Positions 1 through 64,000 of a stretch of 64,000 bases of DNA are shown here, one piece after another. Under the pieces are notes generated by a model. That model made no database searches and was not told where the DNA came from. It saw nothing but the letters and a program-made list of their open reading frames with translations. Position 1 is the stretch's first letter. Each line of letters starts with the position of its first letter. The DNA is from an uncultured Lachnospiraceae bacterium (GTDB lineage: Bacteria; Bacillota; Clostridia; Lachnospirales; Lachnospiraceae). The DNA lies in contig CAMUMG010000001.1 in the NCBI GenBank assembly GCA_947089905.1, forward strand, positions 186,001-250,000, in the 5' to 3' direction. Position numbers and translations under genes: made by a program.

Positions 1-614
1 CACCAAAGAGGGGATTTTCTTATCGACAGGATGCACCCCTTGATATGAGAATGGATCAAAGACAGCAAAAGACAGCAAAAGATATTGTAAATACATATGA
101 AGAAATGGACTTATATCGAATTATACGAGATTATGGAGAAGATAAATTTGCAAAAAATATTGCAAAGCATATTGTACAGATGCGAAAAAGGGAATCGATA
201 GAAACTACCTCCCAGTTAAAAAGGGCAATAGATGCAGCAATTCCAGCAAAGTGTAGGACAAAAGGTGATCCATCAAAGAGAACCTTTCAAGCAATCCGAA
301 TAGAACTAAATCAAGAATTAGAAGTGTTAAAAGAAACTATAGATGATATGATTGAGCTTTTAGGAAATGAAGGTCGTCTTTGTATTATTACATTTCATTC
401 TTTAGAGGATAGAATTGTAAAAGAGTGTTTTCGAAGAAATGAACATCCTTGTACTTGTCCTCCACAGTTTCCGATCTGTGTTTGTAATAAAAAGCCAAAA
501 GGAGTTCAAATAACAAAAAAACCGATAGTTGCTTGCGAAGAGGAGTTATTAAAAAATCCAAGAGCAAAAAGTGCAAAACTTCGAATTTTTCATCGAGAGC
601 TACCAAAGACTTAG
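1..614 (+). CDS. rsmH: 16S rRNA (cytosine(1402)-N4)-methyltransferase RsmH, 3' part
   Basis: This is the C-terminal part (about 204 residues) of RsmH, the SAM-dependent enzyme that N4-methylates C1402 in the 16S rRNA decoding site. The reading frame is open from the first bases, so the start lies outside the window; the family is usually about 310 residues. The visible part begins in the conserved block [15 protein letters not shown] and continues through [14 protein letters not shown] and the [15 protein letters not shown] motif, all typical of RsmH. It ends with the usual basic Cys-containing tail ([10 protein letters not shown]). It opens the dcw cluster, immediately upstream of an ftsL-like gene, its usual neighbour. 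Confidence 0.96.
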
Positions 615-640
615 GATATAATAAAAAGGAGGGAAAGAAT

Positions 641-1183
641 ATGGAGTCTAAAAGACAGAAAAATCATAGTCACCGAATTGAGTATATTGATGGAAACTCC
701 GTCAGAAAATTAAATCCTGACCTAGAATATCAAGAGCTAGGACGTCCTCTTCCCATACCAACAACCAAAAAGACACAGCGAATACAGCGACAGAATAGTC
801 CTGTAAATAAAAAGATTGTTGGAAGAGGAATCGATTTTGTTTCGATGGCATTTTTGACTATTGTTATGGGGATTACACTTTTTGTCTGCTTGGAATATTT
901 GAATGTACAATCTAATATGCGTCAAACAGATAAGACAATAGTATCCTTAGAAAGTGAACTAAAGGATATCGCCGATAAAAATAATGCAGCAGAAGCAAAG
1001 TTAAATGATAAAGTAGATTTAGAAAGAATTTATGAAATTGCAGTAGGAGAGCTTGGTATGGTCTTTCCAAATAAAAATGAAATTATTAATTATCCTATGG
1101 ATTATCATAGCTATATGCAGCAAAATTCAGATATTCCAGAAATTACAGAAAAGTCAGTGCTAGATAGCATTTTTGGAAACTAG
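641..1183 (+). CDS. ftsL: FtsL-like septum-formation membrane protein
   Basis: A 180-residue bitopic membrane protein in the position of ftsL, between rsmH and a class B PBP. It has a long, basic cytoplasmic N-terminus of about 60 residues, one membrane segment (about 63-87, FVSMAFLTIVMGITLFVCL) and a heptad-rich extracytoplasmic stretch (about 93-130) like the FtsL/DivIC coiled coil. A VFP motif typical of FtsL C-termini follows. I chose the ATG at 641 because AAAGGAGGGA lies just upstream; the frame is open back to 533 but that part overlaps rsmH. FtsL works with DivIB/FtsQ and DivIC to activate septal PBPs. The assignment rests on topology and position, since FtsL sequences are poorly conserved. 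Confidence 0.8.
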   Translation: MESKRQKNHSHRIEYIDGNSVRKLNPDLEYQELGRPLPIPTTKKTQRIQRQNSPVNKKIVGRGIDFVSMAFLTIVMGITLFVCLEYLNVQSNMRQTDKTIVSLESELKDIADKNNAAEAKLNDKVDLERIYEIAVGELGMVFPNKNEIINYPMDYHSYMQQNSDIPEITEKSVLDSIFGN

Positions 1184-1192
1184 AGGGTGCCT

Positions 1193-3205
1193 ATGGAAAG
1201 ACAGAAAGTAGGAACTCGAAGAAAAAGAAGGAAAAAGACTGTTAAAAAGTTTACTTATCAGATGCAGAAGAGTTTTGTCTTTATATTTATTATAGTATGT
1301 TTAGCTATGTTTGGATTAATTTTAGTAATGGGCTATATGACTAGACAAAATGGAGAACGATATGAAAAACGTGTATTGTCACAACAAAGCTATGTCAGCA
1401 GTAAGATTCCTTATCGGCGTGGAAGTATTATGGATCGAAATGGTGTTGTATTAGCTCAAAGTGAAAAAGTCTACAATGTGATTTTAGATCCAAAAGTACT
1501 TTTAGAAAGGGAAAGCAATATTGAAGTGACACTGACGGCATTAACTGAAATATTTGAATTAGAACATGCGCATTTAACTCAAATATTAGATGAAAAACCA
1601 GAAAGTTCCTATGTAATTTTAAAGAAACATGAACCATATGAAAAAATGGCAGAATTCGAAGAACGAACAGAACAACAAAAAAAGGCTTCGAGAACAAATC
1701 GAATTGCCGGAGTTTGGTTTGAAGAGGAGTACATACGAAACTATCCTTATGATGGAATAGCATCTCACCTGATTGGATATACAAATTCAGGAAATGTCGG
1801 AAGCTGGGGAGTAGAACAATTTTATAACAGCACCTTAAATGGTACAGATGGAAGAATTTATGGATATTATGATTCAGAGTTAAATTTAAAGCGGACAGTA
1901 AAAGAGGCTAAAAATGGGAATAGTCTTGTTACTACTATAGATGTAAATATCCAGAATAAAATAGAAAAAAAAGTAAAGAAATTTTTAGATACCGTTGGTG
2001 CTGAAAATATTGGAGTAATTGTGATGAACCCTAATTCTGGAGAAATCCTTTCTATGGTTTCGAATCGAGGATTTAATCTCAATGATCCTTATAACTTGAC
2101 AGAATATTATACCGAAGATGAGATTGCAGCAATGGATGAAGATACACAACTAAAAGCACTCAATAAAATGTGGAGAAATTTTTGTATCAGTGATACTTAT
2201 GAACCAGGATCAACTTTTAAACCATTTACAGTGGCAGCAGCACTGGAAGAAGATCTTGTAAAACCTACAGATACTTTTTTATGTACTGGAGTTCGAATTG
2301 TAGGAGGATGGCCAATTCATTGCAATAATAAATCAGGACATGGTTATGTGACTTTGGCAGAGTCACTGATGAAATCTTGTAATCCTGCATTGATGGCAAT
2401 TGGAGAAAAAGAAGGAAGAGATTTATTTCGCAACTATCAAGATCGTTTTGGTTTTGGAGAAAAGACAGGAATTGATTTACCTGGAGAAGCATCTGGAATT
2501 TTATTTCCTATAGAAAGATTAAATATTACAGAATTACTATCGAGTAGTTTTGGACAGACATTTACTGTCACTATGGTTGAACTGGCGGCAGCCTTTTGTT
2601 CATTAATAAATGGAGGATATTACTATCAACCACATGTAGTAAAAGAAATTATCAATGATAATGGAGCTACTGTAGTAGAAAATTCTCCGATTTTAGTAAG
2701 AGAAACAGTTTCTTCTTCCACTTGTGAATTTTTAAAAGATGCGTTGTATTTGACGGTAGAAAAGGGAACAGCAAAGCCAGCGAAGGTAGAGGGATATTTA
2801 GTGGGAGGAAAGACAGGAACAGCACAAAAACAGCCCAGAAGTTCTAAAAAATATGTGGTATCTTTTATAGGTTCGGTTCCTGCTGATGATCCTCAACTGG
2901 TTATTTTTGTAGCAATAGATGAGGTTCATGATGAAGAAAAACAAGCAAGCAGCAGTTGGGCAACTACTCTTACCAGTGAAATTTTATCAGAAATTCTTCC
3001 GTTTGCAGGAATTTATCCAGAGGGAGAAATTGACTATAAAGTTGAGCTTCCACAGGTATTAGATGATCCAGATAGTCAAGATAATCCTAATACTCAAGAA
3101 CCAACTTCGCCAGAAGATACAGTACCAATCTATCGACCAGAAGAAGATGAAACATATCCTGATTCTCTTCCTGAAGACTTTGAGGTTTCTGCACAAAATC
3201 CATAA
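1193..3205 (+). CDS. Class B penicillin-binding protein (PBP2B/SpoVD type)
   Basis: A septal peptidoglycan transpeptidase of about 670 residues. It has an N-terminal anchor (FVFIFIIVCLAMFGLILVM), a PBP-dimer domain and a transpeptidase domain with all three signatures: STFK near residue 340 (nucleophile Ser), SCN near 394 and KTG near 538. The tail is acidic and proline-rich, without a PASTA repeat. ATG 1193 is preferred over GTG 1187 because AGAGGG at 1182-1187 spaces well to the ATG but overlaps the GTG. It starts 9 bp after ftsL and is followed by a second class B PBP, so one is probably vegetative (PbpB/FtsI) and the other sporulation-specific (SpoVD). Sequence alone does not settle which. 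Confidence 0.92.
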   Translation: MERQKVGTRRKRRKKTVKKFTYQMQKSFVFIFIIVCLAMFGLILVMGYMTRQNGERYEKRVLSQQSYVSSKIPYRRGSIMDRNGVVLAQSEKVYNVILDPKVLLERESNIEVTLTALTEIFELEHAHLTQILDEKPESSYVILKKHEPYEKMAEFEERTEQQKKASRTNRIAGVWFEEEYIRNYPYDGIASHLIGYTNSGNVGSWGVEQFYNSTLNGTDGRIYGYYDSELNLKRTVKEAKNGNSLVTTIDVNIQNKIEKKVKKFLDTVGAENIGVIVMNPNSGEILSMVSNRGFNLNDPYNLTEYYTEDEIAAMDEDTQLKALNKMWRNFCISDTYEPGSTFKPFTVAAALEEDLVKPTDTFLCTGVRIVGGWPIHCNNKSGHGYVTLAESLMKSCNPALMAIGEKEGRDLFRNYQDRFGFGEKTGIDLPGEASGILFPIERLNITELLSSSFGQTFTVTMVELAAAFCSLINGGYYYQPHVVKEIINDNGATVVENSPILVRETVSSSTCEFLKDALYLTVEKGTAKPAKVEGYLVGGKTGTAQKQPRSSKKYVVSFIGSVPADDPQLVIFVAIDEVHDEEKQASSSWATTLTSEILSEILPFAGIYPEGEIDYKVELPQVLDDPDSQDNPNTQEPTSPEDTVPIYRPEEDETYPDSLPEDFEVSAQNP

Positions 3206-3287
3206 AAAAGATCCTAACTAGAAAAACGGCATATGGTATAAAGAAACTACATAAGATAAAACGAGAAAGAAAAAAGATAGGCACACT

Positions 3288-5237
3288 ATGACAAAACATA
3301 AATCAATTCACCGGAAAACCCTCTTTTTCATTGTCCTTATGATTATTGCTGCAATTTTAGGCTTAATTGTACGTTTGATGTATCTTATGATTTTTCATTC
3401 TGAACAATATGCAAAGCGAGCCAAAGATCTACATGAACGAGAGAGAAGTATTAAAGCAGAGCGTGGAATGATTTATGATCGAACAGGCTTAGTAATTGCA
3501 GATAATAAGCCTGTTTGTACAATTTCTGTAATACATAACCAAATTAAAGATAAAGAACTTGTGATTTCTTCGTTAAGTGAAATTCTTCAATTAAGTGAAG
3601 AAACAGTAAGAAAACGAGTAGAGAAGTATTCTTCTATTGAAAGAATTAAGTCTAATGTAGATAAAGAAACAGCAGATCAGATCCGAAATCTTGGACTGGA
3701 CGGGGTAATGGTAGATGAAGATTATAAACGTTATTATCCATATGACGATTTAGCTTCTAGAGTCTTAGGGTTTACAGGAAGCGATAATCAGGGAATTATT
3801 GGACTTGAAGTAGAATATGACAGTTATTTAAGTGGAATTAATGGAAAAATTTTAACACTTGCTACAGCACACGGAATTGAAATTGATAATGCAGCAGAAA
3901 ACAGAGTAGAACCTATACCAGGAAATAGTCTTTATACTTCCTTAGATGTTACAATGCAGATGTATGCAGAGCAAGCTGCAAAAAAAGTAATGGAAAAAAA
4001 ACAGGCACAACGGGTTAGTATCATTCTTATGAATCCCCAAAATGGTGAAATCTATGCAATGGTCAATGTTCCAGAATTCAATCTCAATTCTCCCTATGAA
4101 TTTAATGAGGTACTTCGTGAAAAATATGATAATATCACATTAACTTCAGAAGAAAAAAATACAATTTTAAATACAATGTGGAGAAATCCATGTATCAGTG
4201 ACACCTATGAACCTGGATCTACATTTAAAGTAGTTACTGCAGCAGCGGCACTAGAAGAAAAGGTAGTTTCGCTAACAGACCGATTTTTCTGTCCGGGGTA
4301 TAAAAAGGTAGAAGATCGTAATATTCGCTGTCATAAAGCGGGAGGTCATGGAAGTGAAAGTTTTGTAGATGGTATTAAAAATTCGTGCAATCCAGTTTTT
4401 ATGGAAGTTGGAGCAAGAGTTGGGGCAGAACGGATGTATGATTATTATAAGACATTTGGGCTTAGAGAAAAGACAGGAGTGGATCTTCCAGGAGAAGCCA
4501 ATTCAATTATGCACAAATTGGAAAATGTTGAGGCAGTAGAATTAGCAACAATGTCTTTTGGGCAGTCATTTCAAATCACACCACTTCAGCTTTTACGCAC
4601 AGCAAGTGCTATTATTAATGGTGGAACATTAGTTACCCCTCATTTTGGTGTTGAGATTAAAAATGCAGAAGGTACAACAATAAAAACGTTAACTTATGAA
4701 ACAAAATCGCAGGCAGTATCAAAGGAAACCTCCGAAACAATGAAGATGTTATTAGAGGCGGTTGTCGCTGATGGAAGTGGAAAAAAAGCATATCTGCCGG
4801 GATTTCGGATAGGTGGAAAAACTGCAACTTCCGAAAAACTTCCAAGACGTTCCGGAAAATACATTTCTTCGTTTCTTGGATTTGCACCAGCACAAGATCC
4901 AAAAGTAATTGCACTTTTGATGATTGATGAACCTGTTGGAATTTATTATGGAGGAACAGTTGCAGCTCCAGTAGTTGCAGAAGTACTTGAAAATGTTCTC
5001 CCTTACCTTGGAATTGAACCAGCCTATTCAGAACAGGAGATTCTTACTTATGAAATTGGAAGTTTTGAAATTCCTGATTTTATAGGTAAAAGTAAAAGAG
5101 AAGCAGAAGAAATCATATCCGCTTATTATTTTGACGAAATTTATTATATTGGAGAAGGGGATACGGTGATGGAACAATTTCCATTATCAGGAGAGATGGT
5201 AAACAAAAACAGTGACTTGATTTTGTATCTTGAATAG
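3288..5237 (+). CDS. Class B penicillin-binding protein with C-terminal PASTA domain (SpoVD-like), KTA variant
   Basis: A 649-residue paralogue of the preceding PBP. It has an N-terminal membrane anchor, a PBP-dimer domain and a transpeptidase domain with STFK near residue 311 and SCN near 366. It ends in one PASTA domain (about 590-649; IPDFIGKSKREAEEII). A terminal PASTA is typical of SpoVD/PbpB and suggests muropeptide or lipid II interaction. The third active-site motif reads KTA (residues 511-513, codons 4818-4826) where KTG is expected; the flanking GG and TSEK are normal, so it looks like a real substitution. Its SD is weak. MurD follows. Confidence 0.92.
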   Translation: MTKHKSIHRKTLFFIVLMIIAAILGLIVRLMYLMIFHSEQYAKRAKDLHERERSIKAERGMIYDRTGLVIADNKPVCTISVIHNQIKDKELVISSLSEILQLSEETVRKRVEKYSSIERIKSNVDKETADQIRNLGLDGVMVDEDYKRYYPYDDLASRVLGFTGSDNQGIIGLEVEYDSYLSGINGKILTLATAHGIEIDNAAENRVEPIPGNSLYTSLDVTMQMYAEQAAKKVMEKKQAQRVSIILMNPQNGEIYAMVNVPEFNLNSPYEFNEVLREKYDNITLTSEEKNTILNTMWRNPCISDTYEPGSTFKVVTAAAALEEKVVSLTDRFFCPGYKKVEDRNIRCHKAGGHGSESFVDGIKNSCNPVFMEVGARVGAERMYDYYKTFGLREKTGVDLPGEANSIMHKLENVEAVELATMSFGQSFQITPLQLLRTASAIINGGTLVTPHFGVEIKNAEGTTIKTLTYETKSQAVSKETSETMKMLLEAVVADGSGKKAYLPGFRIGGKTATSEKLPRRSGKYISSFLGFAPAQDPKVIALLMIDEPVGIYYGGTVAAPVVAEVLENVLPYLGIEPAYSEQEILTYEIGSFEIPDFIGKSKREAEEIISAYYFDEIYYIGEGDTVMEQFPLSGEMVNKNSDLILYLE

Positions 5238-5295
5238 TCTATACTGTCTAAAAGATCCGTTTTATTTTAGAAACAGAAAGGATACAGGTATTATT

Positions 5296-6654
5296 ATGGA
5301 ATGGAAAGAAGAGTACATTTTAGTATTTGGAGCAGGAGTAAGTGGTATTGCGGCTGCTAGTCTGCTTTCTAGCTGTACAAAAGAGATTATTTTATACGAT
5401 ACAAATGAAAAATTAAAACCAGAAGAAATTCGCATAAATCTTCCAGAAAATTTTTCAGGACAGATTGTACTTGGAGAATTGACAAAAGAACAAAAAGAAA
5501 AAATTACTCGTGTGATTCTTAGTCCGGGTGTTCCAACAGATTGTAAAGAAATGAAAGAATTTCAAGCTAGAAATATTCCAATCTGGGGAGAAATTGAATT
5601 AGCTTATCAATTTGCTCATGGAAAATTAGCGGCGATTACAGGAACAAATGGTAAGACAACGACCACAACATTAGCAGGAGAAATTTTAAAGACATTTTTT
5701 AAAGAAGTGTTTGTTGTAGGGAATATTGGACTTCCCTATACAAAAGTAGTAAAACAGACGACAGAAAATTCGGTTACTGTAGCAGAGATGAGTAGTTTTC
5801 AATTAGAAACAATCGAATCTTTTCGTCCAGATGTTAGTATTATTTTAAATATTACACCTGATCACTTAAACCGCCATCATACTATGGAAAATTATATTTT
5901 AGCAAAAGCTAATATTATGAAAAATCAGACCTCTTCTGATCTATGTGTATTAAATTATGAGGATGAAGTATTAAGACAATTAGGAGAAAAATCACCAGGG
6001 CGGGTAATTTGGTTTTCTAGTGCAAGAAAATTAGAGAAAGGTTTTTATTTAGATAGCGATCTCATTATTTATAATGATGGAAAGAAAGAAACAGTACTTT
6101 GTAATATTCATGAATTAAATATTTTAGGAAAGCATAATTATGAAAATGTTATGGCAGCCTGTGCAGTAGGATTAGCGTTTGGTATACCTGTAGAATTAAT
6201 TCACCATGCTTTAGTTTCTTTTGTAGCAGTAGAACATAGAATTGAATATGTTGCAACAATAGATGGTGTAAAATATTATAATGATTCCAAAGGTACAAAT
6301 CCAGATGCGTCAATTCAGGCAGTACGTGCAATGCAGTCTCCGACATTACTGATTGGAGGAGGATATGATAAAGGTTCACAATATGAAGATTGGATTGCTT
6401 CTTTTGAAGGAAAGGTTAAATATCTGGTTTTAATGGGGCAGACCAAAGAAAAAATTGCACAGACAGCAAGAAGTATGGGTTTTGAGGCTATTGTGTTTGT
6501 AAACAGTATGCAAGAAGCAGTTGCGTTTTGTGCAGATCATGCAGAGGCAGGAGATTGTGTACTGTTATCTCCATGTTGTGCAAGCTGGGGAATGTTTAAG
6601 AATTATGAAGAGCGTGGGAAAATTTTTAAAGAATTGGTTCATACCATTAAGTAA
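5296..6654 (+). CDS. murD: UDP-N-acetylmuramoyl-L-alanine--D-glutamate ligase MurD
   Basis: A cytoplasmic Mur ligase of 452 residues, the usual MurD length, that adds D-Glu to UDP-MurNAc-L-Ala. It begins with a Rossmann-like GAGVSGIAAA motif, has the ATP loop GTNGKTTTTT near residue 115, NITPDHLNRH in the central domain and HRIEYV...YYNDSKGTNPDAS at the start of the C-terminal domain. The frame is open upstream to a TTG at 5230, but that extension would overlap the PBP stop and add residues not seen in the family, so the ATG at 5296 is preferred. It is co-transcribed with ftsW. Confidence 0.96.
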   Translation: MEWKEEYILVFGAGVSGIAAASLLSSCTKEIILYDTNEKLKPEEIRINLPENFSGQIVLGELTKEQKEKITRVILSPGVPTDCKEMKEFQARNIPIWGEIELAYQFAHGKLAAITGTNGKTTTTTLAGEILKTFFKEVFVVGNIGLPYTKVVKQTTENSVTVAEMSSFQLETIESFRPDVSIILNITPDHLNRHHTMENYILAKANIMKNQTSSDLCVLNYEDEVLRQLGEKSPGRVIWFSSARKLEKGFYLDSDLIIYNDGKKETVLCNIHELNILGKHNYENVMAACAVGLAFGIPVELIHHALVSFVAVEHRIEYVATIDGVKYYNDSKGTNPDASIQAVRAMQSPTLLIGGGYDKGSQYEDWIASFEGKVKYLVLMGQTKEKIAQTARSMGFEAIVFVNSMQEAVAFCADHAEAGDCVLLSPCCASWGMFKNYEERGKIFKELVHTIK

Positions 6655-6678
6655 AGACCAAAAAGGCAGGTGAAGCTG

Positions 6679-7821
6679 GTGACTAGAGAAGAGATGGAAA
6701 GCGGAAAAAAACGAAAAAAGAAAAAATATTATGATTATAGTCTGCTGTTTTTAATTTTGTTTTTATCCTGCTTTGGATTAGTAATGATCTATAGTACCAG
6801 CTCTTATAATGCAGCCAAATACTATGGAGATGCCATGAAGTATTTAAAAAGGCAGGCACTTTTTTTGGTGATGGGAATTCCTATTATGCTGTTTGTATCT
6901 AAAATTAATTATCATTTCTACATAAAAAAATTCCCACTATTTCGTGTAAAACCAATTAATATATTATATTTTCTCTGTTTGGTTCTTCAGGCAGTTGTTT
7001 TATTTTCAGGAAGCGAAGCGGGAGGTTCCCAACGCTGGATTGAGATTGGTGACATTCGGTTTCAGCCATCAGAAGTGACCAAGATTTGTGTTGTTCTTTT
7101 TTGTTCTTTTATGGTTCAGGCTGCTCCTAGAAGGCTAGATAACGTAAAAGGATTTTTACGAGTCGGTTTTTATACTCTTCCACTGATTGGGTTAGTTGTA
7201 GTAGAAAATTTTAGTACAGCATTAATTATCTGTGCAATTATGTTTGTTATCTGTTTTGTTGCCAGCAGGAAAAAAGGATATTTCATTATTTTTGGTATTT
7301 TAGCAGCAGTTGCAGGAGGAATCTTAATTTTTGGTGTAAGTTACCGCAGTGATCGAATTGATGCCTGGTTAAATGTAGAGACACATCCAAAAGGATTTCA
7401 AACTTTACAAAGTCTTTATGCGATTGCTTCTGGAGGGCTTTTTGGAAAGGGACTTGGACAGAGTATGCAAAAGCTCGGATTTATTCCAGAAGCACATAAT
7501 GATATGATATTTTCAATTATATGTGAAGAATTAGGACTATTCGGAGCAATTTCAGTAATTATGTTGTTTATTCTTTTACTTTGGAGAATTTTTTCTATTG
7601 CAATTAGTGCCCAAGATTTATTTGGAAGTCTGATTGCAACTGGAGTTTTTACTCAGATTGCAGTTCAGGTTTTAATTAATATTGCTGTAGTAACGAATAC
7701 TATTCCAAACACTGGAATACCATTACCATTTATCAGTTATGGTGGTACTTCTTTGTTGGTGCTTTTAGCAGAAATGGGAATTGTGTTAGGTGTGTCAAAC
7801 CAAATCGAATATGAGAGATAA
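6679..7821 (+). CDS. ftsW: FtsW/RodA/SpoVE family peptidoglycan polymerase
   Basis: A SEDS-family glycosyltransferase of about 380 residues with ten or so membrane segments. It makes septal (FtsW) or spore-cortex (SpoVE) glycan together with a class B PBP. Visible signatures include GSEAGGSQRWIEIG, FQPSEVTKI, the NTGIPLPFISYGGTS block and GLFGKGLGQS. The start is a GTG. GTG 6679 has AGGTGA five bases upstream and is preferred to GTG 6670, which has only AAGG very close. It lies 24 bp after murD, in the usual place. Whether it acts in division, sporulation or both cannot be told here. Confidence 0.93.
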   Translation: MTREEMESGKKRKKKKYYDYSLLFLILFLSCFGLVMIYSTSSYNAAKYYGDAMKYLKRQALFLVMGIPIMLFVSKINYHFYIKKFPLFRVKPINILYFLCLVLQAVVLFSGSEAGGSQRWIEIGDIRFQPSEVTKICVVLFCSFMVQAAPRRLDNVKGFLRVGFYTLPLIGLVVVENFSTALIICAIMFVICFVASRKKGYFIIFGILAAVAGGILIFGVSYRSDRIDAWLNVETHPKGFQTLQSLYAIASGGLFGKGLGQSMQKLGFIPEAHNDMIFSIICEELGLFGAISVIMLFILLLWRIFSIAISAQDLFGSLIATGVFTQIAVQVLINIAVVTNTIPNTGIPLPFISYGGTSLLVLLAEMGIVLGVSNQIEYER

Positions 7822-7897
7822 AAACTGCATTTTTTCGGTACGTTTCCATTCAAGATGGCATAAAATAGTATTAAATTTCTTTTTTGTGAGGTAGCTT

Positions 7898-9145
7898 ATG
7901 TCGTCCGTCATAATTGAAGGTGGAAATCCATTATATGGAGAAGTTTGTGTACAGGGATCGAAAAATGCAGTGTTGCCAATTTTAGCGGCAGTGGTACTGA
8001 CGGATGGAGTGACAAAGCTTACAGGATGTCCTAGAATTTCTGATGTAGACTGTATGATATCAATACTAAATGAATTAGGATGTAAGACCTCTTTTTGTGA
8101 GAATATACTCACTATTGATACAACCAATATGAAACTAGAAGAGATTTCAAAGGAGAAAGTAGAAAAAACGAGAGCATCTATTCTTTTGCTTGGAGCATTG
8201 CTTGGACGCTTTCGACAGGCAGTACTTTCCTATCCTGGAGGATGTACAATTGGAAGTCGTCCAATCGATCTACATCTTTTTGCACTACAAAGGTTAGGAG
8301 CAGAAATTCAAGAAGAAAAGGAACTTCTCTGTTGTAAAGCAAAAAATTTAATAGGAACAGAAATTTTTCTTTCTTTTCCAAGTGTAGGTGCAACAGAAAA
8401 TATTATCTTAGCAGCAGTTTTAGCCGATGGAATAACTAGAATTTCAAATACTGCAAAAGAGCCAGAAATTTGTGCTCTCTGTGATTTTTTAAGGCTTGCT
8501 GGTGCAAAAATTTCTGGAGATGGAACAGAACAGATTTGTATTGAAGGGGTAAAACGGCTAAAGAGTTGTGAATATTTACTACCATATGATCGAATTGTAG
8601 CAGGTACTTATCTAACTGCAGTTGCAGCAGCAGGAGGAGATGCCGTGATTTATGGGGTAGTAGAACAAGAGCAAAAAAAGTTATTAGAAGTATTAGAACA
8701 ATGTGGCTGTACTCTAAGATTAGAAGAAGAAGTTTGCTGTATTAAAAGAAAAAAACAGTTAAAAAATATATGTGTAACAACACAGCCTTATCCAGGATTT
8801 CCAACAGATATGCAGTCGCAAATTCTTTCGATGTTGACAATGGCAGATGGAGAAAGTCAATTAGAAGAAACAATTTTTGAGGTAAGATTTCAAACCTGTA
8901 AGGAACTAGAAAAGATGGGAGCAGATCTTTTGGTTACAGGAAATAAAGTAAAAGTTAGAGGGGTTTCCTGTCTACATGGAGCTAAGGTAAATGCTTATGA
9001 TTTAAGAGGCGGTGCAGGTTTATGTATTGCTGGTCTTATGGCACAGGGAAGTACCATAGTACAGGGAATGGAATTTACGAATAGAGGATATGAAGAAATT
9101 GTAAGAGATCTTTTAGGACTAGGGGCACAAATACGCTGGGGCTAA
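7898..9145 (+). CDS. murA: UDP-N-acetylglucosamine 1-carboxyvinyltransferase MurA
   Basis: A 415-residue enolpyruvyl transferase catalysing the first committed step of peptidoglycan synthesis: PEP plus UDP-GlcNAc to enolpyruvyl-UDP-GlcNAc. It begins with the family pattern GGNPLYGEVCVQGSKNAVLPILAA. The fosfomycin-target loop PGGCTIGSRPIDLHL carries the catalytic Cys near residue 116. FPTDMQSQILSMLTMADGES and DLRGGAGL are also typical. A GAGGT SD precedes ATG 7898. It sits inside the dcw cluster where murG or murB often sit, and a paralogue elsewhere would be common in Firmicutes. Confidence 0.95.
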   Translation: MSSVIIEGGNPLYGEVCVQGSKNAVLPILAAVVLTDGVTKLTGCPRISDVDCMISILNELGCKTSFCENILTIDTTNMKLEEISKEKVEKTRASILLLGALLGRFRQAVLSYPGGCTIGSRPIDLHLFALQRLGAEIQEEKELLCCKAKNLIGTEIFLSFPSVGATENIILAAVLADGITRISNTAKEPEICALCDFLRLAGAKISGDGTEQICIEGVKRLKSCEYLLPYDRIVAGTYLTAVAAAGGDAVIYGVVEQEQKKLLEVLEQCGCTLRLEEEVCCIKRKKQLKNICVTTQPYPGFPTDMQSQILSMLTMADGESQLEETIFEVRFQTCKELEKMGADLLVTGNKVKVRGVSCLHGAKVNAYDLRGGAGLCIAGLMAQGSTIVQGMEFTNRGYEEIVRDLLGLGAQIRWG

Positions 9146-9171
9146 AAAAGAAAGACAAAAAGGAGTAAAGA

Positions 9172-9933
9172 ATGAGGGAAACAGCAGAACGGATAAGAAA
9201 GAAAAAAGTCCTACAAGGTAGACTGTTAAAAGCTGTATTAAAACTTGCAGTAGTCTGCCTTGTATTTGTTACAGCAATCTTTGTGTCGTGGTCTATCTTT
9301 CGAATAAAAACAATTACCGTAGAAAATTATACGATCTATTCAGATGAAGAAATTATACAAAAGGTGATGACTGAAAAAACAGATAAGCTTAGTATTTTGT
9401 TTTGGTTACGAATGCAATCTGAAAAAGAAATAAAGATTCCGTTTGTAGAACGAATCGATTTAGAACTTGTCGATAGAAATACTATTTTACTTACTGCCTA
9501 TAATAAGTTAGTAACAGGTTGTGTCAAAGTGATGGGCGGTTATATGTATTTTGACAAAGATGGTATGGTAGTAGAATGTTCCTCAGAATTAATTGATAAG
9601 GTTCCTCTCATTACTGGATTAAAATTTGATCAGGTTGTTTTATATGAGATGTTAAAGGTACAAAAAGATTCCCTATTTAATACTATTTTAGATTTAACTC
9701 GTCTGGTTTTAAAATATGAACTTCCAGTTACAGAAATTGCGTTTCAGTCTAATTATGAAGTAATTCTTACCTGTAAAGGGCATCGGGTGTTATTGGGAAA
9801 ACAAAATTCATATGAATTTGCAATGGGTGCACTGTCTGGTATTGTAGATTCATTAAAAGAAGGAAGATATCAACTGGATATGCGCAACTATCATGAAACA
9901 AATCAAAACGTAGTTGCAAAACCATTAGAGTAA
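9172..9933 (+). CDS. ftsQ: FtsQ/DivIB-type cell division protein
   Basis: A 253-residue bitopic protein: a basic cytoplasmic N-terminus, one membrane segment (about 25-46, AVVCLVFVTAIFVSWSIF) and a POTRA-like domain beginning RIKTITVENYTIYSDEEI. The downstream beta domain is typical of FtsQ/DivIB (FVERIDLELVDRNTILLTAYNK). It forms the FtsQ-FtsL-DivIC subcomplex that links FtsZ-ring assembly to septal wall synthesis. AAAAAGGAG lies just upstream of ATG 9172, 26 bp after murA. The position before ftsZ supports the call. FtsA is absent, as in many Clostridia. Confidence 0.88.
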   Translation: MRETAERIRKKKVLQGRLLKAVLKLAVVCLVFVTAIFVSWSIFRIKTITVENYTIYSDEEIIQKVMTEKTDKLSILFWLRMQSEKEIKIPFVERIDLELVDRNTILLTAYNKLVTGCVKVMGGYMYFDKDGMVVECSSELIDKVPLITGLKFDQVVLYEMLKVQKDSLFNTILDLTRLVLKYELPVTEIAFQSNYEVILTCKGHRVLLGKQNSYEFAMGALSGIVDSLKEGRYQLDMRNYHETNQNVVAKPLE

Positions 9934-10122
9934 AAGTTGAAATTTTTTAGAAAATGAAGATTTTCCACTTGATTATTTTTATAAATAAAGATATTATATA
10001 ACATAGGTGAAAGCGGGCTGAATATGTCCACAAATGAGAAAAACATCCGTAAGGAGTAGAACGTCATTTTTATCGTTAAAAAGAAAGGAAGAATGGCATA
10101 GAAGAAAAAAGGAGGAACTAAT

Positions 10123-11373
10123 GTGCTTGAGATTAAGATGAATGAATCAGAGTCTGCAGCAAAAATTCTTGTCATTGGAGTTGGAGGGGCAGGTAATAAT
10201 GCTGTAAATCGAATGATAGAAGAAAATATTATAGGTGTTGAATTTATTTGTGTTAATACGGACAAGCAGCATTTACATCGTTGTAAGGCATCGAAATGTA
10301 TTCAAATTGGTGAGAAACTGACAAAAGGGTTAGGTGCAGGAGCAAAGCCAGAGATTGGAGAAAAAGCAGCAGAGGAAAGTCAAGAAGAGTTAAAAGAAGT
10401 AATAAAAGGTGCAGATATGGTTTTTGTTACCTGTGGTATGGGGGGTGGAACAGGAACAGGAGCTGCGCCAGTAGTAGCACAGTTAGCAAAAGAGATGGGA
10501 ATTTTGACTGTCGGTATTGTTACAAAGCCATTTCGTTTTGAAGCAAAGCAGAGAATGAATAATGCAGTGAAAGGAATTGAACGGTTAAAGGATAATGTAG
10601 ATACATTGATCGTTATTCCAAATGATAAGCTTTTAGAAATTGTAGATCGTAGAACCACCATGCCAGAAGCACTTCGTAAAGCAGATGAGGTATTACAGCA
10701 AGGTGTACAGGGAATTACAGACTTAATTAACGTACCAGGTCTAATCAACTTAGATTTTGCAGATGTTAAAACAGTAATGAAAGATAAAGGAATTGCACAT
10801 ATTGGTATCGGAGTAGGCAATGGAGATGTTAAGTGTATGGACGCGGTAAAAGAAGCAATTGAATCTCCACTGTTAGAAACAACGATTTCAGGAGCAACCG
10901 ATATTATTCTCAATATTTCTGGAGATATTAGTTTAATTGAAGCAAATGAAGCAGCTTCTTATGTAGAGGAATTAGCTGGTGAAAGTGCTAATATTATTTT
11001 TGGTGCAATGTATGACGAAAACGCACAAGATCATGTAACAATTACAGTAATTGCAACAGGATTAGAAACACAGGCAAGTTCAGTAAAAACAGCTTCTTTT
11101 CTCAATAATAATGCTTCTACATCTAAAAGTCAGACAACAGGAAAGACGCTTCCATTTCCGGGAACACAATCAAAACCGACATCTGTTCCTTCAAATCCAA
11201 TTACATATCAACAAACAGGTACAAAGCCAGTACAACAGGGAGAGAATTTATTTTCTAGTAAAATATATAATCCGACAACAAATACAAATAAACCAATACA
11301 AAAACCGGCTATAAATCCAGAAGGTGAAATCAAAATTCCAAAATTTTTACAGAGAAATCGTAATAATAAATAA
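10123..11373 (+). CDS. ftsZ: Cell division GTPase FtsZ
   Basis: A 416-residue tubulin-like GTPase that polymerises into the division ring. The N-terminus shows [17 protein letters not shown] and the GTP-binding signature [10 protein letters not shown] lies near residue 106. [11 protein letters not shown] and NDKLLEI follow. After a glutamine- and proline-rich linker the tail ends in [14 protein letters not shown], the conserved peptide that binds membrane tethers. The start is GTG 10123, preceded by AAAGGAGGAACTAAT; an overlapping ATG at 10121 is out of frame and very short. About 190 bp separate it from ftsQ, so it may have its own promoter. A strong terminator follows. Confidence 0.97.
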
Positions 11374-11384
11374 AAATAAATATA

Positions 11385-11431
11385 AAATAACTGATTTTGA
11401 ACGAAAGATGTCAAAATCAGTTATTTTTTTT
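11385..11431 (+). terminator. Rho-independent terminator after ftsZ
   Basis: A perfect stem pairs AATAACTGATTTTGA with TCAAAATCAGTTATT across a 10-nt loop and is followed by a run of T. It closes the dcw cluster and separates it from the sporulation genes. Confidence 0.93.
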
Positions 11432-11500
11432 AATATTAAAAAGAAAAAAGTTGAATGAAAGAGAAATTTAGAACAGAAAAAATTAGTATTCAATCATAGT

Positions 11501-11533
11501 ATGACAAAATTTACTAATTAAATATGCTATACT
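11501..11533 (+). promoter_or_regulatory. spoIIG-type sigma-A promoter with 21-bp spacer and overlapping 0A-like box
   Basis: ATGACA (11501-11506) and TATACT (11528-11533) flank a 21-bp spacer, far longer than the usual 17. TGACAAA (11502-11508) overlaps the -35 and resembles the Spo0A box TGTCGAA at five of seven positions. In Bacillus subtilis the spoIIG promoter is known for an over-long (22-bp) spacer and Spo0A~P binding at the -35. The match is by eye and function is inferred. Confidence 0.5.
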
Positions 11534-11580
11534 TTTAGATGAAAATGACAAAAAGAAAATAGAATCGAGGCGACGCTTAT

Positions 11581-12471
11581 TTGAGGGTAAAAGTTTACCT
11601 AGATATCTTTTTTTTATGGAACTGGTGTCTGAATTTTGTTTTACTTACTATAACAGGATATACAATTAGACAAAAAGTTTCCCTGAAAAAAAGATTAATA
11701 GCAGCAGCAGTTGGTGCAGTATGTGCAATCGGTGCAATAATAGGAAAAAAAACTTTGCCCGCGATCATTTGTTATCTTGCTGCAATCTATCTTATGATAC
11801 GAATTGCATTTGGTTTTTATAGTATTTTACAAATGGTAAAAATAATTGTAGTTTTATTAACTACAGCATTTTGCATGGCAGGAATTTTACTTTCATTCTT
11901 TGAACAAGAAAAAAATTATATAAAACAAATAGTATGTATGCAGCTTGGAGAATGGAAAGGAAATGTAGTATTTGAAGTATTTTTAGGAATTAGTATTGTG
12001 TTGCCAATAGCTGCGTTTTTTTATTTTAGAAAGGTTATACCACAAACACAAGAATTTTTCTATCAAGTTACTTTAAGAAAAGGAGGATATCAATATAAGA
12101 CAGTTGGATATATGGATTCAGGAAATTCTTTAGTAGAACCTGTTACAAGACTTCCAGTAATTTTAATGGAAGCAGAAGAAATGAAAGAGTTTTTACATAC
12201 TCCCGTTCCATTAGAAGGAGAGATTCCAATAGAACAAGGATTTTTATGGCAAGCAGTTCCATATCATTCGGCAGGAAAAGAACATGGAATTTTATGGGGA
12301 TTAAAGTTAGACGAATTAATTTTAGAAAAAGACGGAGAGCAATGGAAAACTAATCAAGTCATGGCGGCAGCCTGCCATCACTTATTTTCTGAGGTACGAA
12401 AGAAAGAAGGCTATTCGGTTTTACTGCATCGCAGTTTTACTAATTTTAAAAAAAATTGCCTTCTGCCATAA
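11581..12471 (+). CDS. spoIIGA: Sigma-E processing peptidase SpoIIGA
   Basis: A membrane aspartic protease of 296 residues that cleaves the pro-sequence of SigE in the mother cell after a signal from the forespore. The N-terminal half holds about five membrane segments, starting YLDIFFLWNWCLNFVLLTI. The C-terminal half carries the catalytic aspartate in YMDSGNSLVEP (D179). The start is a TTG at 11581: no ATG or GTG fits, and the family begins with the MKIYLD-like peptide encoded right here. The SD is poor. It lies 32 bp upstream of sigE, the classic spoIIG operon, and is probably induced at sporulation onset from the promoter at 11501-11533. Confidence 0.93.
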   Translation: MRVKVYLDIFFLWNWCLNFVLLTITGYTIRQKVSLKKRLIAAAVGAVCAIGAIIGKKTLPAIICYLAAIYLMIRIAFGFYSILQMVKIIVVLLTTAFCMAGILLSFFEQEKNYIKQIVCMQLGEWKGNVVFEVFLGISIVLPIAAFFYFRKVIPQTQEFFYQVTLRKGGYQYKTVGYMDSGNSLVEPVTRLPVILMEAEEMKEFLHTPVPLEGEIPIEQGFLWQAVPYHSAGKEHGILWGLKLDELILEKDGEQWKTNQVMAAACHHLFSEVRKKEGYSVLLHRSFTNFKKNCLLP

Positions 12472-12503
12472 AAAATCAGAAAAAATAGATGGAGGGATAA
12501 CAA

Positions 12504-13247
12504 ATGTTATTTAAAATATCAGTACAAAATAAATTTCAATTTCGGATGATACCAAATTTAAAGAGTCTGCTATTTGGAACAGAAAGTGATATTCACTATA
12601 TTGGTGGAGCAGAGATTTTACCACCACCACTGGAAGTAGAAGAAGAAGCAGAAGCGATAAAAAGACTGTGTGAACAAGATGATCCACAGGCAAAAGCAAC
12701 CCTAGTTGAACATAATTTACGACTGGTAGTTTACATAGCAAAGCGATTTGACAATACAGGAGTTGGGGTGGAAGATTTAATCTCTATTGGAACAATCGGA
12801 CTTATTAAGGCAATTAATACATTTAATCCAGATAAAAATATTAAACTTGCTACGTATGCGTCTAGATGTATAGAGAATGAAATTTTAATGTATTTAAGAA
12901 GAAATAATAAGACAAGATTAGAAGTATCAATAGATGAACCATTAAATGTAGATTGGGATGGAAATGAATTATTACTTTCAGATATTTTAGGCACAGAAGA
13001 AGATGCAGTTTCTAAAAATATGGAAGATGAAGTTGATAAGCGTCTTTTAAATCGAGCTTTAACGAAATTAACAGACAGAGAAAAAATGATTGTTCAGCTT
13101 CGCTTTGGATTAAATACAGTAGATGGTACAGAACGAACACAAAAAGAGGTTGCAGATCTTTTAGGAATTTCCCAATCCTATATTTCAAGACTAGAAAAGA
13201 AAATTATGAAACGACTAAAAAAAGAGATGCTACGTCTGGAAGAATAA
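12504..13247 (+). CDS. sigE: RNA polymerase sigma-E factor (SigE), pro-protein
   Basis: A 247-residue sigma-70-family factor that controls early mother-cell genes. It has a short N-terminal pro-sequence, then [12 protein letters not shown], region 2 ([37 protein letters not shown]) and region 4 with a helix-turn-helix ([22 protein letters not shown]). The pro-sequence is expected to be removed by SpoIIGA, encoded directly upstream. GGAGG lies 9 nt upstream of ATG 12504. Its length and position after spoIIGA distinguish it from SigK and SigG. Confidence 0.96.
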
Positions 13248-13315
13248 AAATTTTAGTTGATTATTTAAGCATAGAACAGTACAATAACAAATAGGAAACT
13301 ATTTGGGAGGAAACT

Positions 13316-14905
13316 ATGAAAGTAATGTTTATTGGAGCTGCCCATGAAGTTACAGGCAGTTGTCATTATTTAGAGGCTTGCGGGAAACATCTGCTTATTG
13401 ACTGTGGAATGGAACAGGGAGCAGATGTCTATGAAAATCAGGATCTTCCCGTTCAGGCATCAGAAATCGACTATGTCTTACTGACACATGCTCATATTGA
13501 TCATTCAGGACTGCTTCCACTATTATATAGTCATGGCTTTCGTGGGACAGTACTTACTACTCCAGCTTCTTGTGATCTATGTGATATTATGTTAAAAGAT
13601 AGTGCTCATATTCAAATGTTTGAAGCTGAATGGCGAAATCGTAAGGCAAAGCGTGCAGGAGAACCACCGTTTGTTCCATTATATGAAATGAAAGATGCCG
13701 AAGGAGTATTAAAATTATTTCAGGCTTGTCCATATGAACAGCCTTATTTCTTAACAGAAGGAATTTCAGTTCGTTTTTCGGATGTTGGTCATCTTTTGGG
13801 TTCTGCAAGTATTGAGCTTACAGTAGAAGAAAATGGTGTTCGAAAAGTGATTGTATTTTCAGGAGATATTGGGAATATCAATCAACCCTTAATTAAAGAT
13901 CCCACCTATTTAGAAGGTGCAGATTATGTAATTATGGAATCAACTTATGGAGATCGTATTCATAAAGAATCAAAAGACTATACATTAGAACTGGCAAAAA
14001 TTATTCAAGAAACATTTGATAAAGGTGGAAATGTAGTAATTCCATCATTTGCTGTAGGAAGAACTCAAGAAATTCTTTACTTTTTACGAAAGATAAAACA
14101 GGAGGGCCTTCTTTTAAAATATCCTCAGTTTGAGGTCTATGTAGATAGTCCATTAGCGATTGAAGCCACGCAGATATTCCATAAAAATATGGCAGCATGT
14201 TTTGATGAAGAGGCAATGGAATTGGTAAATCGTGGAATTAATCCTATTTCTTTTGAGGGATTAAAAGTGACTGTAACCAGTGAAGAATCAAAACAGATCA
14301 ATACCAATCAAATTCCAAAAGTCATTCTTTCTGCTTCTGGTATGTGTGAGGCAGGAAGAATTCGACATCATTTAAAGCATAATCTTTGGAGAGAAGAGTG
14401 TACAATTTTATTTGTAGGATATCAGGCAGTCGGAACATTAGGGCGTTCTATTTTAGATGGTGTAAAACAAGTTAAATTATTTGGAGAAACGATTGATGTC
14501 AAAGCGAGGATTGAAAAATTAGATGGCATCAGCGGACATGCAGATAGAGAGGGATTGATTCGTTGGCTTTTAGCATTTTCTCCAAAGCCTGAGAGAGTAT
14601 TTATTGTACATGGAGAAGATAAAGTATGTGATATGTTTGCACAAAGTTTACAAGAAGAATATCAATTTTGTACGACTGCTCCCTACTCAGGAGACTGCTA
14701 TAATTTACTAACAAACAAAAAGATAAAATCAGGACTTATCGTTAAAAAACAAGCAAAAAAGATACAAAATAGTGTTTTTGCAAGATTACTTGCTGCTGGA
14801 GGTCGTTTAATGGCAGTTATTAAACATAATGAGGGAGGAGCAAATAAAGATCTTGCAAAATTTGCAGATCAAATTAATGCTCTATGTGATAAATGGGATC
14901 GATAA
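13316..14905 (+). CDS. MBL-fold, beta-CASP RNA-processing metallohydrolase
   Basis: A 529-residue metallo-beta-lactamase-fold protein with a beta-CASP insertion, related to CPSF73/TTHA0252-like RNases. The zinc motif is HAHIDH (H58, H60, D62, H63) in VLLTHAHIDHSGLLP. DVGHLLGSASI, VFSGDIGN, SFAVGRTQEILYFL, the beta-CASP SASGMCEAGRIRHH block and SGHADREGLIRWL follow in order. Proteins of this group are endo- or exoribonucleases; the substrate is unknown here. It lies between sigE and sigG, has its own GGGAGG SD and is followed by a terminator. A sporulation role is possible only by position. Confidence 0.88.
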   Translation: MKVMFIGAAHEVTGSCHYLEACGKHLLIDCGMEQGADVYENQDLPVQASEIDYVLLTHAHIDHSGLLPLLYSHGFRGTVLTTPASCDLCDIMLKDSAHIQMFEAEWRNRKAKRAGEPPFVPLYEMKDAEGVLKLFQACPYEQPYFLTEGISVRFSDVGHLLGSASIELTVEENGVRKVIVFSGDIGNINQPLIKDPTYLEGADYVIMESTYGDRIHKESKDYTLELAKIIQETFDKGGNVVIPSFAVGRTQEILYFLRKIKQEGLLLKYPQFEVYVDSPLAIEATQIFHKNMAACFDEEAMELVNRGINPISFEGLKVTVTSEESKQINTNQIPKVILSASGMCEAGRIRHHLKHNLWREECTILFVGYQAVGTLGRSILDGVKQVKLFGETIDVKARIEKLDGISGHADREGLIRWLLAFSPKPERVFIVHGEDKVCDMFAQSLQEEYQFCTTAPYSGDCYNLLTNKKIKSGLIVKKQAKKIQNSVFARLLAAGGRLMAVIKHNEGGANKDLAKFADQINALCDKWDR

Positions 14906-14918
14906 AAGAATAAAAGAT

Positions 14919-14963
14919 AAAAACTGTCCGATAGAACTTAAAAAGTATCGAGCAGTTTTTTTA
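14919..14963 (+). terminator. Rho-independent terminator upstream of sigG
   Basis: AAAACTG pairs with CAGTTTT and CGATA with TATCG across a small internal loop, followed by a T-run. It closes the metallohydrolase transcript, so sigG is likely transcribed from its own promoter. Confidence 0.85.
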
Positions 14964-15009
14964 TTGGAAATAATTGCATTACATATAAAAGGAATAAAGA
15001 ATGAAAATT

Positions 15010-15048
15010 CCGTAAATCATTTACTGTGCAAGTAAATGATTCGGAGGT
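15010..15048 (+). promoter_or_regulatory. 5'-leader hairpin abutting the sigG Shine-Dalgarno sequence
   Basis: AATCATTTACT (15015-15025) pairs perfectly with AGTAAATGATT (15031-15041) around a 5-nt loop. CCG (15010-15012) can extend the stem by pairing with CGG (15042-15044), which includes the first Gs of the SD GGAGGT (15043-15048). The sigG start codon is at 15055. In B. subtilis sigG translation is reported to be damped by a leader stem-loop; a similar role here is inferred. Confidence 0.6.
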
Positions 15049-15054
15049 AATTGT

Positions 15055-15837
15055 ATGGCTCTTTATAAGGTTGAAATATGCGGAGTAAATACATCAAAAC
15101 TGCCGCTGTTAACCACACAGGAAAAGGCAGAATTGTTTGACAAGATAAGACAGGGGGATAAAGAAGCCAGAGAATTATACATTAAGGGCAATCTGCGTTT
15201 GGTTTTAAGTATTATACAACGCTTTTCTGGAAGCAATGAAAATGTGGATGACCTATTTCAAATTGGCTGTATTGGCTTAATGAAAGCAATTGATAATTTT
15301 GATATATCTCAAGGAGTAAAATTTTCTACCTATGCAGTTCCAATGATTATTGGAGAAATTCGAAGATATTTAAGAGATAATAATGCAATCCGGGTTTCTA
15401 GATCTCTTCGGGATACGGCTTATAAGGCAATTTATGCAAAAGAGGCTCTGATGAAACAGACAAATAAAGAGCCTTCTGTAGAAGAAATTGCAAAAGAAAT
15501 TGGAATTTCAGCCGAAGAAATTGTTGGAGCACTTGATGCCATTCAAAGTCCAGTATCTCTTTATGAACCAGTTTATTCAGAAGGAGGAGATACTTTATAT
15601 ATTATGGATCAAGTAAGTGATAAAAAGAGCAAAGAGGAAAATTGGGTGGAAGAAATTTCGTTAAAAGAGGCTATGGCAAGACTTTCTCCAAGAGAAAATA
15701 ATATTATCAATCTGAGATTTTTTCAAGGGAAAACACAAATGGAAGTAGCAGAAGAAATTCATATTTCTCAGGCTCAAGTAAGCCGTCTGGAAAAAAGTGC
15801 TCTAAAATGTATGAAAAATTATCTGAAAGAAAAGTAA
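15055..15837 (+). CDS. sigG: RNA polymerase sigma-G factor (SigG)
   Basis: A 260-residue sigma-70-family factor that drives late forespore genes. The N-terminus MALYKVEICGVNTSKLP is the diagnostic SigG peptide that takes part in anti-sigma control. Region 2 (NLRLVLSIIQRFSGSNENVDDLFQIGCIGLMKAI), region 3 (EPSVEEIAKEIGIS) and region 4 (MEVAEEIHISQAQVSRLEK) follow. ATG 15055 follows GGAGGT directly. A perfect hairpin abuts that SD, suggesting reduced translation. It is separated from sigE by the beta-CASP gene, whereas in many spore formers sigE and sigG are adjacent. Confidence 0.97.
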   Translation: MALYKVEICGVNTSKLPLLTTQEKAELFDKIRQGDKEARELYIKGNLRLVLSIIQRFSGSNENVDDLFQIGCIGLMKAIDNFDISQGVKFSTYAVPMIIGEIRRYLRDNNAIRVSRSLRDTAYKAIYAKEALMKQTNKEPSVEEIAKEIGISAEEIVGALDAIQSPVSLYEPVYSEGGDTLYIMDQVSDKKSKEENWVEEISLKEAMARLSPRENNIINLRFFQGKTQMEVAEEIHISQAQVSRLEKSALKCMKNYLKEK

Positions 15838-15858
15838 TCTTGATTTCAAATATTATCC

Positions 15859-15887
15859 TTGACCATCAAATGTAAAAATGCTATAAT
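15859..15887 (+). promoter_or_regulatory. Sigma-A promoter of the mrp operon
   Basis: TTGACC (15859-15864) and TATAAT (15882-15887) lie exactly 17 bp apart. This is the best consensus promoter in the window. It sits about 200 bp upstream of the first antiporter gene, leaving a long leader. Confidence 0.85.
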
Positions 15888-15923
15888 ACAATCTTCGATA
15901 GTACCTTTCATAATTTGCAACTT

Positions 15924-15948
15924 GAGGAATGGAAAATGTCCATTCCTC
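15924..15948 (+). promoter_or_regulatory. Leader hairpin upstream of mrp operon
   Basis: GAGGAATGGA and TCCATTCCTC form a perfect 10-bp stem with loop AAATG, about 30 nt into the predicted transcript. No T-run follows, so it is not a normal terminator; it may stabilise the mRNA or be a regulatory leader element. I recognise no riboswitch. Confidence 0.5.
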
Positions 15949-16085
15949 TCCTTACGATGTATAAGAAAAGATACATAAAAATAAGCATGACACAGGAAAT
16001 AAAGGGGATGAGTGGATTGCGATAGAGATAGAAAATAGAAACAAAATTTTTTTATACTGACAAAATGTCGGAAAGGAAAGAAAAA

Positions 16086-16544
16086 ATGTTTCTTTTATAT
16101 GTTGTTTTCTGGATTATATTAAATGGGAAATTCACATTAGAAATTATCCTATTTGGTTTTGTTATTGCTGCAGCATTATATTGGTTTATTTGTAAGTATA
16201 TGGATTATAATCCTAAAACAGATCTTAAGATTTTAAAAAATTTAATTTTGGGACTTGGCTATATAGGAGTTCTTATCTGGGAAATTGTAAAGGCAAATCT
16301 TGTGGTTATCCAACTAATTTATACACAAAAATACGAAGTAGAACCTGTTGTAGTAACATTTCGTACCGATTTAAAATCCGAAACGGCACGTTTTGTATTG
16401 GCAAATTCTATTACTTTAACTCCTGGAACAATTACAGTGACAATGGAAGGAAATGAATTTTGTGTTCACTGTCTGGATCGAGAGATGGCAGATGGATTAA
16501 AAGATTCTATTTTTGTTCATCTACTAAGAAAGATGGAAGCCTGA
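16086..16544 (+). CDS. mrpE: Mrp-type Na+/H+ antiporter subunit E
   Basis: A 152-residue membrane protein of the MnhE/MrpE family. Two or three N-terminal helices (LYVVFWIILNGKFTLEIILFGFVIAAALY) precede the conserved cytoplasmic part ending FRTDLKSETARFVLANSITLTPGTITVTMEGNEFCVHCLD, the family hallmark. I chose ATG 16086, 7 codons inside the longest frame, because GGAAAGGA stands at the right distance. It opens an operon in the order E-F-G-B(N)-B-C-D-D-D-D, encoding a cation/proton antiporter. Confidence 0.9.
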   Translation: MFLLYVVFWIILNGKFTLEIILFGFVIAAALYWFICKYMDYNPKTDLKILKNLILGLGYIGVLIWEIVKANLVVIQLIYTQKYEVEPVVVTFRTDLKSETARFVLANSITLTPGTITVTMEGNEFCVHCLDREMADGLKDSIFVHLLRKMEA

Positions 16545-16556
16545 AAGGAGAATACT

Positions 16557-16874
16557 ATGTGGGAAAATGCAAGCAATCTGTTGCTCAAAGGGGCAGTGAT
16601 TGTTTTAGCACTACTGATTATATGCTGTTTGATTCGGGTGATCCGTGGACCAAAGATTGTAGATCGGATTATTGCTGTCAATATGATTGGAACAATGACC
16701 ATTATAATTATTGCAATTTTATCTGTGCTTATGAAAGAAAGTTATTTGTTAGATGTTAGTCTAATTTATGCAATGATTAGCTTCTTAGCTGTTGTAGTGC
16801 TCTCAAAAGTGTATTTAGGTGTTTATCGAGAGCGAATGGAAAAGAAAAAAAAGGAGGATGAAAAACATGTTTGA
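16557..16874 (+). CDS. mrpF: Mrp-type Na+/H+ antiporter subunit F
   Basis: A 105-residue protein with three membrane helices and the MnhF signature IRVIRGPKIVDRIIAVNMIGT. AAAGGAG precedes ATG 16557, 12 bp after mrpE. The C-terminal tail is strongly charged (ERMEKKKKEDEKHV) and its end overlaps the start of mrpG by 8 bp, indicating coupled translation. Within the complex MrpF is a small membrane subunit of the E-F-G module. Confidence 0.9.
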   Translation: MWENASNLLLKGAVIVLALLIICCLIRVIRGPKIVDRIIAVNMIGTMTIIIIAILSVLMKESYLLDVSLIYAMISFLAVVVLSKVYLGVYRERMEKKKKEDEKHV

Positions 16875-17190
16875 TTTCATTCAACTAATTGTAGCTGCTA
16901 TTTTTCTTTTATCAGGACTTTTTGTATCAATTAGTGCTACTTTTGGTATTTTTAAATTTACTTCTCCACTAAAACGAATTCATTCGGCAGCAATGGGAGA
17001 TACATTAGGAATCTCGTTATGCTTTTTAGGATTAATTATTCTATCAGGATTTCATTTTTCAAGTCTAAAACTTTTTTTAATTTTGATTTTCCTTTGGTTT
17101 GCAAGTCCAGTATCTAGTCATTTACTGACAAGATTAGAACTTACAATAGATGAAGATGCTAAACAGGAATGTGAGGTGATGAAACAATGA
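16867..17190 (+). CDS. mrpG: Mrp-type Na+/H+ antiporter subunit G
   Basis: A 107-residue protein with three membrane helices and the MnhG/PhaG pattern FVSISATFGIFKFTSPLKRIHSAAMGDTLGI. ATG 16867 is preferred; AAGGAGG lies at 16852-16858 with good spacing, whereas ATG 16858 would be too close. Its TGA overlaps the next ATG (ATGA), so the genes are translationally coupled. Confidence 0.9.
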   Translation: MFDFIQLIVAAIFLLSGLFVSISATFGIFKFTSPLKRIHSAAMGDTLGISLCFLGLIILSGFHFSSLKLFLILIFLWFASPVSSHLLTRLELTIDEDAKQECEVMKQ

Positions 17191-17456
17191 ATGTTCTAAT
17201 ATTGATTTTATTGGGATTTTTAATTGTTTGTGCACTCTCTGTCTGTTTAAATAAAAATCTACTTACTTCTATTGTAATTTTTATGTCTTATAGTGTAATT
17301 ATGTGTATTATCTGGATTGTATTAGAATCACCAGATCTTGCAATTACAGAGGCAGCCGTCGGTGCAGGGGTTACCAGTGTACTATTTTTTATTACCTTAA
17401 AAAAGATTCATGCAATGAAGGAGGAATCTGAAGATGAAAATAAACCCAAAATATGA
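17187..17456 (+). CDS. Mrp/Mbh-type subunit, DUF4040 (MrpB N-terminal) domain
   Basis: An 89-residue protein with three membrane helices and the DUF4040 signature SPDLAITEAAVGAGVTSVLFFITL. In standard Mrp systems this domain is fused to the end of MrpA; in Mbh-like and Thermotoga/Pyrococcus-type clusters it is a separate small gene, as here. It starts in an ATGA overlap with mrpG and overlaps the following mrpB by 23 bp. Confidence 0.88.
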   Translation: MNVLILILLGFLIVCALSVCLNKNLLTSIVIFMSYSVIMCIIWIVLESPDLAITEAAVGAGVTSVLFFITLKKIHAMKEESEDENKPKI

Positions 17457-18474
17457 AACTTCAAAATGGAGAAAGTTTGAACGTTGGGTAGATGGAGATT
17501 CGATTCCTACTGAAGCTGAAATCGAAGAGAAATTAGAAAATACCACAAATTTAAAAGATGGATCAAAAAAAGGAAATAATAAAAAAAAGGAAGATTTACA
17601 GGAAGTAGAAGAAACCGATTTAGAAGATATTCTTGCCGCATATAGACAACAGGAAATGAACGATTTTTACACCCAATATAAAAATTGGCCAAAGACAAAG
17701 GGACTTCGTTTATTTAAGCGTATTTATAATTTAATTGCAGTTATAGTATGTGTCAGTATGATTTTAGTACTTTTAACGGTTGTTTCCTATTTACCAAAGT
17801 TTGGTGATATGGCTAACCCAGCAAATAATGAAGTTACAAAGCGTTATATTGAAAATGGATTAGAGGAAACAGGAGCAGTCAATATTGTAGCAGGCATGAT
17901 CTTAGATTATCGTGCATTTGATACGTTAGGAGAATCCCATGTACTTTTTATCGCTGCCTGTTGTGTTTTGATTTTACTTCGAATTGATTATGGAAAAGAT
18001 GGAAAGCCAACCAGTGAAAAAATTGCAGAAGAAGAAAATGATCGTAATTATGAGCCTAAAAATGATAAAATTCTGCAAAAGACAGCGTTTGTCTTAGTCC
18101 CGCCAATTATTCTTTTTGGCATCTATATTATACTAAATGGACATTTATCACCGGGTGGAGGATTTTCTGGAGGCGCTATTATTGGTGCTGGACTGATTCT
18201 TTATCTCAATGCTTTTGGATTTAAAAAGACGCAACGTTTTCTTTCTTATCGTTTATTTCAAAAAGTGACTCTAGTAGCTTTATTATTTTATTCAGCAGCA
18301 AAGACATATTCTTTTTATACAGGAGCAAATCATTTAAAAAATATGATTCCAAAGGGAACTGCGGGAAATATTTTAAGTAGTGGTCTGATTTTACCACTAA
18401 ATATTTGTGTAGGTATGGTGGTTGCCTGTACGATGTACAGTTTTTACTGTATGTTCCGAAAAGGAGGAATGTAG
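17434..18474 (+). CDS. mrpB: Mrp-type antiporter subunit B with long charged N-terminal extension
   Basis: A 346-residue protein. The C-terminal third is an MnhB domain (PPIILFGIYIILNGHLSPGGGFSGGAIIGAGLILYL plus later helices). The first 90 residues are very hydrophilic, with a Lys/Glu-rich stretch, followed by a membrane helix (IYNLIAVIVCVSMILVLLTVVSYL) and a loop before another helix, similar to the MbhE-like part of membrane hydrogenase clusters. It looks like a fusion of an MbhE-type subunit with MnhB. An AAGGAGG SD lies inside the preceding gene. The charged extension is unusual and of unknown role. Confidence 0.85.
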   Translation: MKINPKYETSKWRKFERWVDGDSIPTEAEIEEKLENTTNLKDGSKKGNNKKKEDLQEVEETDLEDILAAYRQQEMNDFYTQYKNWPKTKGLRLFKRIYNLIAVIVCVSMILVLLTVVSYLPKFGDMANPANNEVTKRYIENGLEETGAVNIVAGMILDYRAFDTLGESHVLFIAACCVLILLRIDYGKDGKPTSEKIAEEENDRNYEPKNDKILQKTAFVLVPPIILFGIYIILNGHLSPGGGFSGGAIIGAGLILYLNAFGFKKTQRFLSYRLFQKVTLVALLFYSAAKTYSFYTGANHLKNMIPKGTAGNILSSGLILPLNICVGMVVACTMYSFYCMFRKGGM

Positions 18475-18477
18475 GTT

Positions 18478-18855
18478 ATGGGACATAATCTCATTGCGAA
18501 TTATTACGAACTGGCAGCAGTAGTATTATTCGGTATTGGATTTACTACACTGCTTCTTCACAAAAATATTATTAAAAAAATTATGGGTTTTAATATAATG
18601 GACACAGCAGTTTATCTTTTTCTTGCTGCAAAGGGATTTATTGCAGGAAGAACTGCTCCGATTGTAGTAGATGGAATTCAAGAAACAACAGCATATATTA
18701 ATCCAATTCCAAGTGGACTGGTTTTGACAGGTATCGTAGTATCTGTCAGTGTAACAGCATTGATGCTTTCGTTGACTATTCGTCTATTTCGTAGATATCA
18801 TACTTTAGATATTGACGAAATTGCAATGTTAGCGAAAAAGGAGGACATAAAATGA
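18478..18855 (+). CDS. mrpC: Mrp-type antiporter subunit C (NuoK-like)
   Basis: A 125-residue NuoK/MnhC homologue with three membrane helices. It includes FGIGFTTLLLHKNIIKKIMGFNIMDTAVYLF, then DGIQETTAYINPIPSGLVLTGIVVSVSVTALML, the MnhC pattern with the Pro-Leu/Val-x-Gln-Ala-Leu-like region. AAAGGAGG stands 9 nt before ATG 18478. Its stop overlaps the start of the next gene (ATGA). Confidence 0.9.
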   Translation: MGHNLIANYYELAAVVLFGIGFTTLLLHKNIIKKIMGFNIMDTAVYLFLAAKGFIAGRTAPIVVDGIQETTAYINPIPSGLVLTGIVVSVSVTALMLSLTIRLFRRYHTLDIDEIAMLAKKEDIK

Positions 18856-20345
18856 ACTTCGTTCAAAATTTTCCATTTTTTAATATCATCATGTGTCTAG
18901 CATGTGGTGTTATTTCCTCTGTTCTTTCTGCAAAGAAAGCAAGAAAACTATCCATTGGATTAATTAGTACAGTAGCAATCATGTCAGCATGTGTTTTAGG
19001 ATTTACATTAAAGACAAAACAAAGTTATATTTATATGATGGGACACTTTCCTGCCCCTTGGGGAAATGAGATTCGAATAGGTGTCTTAGAGGCAGCAATG
19101 GCGTTGTTTTTTTGTATTATTATGCTTTGTTCCATTCTTGGAGGACTAGAACATATTTTACAGGATGTGCAACAACAAAAACAAAACTTATATTTTACAA
19201 TGATTAACTTAATGTTAAGCTCGTTGCTTGCTCTTATCTATACAAATGATTTATTTACTGCTTATGTATTTATTGAAATTAATACAATAGCAGCATGTGC
19301 CTTGATTATGATTCGAGATAATGGACACTGTTTAGTAGCAGCAATGAAATATATGATTATGAGTTTAATTGGTTCTGGATTAATTTTGATTAGTATTTCT
19401 ATGCTCTATGATTTGACAGGACATCTTTTAATGTCTAATATCAAACAGGCAGTTGCAGAAATTAGTGCAACAGGTGAATACGCCATTCCAATGACAATTA
19501 TTATTGCATTTCTTTGTATTGGTTTAGCAATTAAAAGTGCTCTTTTTCCATTTCACTCATGGTTGCCAGATGCCTACGGATATGCAACTGCTTCTTCTAG
19601 TGCAATTTTATCAAGTTTAGTTTCGAAGGGATATATTTTTCTCCTGATTAAAATTTTTTATCGTGTTATTGGAATAGAAGTCATAAGAGATCATAAAATT
19701 GATAACATTTTATTTGTTTTTGCAGTCAGTGGAATGTTAATCGGATCAGTTTGTGCTATGAGAGAGCATGATATAAGAAGATTGATTGCCTATTCTTCTG
19801 TTGCACAAATTGGATATATCTATATGGGGATTGGATTGGGAACACAAGGGGCAATGATTGCAGCACTTTTTCATATTATGTCCCATGCTGCGACAAAATC
19901 TATGTTGTTTATTGCAGCAGCAGGATTATCAGAAGTGTCTGGAAATAGCAAAGATTTTACTGATTTAAAAGGTTCGGGATATCGTAATAAAATTGCAGGG
20001 GCTGCCTTTACTGTAGGTGCATTATCTATGGTTGGAATTCCTTTATTAGCAGGATTTACTTCTAAAGTTTATTTTGCAGTTGCTGCAGTAGATGCAAAAC
20101 CAACAAAAATGGAAACAGCAATGATTATTTTAGCAATTAGTACGATTTTAAATGCGGTTTATTTTATCCGTTCCATTATTTCAATTTATACTCCTAGAAA
20201 TACAAAATATAATAATCCATCGTATCGACCAGCAAAAACAATGACAACCGCTTTAATATTGTTTATTATATTGAATTTCTTTTTAGGAATTGGATCGAAT
20301 TTAATCTATCGTTTAATCGAATCTGGACTTTCGATGTTTGCATAA
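18852..20345 (+). CDS. mrpD: Mrp-type antiporter subunit D (NuoL/M/N-like), copy 1
   Basis: A 497-residue, about 14-helix proton-translocating antiporter subunit related to complex I NuoN/M. The motif IKSALFPFHSWLPDAYGYATASSSAILSSLVSKGY carries the functional lysines, and REHDIRRLIAYSSVAQIGYIYMG and HIMSHAATKSMLF follow. It is the first of four consecutive paralogues. It starts in an ATGA overlap with mrpC. Confidence 0.92.
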   Translation: MNFVQNFPFFNIIMCLACGVISSVLSAKKARKLSIGLISTVAIMSACVLGFTLKTKQSYIYMMGHFPAPWGNEIRIGVLEAAMALFFCIIMLCSILGGLEHILQDVQQQKQNLYFTMINLMLSSLLALIYTNDLFTAYVFIEINTIAACALIMIRDNGHCLVAAMKYMIMSLIGSGLILISISMLYDLTGHLLMSNIKQAVAEISATGEYAIPMTIIIAFLCIGLAIKSALFPFHSWLPDAYGYATASSSAILSSLVSKGYIFLLIKIFYRVIGIEVIRDHKIDNILFVFAVSGMLIGSVCAMREHDIRRLIAYSSVAQIGYIYMGIGLGTQGAMIAALFHIMSHAATKSMLFIAAAGLSEVSGNSKDFTDLKGSGYRNKIAGAAFTVGALSMVGIPLLAGFTSKVYFAVAAVDAKPTKMETAMIILAISTILNAVYFIRSIISIYTPRNTKYNNPSYRPAKTMTTALILFIILNFFLGIGSNLIYRLIESGLSMFA

Positions 20346-20360
20346 AAAGGGGGGAAAAAG

Positions 20361-21830
20361 ATGTTGGAAGGAGAAATAATCCTATTATGGCCAATTCTTT
20401 TGCCACTTGTGGCAGGAGCAATTCTGCCGTTTATCAAAAGTTTTCAAAATAGGCGTATTTGTAATTGGTTTGTTGGTATTATTGTAGTAATTACGTTTGG
20501 ACTTGTTTTGACAGCCACTTTTGGTACACAGAAAACACTTATTATTTGGAATTTAACACAGGATATTCCAATTTATTTAAAATTAGATGCAGTTGGAAAA
20601 TTATTTTATGTTTTAACTGCTTTCATGTGGATTCCTGTATCTTTTTATTCCTTTGAATATATGAAACATGAGGAGAGAGAAGTAAGATATTATAGCTTTT
20701 TTTTACTTACCTTAGCAGTATTATTAGGTATTAGTAGTGCTGGAAACTTAATCACAATGTATTTATTTTATGAAGGAATGTCACTATCAACATTAGGGCT
20801 TATTATTCACAGTCAATCTAAAGAGGCAGTTGCAGCAGGACATAAACATATTTTTTATTCTATTGGAGGAGCATTACTTGGCTTGTTTGGATTCTTTTTT
20901 GTATACCATTATGGTACAACCCTAGAATTTCTTCCAGGTGGAGTATTAGATCCAATAAAAATATCAGGACAAGAACCTTTATTGTTGACGGTATTCTTTT
21001 TTATGATCATAGGATTTGGATCAAAAGCAGGAATGTTTCCGCTACATGGCTGGCTTTCAGCAGCACATCCTGTAGCACCAGCACCAGCATCTGCAGTATT
21101 ATCAGGAAATATTACTAAGATGGGGGTACTTGCAATTATTAGAGTAGTATATTATATTGCAGGAGTTTCTTTTTTACGTAAAACATGGGTACAATATGCG
21201 TTAATTGCACTTACGTTAATTACAGTTTTTATGGGCACTATGTTAGCCTATAAGGAAAGAGAGTTAAAAAAACGACTTGCTTATTCGACAGTTAGTCAGG
21301 TATCCTATGTTTTATTTGGTATATCTTTAATGAATCCCATTGGTCTATTAGGCGCACTACTTCATGTAGTGTATCATTCTATTGTAAAAAACACACTATT
21401 TTTAACAGCAGGAACATTTATTTATCAGACAGGAAAACGAATGATTATTCAATTAAAGGGAGTAGGAAAACAGATGCCAATAACTCTTTGGTGTTTTACT
21501 TTAGTTTCTATTACTTTAGTAGGGATTCCTCCAACAAGTGGTTTCGTAAGTAAATGGTACTTAGCTTCTGGAGCAATTAAGCAAAAGGTTCCTTTTATCT
21601 GGTGGTTTGGACCAGTTATTTTATTAATCAGTGCTTTATTGACTGCAGGATATCTACTTTCTATTACAGTAAAGGGATTTTTTCCAGAGAAAGAAGAAGA
21701 GAAAATAAAGGAAAGCTCGCTAATGACAATTCCAATAGTATGTCTTACAATAGCATCTATTTTGTTAGGGATGTTTCCAAATTATTTGATTGATTATATT
21801 AACCATGCGATTACTGTAATATTTTATTAA
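20361..21830 (+). CDS. Mrp-type antiporter subunit D-like, copy 2
   Basis: A 489-residue NuoL/M/N-family antiporter subunit with about 14 helices. GSKAGMFPLHGWLSAAHPVAPAPASAVLSGNITKMG is the channel-core signature, and KKRLAYSTVSQVSYVLFG and HVVYHSIVKNTLF correspond to the second half. An AAAGGGGGG SD precedes ATG 20361. It lies 15 bp after copy 1. Confidence 0.9.
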   Translation: MLEGEIILLWPILLPLVAGAILPFIKSFQNRRICNWFVGIIVVITFGLVLTATFGTQKTLIIWNLTQDIPIYLKLDAVGKLFYVLTAFMWIPVSFYSFEYMKHEEREVRYYSFFLLTLAVLLGISSAGNLITMYLFYEGMSLSTLGLIIHSQSKEAVAAGHKHIFYSIGGALLGLFGFFFVYHYGTTLEFLPGGVLDPIKISGQEPLLLTVFFFMIIGFGSKAGMFPLHGWLSAAHPVAPAPASAVLSGNITKMGVLAIIRVVYYIAGVSFLRKTWVQYALIALTLITVFMGTMLAYKERELKKRLAYSTVSQVSYVLFGISLMNPIGLLGALLHVVYHSIVKNTLFLTAGTFIYQTGKRMIIQLKGVGKQMPITLWCFTLVSITLVGIPPTSGFVSKWYLASGAIKQKVPFIWWFGPVILLISALLTAGYLLSITVKGFFPEKEEEKIKESSLMTIPIVCLTIASILLGMFPNYLIDYINHAITVIFY

Positions 21831-21856
21831 AGTACGAATAAGAAAGGGAGATAAAC

Positions 21857-23332
21857 ATGATCTTAACTTTATTATTTGTTCCGATTGTATTGCCTCTTAT
21901 TTTAGGTGCACTTCTTCCTCTGTTTCATTTTACACAACGAAAAATTCGCTGTATTTATGTAGAATCGGCGGTTATATTGAATTCTGTTATTACATGGATA
22001 TTATTATTTATACAGCCAGAGGGAAAATTTCAAGCTATTAATTTAGCTGGAATTTTGGAAGTATCTTTTCATATAGATGGTGCAGCAATGATTTTCGCTG
22101 GATTAGTCTCGATTCTTTGGCCATTTGCTACATTATATGCGTTTGAATATATGGAACATGAAGGTGGAGAAAATAGATTTTTTGCCTTTTATACCATGAC
22201 ATATGGAATTACACTTGGAATCGCTTTTGCTGCCAATTTAATGACAATGTATATGTTTTATGAAGCATTGACTTTAGTGACACTGCCACTGGTTATGCAC
22301 AAGATGGATCGAAGTGCTATTTTAGCGGGAAGAAAATATGTATTTTATTCTATTGGAGGAGCTGCTTTTGCCTTTATCGGATTTATCTTTATTATGCACT
22401 ATGGAACAACAATCGATTTTTCTTATGGGGGAGTATTAGATCTTGTTAAAGTTGGAGATAAGGCTAATCTACTCCGAATAGTTTATGTCTTAGCCGTTTT
22501 AGGTTTTGGAGTAAAAGCAGCAATTTTTCCGTTTCATGGATGGCTTCCAACTGCCTCTATTGCACCAACTCCTGTGACTGCTCTATTACATGCAGTTGCT
22601 GTAGTAAAAGCAGGAGCATTTGCAATTATTCGAATCACATACTATAGTTTTGGAACTTCTTTTTTACGTGGAACTTGGGCACAAATAACAGTACTTTCCT
22701 TTGTTGGGGCAACTATACTTTACTGTTCTTCTAAAGCTGTAAAAGAACAACATCTTAAACGCCGTTTGGCATATTCTACTTCAAGCAATCTTTCCTATAT
22801 ACTTTTTGGTGCACTAATTATGACACCAGCTGGTCTTGTAGGAAGTTTTTCTCATATGTTATTTCATGCAGTAATGAAGATTACTCTATTTTTTGCTGTA
22901 GGAGCAATTCTTTGTAAAACCAAAAAAGAATATATTTATGAAATTGATGGAATAGGAAAACAAATGCCTGTTATAATGAGCTGTTTTACGATTGCAGCAT
23001 TATCCTTGATGGGAGTGCCGCCGTTAGCAGGATTTATCAGTAAATGGAATCTAGGAACAGCAGCAATAGCAGAAGGGGGAATTACAACAAAAATTGTAGC
23101 AGGAATTTTAATCTATTCTGCATTTTTAACAGCAATTTATTTAATGACAATTATAATTAGGGCTTATTTCCCAAAAGAAAAAAAAGAGATGGAACAGACA
23201 AAAGAAAACTTTGATCCTAGTTGGAGAATGAAGATTCCAATGGTAATATTTGCTGTTACAATTCTTTTTCTTGGCTTTTATTCTAAAACATTAATTGCGT
23301 TTTTGGAACAAGTAGCAGCAGGAAAATTATAA
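21857..23332 (+). CDS. Mrp-type antiporter subunit D-like, copy 3
   Basis: A 491-residue paralogue with the same 14-helix NuoL/M/N plan. The core reads GVKAAIFPFHGWLPTASIAPTPVTALLHAVAVVKAG, with RRLAYSTSSNLSYILFG and HMLFHAVMKITLF downstream. The Ala-Pro-Thr-Pro-Val block differs from the APAPASA block of copies 2 and 4, and resembles MrpA/NuoL-like proteins, so this may be the functional replacement for the MrpA N-domain. GGGAG lies before ATG 21857. Confidence 0.9.
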   Translation: MILTLLFVPIVLPLILGALLPLFHFTQRKIRCIYVESAVILNSVITWILLFIQPEGKFQAINLAGILEVSFHIDGAAMIFAGLVSILWPFATLYAFEYMEHEGGENRFFAFYTMTYGITLGIAFAANLMTMYMFYEALTLVTLPLVMHKMDRSAILAGRKYVFYSIGGAAFAFIGFIFIMHYGTTIDFSYGGVLDLVKVGDKANLLRIVYVLAVLGFGVKAAIFPFHGWLPTASIAPTPVTALLHAVAVVKAGAFAIIRITYYSFGTSFLRGTWAQITVLSFVGATILYCSSKAVKEQHLKRRLAYSTSSNLSYILFGALIMTPAGLVGSFSHMLFHAVMKITLFFAVGAILCKTKKEYIYEIDGIGKQMPVIMSCFTIAALSLMGVPPLAGFISKWNLGTAAIAEGGITTKIVAGILIYSAFLTAIYLMTIIIRAYFPKEKKEMEQTKENFDPSWRMKIPMVIFAVTILFLGFYSKTLIAFLEQVAAGKL

Positions 23333-23352
23333 TACCAGTATAAAGAAAGAGG

Positions 23353-25419
23353 GTGTTTCAAATAGAAGGTGATATTTTACTTTTTATGATTATATTACTG
23401 CCAGCGATAGCAGCATTCATTTGTTTTTATATTGGTCGTTTTCAAACTACGATCAGAGATTATTGTGTTTGGGGTACTGTGATAATAGAATTTTTACTCT
23501 CTTTAATTGCAATAATTTTTTGGAGTACAAAGGGAAATCTTTATTTTACAATTCCAAACTTTGGTGTCAGTGGATTATATCTGGAAATGGATGGATTTCG
23601 TGCTCTTTATTGTACGATTGCTTCTTTTATGTGGATGTGTGCAGGAATCTTTTCTAAAGAATATTTGAACCATCATCACAAAAAAAATCGATATTATTTA
23701 TTTTTATTACTTACTCTTTTTGCAACACAAGGAGTTTTTTTGTCAACAGATTTAATGACTACTTTTGTCTTTTTTGAAATTATGTCCTTTACTTCATATG
23801 TTTGGGTAGTTCAAGAGGAAACAAAAGAAGCTCTAAAGGCAGGAGAAACTTATTTAGCGGTTGCCATAATCAGTGGACTGGTATTGTTAATGGGATTATT
23901 TTTACTATATGCCCAGACAGGTACACTAAAGATGGATAAGTTATTGTCTGCTTGTCGTATGGCAAAAGAACCAAGAATTATCTATATTGCAAGTCTTTGT
24001 CTTCTATTTGGTTTTGGGGCAAAGGCAGGAATGTTTCCACTTCATATTTGGCTACCTAAAGCACATCCTGTTGCACCCGCACCTGCATCTGCTTTACTTT
24101 CAGGAATTTTAACTAAAGCAGGAGTATTTGGAATTTTAGTGACTGGAAGTAATATTTTACTACATGATTCTCTTTGGGGAAAAGTTGTTTTACTACTTGG
24201 AACGATAACAATGGTACTTGGGGCAATTTATGCCCTATGTTCTATTAATTTAAAAAGAACACTTGCCTGTTCTTCTATGTCACAAATTGGTTTTATTTTA
24301 GTAGGCGCAGGAATTTCTAGTATTCTCGGAGAAGAAAATCAATTAGCAGTACGCGGAACAATACTTCATATGGTAAATCATTCTTTATTAAAATTAGTAC
24401 TTTTTCTTGCAGCAGGTGTTATTTATATGAATTTGCATGAATTAGACTTAAATAAAATAAGAGGTTTTGGAAAAGATAAACCACTTTTAAAAATAGCCTT
24501 TTTGTTTGGAGCTTTAGGAATTAGTGGTGTTCCACTTTTTAATGGATATATTAGTAAATCTTTGTTACATGAGGCAATTATAGAAATAATTTCTCTTGCT
24601 AAAACAGATATAGCAATATTTCGTGTTGTTGAAGTATTGTTTTTAATTTCCGGTGGATTGACAACAGCTTATATGACAAAGCTTTATATAGCAATTTTTG
24701 TAGAAGGTAATATGGACAAAAAGAAAAAACATTCTACTCACTATATGAATTTGGCATCTACATTGGTACTTCTTATTCCAGCAAGTCTTTTATTCCTGTT
24801 TGGAGCATTTCCATCTATTTTTATGGATCGCATTGCAGATATGGGACAGAATTTTTTAAAGGTACAAGGAAAAATAAGAGTTTCGTATTTTAGTTTTGAA
24901 AACTTAAAAGGAGCGATCATTTCACTTGGAATTGGCGTACTTGTCTATTTATTTATAGTAAGAAAGATCTTAATGCGTACAGATAAAAATGGGGTACATT
25001 ATTATATTAGCCCTGTTTGTAGATTGGATTTAGAAAATGGAATATATCGTCCTATCATAGAATTTTTTCTTCCAACAGCAGCAGGAGCAGTATGCAGAGG
25101 ATTAGATCGAATTCCAGATAGAATTATTTTATTTTTAAGAAAAACGATTTATAGACATTCAAGACCTAAAAGGAAGCTGAGTGCTAGAAAAGAAGCATAT
25201 ATTATTGGTATGATTTTAAATGAATGTGCACATATATTAAATAAAACTCTTTTGCGTAAACATCCAATAAAAAGAAATTCCTTTGTTGGACTTGTAGAAG
25301 CAGGGGAAAAAACAGCAGGACAGACAGGCAGATTAATTATTAAAAGTGTTTCCTTTGGACTTATGCTGTTTTCGATTGGACTTATTATTACTTTATTTTA
25401 TTTACTGTTTTTTGTATGA
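23353..25419 (+). CDS. Mrp-type antiporter subunit D-like, copy 4, with long C-terminal extension
   Basis: A 688-residue NuoL/M/N paralogue. The antiporter core (GAKAGMFPLHIWLPKAHPVAPAPASALLSGILTKAG; LKRTLACSSMSQIGFILVG; HMVNHSLLKLVLF) covers about residues 1-500. An extra 170 residues follow, with a membrane helix, a basic cytoplasmic-looking part (RKTIYRHSRPKRKLSARK) and a final helix. Such extensions occur in HyfB/MbhH-like and NuoL-type subunits. The start is uncertain: GTG 23353 has a very close SD, and ATG 23386 (MIILLPAIAAF) would give a more typical N-terminus. It is the last operon gene. Confidence 0.88.
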   Translation: MFQIEGDILLFMIILLPAIAAFICFYIGRFQTTIRDYCVWGTVIIEFLLSLIAIIFWSTKGNLYFTIPNFGVSGLYLEMDGFRALYCTIASFMWMCAGIFSKEYLNHHHKKNRYYLFLLLTLFATQGVFLSTDLMTTFVFFEIMSFTSYVWVVQEETKEALKAGETYLAVAIISGLVLLMGLFLLYAQTGTLKMDKLLSACRMAKEPRIIYIASLCLLFGFGAKAGMFPLHIWLPKAHPVAPAPASALLSGILTKAGVFGILVTGSNILLHDSLWGKVVLLLGTITMVLGAIYALCSINLKRTLACSSMSQIGFILVGAGISSILGEENQLAVRGTILHMVNHSLLKLVLFLAAGVIYMNLHELDLNKIRGFGKDKPLLKIAFLFGALGISGVPLFNGYISKSLLHEAIIEIISLAKTDIAIFRVVEVLFLISGGLTTAYMTKLYIAIFVEGNMDKKKKHSTHYMNLASTLVLLIPASLLFLFGAFPSIFMDRIADMGQNFLKVQGKIRVSYFSFENLKGAIISLGIGVLVYLFIVRKILMRTDKNGVHYYISPVCRLDLENGIYRPIIEFFLPTAAGAVCRGLDRIPDRIILFLRKTIYRHSRPKRKLSARKEAYIIGMILNECAHILNKTLLRKHPIKRNSFVGLVEAGEKTAGQTGRLIIKSVSFGLMLFSIGLIITLFYLLFFV

Positions 25420-25537
25420 TAGTTGTGGTAAAATAATGAAAAATTATTAAAATTAGGAATAATTCCTCTATGTTTGTACTATACTTTAGCATAAGTTAAA
25501 TTTATAGAATTTTATTTATATTCATGGAGGAATCATT

Positions 25538-25789
25538 ATGGCAAGAGGAAAGGCAAGAACTACAGAAGAACGAATTAGTATTATATCTGCTGCATTATTA
25601 AAAGCAAAAAATAAAGTATTAGAACTTCAGAAGCAGTACGAAGAATTAGTAGAAGAACAGCGTTTAGAAAAGGCAAATCAGATTCTTGAACTATCAAATC
25701 GGACAGGGCTTTCTACCGATGAAATTGAAGAGATTGTCAAAAACTATGTCAATGAAAATCCGCCTAGTGTTTTAGAACAGACAGAGTAG
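25538..25789 (+). CDS. Small coiled-coil hypothetical protein
   Basis: An 83-residue soluble protein that I do not recognise. The N-terminus is basic (MARGKARTTEERISII), residues about 18-55 form a likely coiled coil rich in Leu, Glu and Lys, and the end (NRTGLSTDEIEEIVKNYVNENPP) could form a short helical hairpin. TGGAGG with 8-nt spacing precedes ATG 25538, and a very strong terminator follows the stop, so it is a real, monocistronic gene. Nothing in the neighbourhood reveals its role. Confidence 0.7.
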   Translation: MARGKARTTEERISIISAALLKAKNKVLELQKQYEELVEEQRLEKANQILELSNRTGLSTDEIEEIVKNYVNENPPSVLEQTE

Positions 25790-25793
25790 ATAT

Positions 25794-25840
25794 AAAAAAG
25801 GAAAGTGTGTAAAATATCTCTATACACACTTTCCTTTTTT
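25794..25840 (+). terminator. Strong Rho-independent terminator
   Basis: AAAAGGAAAGTGTGTA pairs with TACACACTTTCCTTTT (16 bp) and is followed by T residues. It ends the small coiled-coil gene. Confidence 0.95.
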
Positions 25841-26268
25841 ATATCGTGTATGGAAATATTTTTATATTATGATAATTTGCTGAAAAAAAGATATACTCTC
25901 CTACTTTCTTTTTTCTAGTTGAGTAATGGAATAGATACTTAACTAGGAGAATTTGTATAGATCCATATTCCTTTTAAAGATCCAATAGAAGTATTTCCTG
26001 TAACGATTATTAAATTAGACTCATATTCAATTTTATTTATAATAAACCGCATAGAATAGTTACTCCTTTTTTAGTAAGTATAATGTATTGTTTTTATAAT
26101 AGCAACTAGAAATATAGATTTTATAAAACTGTATAGAGTATGTATAAATACTTTAACAAAAATACATCGAAAAGAAATTTTTAAACTCATTTAATATAAT
26201 TATCCTTGCTTTTTCACAAATCTATATTTATAATAAAATTATCAAATAAAATAGGAGATGATACTTCT
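25841..26268. other. AT-rich intergenic stretch with one small minus-strand ORF
   Basis: These 430 bp carry no plus-strand gene. They hold a 37-codon minus-strand ORF with a good SD (25939-26052) and a hairpin, CTAGTTGAGTA/TACTTAACTAG (25916-25946), downstream of that ORF. An 18-of-19-base match to a segment at 48076-48094 lies at 25836-25854. I see nothing else. Confidence 0.6.
25939..26052 (-). CDS. Small 37-residue ORF with good ribosome binding site
   Basis: On the minus strand, ATG at 26052 is preceded by AAAAAAGGAGTAACTATTCT, a good SD and spacing. The 37-residue product starts MRFIINKIEYESN and contains IGSLKGIWIYTN. It has no signal peptide or membrane helix, and I recognise no family. 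It is either a small gene or the end of a decayed one. It points away from the recombinase-like gene on the plus strand. Confidence 0.35.
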   Translation of the reverse strand: MRFIINKIEYESNLIIVTGNTSIGSLKGIWIYTNSPS

Positions 26269-27177
26269 ATGAAAGGAAATTATAAAATCTCAGACGAAAC
26301 AAAAATAAAATTAATAGATCCTTTTCTTAAAACCTTAAAACAAGAATCAACACAGAAAGATTATCTACTTTCTATTGAATCTTTTGCAAATTTAACTCAA
26401 AAGAATCTTTTAAAAGTAACATCAAAAGATGCACAACTTTGGAAAAAATATTTAGAAGAAAAAGCAGAGAATAAAACTTTAAAATATAGTACTGCACTAA
26501 AAAAATTTAGACATTTATCTAGTCTTTATCATTATGCAGCACGTAATAATATAGCAAAAAATCCATTTACCCAAGTGACTATGGACGAACCAGAACCTGT
26601 AATCCGTTATGTAAAATTGCCATCGATTACAGAAATTGATTCTGTTTTAACACTATTAAAAAGCAAACAAGACTTTTCTTTATTACTGACAGTTTTACTA
26701 TCTTTTAAATGTATGATGACAATTTCAGAAATTTGTAATTTGAAATTATCAGACTTTTTTCAAACTGCAGATGGAGATTACTATTTTCATATTCGACCAG
26801 AGAATACTTGGACAGAAGCAAGATATTGCTATTTACCTGAAGATGTTGCAAAAATTGTTTTTCAAATGTTTCCTTCCGATAATGCACAATCGACAGATCC
26901 TTATTTAATCTCGAATCGAAAGGGAGGGAAGCCCTGTCAGCAGACGTTAAGAAAACGATTAGAACGACTTTGTATAAGAAATCAAATGACATTTCATTCT
27001 TTTAATGATTATCGAAATGCAGGAATTGCTCTCGCTTATTCTAACTCTGGAAATGTCAGACTTATTGCAAGTTCTATTGGTTTACGAACGAATGCACATA
27101 TTAATCGACTGTCTTCTTTAAAATTAGAACAATTAGATGCAGCAAATTATATCAATGTATTTGTAAAAAATTTATAA
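26269..27177 (+). CDS. Tyrosine-recombinase-like protein with degenerate catalytic residues
   Basis: A 302-residue protein with XerC/D architecture: a SAM-like N-terminal core-binding domain (about 10-95; FLKTLKQESTQKDYLLSIESF...ALKKFRHLSSLYHYA) and a C-terminal half laid out like the catalytic domain. The usual TGLRxSE is KCMMTISEICNL, so the first Arg is missing. The HxLR box reads FNDYRNAGIALAYS, keeping only Arg, and the LGH...Y end reads SIGLRTNAHINRLSSL, with the tyrosine absent. It is probably not an active recombinase, but the frame is intact and preceded by AGGAGATG, so it may act as a DNA-binding protein. ATG 26269 is chosen over an upstream ATG at 26206 on SD grounds. Confidence 0.75.
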   Translation: MKGNYKISDETKIKLIDPFLKTLKQESTQKDYLLSIESFANLTQKNLLKVTSKDAQLWKKYLEEKAENKTLKYSTALKKFRHLSSLYHYAARNNIAKNPFTQVTMDEPEPVIRYVKLPSITEIDSVLTLLKSKQDFSLLLTVLLSFKCMMTISEICNLKLSDFFQTADGDYYFHIRPENTWTEARYCYLPEDVAKIVFQMFPSDNAQSTDPYLISNRKGGKPCQQTLRKRLERLCIRNQMTFHSFNDYRNAGIALAYSNSGNVRLIASSIGLRTNAHINRLSSLKLEQLDAANYINVFVKNL

Positions 27178-27201
27178 TAAACAAGAAAGGGGAAATGCTG
27201 C

Positions 27202-28233
27202 ATGAGGATTCTACTTATTGGAGGAACTGGAACGATTAGTATGGCAGTTACTAAAAAAATTTTTCAGGAAAAGAAACACGAAATTTATTTATTAAATCGT
27301 GGAAACCATATAAAAGAATTGCCAGAAGGTATTATATCTATCATTTGTGATATAGAAAGAGAAGAGGCTGTTAAACAAGCTCTTTTTGGAATTCATTTTG
27401 ACGTAGTAGTTGATTTTATTGCATTTACCCCAAACCAACTAGAACGAGATTATCGACTCTTTTATGGAAAAACAGATCAATTTATTTTTATTAGTTCAGC
27501 ATCTGCTTATCAAAAACCTCTAAAAAACTTTCAAATTACAGAAGATACTCCTCTTGACAATCCATACTGGAAATATTCCAGAAATAAAATTGTCTGTGAG
27601 GAATTTTTAATGAAAAAGTATCATGAAGAAGCATTTCCAGTTACTATTGTACGTCCAAGCCACACATATGACGAGCGACGTATACCACTTGGTGTTCATG
27701 GAGAGAATGGTAGTTATTCTGTGATTCATCGTATGTTATGCCAAAAGCCAGTTATTATTCATGGAGATGGAACTTCTCTTTGGGTTATGACACATAGTAA
27801 CGATTTTGCAGAGGCATTTGTTGGTTTACTTGGAAATACAAATGCGATTGGAGAAGCTGTACAAATTACAGGAGATGAAGTTTTAACATGGAATCAAATT
27901 TATCAAATTATTGCAGATGTGTTAGGAGTACCACTACATCCTTATTATGTGGCATCTGAATTCTTAGATCGCTGTGGATTTTATGATTTTAAAGGTTCTT
28001 TATTAGGTGATAAATCAAATAGTGTACTCTTTGAAAATACAAAGCTAAAACGTTTAGTACCTGAATTTAAACAAAAGATTTACTTTAAGGAAGGAATTCA
28101 AAATGCAGTTCAATATATATCGACACATCCAGAATGTCAAATACAAGATCCAAAATTTGATTTTTGGTGTGATGAAGTAATTCGACAATTAGATCTCACG
28201 GCTGAATCAATTTTAAAGGCAACTACAAAATAG
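27202..28233 (+). CDS. NAD-dependent epimerase/dehydratase family protein
   Basis: A 343-residue atypical/extended short-chain dehydrogenase. The N-terminal Rossmann motif is LIGGTGTISMAV, followed by NRGNH (cofactor selection), FISSASAYQ and YSRNKIVCEEFL, where the YxxxK pair is Y...NK, and RPSHTYDERRIP. Close relatives are annotated as nucleoside-diphosphate-sugar epimerases. The substrate cannot be inferred. It lies 24 bp after the recombinase-like gene and 13 bp before an amidohydrolase gene; the three may be co-transcribed. Confidence 0.8.
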   Translation: MRILLIGGTGTISMAVTKKIFQEKKHEIYLLNRGNHIKELPEGIISIICDIEREEAVKQALFGIHFDVVVDFIAFTPNQLERDYRLFYGKTDQFIFISSASAYQKPLKNFQITEDTPLDNPYWKYSRNKIVCEEFLMKKYHEEAFPVTIVRPSHTYDERRIPLGVHGENGSYSVIHRMLCQKPVIIHGDGTSLWVMTHSNDFAEAFVGLLGNTNAIGEAVQITGDEVLTWNQIYQIIADVLGVPLHPYYVASEFLDRCGFYDFKGSLLGDKSNSVLFENTKLKRLVPEFKQKIYFKEGIQNAVQYISTHPECQIQDPKFDFWCDEVIRQLDLTAESILKATTK

Positions 28234-28246
28234 AAAGGAAAATGAT

Positions 28247-29851
28247 ATGAAGAAAAATGATATAAGTGAACTTATTTTTTATAATGGAAATATTCTTACT
28301 ATGGAAGAACAAAAGCAAAATCCTTCAGCAGTTTATATTAAAGATGGAATCATTCAAACAGTTGGAACAAAAGAAGAGGTAATGGCTACTGTTACTAGTC
28401 CAAATGGAGCAGAAGTCATTAATTTAGATGGAAGAACATTAATGCCATCTTTTATTGATTCTCATGGACATTTCACAGGATATGCAAATTCTATCTTACA
28501 AGTTCCCTTAGAAGAAGCTACTACATTAGAAGAGATTTCTTCCAGAATTTCTAATTATATTCAAAGCAATCATATTCAACCTGGAACTTGGGTGATTGGA
28601 AAAGGATATGATCAAAATATTCTTCCCGGAAAGTGTCATCCATCAAAAGAAGTGTTAGATGCAGCAGCTCCAAATCATCCAGTAGTCATTCAGCATAATT
28701 CTAGTCATATGGGAGTATTAAATAGTCTTGCCTTATCAAAATTAAATCTTACTGTAGAAGCCTCATGTCCACAGGGAGGAAAAATAGAGATAAAGGATGG
28801 AGAACTCACAGGATATTTAGAAGAAGCTGCTTTCACTTCTTATCTTCAAAAAGTTCCAATGCCATCTATAGAAGATTTAATGAATTCTTATGTAAAAATT
28901 CAAGATCGATATGCTGCCTTTGGAATTACAACTGTACAAGAAGGAATGATGCCAGATGCACTTGGCAAACTATATCAGAAATTATTAGAACAAAAACTTC
29001 TAAAATTAGATGTTGTTGGTTATGCAGATTGTGAAAGAGGACAAACCTTGTTTCAACAATTTTCTGAACATGAATATGACAGACATTTTCGATTGGGTGG
29101 GTATAAGACTTTTTTAGATGGTTCTCCGCAAGGGCGTACCGCTTGGATGCGAAAACCATATGTTGGTTCTAACGATAACTATTGCGGATATCCGACGATT
29201 ACAAAAGAAAAACTTTATAAACAAGTCTTTCGTGCTTATGAAGAAGGAAGACAAATTTTAGCACATTGTAATGGAGATGCGGCAGCAGAACTTTACTTAA
29301 ATGTATTAAAAGAAGTTCAATCAGAAAAGAAGGATACAATAAAAGACATTCGACCAGTTATGATCCATGCACAGCTTCTTGGAAAAGATCAAATTCCTAT
29401 GGTGAAAGAGTGTGATGTAATTCTTTCTTTTTTTGCAGCTCATGTCTACCATTGGGGAGATGTTCATATTGAAAACTTTGGGATGGAAAGAGCATCTGGT
29501 ATCAGTCCGGCAGGTTCTGCAAAAAAAGCAGGAATTTGTTATACCTTTCATCAAGATGCACCAGTAATTGAGCCAAATATGTTAGAAACAATTTGGTGTG
29601 CTACAAATCGAATCACCAAACGGGGGATATTGTTAGGCGAAGATGAAAAAGTTAGTGTATTAGATGCTTTAAAGGCAGTTACAATCCATGCAGCAAGACA
29701 ATATTTTGAAGAAAAGGAAAAGGGAAGTATAAAAGCTGGAAAGCGGGCAGATTTTATTTTATTAGATCAAAATCCATTAGAAACTCCAATAGAAGATCTT
29801 AGAAAGATACATGTCTTAGAAACTTACAAAGATGGAGTAAAAATCTATTAA
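28247..29851 (+). CDS. Amidohydrolase family protein (YtcJ-like)
   Basis: A 534-residue metal-dependent hydrolase of the YtcJ/amidohydrolase-3 family. A beta-sandwich N-terminus (YNGNILTMEEQKQNPSAVYIKDGII) leads to the metal motif SHGHFTGY, then ILAHCNGDAA and TFHQDAPVIEPNM, and ends with GSIKAGKRADFILLDQNPLETP. The predicted activity is hydrolysis of a C-N bond in an unknown substrate. GAAAGGA precedes ATG 28247. Confidence 0.87.
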   Translation: MKKNDISELIFYNGNILTMEEQKQNPSAVYIKDGIIQTVGTKEEVMATVTSPNGAEVINLDGRTLMPSFIDSHGHFTGYANSILQVPLEEATTLEEISSRISNYIQSNHIQPGTWVIGKGYDQNILPGKCHPSKEVLDAAAPNHPVVIQHNSSHMGVLNSLALSKLNLTVEASCPQGGKIEIKDGELTGYLEEAAFTSYLQKVPMPSIEDLMNSYVKIQDRYAAFGITTVQEGMMPDALGKLYQKLLEQKLLKLDVVGYADCERGQTLFQQFSEHEYDRHFRLGGYKTFLDGSPQGRTAWMRKPYVGSNDNYCGYPTITKEKLYKQVFRAYEEGRQILAHCNGDAAAELYLNVLKEVQSEKKDTIKDIRPVMIHAQLLGKDQIPMVKECDVILSFFAAHVYHWGDVHIENFGMERASGISPAGSAKKAGICYTFHQDAPVIEPNMLETIWCATNRITKRGILLGEDEKVSVLDALKAVTIHAARQYFEEKEKGSIKAGKRADFILLDQNPLETPIEDLRKIHVLETYKDGVKIY

Positions 29852-29933
29852 AGGAAATTTAGTGTAGATTTTAATTAAAATTTGTGTTAAGATAAAACAA
29901 CTTAATTAAAAAAACACAGAAAAGAGGTTAAGT

Positions 29934-31169
29934 ATGTATTCTTTTGATGAAATCAAAGCGTTTGATCCAGAATTAACAAAAAGTATAGAAGACGAAATCC
30001 ATCGTCAGGACAGTCATATTGAGTTAATTGCTTCAGAAAATTTTGTTAGTAAGGCAGTAATGGCAACAATGGGAAGTCCACTGACTAATAAATATGCAGA
30101 AGGTTATCCAGCAAAACGATATTACGGGGGCTGTGAATTTGTTGATGTTGCAGAATGTTTAGCTATTGAACGTGCAAAACAGCTATTTGGATGTACGTAT
30201 GCCAATGTGCAACCTCACTCTGGTGCTCAGGCAAATATGGCAGTCTTTTTTGCTTTGCTTGAGCCAGGAGATACTGTGATGGGAATGAATTTGGCACATG
30301 GTGGACATTTAACACATGGTAGTCCAGTTAATTTTTCTGGAAACTATTTTAAGATTGTTCCTTATGGAGTAAATGAAAATGGATTTTTAGATTATGATGA
30401 AATTGAGCAAATAGCAAAACAATGTAGTCCAAAGTTAATTATTGCAGGTGCAAGTGCCTATGCCAGAGCGATTGACTTTAAACGATTCCGTCAAATTGCG
30501 GATGAAGTTGGTGCATATCTTATGGTCGACATGGCACATATTGCAGGACTGGTGGCAACAGGAGTTCATGAAAGTCCTATTCCATATGCTCATGTTACAA
30601 CTACTACAACACACAAAACTCTGCGAGGACCAAGAGGTGGAATGATTCTTTCCAGTGAAGAATTTGCCACAGAGCATAAATTGAATAAGGCAGTCTTTCC
30701 GGGAATTCAGGGCGGTCCATTAATGCACGTGATTGCGGCAAAAGCAGTCTGTTTTAAAGAAGCATTATCATCTGAATTTAAAGAATATGCTAAACAAATT
30801 GTAGAAAATGCAAAAGCTTTATGTAACGAATTACAAGACAGAGGATTTCAGATTGTTTCTGGAGGAACAGACAATCATTTGATGCTTGTAGATCTGCAAA
30901 ATATGCAGATTACAGGAAAAGAAGCAGAGCATCTGTTGGATGAGGCAAATATTACCTGTAATAAAAATACAGTCCCAAATGATCCAACTTCTCCATTTGT
31001 AACTAGTGGAATACGGTTAGGAACCCCTGCAGTGACAACCAGAGGTTTTTCAAAAGAAGATATGAAAATAATTGCAGAAGCAATTTCTATTGTATTAAAA
31101 GATCGTAATTTAGAACAGGCAAAAACTTTAGTAGCATCCTTAACAGCGGCACATCCACTGCCATACTAA
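29934..31169 (+). CDS. glyA: Serine hydroxymethyltransferase GlyA
   Basis: A 411-residue PLP enzyme interconverting serine and glycine with tetrahydrofolate, the main one-carbon source. Visible signatures are [48 protein letters not shown] and the PLP lysine in [15 protein letters not shown] (K228), with [15 protein letters not shown] near the end. The length is standard. AGAGG lies before ATG 29934. It appears to be transcribed alone. Confidence 0.97.
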
Positions 31170-31250
31170 ATAAAATAAAGCATCTCGGCTTATGAAGTTG
31201 TATTATTTTGGGTATACTTCCAATAAAACCAAATAGTCGAGGTGTTTAAA

Positions 31251-32666
31251 ATGGAAGAACTACATGGAAGTTTTGATGAAAAAATAGCTTATTTAAAAGA
31301 GCAATTACGTGCAGATGAAAATTTTGATATCATATATCGTTGTTTTTTAATTGGAAATCGGTCAGCTTGTGTCTATTTTATTGATGGTTTAGTAAAAGAT
31401 GAAATCATGCAAAAACTTTTACAATATTTTGGAGATACAAAGCCCGAAGATGTTCCCGAAGATGCTTATGAAATGCTCAAAAAACATCTTCCTTATATTG
31501 AAGTAGATAAATTTACAAAAGTAGAGGATATTCTAAAAAATATTCTATCAGGTGTTCCATGTCTTGTAATTGATGGATATAACGAAGTAATTGCTATTGA
31601 CTGTCGAACATATCCAGCAAGAAGTGTAAGTGAGCCAGAAAAAGATAAAGCTATGCGTGGATCTAAAGATGGTTTTGTAGAAACAGTTGTATTTAATACA
31701 GCACTGATTCGCCGTAGAATTCGAAGTCCAAAGTTAATTATGAAAATGATGGAAGCAGGAAAAAGTTCAAAAACAGATATTGTTGTCTGTTACATGCAGG
31801 ATCGTGTAAATCAGAAATTATTAGATACGATTACAAAAAAGATTGAGTCAATTCAAGTAGATTCTCTAACCATGAATCAAGAGAGTTTAGCAGAATGTCT
31901 ATATCGTCAAAAATGGTTAAATCCTTTTCCAAAATTTAAGTATTCGGAACGACCTGATACTGCTGCTGCCTGTATTTTAGAAGGAAATATCGTAATTTTA
32001 GTAGACAATTCTCCTTCTGCTATGATTGTACCTGCTTCCGTTTTTGATATTATTGAAGAAGCAGACGATTATTACTTTCCTCCTGTCACAGGAACATATC
32101 TGCGACTTTCTAGGTTTTTGATTAATATTGTAGCACTCATTTTAACTCCAACTTTTATCTTATTAACGGATCATCCAAATTGGATTCCAGATGGATTTGA
32201 ATTTATTATGACAAAAGAACCTATGAACATCCCTTTAATCTGGCAATTTTTAATTTTGGAATTTGCAATAGATGGATTAAGACTGGCATCTTTAAGTACG
32301 CCTAGTATGTTAAGTACACCACTTAGTGTTATGGCGGCTTTAGTAATTGGAGAATTTACAGTAAGTTCTGGATGGTTTAATGCAGAGGCTATGCTTTACA
32401 TGGCATTTGTCGCTATCGCAAGTTATACACAAGCCAGTTATGAACTTGGCTATGCACTTAAATTTATGCGAATCATTCTTTTAATCTTAACCTCTCTTTT
32501 TGAATTATATGGATATATTGGAGGAATTATACTAACTTGTGTAATGATTATCTGTAATAAAACAATGGATGGAAGAAGTTATATTTATCCGCTTTTTCCA
32601 TTTAACGGTAAGAAATTATTACGACGCTTTTTCCGTGTAAGCCTACCAAAAAGTGAAAATCAATAA
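31251..32666 (+). CDS. spoVAF: GerA-family spore germination protein, SpoVAF-like
   Basis: A 471-residue GerA/SpoVAF-type membrane protein. The N-terminal half is cytoplasmic, with family blocks SVSEPEKDKAMRGSKDGFVETVVFNTALIRRRIR and VDNSPSAMIVPAS. The C-terminal half has about five membrane helices (SRFLINIVALILTPTFILL and on). The start is ATG 31251, with GAGGTG at 31240-31244 as SD; an in-frame GTG at 31242 overlaps that SD. Members help spores respond to germinants or release dipicolinate. It stands alone, without gerAB, gerAC or other spoVA genes, which favours SpoVAF over a full receptor A subunit. Confidence 0.82.
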   Translation: MEELHGSFDEKIAYLKEQLRADENFDIIYRCFLIGNRSACVYFIDGLVKDEIMQKLLQYFGDTKPEDVPEDAYEMLKKHLPYIEVDKFTKVEDILKNILSGVPCLVIDGYNEVIAIDCRTYPARSVSEPEKDKAMRGSKDGFVETVVFNTALIRRRIRSPKLIMKMMEAGKSSKTDIVVCYMQDRVNQKLLDTITKKIESIQVDSLTMNQESLAECLYRQKWLNPFPKFKYSERPDTAAACILEGNIVILVDNSPSAMIVPASVFDIIEEADDYYFPPVTGTYLRLSRFLINIVALILTPTFILLTDHPNWIPDGFEFIMTKEPMNIPLIWQFLILEFAIDGLRLASLSTPSMLSTPLSVMAALVIGEFTVSSGWFNAEAMLYMAFVAIASYTQASYELGYALKFMRIILLILTSLFELYGYIGGIILTCVMIICNKTMDGRSYIYPLFPFNGKKLLRRFFRVSLPKSENQ

Positions 32667-32713
32667 GAATTTAAAAATAAATAATGAAATTAATAAAGGT
32701 TTTGAAAACAAAG

Positions 32714-32742
32714 ATGACAATTTAAAAGAATTATGATATAAT
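32714..32742 (+). promoter_or_regulatory. Sigma-A promoter upstream of the ABC transporter
   Basis: ATGACA (32714-32719) and TATAAT (32737-32742) are 17 bp apart, one mismatch from consensus at -35. The predicted transcript starts about 32749, immediately before a terminator-like hairpin. Confidence 0.7.
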
Positions 32743-32752
32743 ATGGAAACAA

Positions 32753-32786
32753 AAAGGCAGGAGAAGAAAACATTCCTGCCTTTCTA
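32753..32786 (+). terminator. Terminator-like hairpin in the ABC-transporter leader
   Basis: AAAGGCAGGA and TCCTGCCTTT form a perfect 10-bp stem around an 11-nt loop, followed by TCTAAT. It begins within about 5 nt of the predicted start site, so it may be an attenuator or 5' stabiliser, or the terminator of the germination gene. Confidence 0.6.
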
Positions 32787-32835
32787 ATATTTGTAATTCG
32801 TTCATTTAATTAAGATAGAACAGAAATGAGGTTGT

Positions 32836-33540
32836 ATGGGAAGCTTTGTAGAATTTCAAAAAGTTAAAAAAGTATATCAAACAGGAGAGGTAACGATTGA
32901 GGCACTACATGAAGTAAGTTTTGAAGTAGAAAAAGGAGAGTTTTGTGTTATTGTAGGTGCATCTGGTGCAGGAAAGACCACTATTTTAAATATTCTTGGA
33001 GGAATGGATACCTTAACAGAGGGACAAGTTTTTTTAGATGGAAAAGATATTGGACATATGAATAAAAAGCAACTAACAATCTATCGCCGATATGATATTG
33101 GTTTTGTATTCCAATTTTATAATCTTGTCCCAAATTTGACTGCCTTAGAGAATGTTGAATTAGCAGCACAGATTTGTAAAGATCCTCTTAATGCTTCTAC
33201 TGTATTAGAACAAGTAGGATTAAAAGAAAGAATGGCAAATTTTCCAGCACAGTTATCTGGTGGAGAACAGCAAAGAGTTGCTATTGCCAGAGCACTTGCT
33301 AAAAATCCAAAATTACTATTATGTGATGAGCCGACAGGAGCACTAGATTATAATACAGGTAAATCAGTATTAAAGTTACTTCAAGATACCTGTCGTAAGA
33401 TGGGTAGAACAGTTATTGTTATTACTCATAATCAAGCTCTAACTGCAATGGCAGATCGAGTGATTACTATAAAAAGTGGAACAGTATCCAATATGATACA
33501 AAATGATAAAATCGTAGATATTGAGCAAATCGAATGGTAG
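32836..33540 (+). CDS. ABC transporter ATP-binding protein (MacB/LolD type)
   Basis: A 234-residue ATPase of the MacB/LolD/YknY group. Walker [11 protein letters not shown]-loop [17 protein letters not shown], signature [15 protein letters not shown] and Walker [13 protein letters not shown] are complete. GAGGT precedes ATG 32836. It is followed after 10 bp by a large FtsX-type permease gene, its partner. These systems export peptides or drugs, or transmit force to extracytoplasmic enzymes; the substrate is unknown. Confidence 0.92.
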
Positions 33541-33550
33541 GAGTATTAAA

Positions 33551-36343
33551 ATGAAATCGATGATAAGGAAAACTACAGTACGGGAGATTCGTAAAAGCTT
33601 TGGAAGATTCTTTGCCATTTTTGCTATTGTTGCTTTAGGAGTTGGATTTTTTGCGGGCTTAAAGGTGAGTAAGCAAACAATGCTACATACTGGCAACCGT
33701 TATATTTCTGAACAAAATTTATTTGATTTTCGGTTGCTTTCCACCATTGGATTTAATGTGGAAGAAGTAGAAGCATTTTCTAAACAAACAGATATTTTAC
33801 AAGCATCTGGATCATATACAACAGATATCTTATATCTAAATGAGGTTGGAAATGAGAGTGTATTAAAGGTACATTCTATAACTTCAAATATTAATGAGTT
33901 ATCTTTAACTGCTGGAAGGTTTCCAGAAACAGCACAAGAATGTATAGTAGATGATAAATTATTTTCAAAGGATAGTATTGGAACAAAAATTCAATTAAGT
34001 GATACAAATTCTGATGAAACAAAGGATTTCTTTTCCTTTCAAGAATATACAATTACAGGAATCGTTTCTTCTCCATACTATATTAATTTTGAACGTGGAA
34101 ATACATCACTTGGAAATGGGAAAATCAGTGGTTTTGTCTATCTTTTGCCAGAAGCCTTTAACAGTGAATATTATACCGAAGTTTTCCTAAAATTTAATCA
34201 TTCTTATGAAATTTATTCAAAAGATTATCAAACTTATTTAGAAGAAAAAAAGATATTTTGGGAAGAATTTTGTAAAACACAGGTACAAAAACGATATGAT
34301 ACTCTTTTAAGTGATGCTAAAAAGGAATGGGAAGATGCCCAAAAAGAGTTAGAGGATAAAAAAAATACTGCTCAAAAAGAACTTGATGATGCCTTAGGAC
34401 AGCTAGAAGAAGCAGATCTTCAGATAGAGGATGGAAAAACAAAACTTTTGCAGGCACAAGAACAGTTAGATTTAGCAAAAGCTTTTATGAGCGATCAGGA
34501 GTTTCAGGCTGCAAACAAAGATTTAACGATACAAAAACAAACCCTAGAAACTGTTATAGCAGAAACTGAAAAGGGATGGAAAGAGTACCATAAAAACAAC
34601 CAAAAATTTCAGACTGAAATCGCAGATGCACAGTCTAAGTTAGAAGATGCAAAGGAAGAAATTGATTCCCTCACACCACCAGATATATTTGTTTTAGATC
34701 GATCTTCTAATATTGGATATGTATGTTTTGAAAATGATTCTGATATTGTAGAAGGGATCGCAGATGTATTTCCAGTATTTTTCTTTTTAGTTGCTGCATT
34801 AGTTTGTATTACAACCATGAACCGAATGGTTGAGGAACAAAGAGTACAAATTGGCGTATTAAAGGCTTTAGGATATGATTCTATAACAATTATGGGAAAA
34901 TATATATTTTATTCAGGAAGTGCAGCATTATGTGGGTGTATTTTTGGATTTTTTGTAGGAACCATTCTATTTCCAAATGTCATTTGGCAGGCTTATAGAA
35001 TTATGTATGATTTACCTGATTTAGAATATGTATTTAATCCAATTTTAGCCTTGATTAGTCTTTTGGTAGCAATGTTTTGTTCTGTTGGTGCAACTTGGTT
35101 TTCCTGTCGTTATGAATTAAGAGAAACTCCTTCTAATTTACTTCGCCCTAAAACTCCAAAAGCAGGAAAACGAATTTTTTTAGAAAAACTCCCTTTTGTT
35201 TGGAAACGATTTAAGTTTCTTCATAAAGTAACAATGAGAAATATTTTTCGATATAAAAAAAGATTTTTTATGATGGTCGTTGGAATTAGTGGATGTACAG
35301 CTCTTTTAGTAACTGGATTTGGAATCAGAGATTCCATCGCCGATGTTGCAAAGCAGCAATTTGAAGAAATTCAGATTTATGATGGTTCTATTAATTTTCA
35401 AGAAGCACAGGATCCAACTGTGGAAACTGAATTTACAGAAACTGCAAAAAAATATGCTTCTTCTTATACTTATACAGCTGAAAAAAGTATTGAGCTTCTT
35501 TTTAAAGAAAAAACCAAAGAAATCAACTTAGTTATAGTAGAAGATTTTGAAAATACAGAAAAATTTTTAAATCTTCATCGTATCAATGATTCTTCTTTGA
35601 CATATCCTGAACTTAACAGTTGTATTATCTCACACAAAATAGCAAAAGATTATGGAATTTCAGAAGGAGATACTATTCGGTTAAGAGATGAAGATTTAAA
35701 GGAAATAGAAGTAATTGTAAGCGGAATTTTTGAAAACTTTGTCTACAATTATGTCTATCTTCGTTCAGATACTTATCAAGAAAAATTTGGACAAGCACCA
35801 GAATATAAATCTAGTTATGTCAATTTTTCAAAAGAACAAAATGTTCACCAAGTAGCAGCAGAGTTTATGAAATTAGAAACGGTTTCTTCTATAGCAGTCA
35901 ATGAAGATATGAAAGAACGTATTACAACAATGATGAGCAGTTTAAATTATATTGTAGCATTAGTAATTGTATGTGCTGCGTTTTTAGCCTTTATCGTTTT
36001 ATATAATTTAACTAATATTAATATTACAGAGCGAATTCGGGAAATTGCAACGATTAAAGTGTTAGGATTTTATAAAAGAGAAACCGCTTCTTATGTTTTT
36101 CGGGAAAATATTGTTCTAACTGCAATTGGAGGCATGGTTGGTCTTCCACTTGGAAAGGCACTGCATAGTTTTGTAATGTCACAGGTCAATGTAGATCTTA
36201 TTTCATTTGATGTCCATATTACTTTAATCAGTTATCTTCTTAGTATTATTTTTACCTTTTTCTTTGCTTTTTGTGTCAATCTTTTTATGACTGGCAAACT
36301 AGAAAAGATTAATATGGCAGAATCTTTAAAATCTGTAGATTAG
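33551..36343 (+). CDS. FtsX-like ABC transporter permease with extracytoplasmic coiled coil
   Basis: A 930-residue permease: a first membrane helix near residues 20-45, then a large extracytoplasmic region including an acidic coiled coil (about 240-365; EWEDAQKELEDKKNTAQKEL and repeats), three helices with the FtsX signature (MNRMVEEQRVQIGVLKALGY), a second extracytoplasmic domain and a final FtsX block (RIREIATIKVLGFYKRETASYVFRENI). The double FtsX layout with a coiled-coil arm is common in Clostridia. ATG 33551 is chosen because TAGGAG lies just upstream; the open frame back to 33521 overlaps the ATPase gene. Confidence 0.9.
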   Translation: MKSMIRKTTVREIRKSFGRFFAIFAIVALGVGFFAGLKVSKQTMLHTGNRYISEQNLFDFRLLSTIGFNVEEVEAFSKQTDILQASGSYTTDILYLNEVGNESVLKVHSITSNINELSLTAGRFPETAQECIVDDKLFSKDSIGTKIQLSDTNSDETKDFFSFQEYTITGIVSSPYYINFERGNTSLGNGKISGFVYLLPEAFNSEYYTEVFLKFNHSYEIYSKDYQTYLEEKKIFWEEFCKTQVQKRYDTLLSDAKKEWEDAQKELEDKKNTAQKELDDALGQLEEADLQIEDGKTKLLQAQEQLDLAKAFMSDQEFQAANKDLTIQKQTLETVIAETEKGWKEYHKNNQKFQTEIADAQSKLEDAKEEIDSLTPPDIFVLDRSSNIGYVCFENDSDIVEGIADVFPVFFFLVAALVCITTMNRMVEEQRVQIGVLKALGYDSITIMGKYIFYSGSAALCGCIFGFFVGTILFPNVIWQAYRIMYDLPDLEYVFNPILALISLLVAMFCSVGATWFSCRYELRETPSNLLRPKTPKAGKRIFLEKLPFVWKRFKFLHKVTMRNIFRYKKRFFMMVVGISGCTALLVTGFGIRDSIADVAKQQFEEIQIYDGSINFQEAQDPTVETEFTETAKKYASSYTYTAEKSIELLFKEKTKEINLVIVEDFENTEKFLNLHRINDSSLTYPELNSCIISHKIAKDYGISEGDTIRLRDEDLKEIEVIVSGIFENFVYNYVYLRSDTYQEKFGQAPEYKSSYVNFSKEQNVHQVAAEFMKLETVSSIAVNEDMKERITTMMSSLNYIVALVIVCAAFLAFIVLYNLTNINITERIREIATIKVLGFYKRETASYVFRENIVLTAIGGMVGLPLGKALHSFVMSQVNVDLISFDVHITLISYLLSIIFTFFFAFCVNLFMTGKLEKINMAESLKSVD

Positions 36344-36369
36344 TACTTTCCTTTTTTTTCGTAAAGTGC

Positions 36370-36375
36370 TATAAT
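36370..36375 (+). promoter_or_regulatory. Candidate -10 box for the structured-RNA array
   Basis: TATAAT at 36370-36375 places a start site near 36382-36388, exactly where the first structured domain begins (AAAGCGG at 36389). The -35 is weak: TTTCCT at 36347-36352, 17 bp upstream, matches TTGACA at three of six positions. Confidence 0.5.
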
Positions 36376-36387
36376 GAAAATAAGTAT

Positions 36388-36538
36388 AAAAGCGGTAACA
36401 GCAATGCTTTTAGCATATTGCAATTGATTAGGGATCAATTTAAACCGCTTTGTGGGTGAAGAGACCTTTGTTTTGAAAAAAAGAAAGATGCAGCAAAATC
36501 CTATTTATCCTACAAAAAGTAAGATATCCTCTTCACCC
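36388..36538 (+). ncRNA. Structured RNA 1: three-way-junction domain plus hairpin/CAGCAA domain
   Basis: Two domains are visible. The first (36389-36451) is closed by AAAGCGGT/ACCGCTTT and holds two hairpins (GCAAT...ATTGC with a bulge, and AATTGAT/ATCAATT), with ACAGCAA at 36398-36404. The second (36454-36538) is closed by a perfect 10-bp stem, GGGTGAAGAG/CTCTTCACCC, and holds a hairpin capped by GAAA, then GCAGCAA (36490-36496), then an imperfect hairpin (ATCCTAC/GTAAGAT). No tRNA D or T arm is present. The same plan recurs at 36674-36823, so this is a repeated RNA design, not a chance fold. A promoter-like TATAAT sits just upstream. The RNA is predicted only; function unknown. Confidence 0.65.
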
Positions 36539-36554
36539 TGCTTAAATAAAAAAC

Positions 36555-36670
36555 GGGGATATAGCTCAGATGGTAGAGCACGAAAAAAAGAGATTTGTAA
36601 AAATCTCTTACAGCAATTTTCTAAAGACCTGATAAGTCCGTTGTCGCTGGTTCGATTCCAGCTATCCCCA
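36555..36670 (+). tRNA. Interrupted tRNA-Ile(GAU)-like RNA, 43-nt insert at 28/29
   Basis: The acceptor GGGGATA/TATCCCC is 7 of 7 paired. The D arm (GCTC, AGATGGTA, GAGC) and T arm (GCTGG, TTCGATT, CCAGC) are perfect, and position 73 is A with no encoded CCA. After CG (36581-36582, positions 27-28) comes a 43-nt insert (36583-36625), then GAC CTGATAA GTCCG TTGTC. Removing the insert restores a perfect CGGAC/GTCCG anticodon stem, the loop CTGATAA with anticodon GAT and a total of exactly 73 nt. The insert is an 8-bp hairpin (AGAGATTT/AAATCTCT, loop GTAA region) followed by ACAGCAA (36610-36616). Whether the insert is removed, or the RNA works unspliced, is unknown. It lies 2 nt from the next RNA. 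Confidence 0.75.
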
Positions 36671-36673
36671 ATA

Positions 36674-36823
36674 AAAGCGGTAACAGCAATTTTATTTCGA
36701 TTGATCTGTCACATCAAACCCGATATATGCCGCTTTGTGGGTGAGGAGGAAAGAGAGTTGCAAAATTCTCTTACAGTAAACAACTTCTCGGTTTAAAACG
36801 GTTCGAATCCGCTCTCCTCACCC
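36674..36823 (+). ncRNA. Structured RNA 3: junction domain plus D-armless tRNA-like domain
   Basis: The first domain (36674-36736) is closed by AAAGCGG/CCGCTTT, has a TTGAT/ATCAA hairpin and ACAGCAA at 36683-36689, matching the first domain of the RNA at 36388. The second (36739-36823) is closed by a perfect 10-bp stem, GGGTGAGGAG/CTCCTCACCC, and contains an 8-bp hairpin (AGAGAGTT/AATTCTCT with one G-U, GCAA tetraloop), ACAGTAA (36773-36779) and a T-arm-like element with loop TTCGAAT (CGG/CCG). There is no D arm. A T-run follows the closing stem, so it may also act as a terminator. It looks like a hybrid between RNA 1 and the tRNA-like RNAs. Confidence 0.65.
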
Positions 36824-36833
36824 TTTTTTATTT

Positions 36834-36951
36834 AGACGAGTGGAGGAAATGGAAGACTCAGAATTTAAAAAAGGTGGGTAGATATCCACGAACAGCAAAT
36901 TTTTAAGGAATTCCGCTAATAGCATTGTCGGTTCGAATCCGACCTCGTCTA
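36834..36951 (+). tRNA. Interrupted tRNA-Leu(UAA)-like RNA, 36-nt insert at 28/29
   Basis: The acceptor AGACGAG/CTCGTCT is 7 of 7 paired. The D arm has the class II leucine pattern TG-GAG...CTC. A 13-nt variable arm (36914-36926) contains GCT...AGC, the T arm is perfect (GTCGG, TTCGAAT, CCGAC) and position 73 is A. After GA (36861-36862) a 36-nt insert (36863-36898) intervenes, then ATT TTTAAGG AATTC. Without the insert the anticodon stem is a perfect GAATT/AATTC, the loop is TTTAAGG with anticodon TAA, and the body is 82 nt. The insert holds a hairpin (GTGGGT/ATCCAC) and ends exactly with ACAGCAA. ATT occurs at both borders, so the exact junction is ambiguous by up to 3 nt. Confidence 0.75.
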
Positions 36952-36962
36952 TTTTTTATTTA

Positions 36963-37068
36963 GGGGACATAGCTCAATGGATAGAGCATGAGATTAGTAA
37001 AATCTCTTACAGCAATTTTCTTTGGCAAGATTCGCCCTAGGTTGCCGGTTCGAATCCGGCTGTCTCCA
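36963..37068 (+). ncRNA. Interrupted tRNA-like RNA (Arg-type body), 33-nt insert at 28/29
   Basis: The acceptor GGGGACA/TGTCTCC pairs 7 of 7 (one G-U). The D arm (GCTC, AATGGATA, GAGC) is of the type usual in tRNA-Arg, the variable loop is AGGTT, the T arm is perfect (GCCGG, TTCGAAT, CCGGC) and position 73 is A. After TG (36989-36990) a 33-nt insert (36991-37023) with an AGATT/AATCT hairpin and ACAGCAA (37009-37015) precedes GGC AAGATTC GCCCT. Removal gives exactly 73 nt and four of five anticodon-stem pairs. However, the loop AAGATTC lacks the invariant U33, so it is unlikely to decode normally. It ends 29 bp before the DUF2828 start codon. Confidence 0.7.
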
Positions 37069-37097
37069 TCGATTAAAGAAAGGAGAAAAAGTGCTAA

Positions 37098-38645
37098 ATG
37101 AATTTTATGGATAGTTTAAAAAAGACTTTAGGAGATAAATTTAATTCTTCTGTTACAGAGAATGGAGCACTTGGATATCGTACAACAGGAAAGAAACTAT
37201 TAGATTTAAATTTTGCAGTTTCCTCTTTACGAAATCTTCCTGAACAAGAAGTAGTTGTACGTTTTGCAGAAGCTTATTATGAAAATCCACTGCTCGCCAT
37301 TAAATGGCTTTTTTTTGCATCTGATATCAGAGAAGGATTAGGAGAAAGAAGATTATTTCGGATCGGCTTAAAATTTTTAGTTACTCGTTCTCCTAAAACA
37401 GTAAAAAAACTACTTGTTTTGATTCCAGAGTATAACAGATGGGATAATCTGCTTTGTCTGTTAGATACTCCTATTGTAGATGATGTTGTAACATTACTTC
37501 AAGATCAGCTAACAAAAGATATGGAACAAGCACAACAAAATCAGCCGATTTCTCTTTGTGCAAAATGGATGCCTTCTGCAAATGCCTCTTCAGCAGAGAC
37601 AAAACGGCTTGCTAAAATTTTAATTGAAAAATTAAAAATTACAGAACGTCAATATCGAAAAATGCTCTCCAAGTTAAGAGAACATCTTCATTTAGTTGAA
37701 ACATCAATGAGTAAAAAAGAATGGTCGCAGATTGTTTATGAAGCTGTTCCGGCGAGAGCTAACTTAATTTATAATAAGGCATTTTTAAGAAATGATGAAG
37801 AAAGACGACGTAGTTATCTGGAAAGTTTAGAAAAAGGGGAAACTAAAATCAACGCAGGAGTATTATATCCACACGATATTGTACATAAATATCTGATAGG
37901 TACTTATTATCAGTTTCGCGTTGCGCCTTTTGATTCTGGATTAGAAGAATTATGGAAAGCTTTACCTGAACCAGTAAAAGAGGCAAAGAATACGCTTTGT
38001 GTAGCAGATGGTTCTGGAAGTATGATATCTCCTGTAGGAAAAACACAGATTCGCTGTTTGGATATTGCCAATGCTTTAGCAATTTATTTTTCTGAACACT
38101 GCTCGGGACAATTTAAAGACAAATATATTACTTTTTCTATGAGTCCACAGTTTGTTGATTTTAGTAAGGCACAATCTCTGAAAGAAAAAATAGAAATTGC
38201 TCTGCATTATAATGAAGTAGCAAATACCAATATTGAAGCAGTATTTGATTTAATTTTAGAAACTGCAATTTCCAATCATATGTCAGCCGAAGATATGCCG
38301 CAGACGATTTTGATTTTATCCGATATGGAATTTGATACAGCAACCCGTATCAGAGATGTATCACATCATTTTCAAAGTCCTTCCGTAGCATTATTTGAAG
38401 AACTGCAAAAACGTTACCTAGAAGCAGGGTATTCTCTTCCTAGACTTGTCTTTTGGAATCTTTGCAGCCGGACACAGACGATACCTCTTACACAAAATAA
38501 CTGTGGTGTAGCATTAGTCAGCGGATTTTCTGTACAGACTTTAAAAATGGTATGCAGTGGAGAGTTAGATCCTTACCGTTGTCTGTTAGAACAATTAAAT
38601 ACAAAACGATATCAGCCAGTAGAAGAGGCCTTTTTCAACAATTAA
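37098..38645 (+). CDS. DUF2828 family protein, TROVE/Ro60-like with vWA domain
   Basis: A 515-residue protein matching the DUF2828 family as I know it. The N-terminal helical-repeat region (about 1-280) begins VTENGALGYRTTGKKLLDLNFA and includes DIREGLGERRLFRIGLKFL and LIPEYNRWDNLLCLLDT. The C-terminal part (about 295-505) is a von Willebrand A fold with MIDAS motif VADGSGSM (DxSxS intact) and YITFSMSPQFVDFS. This layout resembles Ro60/TROVE proteins, which bind Y RNAs and misfolded RNAs; RNA binding is inferred. ATG 37098 has AAAGGAG 13 nt upstream, rather far. It directly follows the array of tRNA-like RNAs and is probably co-transcribed with it. Confidence 0.85.
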   Translation: MNFMDSLKKTLGDKFNSSVTENGALGYRTTGKKLLDLNFAVSSLRNLPEQEVVVRFAEAYYENPLLAIKWLFFASDIREGLGERRLFRIGLKFLVTRSPKTVKKLLVLIPEYNRWDNLLCLLDTPIVDDVVTLLQDQLTKDMEQAQQNQPISLCAKWMPSANASSAETKRLAKILIEKLKITERQYRKMLSKLREHLHLVETSMSKKEWSQIVYEAVPARANLIYNKAFLRNDEERRRSYLESLEKGETKINAGVLYPHDIVHKYLIGTYYQFRVAPFDSGLEELWKALPEPVKEAKNTLCVADGSGSMISPVGKTQIRCLDIANALAIYFSEHCSGQFKDKYITFSMSPQFVDFSKAQSLKEKIEIALHYNEVANTNIEAVFDLILETAISNHMSAEDMPQTILILSDMEFDTATRIRDVSHHFQSPSVALFEELQKRYLEAGYSLPRLVFWNLCSRTQTIPLTQNNCGVALVSGFSVQTLKMVCSGELDPYRCLLEQLNTKRYQPVEEAFFNN

Positions 38646-38666
38646 CAGCGAAAGTGGTATCACCTA

Positions 38667-38724
38667 CTGCCATTTTCAATCCACATAATTGTCTTGCTAT
38701 TAACTGCCGCGAGTGGATTGAAAC
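38667..38724 (+). repeat. 58-nt sequence duplicated at 59613-59671, ending GTGGATTGAAAC
   Basis: From CTGCCAT to GTGGATTGAAAC this segment matches 59613-59671 with few changes. The last 24 bases (TTAACTGCCGCGAGTGGATTGAAAC region) are identical. TTTCAATCCAC (38674-38684) and GTGGATTGAAA (38713-38723) form an 11-bp inverted repeat. The end resembles the 3' end of type I CRISPR repeats, but only one copy is present here. Weaker similarity continues about 25 nt upstream. Confidence 0.7.
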
Positions 38725-38757
38725 AAACCAACCAATATGGATAAATAAAAATCAGTC

Positions 38758-38804
38758 AAAACAGGCAGGTCATAGAAATATAAAAAACTATGATCAGCCT
38801 GTTT
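38758..38804 (+). terminator. Terminator-like hairpin after the DUF2828 gene
   Basis: AAACAGGC pairs with GCCTGTTT and TCATAG with CTATGA on an extended stem. No clean T-run follows on the plus strand, so efficiency is uncertain, but it separates the DUF2828 unit from deoD. Confidence 0.6.
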
Positions 38805-38834
38805 CACTATAATAAATGAAAGGAGGCAGACATT

Positions 38835-39542
38835 ATGTCAAAGATTCCAACCCCTCATAATATGGCAGATAAGGGAGAAATCGCAAAGACTGTCTTGATG
38901 CCGGGTGATCCTCTGCGTGCAAAATTTATTGCAGATCACTATTTAAGTGATGTAGTCTGCTTTAATACAGTGCGAAATATGTTTGGATTTACAGGTACAT
39001 ATGAAGGAAAACGAATTTCTGTCATGGGAAGTGGAATGGGGATTCCATCTATTGGAATTTATAGCTATGAACTATTTCACTTTTACGATGTTGATTCTAT
39101 TATACGAATTGGTTCAGCCGGTGGACTTTCCAATGAAGTCAAACTAAGAGATTTGGTTATTGCAATGGGAACTTGTACGAATTCTGCCTATCTAAAACAA
39201 TTTAAACTTTCAGGAACATTTGCTCCAATCGCTGATTATGAGCTTTTAAGTAAAGCTGTTACAGTGGCAAAACAAAAGAATATTCCTGTAAAAGTAGGAA
39301 ATGTTCTGTCTTCGGATATCTTTTATATGCAGGATCATAAAGACTATGACTCATGGAGGGATATGGGAATTTTATGTGTAGAAATGGAATCTGCAGGACT
39401 TTATAGCAATGCTGCTGCTGCCGGGAAAAAAGCAGTATGTCTACTTACAATCTCGGATCATTTATATACTGGAGAAGCATTGTCCGCACAACAAAGACAG
39501 ACTTCATTCCAAGAGATGATGGAAGTCGCTTTATGCTTATAA
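38835..39542 (+). CDS. deoD: Purine-nucleoside phosphorylase DeoD
   Basis: A 235-residue hexameric-type purine nucleoside phosphorylase that cleaves purine (deoxy)nucleosides with phosphate. Signatures: PTPHNMADKGEIAKTVLMPGDPLRAKFIAD, GSGMGIPSIGIYSYEL, RIGSAGGL and the nucleoside-binding ILCVEMESAGLY. AAAGGAGG precedes ATG 38835. It is followed after 26 bp by cytidine deaminase, forming a nucleoside salvage pair. Confidence 0.97.
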   Translation: MSKIPTPHNMADKGEIAKTVLMPGDPLRAKFIADHYLSDVVCFNTVRNMFGFTGTYEGKRISVMGSGMGIPSIGIYSYELFHFYDVDSIIRIGSAGGLSNEVKLRDLVIAMGTCTNSAYLKQFKLSGTFAPIADYELLSKAVTVAKQKNIPVKVGNVLSSDIFYMQDHKDYDSWRDMGILCVEMESAGLYSNAAAAGKKAVCLLTISDHLYTGEALSAQQRQTSFQEMMEVALCL

Positions 39543-39568
39543 AAGGATTAGAAAGGAAAGGGATAAAA

Positions 39569-40078
39569 ATGAGTGAAGAAGAGAAAAAAACACTTACTAT
39601 TCGAAAAAAGGAAATGTTAGCTCCTACTACCGGAAAAAAGCTTCCTAGCAAAGAAGTAATTAGTGATTTGACTTGCCGTAAACTCATTCAAGAAGCGACA
39701 AAAGCAATGCAACACGCATATACACCATATTCTTCTTTTCAAGTTGGTGCTTGTCTTTTAACAAAGAGTAAAAAGATGTATACTGGATGTAATGTTGAAA
39801 ATGTTGCTTTTTCGCCATCTAATTGTGCCGAACGTACTGCGTTTTTTAAAGCAGTTAGTGAAGGGGAAAGAGAATTTACAGCTATTGCAGTTGTTGGAGG
39901 TAAAAAAGGAATTATCAGAGATTACTGTCCTCCATGTGGTGTATGTAGACAAGTGATGTTAGAGTTCTGTGATCCAGATGCTTTTTTTATTATTTTAGCT
40001 AAATCGGAAGCAGATTATTGGATTTATCCACTCTCGGATTTGCTTCCTGTTGGCTTTGCACCATCACAGGACTTATAG
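39569..40078 (+). CDS. cdd: Cytidine deaminase with N-terminal extension
   Basis: A 169-residue zinc-dependent cytidine/deoxycytidine deaminase. The C-terminal 130 residues are standard: YTPYSSFQVGACLL, GCNVENVAFSPSNCAERTAF (catalytic Glu and Zn Cys) and DYCPPCGVCRQVM (two Zn Cys). About 37 extra residues (MSEEEKKTLTIRKKEMLAPTTGKKLPSKEV) precede the usual start. ATG 39569 has GAAAGGAAAGGG upstream, so the extension is likely translated. It lies 26 bp after deoD. Confidence 0.94.
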   Translation: MSEEEKKTLTIRKKEMLAPTTGKKLPSKEVISDLTCRKLIQEATKAMQHAYTPYSSFQVGACLLTKSKKMYTGCNVENVAFSPSNCAERTAFFKAVSEGEREFTAIAVVGGKKGIIRDYCPPCGVCRQVMLEFCDPDAFFIILAKSEADYWIYPLSDLLPVGFAPSQDL

Positions 40079-40125
40079 ACAAGCTAAAAAGAAAATAAAA
40101 TTCAGGGTTATGTATTCACTTTTTT

Positions 40126-40170
40126 CGGGAAAGCTGTTATAATGTAGCCGTCAACAGCTTCCCGTTTTTT
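40126..40170 (+). terminator. Rho-independent terminator after deoD-cdd
   Basis: CGGGAAAGCTGTT pairs with AACAGCTTCCCG (one bulged A), followed by TTTTTT. Confidence 0.92.
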
Positions 40171-40218
40171 CTGTTTAGAAAGCTGGACAAAAGAACAATA
40201 AAAGGTATGGTAAATTGG

Positions 40219-41580
40219 ATGAATATTTTTTTTGTTTCGTTAGGCTGCGATAAAAATTTAGTAGATTCAGAAGTAATGCTTGGCTATTTGAGAGATCACA
40301 ACTATACTTTTACGAATGAAGAAAAGGAAGCAGATATTATTGTGATCAATACTTGTTGTTTTATTCATGACGCCAAACAAGAAAGTATTAATACAATTTT
40401 AGAGATGGCAGAGTATAAAAAAAATGGACGATTAAAAGCCCTAATTGTAACAGGCTGTCTAGCACAACGCTATCGAAAAGAAATTAAACAAGAAATTCCA
40501 GAGGTAGATGCCCTAATTGGTACAACAAGTTATGATCATATTGCAGAAGTAATTGATTTGGTACTTACAAAAGGGTATCAAGAAAAATTTGAAGATATCA
40601 ATTATCTTGCAAAAGCTACAACTAAACGTATCCATACAACAGGTGGACATTTTTCCTATCTAAAAATTGCAGAAGGCTGTAATAAACATTGTACGTATTG
40701 TGTTATTCCTAGTATTCGTGGAGATTATCGCAGTATTCCAATAGAAAAGTTACTAGAAGAAGCTAAATTTTTAGTACAAAATGGTGCCAAAGAACTAAAT
40801 TTAGTTGCACAGGAAACTACTTTATATGGGATAGATCTTTACAACAGAAAACTACTTCCAGAATTATTAGAGAAACTCTGTCAGATAGATGGACTTTTAT
40901 GGATTCGTGTTCTTTACTGTTATCCAGAAGAAATTACATCAGAACTTATTGATGTTATGAAACAGGAACAAAAGATCTGTAAGTATTTAGACTTACCAAT
41001 TCAGCATGCTTCCGATACTATCTTAGAGCGTATGGGACGCAAAACGAATCGTACACAATTAACAAATCTCATTTATACCCTTCGACAGGAAATTCCTGAT
41101 ATTATATTAAGAACTACTTTAATCACAGGATTTCCGGGAGAAACTCAGCAAGATCATGAAATCTTAAAAGAATTCATTCAACAGATGCAGTTTGATCGAT
41201 TGGGAGTATTTCCTTATTCTAAAGAAGAAAACACACCTGCTGCAAAGTTTCCAAATCAAGTTTTAGCAGGAATAAAAAAGAAAAGGCAAAAGGAATTGAT
41301 GTCCATTCAGCAAAAAATTGCCTTTCAAAAAACAAAAGAAAGAATAGGAAAGCGTTTCTTTGTTTTTGTTGAAGGAAAACTTCCAGAGGAAGGCATTTAT
41401 ATTGGTAGAACTTATATGGATGCCCCAAATGTAGATGGATTTTTATTTTTTGAGTCAGAACAAGAACTGATGTCCGGTGAATTTGTCTGGGTTGATGTTA
41501 CTGGTGCAAAGGGTTATGATTTGATTGGCAAGGCAAACTTTAACATAAAACAGGGGGCTAATTATGAATCTTCCAAATAA
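40219..41580 (+). CDS. rimO: Ribosomal protein S12 methylthiotransferase RimO
   Basis: A radical-SAM methylthiotransferase of about 453 residues that thiomethylates an aspartate of ribosomal protein S12. The N-terminal MTTase domain has FVSLGCDKNLVDSEVMLG, INTCCFI and VTGCLAQRY; the radical-SAM cluster is EGCNKHCTYCVIPSIRG, and a TRAM domain ends the protein. SLGCDKN is diagnostic of RimO over MiaB. ATG 40219 matches the family start; ATG 40207 is 4 codons longer but its SD is too close. Its end overlaps pgsA by 17 bp. Confidence 0.94.
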   Translation: MNIFFVSLGCDKNLVDSEVMLGYLRDHNYTFTNEEKEADIIVINTCCFIHDAKQESINTILEMAEYKKNGRLKALIVTGCLAQRYRKEIKQEIPEVDALIGTTSYDHIAEVIDLVLTKGYQEKFEDINYLAKATTKRIHTTGGHFSYLKIAEGCNKHCTYCVIPSIRGDYRSIPIEKLLEEAKFLVQNGAKELNLVAQETTLYGIDLYNRKLLPELLEKLCQIDGLLWIRVLYCYPEEITSELIDVMKQEQKICKYLDLPIQHASDTILERMGRKTNRTQLTNLIYTLRQEIPDIILRTTLITGFPGETQQDHEILKEFIQQMQFDRLGVFPYSKEENTPAAKFPNQVLAGIKKKRQKELMSIQQKIAFQKTKERIGKRFFVFVEGKLPEEGIYIGRTYMDAPNVDGFLFFESEQELMSGEFVWVDVTGAKGYDLIGKANFNIKQGANYESSK

Positions 41581-42106
41581 AATAACAACATTTCGAGTAA
41601 TTTTAATTCCCATTTTTTTAATTTTGATGTTAGTGCCTTCTATTCCAAATGGAAACATATGGGCATTATTTGTCTTTATCCTTGCCAGTGTATCAGATTT
41701 TTTAGATGGTTATCTTGCTAGAAAATATCACCTTGTTACGAACTTTGGAAAGTTTATGGATCCTCTTGCAGATAAACTATTAGTGTGTTCTGCACTAATC
41801 TGTTTTGTTGAGTTTCATTTAGTACCAGCATGGATTGTAATTATTATTATTTCCAGAGAGTTTATTATCAGTGGATATCGTTTAGTAGCAGCAGATAACC
41901 ATGTTGTAATTGCTGCCAGCTACTGGGGGAAATTTAAAACTGCTTTTCAGATGGTAATGTGTTGTTTATTTATTGCAAATCTTGATTATACATTTTTTAA
42001 TATTTTAGAACAGATATTTTTATATGTTTCTTTGATACTTACTGTTATTTCTATGATAGATTATCTAATTAAAAATAAAAATATATTAACAGATGGCATG
42101 AAATAG
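41564..42106 (+). CDS. pgsA: CDP-diacylglycerol--glycerol-3-phosphate 3-phosphatidyltransferase PgsA
   Basis: A 180-residue integral membrane enzyme making phosphatidylglycerol phosphate. The CDP-alcohol phosphotransferase motif is complete: SDFLDGYLARKYHLVTNFGKFMDPLADK (DGxxAR-x8-GxxxDxxxD). NLPNKITTFRVILIPIFLI is a typical start. CAGGGGG precedes ATG 41564, inside the end of rimO. cinA follows after 15 bp; rimO-pgsA-cinA is a common order. Confidence 0.95.
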   Translation: MNLPNKITTFRVILIPIFLILMLVPSIPNGNIWALFVFILASVSDFLDGYLARKYHLVTNFGKFMDPLADKLLVCSALICFVEFHLVPAWIVIIIISREFIISGYRLVAADNHVVIAASYWGKFKTAFQMVMCCLFIANLDYTFFNILEQIFLYVSLILTVISMIDYLIKNKNILTDGMK

Positions 42107-42121
42107 GGAAAAGAGGCAATT

Positions 42122-43357
42122 ATGATAGCAGAGTTAATTAGTGTAGGAACGGAATTATTGATGGGCAATATCGTAAATACAAACGCAGCTTATCTATCCA
42201 GAAAATGTGCATCTCTTGGAATACAAGTATATTATCAGGTAACTGTTGGGGATAATGCAAAACGATTAGCACAAAGTATTACGACTGCATTATCACGCAG
42301 TGATCTTGTCATTTTAACAGGAGGTCTTGGACCTACAAAAGATGATTTAACAAAAGAAACGACAGCCGATGTTCTAAAGAAAAAGTTAATCTGTGATCCT
42401 CATACAAAAGAACGACTTTTTGCCTATTTTGAAAAAAGAGAAGAAAAAGTAATAGCAGAAAATAATTGGAAGCAGGCAGATATTATCGAAGGGTGCAGGG
42501 TATTTGATAATGACAATGGAACTGCTCCTGGATTATATGTTGAGTGGGAACAAAAAAAAGTTCTTTTACTTCCTGGACCGCCAAATGAGTTAATTCCTAT
42601 GGTAGAAACAAAAATTTGTCCTTTTTTAGCTTCTCTTACGAATCAACAGCTATATTCTAAAATGATCAAAGTGTGTGGAATTGGAGAAAGTAAAGCAGAA
42701 ATGATGATCCGAGATCTTATTGATCATCAAACGAATCCAACTATTGCACCATATGCAAAAACAGGAGAAGTCCATTTTCGAATTACTGCTATGGCAAAAA
42801 CGAGAGAAGAAGGAGAAAATCTAATTCAACCAATCGAAAAAGAACTATATCAAAGATTTGGAGAAAATATCTTTACAGATAGAGAAGAAGTACAATTAGA
42901 GGATTGTGTTATAAACCTATTAAAAGAAAAAGCATATACCCTAACAACGGCTGAATCTTGTACAGGTGGATTATTGGCAGGACGTCTTTTAAATGTCGAT
43001 GGAGCTTCAACTGTTTTTAGAGAGGGACATATTACGTATGCAGAAGAAGCAAAAAGAAATTATCTTAATGTATCTCAAGACACGTTATCTAAGTATAGTG
43101 CCGTAAGTGCTAAAACGGCTGAAGAAATGGCAGTAGGGGCAGCTAGGTTAGCAAAAGCAGATGTTTCAATATCCGTTACAGGGCTTGCAGGACCAAAAGG
43201 CGATGGAATCAATCCAGTTGGAACAGTATTTATTGGATGTTGTATTCATGAAAAAATAACCGTAAAAAAATATATATTTGAAGGAAACCGTGCAAAAGTG
43301 AGAGAATCTGCGGTTCAAAATGCTTTAGATCTTTTGCGGCGATGTATTTGTTCATAA
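42122..43357 (+). CDS. cinA: CinA family protein (competence/damage-inducible; NMN deamidase)
   Basis: A 411-residue protein with an N-terminal molybdopterin-binding-like (COG1058) domain, beginning AELISVGTELLMGNIVNTNAAYLS with LTGGLGPTKDDLT, and a C-terminal PncC domain with TAESCTGGLLAGRL and VSVTGLAGPKGDG. Full-length CinA proteins have NMN deamidase and ADP-ribose pyrophosphatase activities. In other species the next gene is often recA; here a lipoprotein gene follows. Confidence 0.93.
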   Translation: MIAELISVGTELLMGNIVNTNAAYLSRKCASLGIQVYYQVTVGDNAKRLAQSITTALSRSDLVILTGGLGPTKDDLTKETTADVLKKKLICDPHTKERLFAYFEKREEKVIAENNWKQADIIEGCRVFDNDNGTAPGLYVEWEQKKVLLLPGPPNELIPMVETKICPFLASLTNQQLYSKMIKVCGIGESKAEMMIRDLIDHQTNPTIAPYAKTGEVHFRITAMAKTREEGENLIQPIEKELYQRFGENIFTDREEVQLEDCVINLLKEKAYTLTTAESCTGGLLAGRLLNVDGASTVFREGHITYAEEAKRNYLNVSQDTLSKYSAVSAKTAEEMAVGAARLAKADVSISVTGLAGPKGDGINPVGTVFIGCCIHEKITVKKYIFEGNRAKVRESAVQNALDLLRRCICS

Positions 43358-43382
43358 AATTTTTTCATTTCTAACATAGAAA

Positions 43383-43404
43383 TGACATAGTTGTCAGATA
43401 TAAT
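43383..43404 (+). promoter_or_regulatory. Candidate promoter with abutting palindrome
   Basis: TATAAT at 43399-43404 is directly preceded by TGACATAGTTGTCA (43383-43396), a 5-bp inverted repeat with a 4-nt centre. It is positioned like an operator over the spacer of a promoter for the lipoprotein gene. The -35 (ATAGAA) is weak. Confidence 0.4.
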
Positions 43405-43455
43405 CCGCTAAAGAAAGATTATAAGATCCATATGTTTAGGAAAGGAGTGCATAGT

Positions 43456-44004
43456 ATGAGAAGAAACAAAACAGTGCAGTTGTTTGCTATACTTATACTG
43501 TGTACCATCACCATTTTGATTGGATGTTATCAAAAGCAGGAATTAAATAAAGATTCTAAGATTACTGCTACTGTTACACCTACATCTCCTCCAGTTCCTT
43601 CTTTAGTAGAAGAGATTGGAATTTCAGTAACAGAATTATCTATTTACTCTCTTGCTTTAAACCATAAAGATATTGAGTCAGTGACTGCCTTAGTTTCCTC
43701 AAAAGAAATTACACCAGAAGTCATTGTAGATAAAGTAGTAGAATCAATGGAGGATGCTTCATTTCAAATAAAGATTTATTCGGTAGAAACACAACAAGAT
43801 ACTATCATTGTAAATTTTTTTAAAAGTTCCCCTCCAGTCTCTGGAGTTACAAAAGAAACTGAAACAGCAATTTTAGATGCAGTTGCTCAAAGTCTGCTTG
43901 ACAATCTTGCGGATTATCACAAAGTGATTTATCGTGTGGAAGGAGAGGCATATACTTCGGATAATTTAACTTTTACTGAAAATTATGTCTATATTGAGAA
44001 ATAA
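43456..44004 (+). CDS. Predicted lipoprotein, possibly GerMN-domain
   Basis: A 182-residue protein with a lipoprotein signal peptide (MRRNKTVQLF...ITILIGC, lipidated Cys24). The remaining 158 residues have a Thr/Pro-rich linker and then about 120 residues that alternate strands and helices much like GerMN domains (ISVTELSIYSLA...YHKVIYRVEGEAYTSDN). The GerMN suggestion is by pattern only. ATG 43456 has AAAGGAGTG upstream. It is followed by a terminator, so it is a single-gene unit. Confidence 0.75.
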   Translation: MRRNKTVQLFAILILCTITILIGCYQKQELNKDSKITATVTPTSPPVPSLVEEIGISVTELSIYSLALNHKDIESVTALVSSKEITPEVIVDKVVESMEDASFQIKIYSVETQQDTIIVNFFKSSPPVSGVTKETETAILDAVAQSLLDNLADYHKVIYRVEGEAYTSDNLTFTENYVYIEK

Positions 44005-44018
44005 AGAAAACCTTTCTA

Positions 44019-44068
44019 GGATATCCTATTATAGCAAAAGCAGCATACATAGGACATCCTTTTTGTTA
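44019..44068 (+). terminator. Rho-independent terminator after the lipoprotein gene
   Basis: AGGATATCCTAT pairs with ATAGGACATCCT (one mismatch), followed by TTTTTG. Confidence 0.85.
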
Positions 44069-44103
44069 TTTTATTACATATTAAGAAAGGATTTTATAAC
44101 TGT

Positions 44104-45405
44104 ATGAGAACAGTTGCAGTCATAGGAGGCGGTGCGGCTGGAATGATAGCCGCAATTATAGCCGCAAGAGAAGGTGCTAATGTTTTTATTGTAGAAAAGA
44201 ATGAAAAATTAGGAAAGAAATTATATATTACTGGAAAGGGACGCTGTAATCTGACTAACGCTTGTGAATCAGATATTTTTTTGGAAAACGTAATAACCAA
44301 TCCAAGATTTCTTTTTCCTGCAATAAAAAGTTTTGGAACAAAAGATACTATTCAATTTTTTGAATCGATTGGATTAAAGACCAAAATAGAACGTGGCAGA
44401 CGTGTTTTTCCACAATCGGATCATGCCTCTGATGTAATTTTAGCATTACAAAATGAATTGAAAAGACAAAAAGTTTCCATTCAACTTTCTTCAAAAGTAG
44501 AAAAAATTCTCTGTGTTGATCAAAGTGTAAAGGGAATTTTATTAGAAAACCATACAAAACTATCAGCAGATGCCTGTATTTTAGCAACAGGTGGACTTTC
44601 TTATCCTTCTACTGGATCAACAGGAGATGGATATGATATCGCCAAACAGTTAGGACATACTATTACAAACTTATATCCATCCTTAGTTGGAATCTATGTG
44701 AAAGAAGAATGGATTTCTCAATTAGAAGGACTTTCTTTAAAAAATGTAGGATTAAAAGTTATTGTGGAAGAAGTATATGAAACCACAAAGGGAACAAAAC
44801 AAAAAAAACTGATCCCAAAGAAAGTATTTTATGAAGATTTTGGAGAACTTCTTTTTACTCGCTTTGGAGTGAGTGGTCCAGTCATTTTAAGTGCAAGCAG
44901 TTATTTAGCACCCTATCTTTCTAAAGCCACCTTTTCGATTCATTTGGATTTAAAACCAGCTCTAACTTTAGAACAGCTAAATTTGCGGATTTTAAGGGAC
45001 TTTGATCAAGAAAAAAATAAACATTTTAAAAATGCCCTCGATAATCTCTTGCCACAGAAAATGATTAGGGTTATAATAGAACGTAGTATGATTTCTCCAG
45101 AAAGAAAAGTGAACCAGATTACTCGCAAGGAAAGGGAACACTTGGCAGAGTTGTTAAAAGACTTTTCTATTCAGATAAAAGAACTTGCTGGATATTCACA
45201 AGCAGTTATTACAAAGGGAGGAATTGCAGTCAAGGAAGTAGTTCCTGCTACTATGGAATCCAAACAGATTAAGGGATTATATTTTGCAGGAGAGATTTTA
45301 GATCTGGACGCTTTAACAGGAGGATTTAATCTTCAGATTGCATGGTCGAGCGGATATCTTGCAGGTAGACAAGCAGCAAGGGGAAATCAGGAATGGAAGG
45401 ATTAA
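44104..45405 (+). CDS. BaiN/HI0933-like FAD-dependent oxidoreductase
   Basis: A 433-residue flavoprotein of the HI0933/YhiN/BaiN family. The dinucleotide motif is VAVIGGGAAGMIAAIIAAREG, followed by the diagnostic KKLYITGKGRCNLTNAC, ILATGGLSYPSTGSTGDGYDIAKQLGH, DFGELLFTRFGVSGPVIL and the terminal GEILDLDALTGGFNLQIAWSSGYLAGR. The physiological substrate is not established for most members. The gene precedes cmk by only a few bases, a conserved neighbourhood. Confidence 0.9.
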   Translation: MRTVAVIGGGAAGMIAAIIAAREGANVFIVEKNEKLGKKLYITGKGRCNLTNACESDIFLENVITNPRFLFPAIKSFGTKDTIQFFESIGLKTKIERGRRVFPQSDHASDVILALQNELKRQKVSIQLSSKVEKILCVDQSVKGILLENHTKLSADACILATGGLSYPSTGSTGDGYDIAKQLGHTITNLYPSLVGIYVKEEWISQLEGLSLKNVGLKVIVEEVYETTKGTKQKKLIPKKVFYEDFGELLFTRFGVSGPVILSASSYLAPYLSKATFSIHLDLKPALTLEQLNLRILRDFDQEKNKHFKNALDNLLPQKMIRVIIERSMISPERKVNQITRKEREHLAELLKDFSIQIKELAGYSQAVITKGGIAVKEVVPATMESKQIKGLYFAGEILDLDALTGGFNLQIAWSSGYLAGRQAARGNQEWKD

Positions 45406-45412
45406 AAGACGA

Positions 45413-46096
45413 ATGAAACACTATAGTATAGCGATTGACGGACCAGCTGGAGCAGGGAAAAGCACCGTAGCAAGAGCAGTAGCAAAAGAACTTACTTTTA
45501 TTTATGTTGATACTGGAGCGATGTATCGAGCGATGGGATTATATCTATCAGAGTATTTTACTGATACCTCTAATATGGAACAGATAGCGAAAAAAGTTCT
45601 AAATGCAGAAATCTCTATCACGTATGAGAATGGGGAACAACAAGTTTTATTATTTGGAAAAAATGTCAATGATCAGATTCGCACACAAAAGGCAGGAAAT
45701 TTAGCATCTTTATTTTCTACTATCCCCGCAGTACGGACAAAATTAGTACAGTTACAGCAACAATTAGCGAAAAAAGAGAGTGTTGTGATGGACGGCAGGG
45801 ATATCGGTACAAAAGTACTTCCCAATGCCGATTTAAAAATATATTTAACTGCTACAACAAAAGAGCGCGCAAAACGACGTTTTGCCGAACTTTGTGACAA
45901 AGGAGTTTCTATTACATTAGACGAAGTAGAACAAGATATCATCAAACGAGATCAGTTGGATATGAATCGAACAGAATCTCCTCTTTGTCAGGCAGCAGAT
46001 GCCATCTATCTGGATTGTTCCAAGTTAGACGCTTGTGAAGTAACAAAACAGATTATAGAACGGTTTCAAGAAAGGAAAAAATCAGTTGCAGATTAA
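45413..46096 (+). CDS. cmk: Cytidylate kinase Cmk
   Basis: A 227-residue (d)CMP kinase. The P-loop is IDGPAGAGKSTVARAVA, then YVDTGAMYRAMGLY, MDGRDIGTKVLPNADLKIYLTA and RDQLDMNRTESPL, all diagnostic. ATG 45413 is chosen because GGAAGGA lies upstream and the family starts with this peptide. Its stop overlaps the TTG start of the IspH-S1 fusion by 11 bp, so the two are translationally coupled. Confidence 0.95.
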   Translation: MKHYSIAIDGPAGAGKSTVARAVAKELTFIYVDTGAMYRAMGLYLSEYFTDTSNMEQIAKKVLNAEISITYENGEQQVLLFGKNVNDQIRTQKAGNLASLFSTIPAVRTKLVQLQQQLAKKESVVMDGRDIGTKVLPNADLKIYLTATTKERAKRRFAELCDKGVSITLDEVEQDIIKRDQLDMNRTESPLCQAADAIYLDCSKLDACEVTKQIIERFQERKKSVAD

Positions 46097-48032
46097 GTTG
46101 GCAAAAACGGCTGGTTTCTGCTTTGGAGTAAAGCGTGCAGTAGATGCAGTATATTTAGAAGCAAGAACCAGTAAAAATCCTGTTTACACATACGGACCAA
46201 TTATCCATAATGAAACGGTAATCGAAGATCTTAAAAGACAGGGGGTCACGGTGATTCATTCCCTTGATGAATTGAATGGTCATAAGACGGGAACAATAAT
46301 CATTAGATCTCATGGAGTTTCTAAAAAGATCCAAGAGGAAATGGAAAAAACCGGACTTTGTGTGGTAGATGCTACGTGTCCGTTTGTAAAAAAAATTCAT
46401 AAAATCGTCAGTGAAACGAATGACGAACGTCAAATTATAATCATTGGTGATGCAAGTCATCCTGAGATAGAGGGAATTGTAGGATGGGCAAAAACGCCTG
46501 CAATTATAATAAAAGATCAGGAAGAACTTGAAAAAATAGGTGATATACCCTGTAAAAGATTGTTGATTGTCGCACAAACGACATTTAATTACAAGAAATT
46601 TGAGCAATTAGTTGAAATTTTTAGAAAAAAGGGGTATGATATACTTGTTTTTAATACGATATGTAATGCAACACAAACTCGCCAGCAAGAAACAAAACAA
46701 CTGGCAAAAGAATCGGACGCTATGATTATTATTGGCGGAACGCAAAGCTCAAATAGTAGAAAATTATTTGAGATTGCAAGCAAGGAATGTGAAAATACTT
46801 ACTATATACAGACACTAAAAGACCTAGACTTTTGTACAACAAAGTCCTTTTGTAAGGTAGGTATTACAGCAGGGGCATCCACCCCGAATAATATTATCAA
46901 GGAGGTTTATACCGTAATGTCAGAAAAAAGTTTTGAACAATTATTAAATGAGGAGTCATTAGTGAATGTCCATACGGGAGAAGTAGTGGAGGGAACAGTG
47001 ATTCGAGTCAAAGAAGAAGAAATTGTCTTAAATATAGGTTACAAGGCAGATGGAATTATTACAAGAAGTGAATATACAAACACTCCAAACGTAGATCTTA
47101 GAACACTCGTAAAAGAAGGAGATAAAATGAGTGCTAAAGTATTAAAGGTCAACGATGGAGAAGGGCAAGTCCTTTTAACCTATAAAAGACTCGCTGCAGA
47201 AAAAGGAAATAAAAAATTAGAGGAAGCTTTCAATAATAAAGAAGTTTTGAAAGCAAAAGTAACAGCTGTATTAGAAGGTGGATTAAGTGTTATTATCGAT
47301 GAAGCCAGAATTTTTATTCCTGCAAGTTTAGTATCTGATACGTATGAAAGAAATTTAGAAAAATACAAAGATCAGGAGATTGAATTTGTTATTAGCGAGT
47401 TTAATCCAAAGAGAAGAAGAATCATTGGAGATCGCAAACAACTCTTAGTTGCAAAGAAATTAGAACAGCAAAAAGCATTATTTGAGAAAATTAAAGTTGG
47501 TGATGTAGTAGAAGGTGCAGTAAAGAATGTAACTGACTTCGGTGCATTTATTGATTTAGGTGGAGCAGATGGTCTTTTGCATATTTCTGAAATGTCTTGG
47601 GGAAGAATTGAAAATCCAAAGAAAGTATTTAAGGTTGGAGATAGTGTAAAAGCTTTTATTAAAGATATTCAAGGCGAAAAAATTGCACTGAGCTTAAAGT
47701 TCCCAGATCAAAATCCTTGGAAAGATGCTGCTGAAAAATTTGCTGCTGGAACAGTGGTCAAAGGACATGTTGCACGTATGACTGATTTTGGTGCATTTAT
47801 TGAATTGACTCCTGGAATAGATGCCCTGCTGCATGTTTCTCAGATTGCAAAAGAACATATTGATAAACCATCCAATGTATTAAAGATTGGTCAGGAAATT
47901 GAAGCAAAAGTAGTTGAATTTAATAATGAAGAACACAAGATTAGTCTAAGTATTAAAGCTTTACTTACTCAAAAAGATGAGCAGACAAAACCGGATGAAA
48001 ATAGTGGAAACGATACCAAAGATCAAGAATAA
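46086..48032 (+). CDS. ispH: IspH (HMBPP reductase) fused to ribosomal protein S1-like domains
   Basis: A 648-residue fusion. Residues 1 to about 283 are the 4Fe-4S enzyme 4-hydroxy-3-methylbut-2-enyl diphosphate reductase of the MEP isoprenoid pathway, with its three cluster cysteines (AGFCFGVKRAV, VVDATCPFVKKI, NTICNATQTRQQE). The second half carries four S1 RNA-binding repeats (about 300-368, 385-455, 472-542, 557-627), the third and fourth being the best (VTDFGAFIDLGGADGLLHISEMSWG). The fusion is known in Clostridia. The start is TTG 46086 with AAAGGAAAA upstream, inside cmk. Why isoprenoid synthesis and mRNA binding are joined is not known. Confidence 0.95.
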   Translation: MQIKLAKTAGFCFGVKRAVDAVYLEARTSKNPVYTYGPIIHNETVIEDLKRQGVTVIHSLDELNGHKTGTIIIRSHGVSKKIQEEMEKTGLCVVDATCPFVKKIHKIVSETNDERQIIIIGDASHPEIEGIVGWAKTPAIIIKDQEELEKIGDIPCKRLLIVAQTTFNYKKFEQLVEIFRKKGYDILVFNTICNATQTRQQETKQLAKESDAMIIIGGTQSSNSRKLFEIASKECENTYYIQTLKDLDFCTTKSFCKVGITAGASTPNNIIKEVYTVMSEKSFEQLLNEESLVNVHTGEVVEGTVIRVKEEEIVLNIGYKADGIITRSEYTNTPNVDLRTLVKEGDKMSAKVLKVNDGEGQVLLTYKRLAAEKGNKKLEEAFNNKEVLKAKVTAVLEGGLSVIIDEARIFIPASLVSDTYERNLEKYKDQEIEFVISEFNPKRRRIIGDRKQLLVAKKLEQQKALFEKIKVGDVVEGAVKNVTDFGAFIDLGGADGLLHISEMSWGRIENPKKVFKVGDSVKAFIKDIQGEKIALSLKFPDQNPWKDAAEKFAAGTVVKGHVARMTDFGAFIELTPGIDALLHVSQIAKEHIDKPSNVLKIGQEIEAKVVEFNNEEHKISLSIKALLTQKDEQTKPDENSGNDTKDQE

Positions 48033-48055
48033 AACACAGTAGAAACAAAATGAAT

Positions 48056-48153
48056 GGAGCTGTTGCAAAATAAAATTTTTATACCGTGTATGGATAGAAA
48101 CTTATATAATCCCCACAATATCTGGTAGTTAAAATCTATTTTGTAACAGCTCC
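48056..48153. repeat. 98-bp element with 17-bp inverted repeats
   Basis: GGAGCTGTTGCAAAATA (48056-48072) is the inverted complement of TATTTTGTAACAGCTCC (48137-48153) except at one position (G-T). The 64-bp centre is AT-rich and has no ORF. Size and long terminal repeats suggest a miniature inverted-repeat element, although a transcript would fold as a long terminator-like hairpin. No clear target duplication is visible. Confidence 0.6.
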
Positions 48154-48212
48154 TAATTTGCCTTTTCATATAGTAAGAAATAATGAAAAATAGGAAGGTG
48201 CTGATATAATAT

Positions 48213-48989
48213 ATGACAGACAGTTATGAAGTTTTTAAAGAAAAGGTCTTTCAACTGACAAAGATTAATTTGAATGCCTATAAAGAGCGTCAGATGAAAC
48301 GTAGAATCGATTCCTTAATTGCTAAACATGGATATACTTCTTATATTTCCTATGTTGAAGCTCTAAAAAAAGACAAGAAACAGTTAGAAGAATTCATCAA
48401 TTATCTTACGATTAATGTTTCTGAATTTTACCGCAATCCAGAACAGTGGACTCTATTGGAAAGCTTAATTATGCCAGAAATCTTAAAAAAATCTCCTTCT
48501 CCAAAAATATGGAGTGCTGCTTGTTCTACAGGAGATGAGCCTTATTCGTTAGTTATGCTTTTGTCTAAGTTTATGCCACTAAACCGAATACATATCCTTG
48601 CAACCGATATTGATAAACAGGTAATAGCGAAGGCAAAACTTGGATTATATACTTCCAAAAGTTTAAAAGGACTTCCACAGGAATTTTTAAAAAAATACTT
48701 CCAACAGATCACACCAACAACTTTCCAGATTTCAGAGGACATTAAACGTTGTGTTGAGTTTAAGGAACATGATTTATTAAAAGACGCTTATCCAACCAAT
48801 TATGATTTAATTGTCTGTAGAAATGTATTAATCTATTTTACAGAAGAGGCTAAAAATGAAATTTATAGAAAATTTAATGGTTCATTACGTCAAGATGGAA
48901 TTTTGTTTGTTGGAAGTACCGAACAGATTATTCAGCCACAGACTTTAGGTTTTAAATCTTTTCGGTCATTTTTCTATAGAAAAGCTTAA
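48213..48989 (+). CDS. cheR: CheR-type protein-glutamate O-methyltransferase
   Basis: A 258-residue SAM-dependent methyltransferase of the CheR family, which methylates chemoreceptor glutamates. An N-terminal helical domain (YEVFKEKVFQLTKINLNAYKERQMKRRID) precedes the SAM fold with WSAACSTGDEPYSLVMLL, ILATDIDKQVIAKAK and DLIVCRNVLIYF. It stands apart from other chemotaxis genes here. AGGAAGGTG upstream is the likely SD. Confidence 0.92.
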   Translation: MTDSYEVFKEKVFQLTKINLNAYKERQMKRRIDSLIAKHGYTSYISYVEALKKDKKQLEEFINYLTINVSEFYRNPEQWTLLESLIMPEILKKSPSPKIWSAACSTGDEPYSLVMLLSKFMPLNRIHILATDIDKQVIAKAKLGLYTSKSLKGLPQEFLKKYFQQITPTTFQISEDIKRCVEFKEHDLLKDAYPTNYDLIVCRNVLIYFTEEAKNEIYRKFNGSLRQDGILFVGSTEQIIQPQTLGFKSFRSFFYRKA

Positions 48990-49015
48990 GAATAGAAACT
49001 GGAGGTATACAGGAT

Positions 49016-50026
49016 ATGGTTAAGGTTGCAGTGGATGCGATGGGAGGAGATAATGCCCCGGCAGAAATCATAAAGGGTGCAGTGGACGCTGCGATAGAGA
49101 ATCCCAAAATTAAAATCATTCTAGTTGGAAAACAGGAAAATCTTTCTATGGAGTTAAAAAAATATAACTATCCAAAAGAACGATTTGAGATTATAAATGC
49201 GGACGAAATCATAACCAATGAAGAACCTCCTGTCATTGCGATCCGTTCGAAAAAAAATTCGTCCATTGTAACTGCGTTAAATCTAGTAAAAAAAGGAGAA
49301 GCAGACGCTTTTATATCCGCCGGAAGTACAGGAGCTGTTTTGGTAGGAGCACAATTAATTATTGGACGAATTAAAGGAATTGAAAGAACACCTTTAGCTC
49401 CATTAATTCCAACAACACAGGGAGCTTCGCTTCTTGTAGATTGTGGAGCAAATGTAGACGCAAAACCTTCTCATCTAGTTCAATTTGCAAAGATGGGTTC
49501 TATTTATATGGAAAATGTTATTGGAGTAAAACGCCCTAAAGTGGGTATTGTAAATATCGGAGCAGAAGAAGAAAAGGGAAATTTATTAGTAAAAGAAACC
49601 TATCCTTTATTAAAACAATGTAAAGATATTCATTTTATTGGAAATGTAGAAGCAAGAGAAATTCCAAATGGGATAGCAGATGTAATTGTATGTGAAGCAT
49701 TTGTTGGAAATGTTATTTTAAAACTTTATGAAGGTGTAGCAGGTGCATTAATAAAACAGATAAAAAAAGGAATGACAAGTACTGTTCTTAGTACACTTGG
49801 AGCTGCTCTTGTCAAGCCTGCACTAAAGAAAACTCTTAAAGATTTTGATCTTTCCCAATACGGTGGAGCACCTATGTTAGGGTTAAATGGATTAGTAGTA
49901 AAAAGTCACGGAAGTTCTAATTCTATCGAAATTAAAAATTCGATTCTTCAATGTATTGCATTTAAAGAACAAGATATCAATCAAAAAATCCGTGCCAATT
50001 TAAGCAGCCAGTCAGATACAAAATAA
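49016..50026 (+). CDS. plsX: Phosphate acyltransferase PlsX
   Basis: A 336-residue peripheral membrane enzyme converting acyl-ACP to acyl-phosphate for phospholipid synthesis. Diagnostic blocks: VAVDAMGGDNAPAEIIKGAV, FISAGSTGAVLVGA, LLVDCGANVDAKPSHLVQFA, VGIVNIGAEEEKGN and VCEAFVGNVILKL. TGGAGG precedes ATG 49016. An acyl carrier protein gene follows after 5 bp, then rnc, smc and ftsY, the conserved Firmicutes order. Confidence 0.96.
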   Translation: MVKVAVDAMGGDNAPAEIIKGAVDAAIENPKIKIILVGKQENLSMELKKYNYPKERFEIINADEIITNEEPPVIAIRSKKNSSIVTALNLVKKGEADAFISAGSTGAVLVGAQLIIGRIKGIERTPLAPLIPTTQGASLLVDCGANVDAKPSHLVQFAKMGSIYMENVIGVKRPKVGIVNIGAEEEKGNLLVKETYPLLKQCKDIHFIGNVEAREIPNGIADVIVCEAFVGNVILKLYEGVAGALIKQIKKGMTSTVLSTLGAALVKPALKKTLKDFDLSQYGGAPMLGLNGLVVKSHGSSNSIEIKNSILQCIAFKEQDINQKIRANLSSQSDTK

Positions 50027-50031
50027 AGGAA

Positions 50032-50280
50032 ATGAAAGAGATGGAGCAAGAGATCGTTTTTGAAAAACTGAAACAAATCATTAGTGAAGTTTTTTCTATC
50101 CGCCCAGAAGATATTACAATGGAAACTACTTTTGTTAAAGAATTCGGAGCGGATTCGATGGATTTTTTGCAGATATTGATAAAAATAGAAGATGAATTTG
50201 ATATGGATATTACGACAGAAGAAATAAAATCCATCGAAACAGTTGCAGATATCGTTAAAAAGATAACCAATATTTATTAG
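50032..50280 (+). CDS. acpP: Acyl carrier protein
   Basis: An 82-residue acyl carrier protein. The 4'-phosphopantetheine serine lies in FGADSMDFLQILIKIEDEFDMDI (DSMD). It shows the usual helix bundle and acidic character. ATG 50032 and ATG 50041 are both possible; AAAGGA lies 3 nt before the first and 12 nt before the second. It sits between plsX and rnc and probably serves fatty acid and phospholipid synthesis. Confidence 0.93.
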   Translation: MKEMEQEIVFEKLKQIISEVFSIRPEDITMETTFVKEFGADSMDFLQILIKIEDEFDMDITTEEIKSIETVADIVKKITNIY

Positions 50281-50296
50281 ATGGGTATAGAAAAAG

Positions 50297-50330
50297 ACAC
50301 GGGCATTGCATAAAGTAATACCCGTGTTTT
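50297..50330 (+). terminator. Hairpin terminator between acpP and rnc
   Basis: ACACGGGCATT pairs with AATACCCGTGT (one C-A mismatch), followed by TTTT. It is short of T residues and probably gives partial read-through into rnc. Confidence 0.65.
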
Positions 50331-50358
50331 GATGTTTTTACAGAAGGGAGAATCGGAT

Positions 50359-51069
50359 ATGGATGAAGCAGAGAAATTAAGAAATTTGCAAAATATCATC
50401 CATTATACATTTAAGGATACTATACTGCTGCGGCAGGCACTAACTCATAGTTCTTTTTCTAATGAAGTGCGTTTAAAACGGTATCAAGATAATGAACGAT
50501 TAGAATTTTTAGGAGATGCTGTATTAGAGGTAACTACGAGTGAGTATCTTTATTTAGAGCATACAGAAATGAAAGAAGGAGAATTGACAAAACTTCGTGC
50601 AAGTATTGTATGTGAACCTTCACTAGCATTCTGTGCTAGATCAATCCAATTAGGAGATTATATTTATCTTGGAAAAGGCGAAGATGCAACTGGGGGAAGA
50701 CATAGAGATTCCATTCTTTCAGATGCCCTAGAAGCTTTAATTGGAGCAATTTATTTAGATGGTGGATTTGCCAGTGCGAAACAATTTATTGAAAATATAA
50801 TTCTAAATGATATGGAACACAAAAAGTTATTTTTTGACAGCAAAACAATTTTACAGGAAATTGTACAAAATGTCTATAAATCCAAACTCACATATGAATT
50901 AATTCGAGAAGAAGGGCCTGATCACTGCAAAAATTTTACTGTATTAGTTCGTATGGGGGCACAGGAATTGACAAACGGTTCTGGAAGAACAAAAAAGGCA
51001 GCAGAACAAGAAGCAGCTTATCACTCCATTTTATTGCTGAGAGAAAGACAAAAAAAGAGCGACAGTTAG
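50359..51069 (+). CDS. rnc: Ribonuclease III
   Basis: A 236-residue double-strand-specific endoribonuclease that processes rRNA precursors and structured mRNAs. The RNase III domain has ALTHSSFSNE and the catalytic ERLEFLGDAVLEV motif, with the second acidic site in DALEALIGAIYLDGGF. A dsRNA-binding domain ends the protein (KSKLTYELIREEGPDHCKNFTVLV...KKAAEQEAA). GAAGGGAGA lies before ATG 50359. smc follows after 15 bp. Confidence 0.96.
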   Translation: MDEAEKLRNLQNIIHYTFKDTILLRQALTHSSFSNEVRLKRYQDNERLEFLGDAVLEVTTSEYLYLEHTEMKEGELTKLRASIVCEPSLAFCARSIQLGDYIYLGKGEDATGGRHRDSILSDALEALIGAIYLDGGFASAKQFIENIILNDMEHKKLFFDSKTILQEIVQNVYKSKLTYELIREEGPDHCKNFTVLVRMGAQELTNGSGRTKKAAEQEAAYHSILLLRERQKKSDS

Positions 51070-51084
51070 GCACGGAGGAATGTT

Positions 51085-54000
51085 ATGTATCTAAAAAGCA
51101 TTGAAATTCAAGGCTTTAAATCATTTGCAAATAAAATTTCATTTGAATTTAAAAGTGGAATTACTGGAATTGTAGGTCCAAATGGAAGCGGAAAAAGCAA
51201 TGTGGCAGATGCAGTCAGATGGGTATTAGGAGAACAGAGTGCAAAACAGCTTCGTGGCGGAAATATGCAGGATATTATCTTTTCCGGAACAGAGCTTCGA
51301 AAACCTTTAGGTCTTGCCTATGTAGCAATTACGTTTGATAATTCCGATCATAAACTTTTGGTAGAATACGATCAAGTTACTGTTGCCCGTCGTGTCTATC
51401 GTTCTGGAGAAAGTGAATATTTGATCAATGGACATATTTGTCGATTAAGAGATGTTCAAGAATTATTTTTAGATACTGGTATTGGAAAAGAAGGCTATTC
51501 TATTATTGGACAAGGACAAATTGATAAAATTTTAAGCGGTAAACCAGAAGAGCGAAGAGAATTATTTGATGAGGCAGTTGGAATTGTAAAGTTTAAAAAA
51601 AGAAAATCAGCTGCCCAGAAAAATTTAGAAGAAGAACGACTTAATCTTGCCAGAATTTCAGATATTTTATCGGAATTAGAAAAACAGTTAGAACCACTGA
51701 AAAATCAATCGGATGTTGCAAAAGAATATTTAAAGCAAAAAGATCATTTAAAACAGTTAGAAGTAAATCAATTTTTACTTTTACAACAGAAAAATCATGA
51801 TGAAACCATACAGATACAAAAGCAGCTTTCTATTATAAACGGAGATCTTTTCGATACAAAGCAGTCTTATGATGCAACCAAACAAGAGTATGAACAATTA
51901 GAAAGACAATTAGAAGAAGATACAAATAATTTAGAAAAACAAAAACAAACGAAAAGTAATCTACTTTTAGAAGAACAAAAAGTTCAAGGGGATATTCAAA
52001 TTTTAAGAGAACAGATTACAGCGATTGAGCAAAATGAACAACTTAGTAAAAATAGAAAAGAAAAAGTTGGTGAGGAACTTTTTAACAAAAAGGAAGAGCT
52101 TACTAATTATATTAAAGAAAAAGAAGAGCTAGAAAGGCAATTAGATGAATTAGATGAAGTTCAATCACAGGCTTCTCAAGATTTACAACAAGTGAAAGAA
52201 GAAACGGAAAGATTAACAAAAGAAATTGACTTTTGTAATCAGGAAATCATTCGTTTATTAAAGGAAAGTAATACAACACATACAAAAATTCAGCATTATA
52301 AAACATTAGAGGAACAAAATAAAATTAAACATGCTCAACTTAACCAAAAGGTCTTGAGAAATAAAAGTGAAGAGGCTGTTATAGAACAGCAGTTAAAAGA
52401 AGCTAAAGAAAAACTACAGGAAGTATCGGAAACAATTTTACAACAGACATCTTTTGTAGAAGATAAAAAAAAGAAGTGCCTTGAAAATGAAAGAGAAATT
52501 TCTTTAGAAAATGAACAGTCTTCCAAAAATGAAAAAGAATATTTATCTCTTTATGCCAAACTAGATTCTCTTAAAAACTTAACCGAACGTTATAACGGAT
52601 ATGGAAACAGTATACGGCGCATTATGGAACAAAAAGATACTATCCCTGGAATTTTTGGTGTCACTGCCGATCTAATTCAAACAGAGAAGAGATATGAAAC
52701 AGCGATTGAAACAGCATTAGGTGCAAACATTCAAAATATTGTGACAAAAGATGAAGAAACAGCAAAAGAGTTAATTGGATTTTTAAAAAGAAATCAATTT
52801 GGACGTGCTACTTTTTTGCCCTTAACCAGTCTAACGATCAGTCGTTTTACAAAAGAAGATATATTGAAAGAATCAGGAGTAATTAACTTAGCAAGTCGAC
52901 TTGTTAAAATCAAGCCAGAGTTTCAAAAACTAGCTGATTTTTTACTTGGTCGAATTTTAGTAGTAGATACGATTCAACATGCACTTTCTATTGCAGGAAA
53001 ATATCAATATTCTTTAAGGATAGTAACATTAGAAGGAGAATTATTAAGCCCTGGAGGTTCCATCTCTGGAGGATCTTACCGAAATTCTAGTAATTTGTTA
53101 GGTAGACGAAGGGAAATCGATGAACTTTCTAAAGCTTGTGATAGACTTCAAAGAGAGTCTGAACAACAAAAATTAAAATTAGAAGAACTTCATATAAAAC
53201 AAAAAAAGTTAAAACAAGAAGAAGAAACACAATCCAAACAATTACAGGAACTTTACGTAATACAAAATACAGCTAAATGGAATGTAGAAAGAGAAGAAGA
53301 AAAACTTTTTGAAATTCAAAAAATATTTGGATCGATTCAAAATGAATTAAAGGAGTTAGAACAACAAACAGACGAATTTAAAAATACAATGCAACAATTA
53401 TCCCAAAATTTACAAGAATTTTCAAAAGACGAACTACTTAAAAAAGAAAGAATTATTCAGTTTACCAAAAATTTAGAACAAAAACGGGCAGAAGAAACGA
53501 AAAAAAGAGAACATATTTCGGAACTTCGAATTAAACTCTCCAGTTTAGAGCAAAATAGTGAATTTTTATCAGAAAATATAAAGAGAATACGGTTAGAAAT
53601 AGATAAGTTAACACAAGAGAAATCTGATATCTGTTTTTCACAAGAAAAGTCAAAAGAAGAAAGAGAAGAAAAACTTATATTTATCACACAAAAGCAATCT
53701 ATCTTAGAATTAAAGAAAAATAAAATTTTAGAATTTCAGGAACAGATTAAACAGACAGAAAGAAAAATGGAAACTTTGACATTAAACCATAAAAATTTCT
53801 TTCAAAAAAGAGAAGAGTTGTATGAAAGAATTTCCCAGTTGGATAAAGATGGATTTCGACTGCAAAGTCAGTTAGATAAGTTAAAAGAACAACTTGATAC
53901 GGAAATAGAATATCTTTGGGGAGAATATGAACTTTCTCCTTCAGCTGCGGCATTACTTCAAGACAATGTATACTCTAATCCTCAAAAACTAAAAAAAGAA

Positions 54001-54642
54001 ATTTTAGAATGTAAAAGTCAGATAAAAGCTTTAGGAGATGTAAACGTCAATGCGATTGAAGAGTTTAAATCCGTTTCTGAACGGTTTACTTTTTTAAATG
54101 GACAATATGAAGATTTAAAAAGATCAGAACAGGATTTACTTGGAATGATTACAGAATTAGAAGAGGAAATGCGTCAGCAGTTTGAAGAAAAATTTAAACA
54201 GATTCAAATACAGTTTAATCTTGTATTTCAAGAACTTTTTGGTGGTGGAAAAGCAACTTTAGAACTAATGGAAGAAATGGATATTTTAGAAGCAGGTATT
54301 TTAATTATTGCACAGCCTCCGGGTAAAAAGTTACAAAATATGATGCAGCTTTCGGGTGGAGAAAAATCTCTAACAGCTATCAGTCTACTTTTTGCAATCC
54401 AAAATTTAAAACCATCTCCATTTTGTCTTTTAGATGAAATTGAAGCAGCTTTAGATGATTCTAATGTGAATCGGTATGCAAAATATCTACATAAATTAAC
54501 AAAACATACACAATTTATTGTAATTACACACAGACGTGGAACAATGGCGGCAGCAGATAGTTTATATGGAATTACAATGCAGGAAAAAGGGGTATCTACA
54601 TTAGTATCTGTTCGACTTATTGAAGATGAATTGGATAAGTAG
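51085..54642 (+). CDS. smc: Chromosome segregation protein SMC
   Basis: A 1185-residue SMC ATPase that extrudes DNA loops with ScpA and ScpB. Walker A GPNGSGKSNVADAVRWVLGE is at the N-terminus. Coiled coil covers about 170-500 and 680-1010, with the hinge near 510-670 (TVPGIFGV-like DTIPGIFGVTADLIQ and GGSISGGS). The C-terminus has signature LSGGEKSLTAISLLFA and Walker B CLLDEIEAALDD. The length is standard. GGAGG precedes ATG 51085. Confidence 0.97.
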   Translation: MYLKSIEIQGFKSFANKISFEFKSGITGIVGPNGSGKSNVADAVRWVLGEQSAKQLRGGNMQDIIFSGTELRKPLGLAYVAITFDNSDHKLLVEYDQVTVARRVYRSGESEYLINGHICRLRDVQELFLDTGIGKEGYSIIGQGQIDKILSGKPEERRELFDEAVGIVKFKKRKSAAQKNLEEERLNLARISDILSELEKQLEPLKNQSDVAKEYLKQKDHLKQLEVNQFLLLQQKNHDETIQIQKQLSIINGDLFDTKQSYDATKQEYEQLERQLEEDTNNLEKQKQTKSNLLLEEQKVQGDIQILREQITAIEQNEQLSKNRKEKVGEELFNKKEELTNYIKEKEELERQLDELDEVQSQASQDLQQVKEETERLTKEIDFCNQEIIRLLKESNTTHTKIQHYKTLEEQNKIKHAQLNQKVLRNKSEEAVIEQQLKEAKEKLQEVSETILQQTSFVEDKKKKCLENEREISLENEQSSKNEKEYLSLYAKLDSLKNLTERYNGYGNSIRRIMEQKDTIPGIFGVTADLIQTEKRYETAIETALGANIQNIVTKDEETAKELIGFLKRNQFGRATFLPLTSLTISRFTKEDILKESGVINLASRLVKIKPEFQKLADFLLGRILVVDTIQHALSIAGKYQYSLRIVTLEGELLSPGGSISGGSYRNSSNLLGRRREIDELSKACDRLQRESEQQKLKLEELHIKQKKLKQEEETQSKQLQELYVIQNTAKWNVEREEEKLFEIQKIFGSIQNELKELEQQTDEFKNTMQQLSQNLQEFSKDELLKKERIIQFTKNLEQKRAEETKKREHISELRIKLSSLEQNSEFLSENIKRIRLEIDKLTQEKSDICFSQEKSKEEREEKLIFITQKQSILELKKNKILEFQEQIKQTERKMETLTLNHKNFFQKREELYERISQLDKDGFRLQSQLDKLKEQLDTEIEYLWGEYELSPSAAALLQDNVYSNPQKLKKEILECKSQIKALGDVNVNAIEEFKSVSERFTFLNGQYEDLKRSEQDLLGMITELEEEMRQQFEEKFKQIQIQFNLVFQELFGGGKATLELMEEMDILEAGILIIAQPPGKKLQNMMQLSGGEKSLTAISLLFAIQNLKPSPFCLLDEIEAALDDSNVNRYAKYLHKLTKHTQFIVITHRRGTMAAADSLYGITMQEKGVSTLVSVRLIEDELDK

Positions 54643-54727
54643 TCCAGATTTTCTCGATATCTTGACAGATTTCAAAAAAGGCACTATCATTAAGAATACA
54701 AAAATCGTTAATAGAAAGGGTGGCAGT

Positions 54728-55669
54728 ATGGGGGAAAAGAAAGGTTTTTTCAGTAGATTAGTTGCAGGTCTTACCAAAACAAGAGATAATATTGTTTCTG
54801 GAATTGAGGCCATTTTTTCAGGTTCTTCTAGTATTGATGATGATTTTTATGAAGAATTAGAAGAAATTTTGATTATGGCAGATTTGGGAATTAATGCTAC
54901 TACCTCTATTATTGATAATCTAAAGCAAAAGGTAAAAGAAAATAAAATAAAAGAACCAGCAGAATGCAGAGAGTTATTAAAAGCAAGTATGAGAGAAGAA
55001 ATGAGTCTTCCAGAAGATGCCTATGAATTTGAAAATCAGAAATCAGTAGTTCTTTTAATTGGTGTAAATGGAGTTGGAAAAACAACATCTGTTGGTAAGT
55101 TAGCAGGTCAATTAAAAGAAAAGGGAAAAAAGGTTATGGTTGCAGCCGCCGATACATTTCGTGCTGCTGCGATTGAACAATTATCAGAATGGGCAAATCG
55201 GGCAAATGTAGATATTATTGCACAAAAAGAGGGATCTGATCCAGCAGCAGTCATTTATGACGCCGTTACAGCAGCTAAATCCAGAAATGTAGATATTTTG
55301 CTTTGTGATACAGCAGGACGACTGCACAATAAAAAGAACTTAATGGAAGAACTACGAAAAATTGATCGTGTGATAAGCAGAGAATATCCAGATGCGTATC
55401 GAGAAACTTTAGTGGTTTTAGATGGAACAACAGGACAAAACGCATTAGTTCAGGCAAAGCAGTTTAATGAAGTAGCAGAAATTACAGGAATTGTATTGAC
55501 AAAGCTTGACGGAACTGCGAAAGGCGGAATTGCGATTGCGATTCAGTCTGAATTATCTATTCCAGTAAAATATATTGGTGTTGGAGAGCATATTGAAGAT
55601 ATGCAGAAATTTAATCCAGACGCATTTATTGACGCATTATTTGAGAAAAAGGAAAAAGAACAGGCATAG
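54728..55669 (+). CDS. ftsY: Signal recognition particle receptor FtsY
   Basis: A 313-residue SRP-family GTPase, the membrane receptor for the SRP-ribosome complex. After a short N domain (GFFSRLVAGLTKTRDNIVSGIEAIF) come GVNGVGKTTSVGKLA (G1), ADTFRAAAIEQL, LLCDTAGRLHNKKNLM and VLTKLDGTAKGG. The acidic A domain is nearly absent, as in many Firmicutes. ATG 54728 is chosen because AAAGGGTGG lies upstream and the family starts here; the frame is open to 54620 in the end of smc. Confidence 0.95.
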   Translation: MGEKKGFFSRLVAGLTKTRDNIVSGIEAIFSGSSSIDDDFYEELEEILIMADLGINATTSIIDNLKQKVKENKIKEPAECRELLKASMREEMSLPEDAYEFENQKSVVLLIGVNGVGKTTSVGKLAGQLKEKGKKVMVAAADTFRAAAIEQLSEWANRANVDIIAQKEGSDPAAVIYDAVTAAKSRNVDILLCDTAGRLHNKKNLMEELRKIDRVISREYPDAYRETLVVLDGTTGQNALVQAKQFNEVAEITGIVLTKLDGTAKGGIAIAIQSELSIPVKYIGVGEHIEDMQKFNPDAFIDALFEKKEKEQA

Positions 55670-55686
55670 AGAAAGGAGTCATTGAC

Positions 55687-56907
55687 ATGATGACATTAGA
55701 CAAGTTTGAAGAGGCAAGTGAGGCGGTCATTAAAGTAACAAACCGTACTAAATTAGTCTACAGTGATTATTTTTCAGAGCTAACAGGAGGAAAAGTTTAT
55801 TTAAAGCCTGAAAATATGCAGTTTACTGGAGCATATAAAGTCAGAGGTGCTTATTATAAAATCAGTACATTAAGTGAGGAAGAACGAGAAAAAGGCTTAA
55901 TTACTGCCTCTGCTGGAAATCATGCTCAAGGAGTTGCCTATGCAGCAAAGATTTATAGAGCACATGCCGTTATTGTTATGCCAACAACGACTCCTTTAAT
56001 TAAAGTCAATCGTACAAAAAGTTATGGTGCAGAAGTAATTCTCTATGGAAATGTCTATGACGAGGCTTGTGAGTATGCCCTAAAATTAGCACAGGAAAAA
56101 GGATACACGTTTATTCATCCATTTAATGATGAAGTAGTAGCAACTGGTCAAGGCAGTATTGCAATGGAAATTATTAAAGAACTTCCAACAGTAGATATTA
56201 TTTTAGCCCCAGTCGGCGGCGGCGGACTGCTCGCAGGAGTTTCTACATTAGCAAAGCTTTTAAACCCGAATATTCAGGTGATAGGTGTTGAACCTGCAGG
56301 AGCAAATTGTATGCAGCAATCTTTAAAAGAAGGGCATATTGTTTCTCTTTCTAGCGTAGATACGATAGCAGACGGAACGGCTGTTCAAACTCCGGGAGAT
56401 AAAATTTTTCCTTATATACAAAAAAATGTAGATGATATTATCACAGTAGAAGATAGAGAATTAATTGTAAGCTTTTTGGATATGGTTGAAAATCATAAAA
56501 TGATTGTTGAAAATTCAGGACTTTTAACCGTTGCTGCATTAAAACATTTAGATTGTAAAGATAAAAAGATCGTTTCTATTTTAAGTGGCGGAAATATGGA
56601 TGTGATTACTATGGCTTCCACTGTACAGCATGGATTAATTGAACGAGAGCGTATTTTTACAGTCAGTGTATTACTTCCAGATAAACCGGGTGAACTTGTC
56701 CATGTCGCTTCTGTCATTGCAAAAGAACAGGGAAATATTGTTCGGCTTGACCATAATCAATTCGTAAGTATTAATCGAAATACTTCCGTAGAATTAGTCA
56801 TTACAATGGAGGCGTTTGGTCACGATCACAAAGAAAAAATCGTACAGGCACTAAAAGAACATGGATACGATCCCAAGATTATCCAGCCTAAAAATATCTA
56901 TTTATAA
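55687..56907 (+). CDS. ilvA: Threonine ammonia-lyase (threonine dehydratase) with ACT domain
   Basis: A 406-residue PLP enzyme deaminating threonine to 2-oxobutyrate. The PLP lysine is in MQFTGAYKVRGAYYK (K51), SAGNHAQGVAYAA follows, and the glycine-rich phosphate loop is PVGGGGLLAGV. A C-terminal ACT domain (about 330-400; TVSVLLPDKPGELVHVASVI) suggests allosteric control. This length fits the shorter, catabolic-like enzymes of Clostridia; isoleucine synthesis or catabolism cannot be separated here. GAAAGGAG precedes ATG 55687. Confidence 0.93.
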   Translation: MMTLDKFEEASEAVIKVTNRTKLVYSDYFSELTGGKVYLKPENMQFTGAYKVRGAYYKISTLSEEEREKGLITASAGNHAQGVAYAAKIYRAHAVIVMPTTTPLIKVNRTKSYGAEVILYGNVYDEACEYALKLAQEKGYTFIHPFNDEVVATGQGSIAMEIIKELPTVDIILAPVGGGGLLAGVSTLAKLLNPNIQVIGVEPAGANCMQQSLKEGHIVSLSSVDTIADGTAVQTPGDKIFPYIQKNVDDIITVEDRELIVSFLDMVENHKMIVENSGLLTVAALKHLDCKDKKIVSILSGGNMDVITMASTVQHGLIERERIFTVSVLLPDKPGELVHVASVIAKEQGNIVRLDHNQFVSINRNTSVELVITMEAFGHDHKEKIVQALKEHGYDPKIIQPKNIYL

Positions 56908-56922
56908 TTTTTATCTAAATTA

Positions 56923-56954
56923 ATAGAGGTGTCGCATAAAGATGACACCTCTAT
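56923..56954. terminator. Bidirectional terminator between convergent genes
   Basis: TAGAGGTGTC pairs with GACACCTCTA around a 10-nt loop, between the plus-strand ilvA and the minus-strand lipoprotein gene. T/A tracts on both sides suit both directions. Confidence 0.8.
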
Positions 56955-56971
56955 AAAATCTATTTATAGCT

Positions 56972-57625
56972 CTATTTTTTCTGCTCTACCAAATATACCA
57001 CGGCAGCAGGAATTCCACTGCAATCGATTGTTACATTCTTTGTTGTTTCATCCCAAGTCCATGTAAAAAAAGACATACCAAACGTTTCTAGCATAGAAGT
57101 ATCCTTTTCCCAGTCTTCATATAATTTAAATACTTCTTTTCTCAGTGTTTCATCTAAATCCATTATTTTACCCTGTGCACTTACAATCGTATTATATCCA
57201 GAAGTATTAGAATGAAACTCTTTTTGAAAACGTTCTACAATAGCTTCTTCATCATCGCCAGAAAAAACGGCTTTTACATCGACAAGAATGGCTTCTTCTT
57301 CCGGAAACTTTGCAAATGTAACAGTAAGATCAGCAGAATATTCCCAAATCTTTAATTTTTCTTTTAGGTGATAGGAGATCGTTTCTTCAGAAGCATTTAC
57401 CTTAGCATCTTCATCTACAACAGACTTTTCATAATCTTGTTCTGTAAGTTTCCATGAAGCAATCCATTCTTCTTGTGTCATGCCCCACTTTACACCCGGG
57501 AACGTAAAATATTGTCTTTCTTCATTCCAGACTTGTGTAGTCGGAATTTCAGGTTTACTACAGGCAGTCAGTCCAACTAACAGTAACATAGTAAATAAGC
57601 TTAATATCGTTCTTTTTAATCTCAT
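56972..57625 (-). CDS. Predicted lipoprotein of unknown function
   Basis: A 217-residue lipoprotein with signal peptide MRLKRTILSLFTMLLLVGLTAC (lipidated Cys22). The mature part has FPGVKWGMTQEEWIASW near its start, a pattern seen in small secreted proteins with a repeated GMxxEE-like motif, then an alternating strand-helix region. No function is known to me. The minus-strand SD AGGAGGGGAT is close to ATG 57625, and a promoter TTGTAA-17-TATAAT lies at 57717-57745. It is convergent with ilvA. Confidence 0.85.
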   Translation of the reverse strand: MRLKRTILSLFTMLLLVGLTACSKPEIPTTQVWNEERQYFTFPGVKWGMTQEEWIASWKLTEQDYEKSVVDEDAKVNASEETISYHLKEKLKIWEYSADLTVTFAKFPEEEAILVDVKAVFSGDDEEAIVERFQKEFHSNTSGYNTIVSAQGKIMDLDETLRKEVFKLYEDWEKDTSMLETFGMSFFTWTWDETTKNVTIDCSGIPAAVVYLVEQKK

Positions 57626-58010
57626 TTGATCCCCTCCTATTCTTTGTTAATTAAAATAAATTAATATAAATTTCCTTGTTATTATTTAGCGTAAAAGTTT
57701 ATTTTGTACAATTTCTATTATAATTCTTATAATGACTAATTACAACTATTAATTTCTTTTTTAGATAATAATTTTAGTATTAATTAAGTATATTTTTTCT
57801 ACAAATCTCCTAGGGTTTTTTTAGGTTCGCATTTTTAAAAATTTTGTCTTAAATATAAGATTAGATAAATTAATTAATACAAAATTGAATTTAGAAAGAA
57901 CCTTTCCACCTTTAGAGCGGTTAAAGTTCGTTATGACGGAGAAACAAACTGAGTGGAAACACTTGAAATCATTGTAAGTGCAGAAAACTATAAGGCTATC
58001 TTAGAAATCT
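57626..58010. other. AT-rich intergenic stretch at the border of the mobile region
   Basis: It holds the minus-strand promoter at 57717-57745 and otherwise very AT-rich DNA to about 57900. From about 57900 the composition changes and reads like decayed coding DNA in front of the portal-gene relic. I see no intact gene. Confidence 0.6.
57717..57745 (-). promoter_or_regulatory. Sigma-A promoter for the minus-strand lipoprotein gene
   Basis: On the minus strand TTGTAA (57745-57740) and TATAAT (57722-57717) are 17 bp apart, with a leader of about 85 nt to the start codon at 57625. Confidence 0.65.
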
Positions 58011-58025
58011 TTAATAGAAAATGCA

Positions 58026-58424
58026 ATGGGATATGATGCAAAGGATGATAGACTTTCAGGAAACCCTAATCAAATGAACATTCAATCCATGTATTCGGAC
58101 ATTGATCTTGATGCGAATGATACAGAAACCGAGTTTCAGGCTGCTTTTGAAGAAATCCTTTGGTTTATTAATGCTCATCTTGCAAATATAGGAAAGGGAA
58201 ACTTTGAAAAGGAAGAGGTAACGATTATTTTCAACAGGGATATTCTTATCAATGAAAGTGAAGCCATTGCAAATTGTGCTGCCTTAGTTGGTATCCTTTC
58301 GGATGGAACAATTATCAGTATGTACCCATGAATTGATGATTTGTAGTAGGAACTTGACCGTTTGAAGAAGCAGAAAGAGGAAGAACAGGCGGAATTGGAA
58401 CAACAGTGTAATCCTTTCGAGTAA
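58026..58424 (+). pseudogene. Relic of phage portal protein (SPP1 gp6-like), C-terminal part
   Basis: The translation MGYDAKDDRLSGNPNQMNIQSMYSDIDLD...EILWFINAHLANIGKG matches the C-terminal region of SPP1-type portal proteins as I know them. TGA at 58329 and two adjacent TAG codons near 58344 interrupt the same frame, which then continues ELDRLKKQKEEEQAELEQQ to a stop at 58424. The N-terminal part (about 300 residues) is missing. It is a decayed prophage gene. Confidence 0.75.
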
Positions 58425-58589
58425 TCTAATCATCAATCATCGAATGATGAAAGCAGTGATGTAAATGAAGAGTAGAAAATATTGGAAACTACGCTTTGAA
58501 CAAGCCTAAAATAGACAAGGTACAACCATTTTTACTGAAATAGAACAGCAATAACAGGCTCAAAAGCAACTTGAAGAACAAATTATTTA

Positions 58590-59160
58590 AAACGGGATAT
58601 TATCTATCATACTGCCTATGAACTTCAAAAAGGGTTCGGAATAGGTTGGGATATTGCAGCACTGGATCAATCAAAAATCGAAAAAGTTCTTTCTAAACCA
58701 TGGAAGTAGATGGGAAAATTTTTTCTGAAAAAATTTGGGGAAATAAACAAAAATTGAATGTTGAACAGTATGAAATTGTAGCAACATTGGATTCTCATAC
58801 TTCTGATATATGTCGTAATCTTGACGAAAAGCATTTTCCTATGAAAGATTTTAAGCCAGGAAGCACTGCACCGGCCCTTTCATGTGTTTTGTCGTTCAAC
58901 TACCATTCCCTACTTTGATGAAGATTTCGAAGATATGGGAGAACGGGTGGCAAGGAATAAAGACGGCATGACTTACTATATACCCGCCAACATGAAATAT
59001 GAGAATTGGCAGAAATCCTTTTTGGAAGGTGACAAGTCAGACTTGCAAGAAATTAACCCCGATGATACAATGAAGAAAAAGCTGGAAGTCAAGGAACTGA
59101 ACAAACTAAAACAATCCGGTATGACTGAAACAGAATACCAAGAGTATTTGAACATTATCA
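58590..59160 (+). pseudogene. Relic of phage minor head/head morphogenesis protein (SPP1 gp7-like)
   Basis: Pieces in different frames assemble into a head-morphogenesis protein: DIIYHTAYELQKGFGIGWDIAALDQ...KPW, then VDGKIFSEKIWGNK...EIVATLDSHTSDICRNLDEKHFPMKDFKPGSTAPAL, then CRSTTIPYFDEDFEDMGERVARN. Frameshifts lie near 58705 and 58880. It directly follows the portal relic, the usual phage order. Confidence 0.75.
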
Positions 59161-59189
59161 GCAATCATAACAAACAAGTGTGGGGTATA

Positions 59190-59640
59190 TCAGCTTGCAT
59201 CCGTCACCCTGAACTTCACGTATCCAAAGTACACTGATATGAATAAGTATGGGACATTAGCACATGAATATGGACATTTCTTTGACGACAAGACTGAATT
59301 TAACGGTCTGCACTTTAAGGAAATCGAAGCAGTAAAGAAAGCTACTGGTTTAGCCACTATATTTAAGAATGTAGCAAGCTCCAGTGATGAATTTTTTACT
59401 GCAATGCGAAGTGATAATGTGCATATCAAGAGAATTATGACAGCGGATGCAAAAGCTGACCTGATTGCACATAATACAAGTAGTGGAGTACAGGGGGCGA
59501 TTGATGGTTTATTTACTAATTCAATAATTAACAGTAAGGATTCCCCTTTTGAAGGAATTGCTAAGAACAATTGTAACGGCAGTAGTGGGCGGAACGAAAG
59601 CAGTATTCTCTGCTGCCATGAAGCAATCCACATCATTGTC
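59190..59640 (+). pseudogene. Relic of phage-encoded HExxH metallopeptidase-like domain
   Basis: The frame after a shift near 59220 reads YPKYTDMNKYGTLAHEYGHFFDD, a zinc HExxH motif, then FNGLHFKEIEAVKK...SSDEFFTAMRSDN, and ends in disrupted sequence at the duplicated repeat (59613-59671). Such domains are often fused to phage head proteins in Clostridia. The upstream part is in another frame, so it is not functional as it stands. Confidence 0.5.
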
Positions 59641-59671
59641 TTGCTCTTAACTGCCGCGAGTGGATTGAAAC
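59613..59671 (+). repeat. Second copy of the sequence at 38667-38724
   Basis: CTGCCAT to GTGGATTGAAAC matches the copy behind the DUF2828 gene with few differences. Here the left part reads as coding sequence of the phage relic (AAMKQSTSLS), which indicates that both copies derive from phage DNA. Confidence 0.7.
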
Positions 59672-59714
59672 CAAAATCATATAAAATATTTTTGGAAATT
59701 TTGGAGGTGGTAAA

Positions 59715-59888
59715 GTGAATAAATTAGATGAAGCTCTTGATAAGTATTATGAAAGGTTCGGGAAAAAATATCCGCTTTCTATCTGCCAAATAAGAACAAC
59801 AGATGAAATAGTTGCTGATATTGAATTTTGTATTAATACTGGGTGTAAGGCAAAAGAACCTATATATGAAGAAAACATTGATTATTAG
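59715..59888 (+). CDS. Small hypothetical protein, 57 residues
   Basis: GTG 59715 has GGAGGTGG seven nt upstream. The 57-residue product (MNKLDEALDKYYERFGKKYPL...IEFCINTGCKAKEPIY) looks like a small soluble phage or mobile-element protein; I do not recognise it. It is intact. Confidence 0.55.
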   Translation: MNKLDEALDKYYERFGKKYPLSICQIRTTDEIVADIEFCINTGCKAKEPIYEENIDY

Positions 59889-59916
59889 GAGAAACCATAG
59901 AAAGGTTGTATGTAGA

Positions 59917-60069
59917 ATGGACCAAGAAGAATTTATTAAAAACATGGTGAGTGTATGGGGAATGAGTCAAGAAGAAAGTGAAATAGCAATTAATTTACCA
60001 TATTATATTATAATTAGCAAGTATAAATTATGGTTGTATTTTAATCCCTTTATCAGAAAGAAAGATTGA
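59917..60069 (+). CDS. Small hypothetical protein, 50 residues
   Basis: ATG 59917 begins MDQEEFIKNMVSVWGMSQEESEIAINLPYYI; a GAAAGG lies about 11 nt upstream. It follows the preceding small gene by 28 bp. It is probably a mobile-element remnant or small protein of unknown role. Confidence 0.4.
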   Translation: MDQEEFIKNMVSVWGMSQEESEIAINLPYYIIISKYKLWLYFNPFIRKKD

Positions 60070-60875
60070 TAATCATATAGTCAATCGTATAGTTAATTAT
60101 ATTGTTATAGTGTCACAGACACTAGGTGGACATATATTCGATAATAAAATTTAGCGTTTTACCTTGTGTAAATAAGCGTATATAAGTGATTTCTAGCTGT
60201 TTTGACTGCAACTACCCTAAAGGCATTACAAGCCGAATTTGAGGCAAATAACGCTTAATAATCAATAGTATTATGATCTAAAAATAAAAGCATCATTTCA
60301 ACTACTATCATTTGGTTTTTTAACTGTTTCAGTAGAGAAAAATGAATATTTTTTTCTGATATTTGTTAATTTCTACCAACTAGTTTGTTGATTTTCAACT
60401 GTTGTATTTGTTTCTTCTTTTCAAGTTCTAATACTACCTTATCAAGTGTAAACTGTGATTATTAGCTAACATAAACTGTAATTATACTAAAATTATTTAT
60501 CATTTTTTGTATCTAAAAAACCTGATTTATACGATTTGTTGTAATATTATAACAATTAACTGTTGATTTGTAAACAAAAATATGTTATAATTTAGTAAAT
60601 AGATAAAAAGTTAATATAAATTGTGAGTAATTCATAAAGAAATTTATTTAACCCTCAAAAATTCTATATGAGATTTTTAGAATAGATAAAACCCGTCAGT
60701 TTATATAGCTTTTGTATTAGTATCTTATTTTTTATAGAGATGAGCAAAACGCATTGATTTAAATATAGGATTTGGCAGTTAGCGTCTGTAAATTGAAAAG
60801 ATTGAGAATTTATGACATAGCAAAGCTAATGTAAGTCCAGAACCTACGCAAATAAGGGGTATGAATTGCTCTTTA
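60070..60875. other. AT-rich decayed intergenic region
   Basis: These 800 bp have no ORF that I can support. Near 60306-60345 the minus strand shows a short piece (FSLLKQLKNQ-like) resembling the LEQLKTNR segment of the relic at 63625-63905, so this is probably old mobile-element DNA. The rest shows nothing recognisable. Confidence 0.5.
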
Positions 60876-62171
60876 TTATGCGATTCGTTTTACAGTTTTG
60901 AGCTTACGGTAGGATTGTCCGGTGCCGCTATTGATTGCAGCAACAGCGACCGCTAACAGACTGATATGGGCAAGTGTATTCAGATTTGTAACAGATGATA
61001 GATTTTTTACCCACATACGTTCCTGCCCAGTATTTTTGAAACGGGAATGGTATCTCTCACATTCTGTACGAAGAGAATAATTACTTTTGAAATATTTGCT
61101 GTCTCTGTCGATGGAGAGTCTTAAATCATCGGGAATGGTGATGTACTTTGTACAGCCTCGATGCTTTTTGTCATTGTAGAAGTTTTGGTGATGGCAAGGA
61201 CAGTCTGCATTTTAACTTGTTTTTAATGGACAACAGAATTTTTGACGGGTGTGCCCACGATCGGAAAACTTACCATCCATGGCAAGCTCGGCTTCACAGA
61301 TAGGGTTTCCTTGTGGAAGAAGTGTTGGATTTTTGGCATTTCGCTTGTTTAAAGGAATGATACATTCTCCATCGTAGAGTTTGTGCACCTGATTATAGAT
61401 ATGTTTAACATCATAGTCTTTATCAGCAAGGAAAGTACATTCTGTTATAGGCAAAAAGGTATGTGTGTCAACAAGAATATCAAGTGCAACCGTAGAATCA
61501 GAGACATTGGCTGTAGTGGTTAGTTCATAAATGGGAAGACCTGAAATACAGTCAACAAGAACATGACTTTTGTAACCCCAGTAGAATTCATACTTTTTCT
61601 CATCTGTTTGGTTAGAAGCAGTATGTACACCAAGTTTACAATCAGCATCTGCTTTGGGCTGGTTATCTGGCTTAAATTTGTTGTATAAAAAAGATTTCGG
61701 ATTATTCTGTGAAGTGTTTGCAGCAATCGGAGTCGAATTCAAACCAATAAAAGAGGAATCCATAATACCTTGTTTTGAAAGAGAAAGAACCTGGGATTTC
61801 ATAACGGAGGAAAGCATATCGTTATCAATCTGTTTTAGAAAACGGTCGAAAGTCCAGTAAGATGGTAATGGGGCAGAAATATCAAAACCACAGTAATGGG
61901 CGATAAAAAGGTTATTGTTAAGATAATCAACAAGGTCTGTAATCATGGAAAAGCCTTCGCATTTCATAACAATAAATGTACAAATCATGGCGTGATTAGA
62001 AAAATCTTTTCGTCCGGTTTTGGGGAATTCTGGTACAAAGGATAAATTAAGATTCAAAAAAAGCGAATCATAAAACTTTGCAACTGGTTGTGAAATAAAA
62101 AGATGGATGTCTTTCATGATTTCCTGACGGTAGATAATAATCAGCTCCTTTCGGTGAATTGATTTTGGCAA
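60876..62171 (-). pseudogene. DDE transposase gene with one in-frame ochre codon
   Basis: On the minus strand a 431-codon frame runs from ATG 62171 to TAA 60876. A single TAA at 61212-61214 (after CCPLKTS) is the only interruption; the frame continues NADCPCHHQNFYNDKKH...RTECERYHSRFKNTGQERMW to the end. Blocks such as SYWTFDRFLKQI, STPIAANTSQNNPKSF, GYKSHVLVD, FLADKDYD and ECERYHSRFK place it in the IS4/IS5-like DDE superfamily. No convincing terminal inverted repeats were found. The C-terminal Glu is behind the stop, so the main product should be inactive. Confidence 0.8.
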
Positions 62172-62448
62172 CTTAATTATACCATTTGGAGCTGGTTGTT
62201 ACTATAAATTTGGAGTGATAAAAGAGATTGCCATGCCTCGCAAACCTGCATAAATACTGAATGTGTGGAGTTTTGCGCATGGCTAATTTTTTAAAGAAGG
62301 GAGGTTATTATTTTATTTACTATAATACTGAATATATAGGTCTTTTTATCTATAATAAATTCTATATATAGTAAAACTATGTTTGACAGTTATCTATTCT
62401 AATTATCTTGTACTAAAAATAAACTTATTATATAAAGAGATACATATT
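62172..62448. other. AT-rich intergenic stretch with an imperfect hairpin
   Basis: GCCATGC...GCAAA (62230-62244) pairs with TTTGC-GCATGGC (62272-62283) apart from a 3-nt bulge. It may be an element end or terminator. TTGACA at 62384 has no good -10 at normal spacing. I see nothing else. Confidence 0.5.
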
Positions 62449-63247
62449 ATGAAAAAAATTCTTTCCTGTTTTTTAACCTTAGACATTTCAAATTAGTGAA
62501 CTAGAATTTATGCAATATTTGCTTTCTCTATCTGATCAGGAATTATTAGATAAAGGATGTACAAATGAAGAATTAGAGTATTTTAGAAATTACGATTTTA
62601 ACCAGGACTTGTTTGATTTTGCTCAAAAAGTTCAATTACAGTCTGGTTACAGTGAACAAGATAAGAAAATTTTGAAATCCTATAATGGTGCTATTGATGC
62701 ATTCGATTATTTAGAAGCAACTCCTTTTGCAGGTGCAACCTTAACATTTACTTTATCAAAAAGTTCAATGGATTCAAGTTTAGTAAAATTAAGTTATTCG
62801 GCTGTTTGGAGTAGTTGCCCAATATGGACAGCAACAGATATTATTGCCTTGACATGGAGAGTTAGTGATAGTAACTCTTATCCTCTTAATTCAACAACAA
62901 TAGTAGATGAATTAGAGGTTATGTATTACTTAGATGGGAATAAAAATGATTTACTATATCATGATTTTCCAAGTAATCAATCTGATAACTTTGATTCTTG
63001 TTATTATAATATAGAAATGGGACAAACAACAACAGGCGAATATGCGGTAGCTCTAGCTAGTTATGGATTTTTATGGATTCTACCATCTAGTGGCTCAAGT
63101 AATATGCACACGCTTGAAATTATGGCAGCATATGGACATTCTCAATTATTTACTACTCCTAGTGTAAGTTTTTCAGAGTCTGGAGTTAGTCTTGGTATTT
63201 CTTTTAGTTGGTATGTAAATACTGAACATAAAGATACATATATATAG
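62449..63247 (+). pseudogene. Putative secreted protein with disrupted signal peptide
   Basis: ATG 62449 starts MKKILSCFLTL, the beginning of a signal peptide, but meets a stop after 15 codons. In the next frame, coding resumes with TFQISELEF and runs MQYLLSLSDQELLDKGCTNEELEYFRNYDF... to 63247 (245 codons from ATG 62510). A small deletion inside the hydrophobic core explains this. The body has a helical N-terminus and a strand-rich C-terminus (ATLTFTLSKSSMDSSLVKLSYSAVW), like small secreted Firmicutes proteins, but I do not recognise a family. The 62510 ORF may still be translated as a cytoplasmic product, though no SD is evident. Confidence 0.55.
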
Positions 63248-63274
63248 AGAGTCGATGAATAATTTAACTGAATT

Positions 63275-63364
63275 ATCGTACTAAGTATTAGTTATTCAAA
63301 ATATAGTAGTCTTGAATAACATTGACTTGTTTTGAAATAATTTTTTTAATATACTTAGTACGAT
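63275..63364. repeat. Nested inverted repeats (14 bp and 9 bp)
   Basis: ATCGTACTAAGTAT (63275-63288) is the exact inverted complement of ATACTTAGTACGAT (63351-63364). Inside it GTTATTCAA (63291-63299) pairs with TTGAATAAC (63312-63320). The 90-bp element lies between two small genes and could be a miniature element or an RNA switch-like structure. TTGACT (63322) lies between the arms. Confidence 0.65.
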
Positions 63365-63394
63365 AGTTTTATTAAAAGATTAAGGAAGATAAAA

Positions 63395-63613
63395 ATGAAA
63401 AACATTTTGATGTTTGTAATAATTACAATAATAGTATTTTTTTCAGGAAGTCTTTTCCTATTCAGTATTATTAGTAAACTTTTAAATGGCTATCAAACTG
63501 TTGAAGGTTCTTTTCATTTGCTAACACATTCAGAATTAATAATGTTAACAATAATAATTTCTTTTTATGCAAAACTAATTATTAATAGAATTGACAAATT
63601 AAAAGATAATTAG
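63395..63613 (+). CDS. Small membrane protein, 72 residues
   Basis: A 72-residue protein with two membrane helices (ILMFVIITIIVFFSGSLFLFSII and LIMLTIIISFYAKLII) and a short basic C-terminus. GGAAGA upstream of ATG 63395 is a moderate SD. It lies after the nested inverted repeat and the disrupted secreted protein, and could have been its partner. I do not recognise it. Confidence 0.6.
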   Translation: MKNILMFVIITIIVFFSGSLFLFSIISKLLNGYQTVEGSFHLLTHSELIMLTIIISFYAKLIINRIDKLKDN

Positions 63614-63624
63614 TTTTTAAGTAA

Positions 63625-63905
63625 TTAACATTCTTTTACATTCTTCACAGTTAAAGCAAGGGTTTTACGACTCATTGGATAATTGGCATTTATATCTTTT
63701 GCTATCAGCTTAGTAATGTACTCTGTAAGGTTACTACCATGAACAATCTTTATATCTTCCCAATTATCCAGTAATGTAATCGGTACAGCGATATTGATAT
63801 TTTTACAAGTGTTTTTAACATCTTTTGTATGTCTATTTTTGTTTTGTTTGTGGCTTCTCCTGCTTTGGTTCTGGCTCTGTTTGTTTTTAACTGTTCCAGT
63901 AGGGC
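63625..63905 (-). pseudogene. Frameshifted relic of a small mobile-element protein
   Basis: The minus strand reads LEQLKTNRARTKAGEATNKTK in one frame and then, after a shift near 63835, KDVKNTCKNINIAVPITLLDNWEDIKIVHGSN...LIAKDINANYPMSRKTL in another, ending at TAA 63625. Together they look like one small basic protein with a ribbon-helix-helix-like C-terminus, typical of plasmid or conjugative-element accessory genes. The family is not recognised with certainty. A further in-frame fragment, YEKLEQIEKMKREL, follows upstream at the window end. Confidence 0.5.
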
Positions 63906-64000
63906 AAAATATTTTTGCTAGTATTACAAGAATACTATATTATATAACTATATAAGTTCACGCTTCATTTTTTCAATCTGTTCTAGTTTCTCATATACTT

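What the first reader, a model, noticed from the sequence alone, without database searches (positions are those of the whole stretch)
36555..37068. Three bacterial tRNA-like genes interrupted at the same position, 28/29 of the anticodon stem
Seen directly: acceptor, D and T arms are complete in all three (36555-36670, 36834-36951, 36963-37068). Inserts of 43, 36 and 33 nt sit after anticodon-stem position 28 in each. Removing them gives bodies of 73, 82 and 73 nt. Two anticodon stems become perfect 5-bp helices (CGGAC/GTCCG, GAATT/AATTC), with loops CTGATAA (GAU) and TTTAAGG (UAA) matching Ile and Leu bodies; the third recovers four of five pairs. Chance cannot easily give three equal insertion points and two exact 73-nt lengths. 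Known bacterial tRNA introns are large group I introns in the anticodon region; these inserts are far too short for that, and bacteria lack the archaeal/eukaryal splicing endonuclease. So this is either an undescribed processing route or a family of RNAs using a tRNA body as scaffold.
Basis: partly seen in the sequence, partly recalled or inferred. Interest (0 to 1): 0.94.

Follow-up and report, generated by a model that had tools for sequence, protein, structure and literature searches.

The report
Unpermuted tRNA-bodied Y RNAs with Ro60-like protein
Just upstream of a gene whose protein is predicted to fold like the RNA-binding ring Ro60 lie three predicted RNA genes shaped like whole tRNAs with an extra hairpin plus ACAGCAA set into the anticodon stem; the same extra piece recurs beside relatives of this gene in other bacteria and phages, so they are likely tRNA-mimicking partner RNAs (Y RNAs) of that protein rather than tRNAs with introns.

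The parts
36388..36453 (+). predicted Y-type RNA without tRNA body: stem AAAAGCGGT / ACCGCTTTGT around ACAGCAA (36398-36404)
   Evidence: open module found by stem + motif scan; RNAfold of 36385-36456 forms the stem, z -2.97
36454..36538 (+). likely further RNA domain closed by GGGTGAAGAG / CTCTTCACCC, with a closed module variant CTTTGT..AAAG and GCAGCAA (36490-36496)
   Evidence: read on the sequence; fold z -4.60
36555..36670 (+). tRNA-bodied RNA 1: complete acceptor, D, T arms and, by alignment, an anticodon hairpin with canonical loop CTGATAA (GAU)
   Evidence: Rfam tRNA 49.0 bits; model R1 119.3 bits, a training row; fold z -4.25, though that fold lacks the anticodon hairpin
36583..36625 (+). 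insert of RNA 1 at position 28/29: hairpin + TT + ACAGCAA (36610-36616)
   Evidence: homologues aligned
36673..36738 (+). second predicted Y-type RNA: stem AAAAGCGGT / GCCGCTTTGT around ACAGCAA (36683-36689)
   Evidence: the fold by itself is weak, z -0.73
36739..36823 (+). degenerate tRNA-like RNA without D arm: long closing stem, hairpin + ACAGTAA (36773-36779), T arm CGG-TTCGAAT-CCG
   Evidence: fold z -3.64; R1 only 19.8 bits
36834..36951 (+). tRNA-bodied RNA 2: class II (long variable arm) body, Leu-like
   Evidence: Rfam tRNA 29.4 bits; R1 70.3 bits, a training row; fold z -2.31
36863..36898 (+). insert of RNA 2: hairpin GTGG/CCAC + GA + ACAGCAA (36892-36898)
36963..37068 (+). tRNA-bodied RNA 3: complete arms, anticodon hairpin GGC-AAGATTC-GCC (non-canonical loop)
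   Evidence: Rfam tRNA 50.3 bits; R1 85.1 bits, a training row; fold z -2.60
36991..37023 (+). insert of RNA 3: hairpin + TT + ACAGCAA (37009-37015)
37098..38645 (+). gene for a DUF2828/DUF7788 protein (515 aa) predicted to have the Ro60 fold (helical ring + vWA)
   Evidence: Pfam; AlphaFold2 pLDDT 89.3; best PDB matches all Ro60/TROVE; PHROG 850 'RNA-binding protein'

Best explanation
The three interrupted tRNA-like genes are likely Y-RNA-type noncoding RNAs that work unspliced as partners of the predicted Ro60-fold protein encoded right after them: the insert (hairpin + ACAGCAA) would be the protein's handle and the tRNA body a tRNA-mimicking effector end. Shown by sequence: the insert corresponds to a module that occurs with its hairpin loop open as the two ends of tRNA-less Y-type RNAs and of permuted, YrlA-like tRNA mimics beside the same gene family, so the window's RNAs have the parts of YrlA in unpermuted order. 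Inferred: the two forms are circular isomers of one RNA; the protein binds the module; the open acceptor end lets these RNAs be trimmed by RNase P and RNase Z and receive CCA like tRNAs, which the closed-acceptor permuted form could not; the particle serves tRNA or structured-RNA repair and turnover, with RtcB (linked in other loci) or PNPase as working partner.
Against: No binding, expression or processing data for the window. 11 of 69 loci show no open module. One genome, G131, has a native RNA (84.8 bits) but no DUF2828 and no TROVE match. The co-occurrence count is inflated because four of the seven genomes supplied training rows; of the three others (G047, G033, G131) two carry the gene; and the genome search scored only 18 candidates per genome. 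Locus matching is not clean: closed hairpins of L032 (c), L058 and L059 also contain CATGT, where no open CATGT module was found and L032's one open module ends otherwise. The general loop signature TTG occurs in only 9 of 23 closed hairpins vs 4.5 shuffled, 34 of 2000 shuffles as high. At least 8 of 23 RNAs keep a canonical anticodon hairpin (counted), which a pure scaffold would not need. No sigma-70-like site was found on the + strand upstream of the RNAs (crude scan). RtcB is present in the genome but not next to the window's gene.
Confidence: 0.84

Rival explanations
1. The inserts are short introns removed by an unknown bacterial route, possibly with RtcB as ligase, to give working tRNAs.
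For: Leaving the insert out of the reading restores plausible Ile(GAU) and Leu(UAA) anticodon arms; at least 8 of 23 homologues have 3 bp + canonical 7-nt loop at the expected place (counted), one of them with the expected discriminator (Asn GUU with G); two RtcB gene regions in the genome; RtcB-like gene near DUF2828 in 19 of 69 loci.
Against: The module also forms the ends of tRNA-less and permuted RNAs, where it cannot be an intron; its letters are among the most conserved of the RNA; other members, e.g. window RNA 3, have non-canonical or no anticodon loop; discriminator bases do not fit the anticodon in some (Asp GUC with A, Asn GUU with A; letters, identity rules recalled); an uninterrupted tRNA-Leu(UAA) exists in the genome; no tRNA splicing endonuclease is known in bacteria (recalled).
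Confidence: 0.07
2. They are decoys or sensors for anticodon nucleases: the protein holds tRNA look-alikes whose anticodon loops are cut in place of real tRNAs, with RtcB to reseal. This can coexist with the best explanation.
For: Canonical anticodon hairpins kept in at least 8 of 23 (Ile, Thr, Asp, Asn anticodons; counted); presence in phages; RtcB linkage. PMC7790460 (passages) raises competitive inhibition of an anticodon nuclease by YrlA's tRNA-like domain.
Against: Up to 15 of 23 lack that hairpin by this test; permuted and tRNA-less members have none; no nuclease stood out among recurrent neighbours (clusters of short flanks only); in Salmonella, YrlA was not cut (PMC7790460, passages).
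Confidence: 0.2
3. Decaying pseudo-tRNAs with inserted repeats.
For: ARAGORN rejects them; no CCA is encoded, though the genuine tRNA genes read here lack it too.
Against: Compensatory changes in 25 of 26 pairs; strand bias and position next to one gene family.
Confidence: 0.01

Closest known systems
YrlA-type bacterial Y RNA (Rfam RF02553) with Rsr/Ro60
   Same: A protein-binding stem joined to a tRNA-like domain; gene next to a Ro60-fold protein; RtcB linkage; in the Rfam consensus the stem stands in place of the anticodon arm.
   Different: YrlA is permuted (T arm, closed acceptor, D arm; ends at the Y stem). The window's RNAs have native tRNA order with ends at the acceptor, keep an anticodon hairpin in some members, and bear ACAGCAA, which the Rfam YrlA consensus shown lacks.
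Mycobacteriophage and Listeria-phage Ro-like systems
   Same: Same protein family (tblastn; annotated 'Ro-like RNA binding protein' in Clautastrophe) and the same module. PMC12282133 (passages) cites Y RNAs in mycobacteriophages and suggests them for CKA15.
   Different: In the five named phage loci scanned, the best match to the native-topology model is 47.0 bits, the level of ordinary tRNAs. Three viral contigs from IMG/VR (L101, L104, L105) do have native forms.
rsr-yrlBA-rtcBA RNA repair operon of Salmonella
   Same: Ro60-fold protein + tRNA-mimic RNA + RtcB (PMC7790460, passages).
   Different: WYL- or WCX-domain proteins upstream in the four tested where Salmonella has RtcR; no RtcB next to the window's gene.
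Archaeal/eukaryal tRNA introns and bacterial group I tRNA introns
   Same: Extra sequence within a tRNA gene.
   Different: Position 28/29, 33-43 nt, conserved module shared with non-tRNA RNAs.

Membership tests
Ro60/TROVE protein fold | Helical ring plus vWA domain as in 1yvp/2nvo | tested here: met
Ro60/TROVE protein fold | Pfam TROVE (PF05731) sequence match | tested here: not met
   Pfam gives only DUF2828 and DUF7788; PF05731 has no match in G000
Bacterial Y RNA | Gene adjacent to a Ro60-fold protein gene | tested here: met
   (fold predicted)
Bacterial Y RNA | Conserved stem and motif shared by the RNAs of a locus | tested here: met
Bacterial Y RNA | Bound by the Ro60 protein | not testable with these tools
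   no binding data
YrlA (RF02553) | Rfam covariance model at its cut-off, permuted tRNA domain | tested here: not met
   at gathering threshold the window RNAs match tRNA, not YrlA; their order is acceptor-D-insert-T-acceptor
Functional tRNA with intron | Spliced, charged product | not testable with these tools
   no RNA data
Functional tRNA with intron | Canonical anticodon loop outside the insert, in all members | tested here: not met
   at least 8 of 23 have it at the expected place; window RNA 3 does not (U33 missing) (counted)
Group I intron | Rfam group I intron match, and a size of 200 nt or more (size recalled) | tested here: not met
   no such Rfam hit at gathering threshold; inserts 33-43 nt

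The most novel reading that the evidence does not exclude
Bacterial Y RNAs began as ordinary tRNA genes that took a Ro60-binding hairpin into the anticodon stem at position 28/29; YrlA is their circularly permuted descendant; both isomers still occur beside one widespread bacterial and phage Ro60-like family, and the unpermuted ones can be matured, tagged with CCA and perhaps charged as tRNAs while held by the ring.
Probability: 0.45. Interest if true: 0.85.

Novelty: new variant of a known kind. Interest (0 to 1): 0.72.

Why it matters
It turns a puzzling 'tRNA with a bacterial intron' into a testable RNA-protein particle, offers an unpermuted form of the bacterial Y RNA (and so a route by which Y RNAs could have arisen from tRNAs), and gives a specific RNA motif and partner set to a large DUF2828 family: 666 phage records hold a homologue, and of the 60 listed I count 22 named hypothetical, 19 RNA-binding, 8 vWFA-type, 3 Ro-like, 3 DUF2828 and 5 without annotation. 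Its repeated pairing with RtcB makes a role in repair of damaged tRNA directly testable in bacteria and phages.

Tried and rejected
Rejected: group I intron (no Rfam hit, size); pseudo-tRNA (compensatory changes); short ORF 36452-36796 as a gene (it overlaps the RNAs, own judgement). Tried without result: sequence search of solved structures (0 hits), while the fold search did find Ro60; PADLOC has no model for the protein; promoter/terminator scan uninformative. tRNA-Ile(GAU): no uninterrupted copy found in the held assembly by one pattern with up to 3 mismatches, but among the 30 of 39 tRNA matches that were fetched Ala, Asp and Asn tRNAs are missing too, so absence says nothing; G122 has one. 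First motif scans read only the + strand of unoriented loci, and the hairpin routine had a fault; the open-module count was redone on oriented loci. From I aligned 23 insert-bearing long tRNAs (two, L037 581-698 and L058 1262-1374, have motif variants that the script's flag missed) and dropped: L056 835-930 (96 nt, with motif), L035 4631-4773, L061 1060-1214 and L096 1135-1294 (143-160 nt, with motif, judged to span open modules), two low-scoring long hits without motif (L104 598-704, window 24168-24333), and identical phage copies. The strict pattern search is noisy: 30 of 200 genomes match, 9 of the 22 with DUF2828 and 21 of the 178 without (the reversed control pattern hits 8 genomes); in 8 of the 9 the match lies up to about 1.6 kb upstream of the gene on its strand. 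Papers: Chen 2014, Wang 2018 and Sim 2018 could not be read, so 'no report found' rests only on the searches in an open-licence library.

Full report
OBSERVATION. Rfam's tRNA model matches each over its cut-off with the whole model covered, while ARAGORN finds nothing in the window. Insert sites and lengths are as described. The genuine tRNA genes read from the same genome also lack an encoded CCA (32 listed), so the missing CCA says nothing. An uninterrupted tRNA-Leu(UAA) is present.

WHAT THE INSERT IS. All three inserts carry a hairpin followed by two nucleotides and ACAGCAA. The same motif stands at 36398 and 36683 just after the 5' strand of a long stem (AAAAGCGGT / GCTTTGT) that holds no tRNA, and in variant form at 36490 (GCAGCAA) and 36773 (ACAGTAA). 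So seven copies of one module, two of them variants, lie in 36388-37068.

HOMOLOGOUS LOCI. Relatives of the next gene were found in 8 genome contigs, 10 viral contigs, 22 of 200 genomes of the same family, 24 of 246 drawn by order and 12 of 245 drawn by class (the own genome is in each; some matches are weak or fragments). Of 80 loci (L031-L110) 78 gave a tblastn match and were oriented by the gene; 69 remained after removing copies with the same gene start (a few are two pieces of one broken gene). In 58 of 69 there is at least one open module: a stem of at least 7 pairs directly before AC[ACT]GCAA and its partner strand. There are 141 modules, against a mean of 6.0 in shuffled flanks. They lie on the gene's strand in 141 cases and on the other strand in 6; 122 are upstream and 19 downstream. 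Consensus: AAAGRYRC-NN-ACAGCAA ... GYRYCTTGT (read from the column counts).

NATIVE tRNA FORMS. From a structural scan I took 23 distinct tRNA-bodied RNAs of 105-126 nt with the insert, in 10 loci (dropped rows are told under Tried and rejected). The 40 tRNAs found by the same scan on the + strand of 30 ordinary tRNA loci of this genome were all of normal length; some of these loci overlap, so genes are counted more than once. The 23 align through hairpin and motif with hardly a gap. The stated structure holds in 86.4% of cells, with two-sided changes in 25 of 26 pairs; acceptor 98.7%, T arm 100%, D arm 83.1%, lower and upper anticodon stem 70.5% and 71.7%, insert hairpin 71.7%. A covariance model (R1) then matched 26 RNAs above 62 bits in 14 of 70 gene-bearing sources, 22 of them training rows and 4 new (L040, L042, L065, L077); one training row (L101 2130-2242) scored only 49.6. 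Over 200 genomes, with 18 candidates scored in each, 12 matches exceed 62 bits, in 7 genomes; 6 of the 7 carry the gene (Fisher p 6e-6). That p is too good, since four of the seven genomes supply training rows; of the other three, two carry the gene. The third, G131, has neither a DUF2828 nor a TROVE match.

TWO ISOMERS. In Rfam's YrlA the order is Y stem, T arm, closed acceptor, D arm, Y stem. Six open modules in four loci plus L062 (L033 twice, L035, L038, L061, L062) show exactly this order, and L038, L047, L061 and L062 give sub-threshold YrlA matches of 35.5-45.7 bits. The window's RNAs have the same parts in native tRNA order: acceptor, D arm, closed module, T arm, acceptor. Opening the acceptor loop of one and the hairpin loop of the other would interconvert them. 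The best evidence is local: in L056 the open modules carry an unusual tail, CATGT, found in 3 of 141 open modules and only there, and both aligned closed modules of L056 read CATGT-TTGTG or CATGT-TTCGTG. Against this, closed hairpins in L058, L059 and one of L032 also hold CATGT although no open CATGT module was found there. The general form of the test (TTG in the closed loop) is weaker: 9 of 23 against 4.5 expected, 34 of 2000 shuffles as high. One viral locus (L101, 2825-2943) seems to hold a third form, a Y stem around a whole native tRNA (read).

ANTICODON ARM. With a variable loop of 5 nt, at least 8 of 23 RNAs keep 3 or more pairs and a 7-nt loop with U33 and a purine at 37: GAU in the window's RNA 1, then GGU, GUC, GGU, GGU, GUU, GUU and UGU (my count, whose script reports one best candidate per RNA; rough binomial p 2e-12 under uniform bases). 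In several others the module seems to sit directly on the anticodon stem (own reading). Hence the decoy rival is kept.

OPERON AND PHAGES. RtcB-like reading frames with the RtcB motifs lie within 720 nt of the gene in 19 of 69 loci, 14 downstream and 5 upstream; two were confirmed by Pfam. Proteins upstream carry WYL or WCX domains (four tested, one of them just under its cut-off). The own genome has two RtcB regions, not adjacent. In 666 of 50,697 phage records a homologue exists, named variously. Listeria phage LP-048 has three modules directly upstream of the gene, and an annotated RtcB-like gene 1.3 kb downstream; mycobacteriophage Clautastrophe has three modules downstream, the middle one containing T arm, acceptor hairpin and D arm (own reading).

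LITERATURE. PMC8394870 (passages): YrlA is a basal stem that tethers Rsr plus a tRNA-like domain, forming the RYPER machine with PNPase. PMC7790460 (passages): rsr, Y RNAs and rtcBA in an RNA repair operon. PMC12282133 (passages): CKA15_055 is Rsr-like by HHpred, was detected in purified particles, and lies within 2 kb downstream of three highly transcribed unannotated regions; the authors suggest Y RNAs among other explanations. That CKA15_055 is the counterpart of the LP-048 gene is my inference from phage kinship, size and neighbours. PMC12363180 (passages): a mycobacteriophage protein resembles RO60. PMC7824862 (passages): TROVE in some jumbo phages. DUF2828 occurs in four papers of the library, all on plants by their titles (listing only).

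CONCLUSION. Most likely these are unspliced Y-RNA-type partners of a Ro60-like protein, in native tRNA topology. Shown: anatomy, conservation, linkage. Predicted: the fold. Inferred: binding, maturation, function. The system is a new variant of a known kind.

Noticed in passing
L145:1501-1616 (genome G131): A native-form RNA (84.8 bits) beside a nicotinamidase-like and a ribose-phosphate-pyrophosphokinase-like gene (own reading) in a genome with no DUF2828 or TROVE match: an orphan.
   Followed up: partly
L101:2825-2943 (viral contig): A Y stem AAAGACAC/GTGTCTTG seems to enclose a whole native-order tRNA, a third arrangement of the same parts.
   Followed up: no
L056:1213-1242: What looks like a minimal module: TTGTGATCC, GCAGCAA, GGATCATGT, a stem with the motif in its loop and no other domain.
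   Followed up: no
L105:2644-2706 (viral contig): A 63-nt tRNA-like gene with acceptor, D and T arms but hardly any anticodon arm, right after a native-form RNA.
   Followed up: no
L037:4869-4942: Sub-threshold HDV-like ribozyme match (41.4 bits, cut-off 50) downstream of the DUF2828 gene.
   Followed up: no
Listeria phage LP-048 (L186:2620-2890): Three modules directly upstream of the Ro-like gene could be the three highly transcribed unannotated regions reported for phage CKA15 (PMC12282133).
   Followed up: partly
P0126: A DUF2828 protein of 575 aa whose precomputed Pfam domains include PF01912 as well.
   Followed up: no
G000:C4:3831-4973 and C10:8298-9299: Two RtcB ligase gene regions elsewhere in the window's genome.
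   Followed up: no
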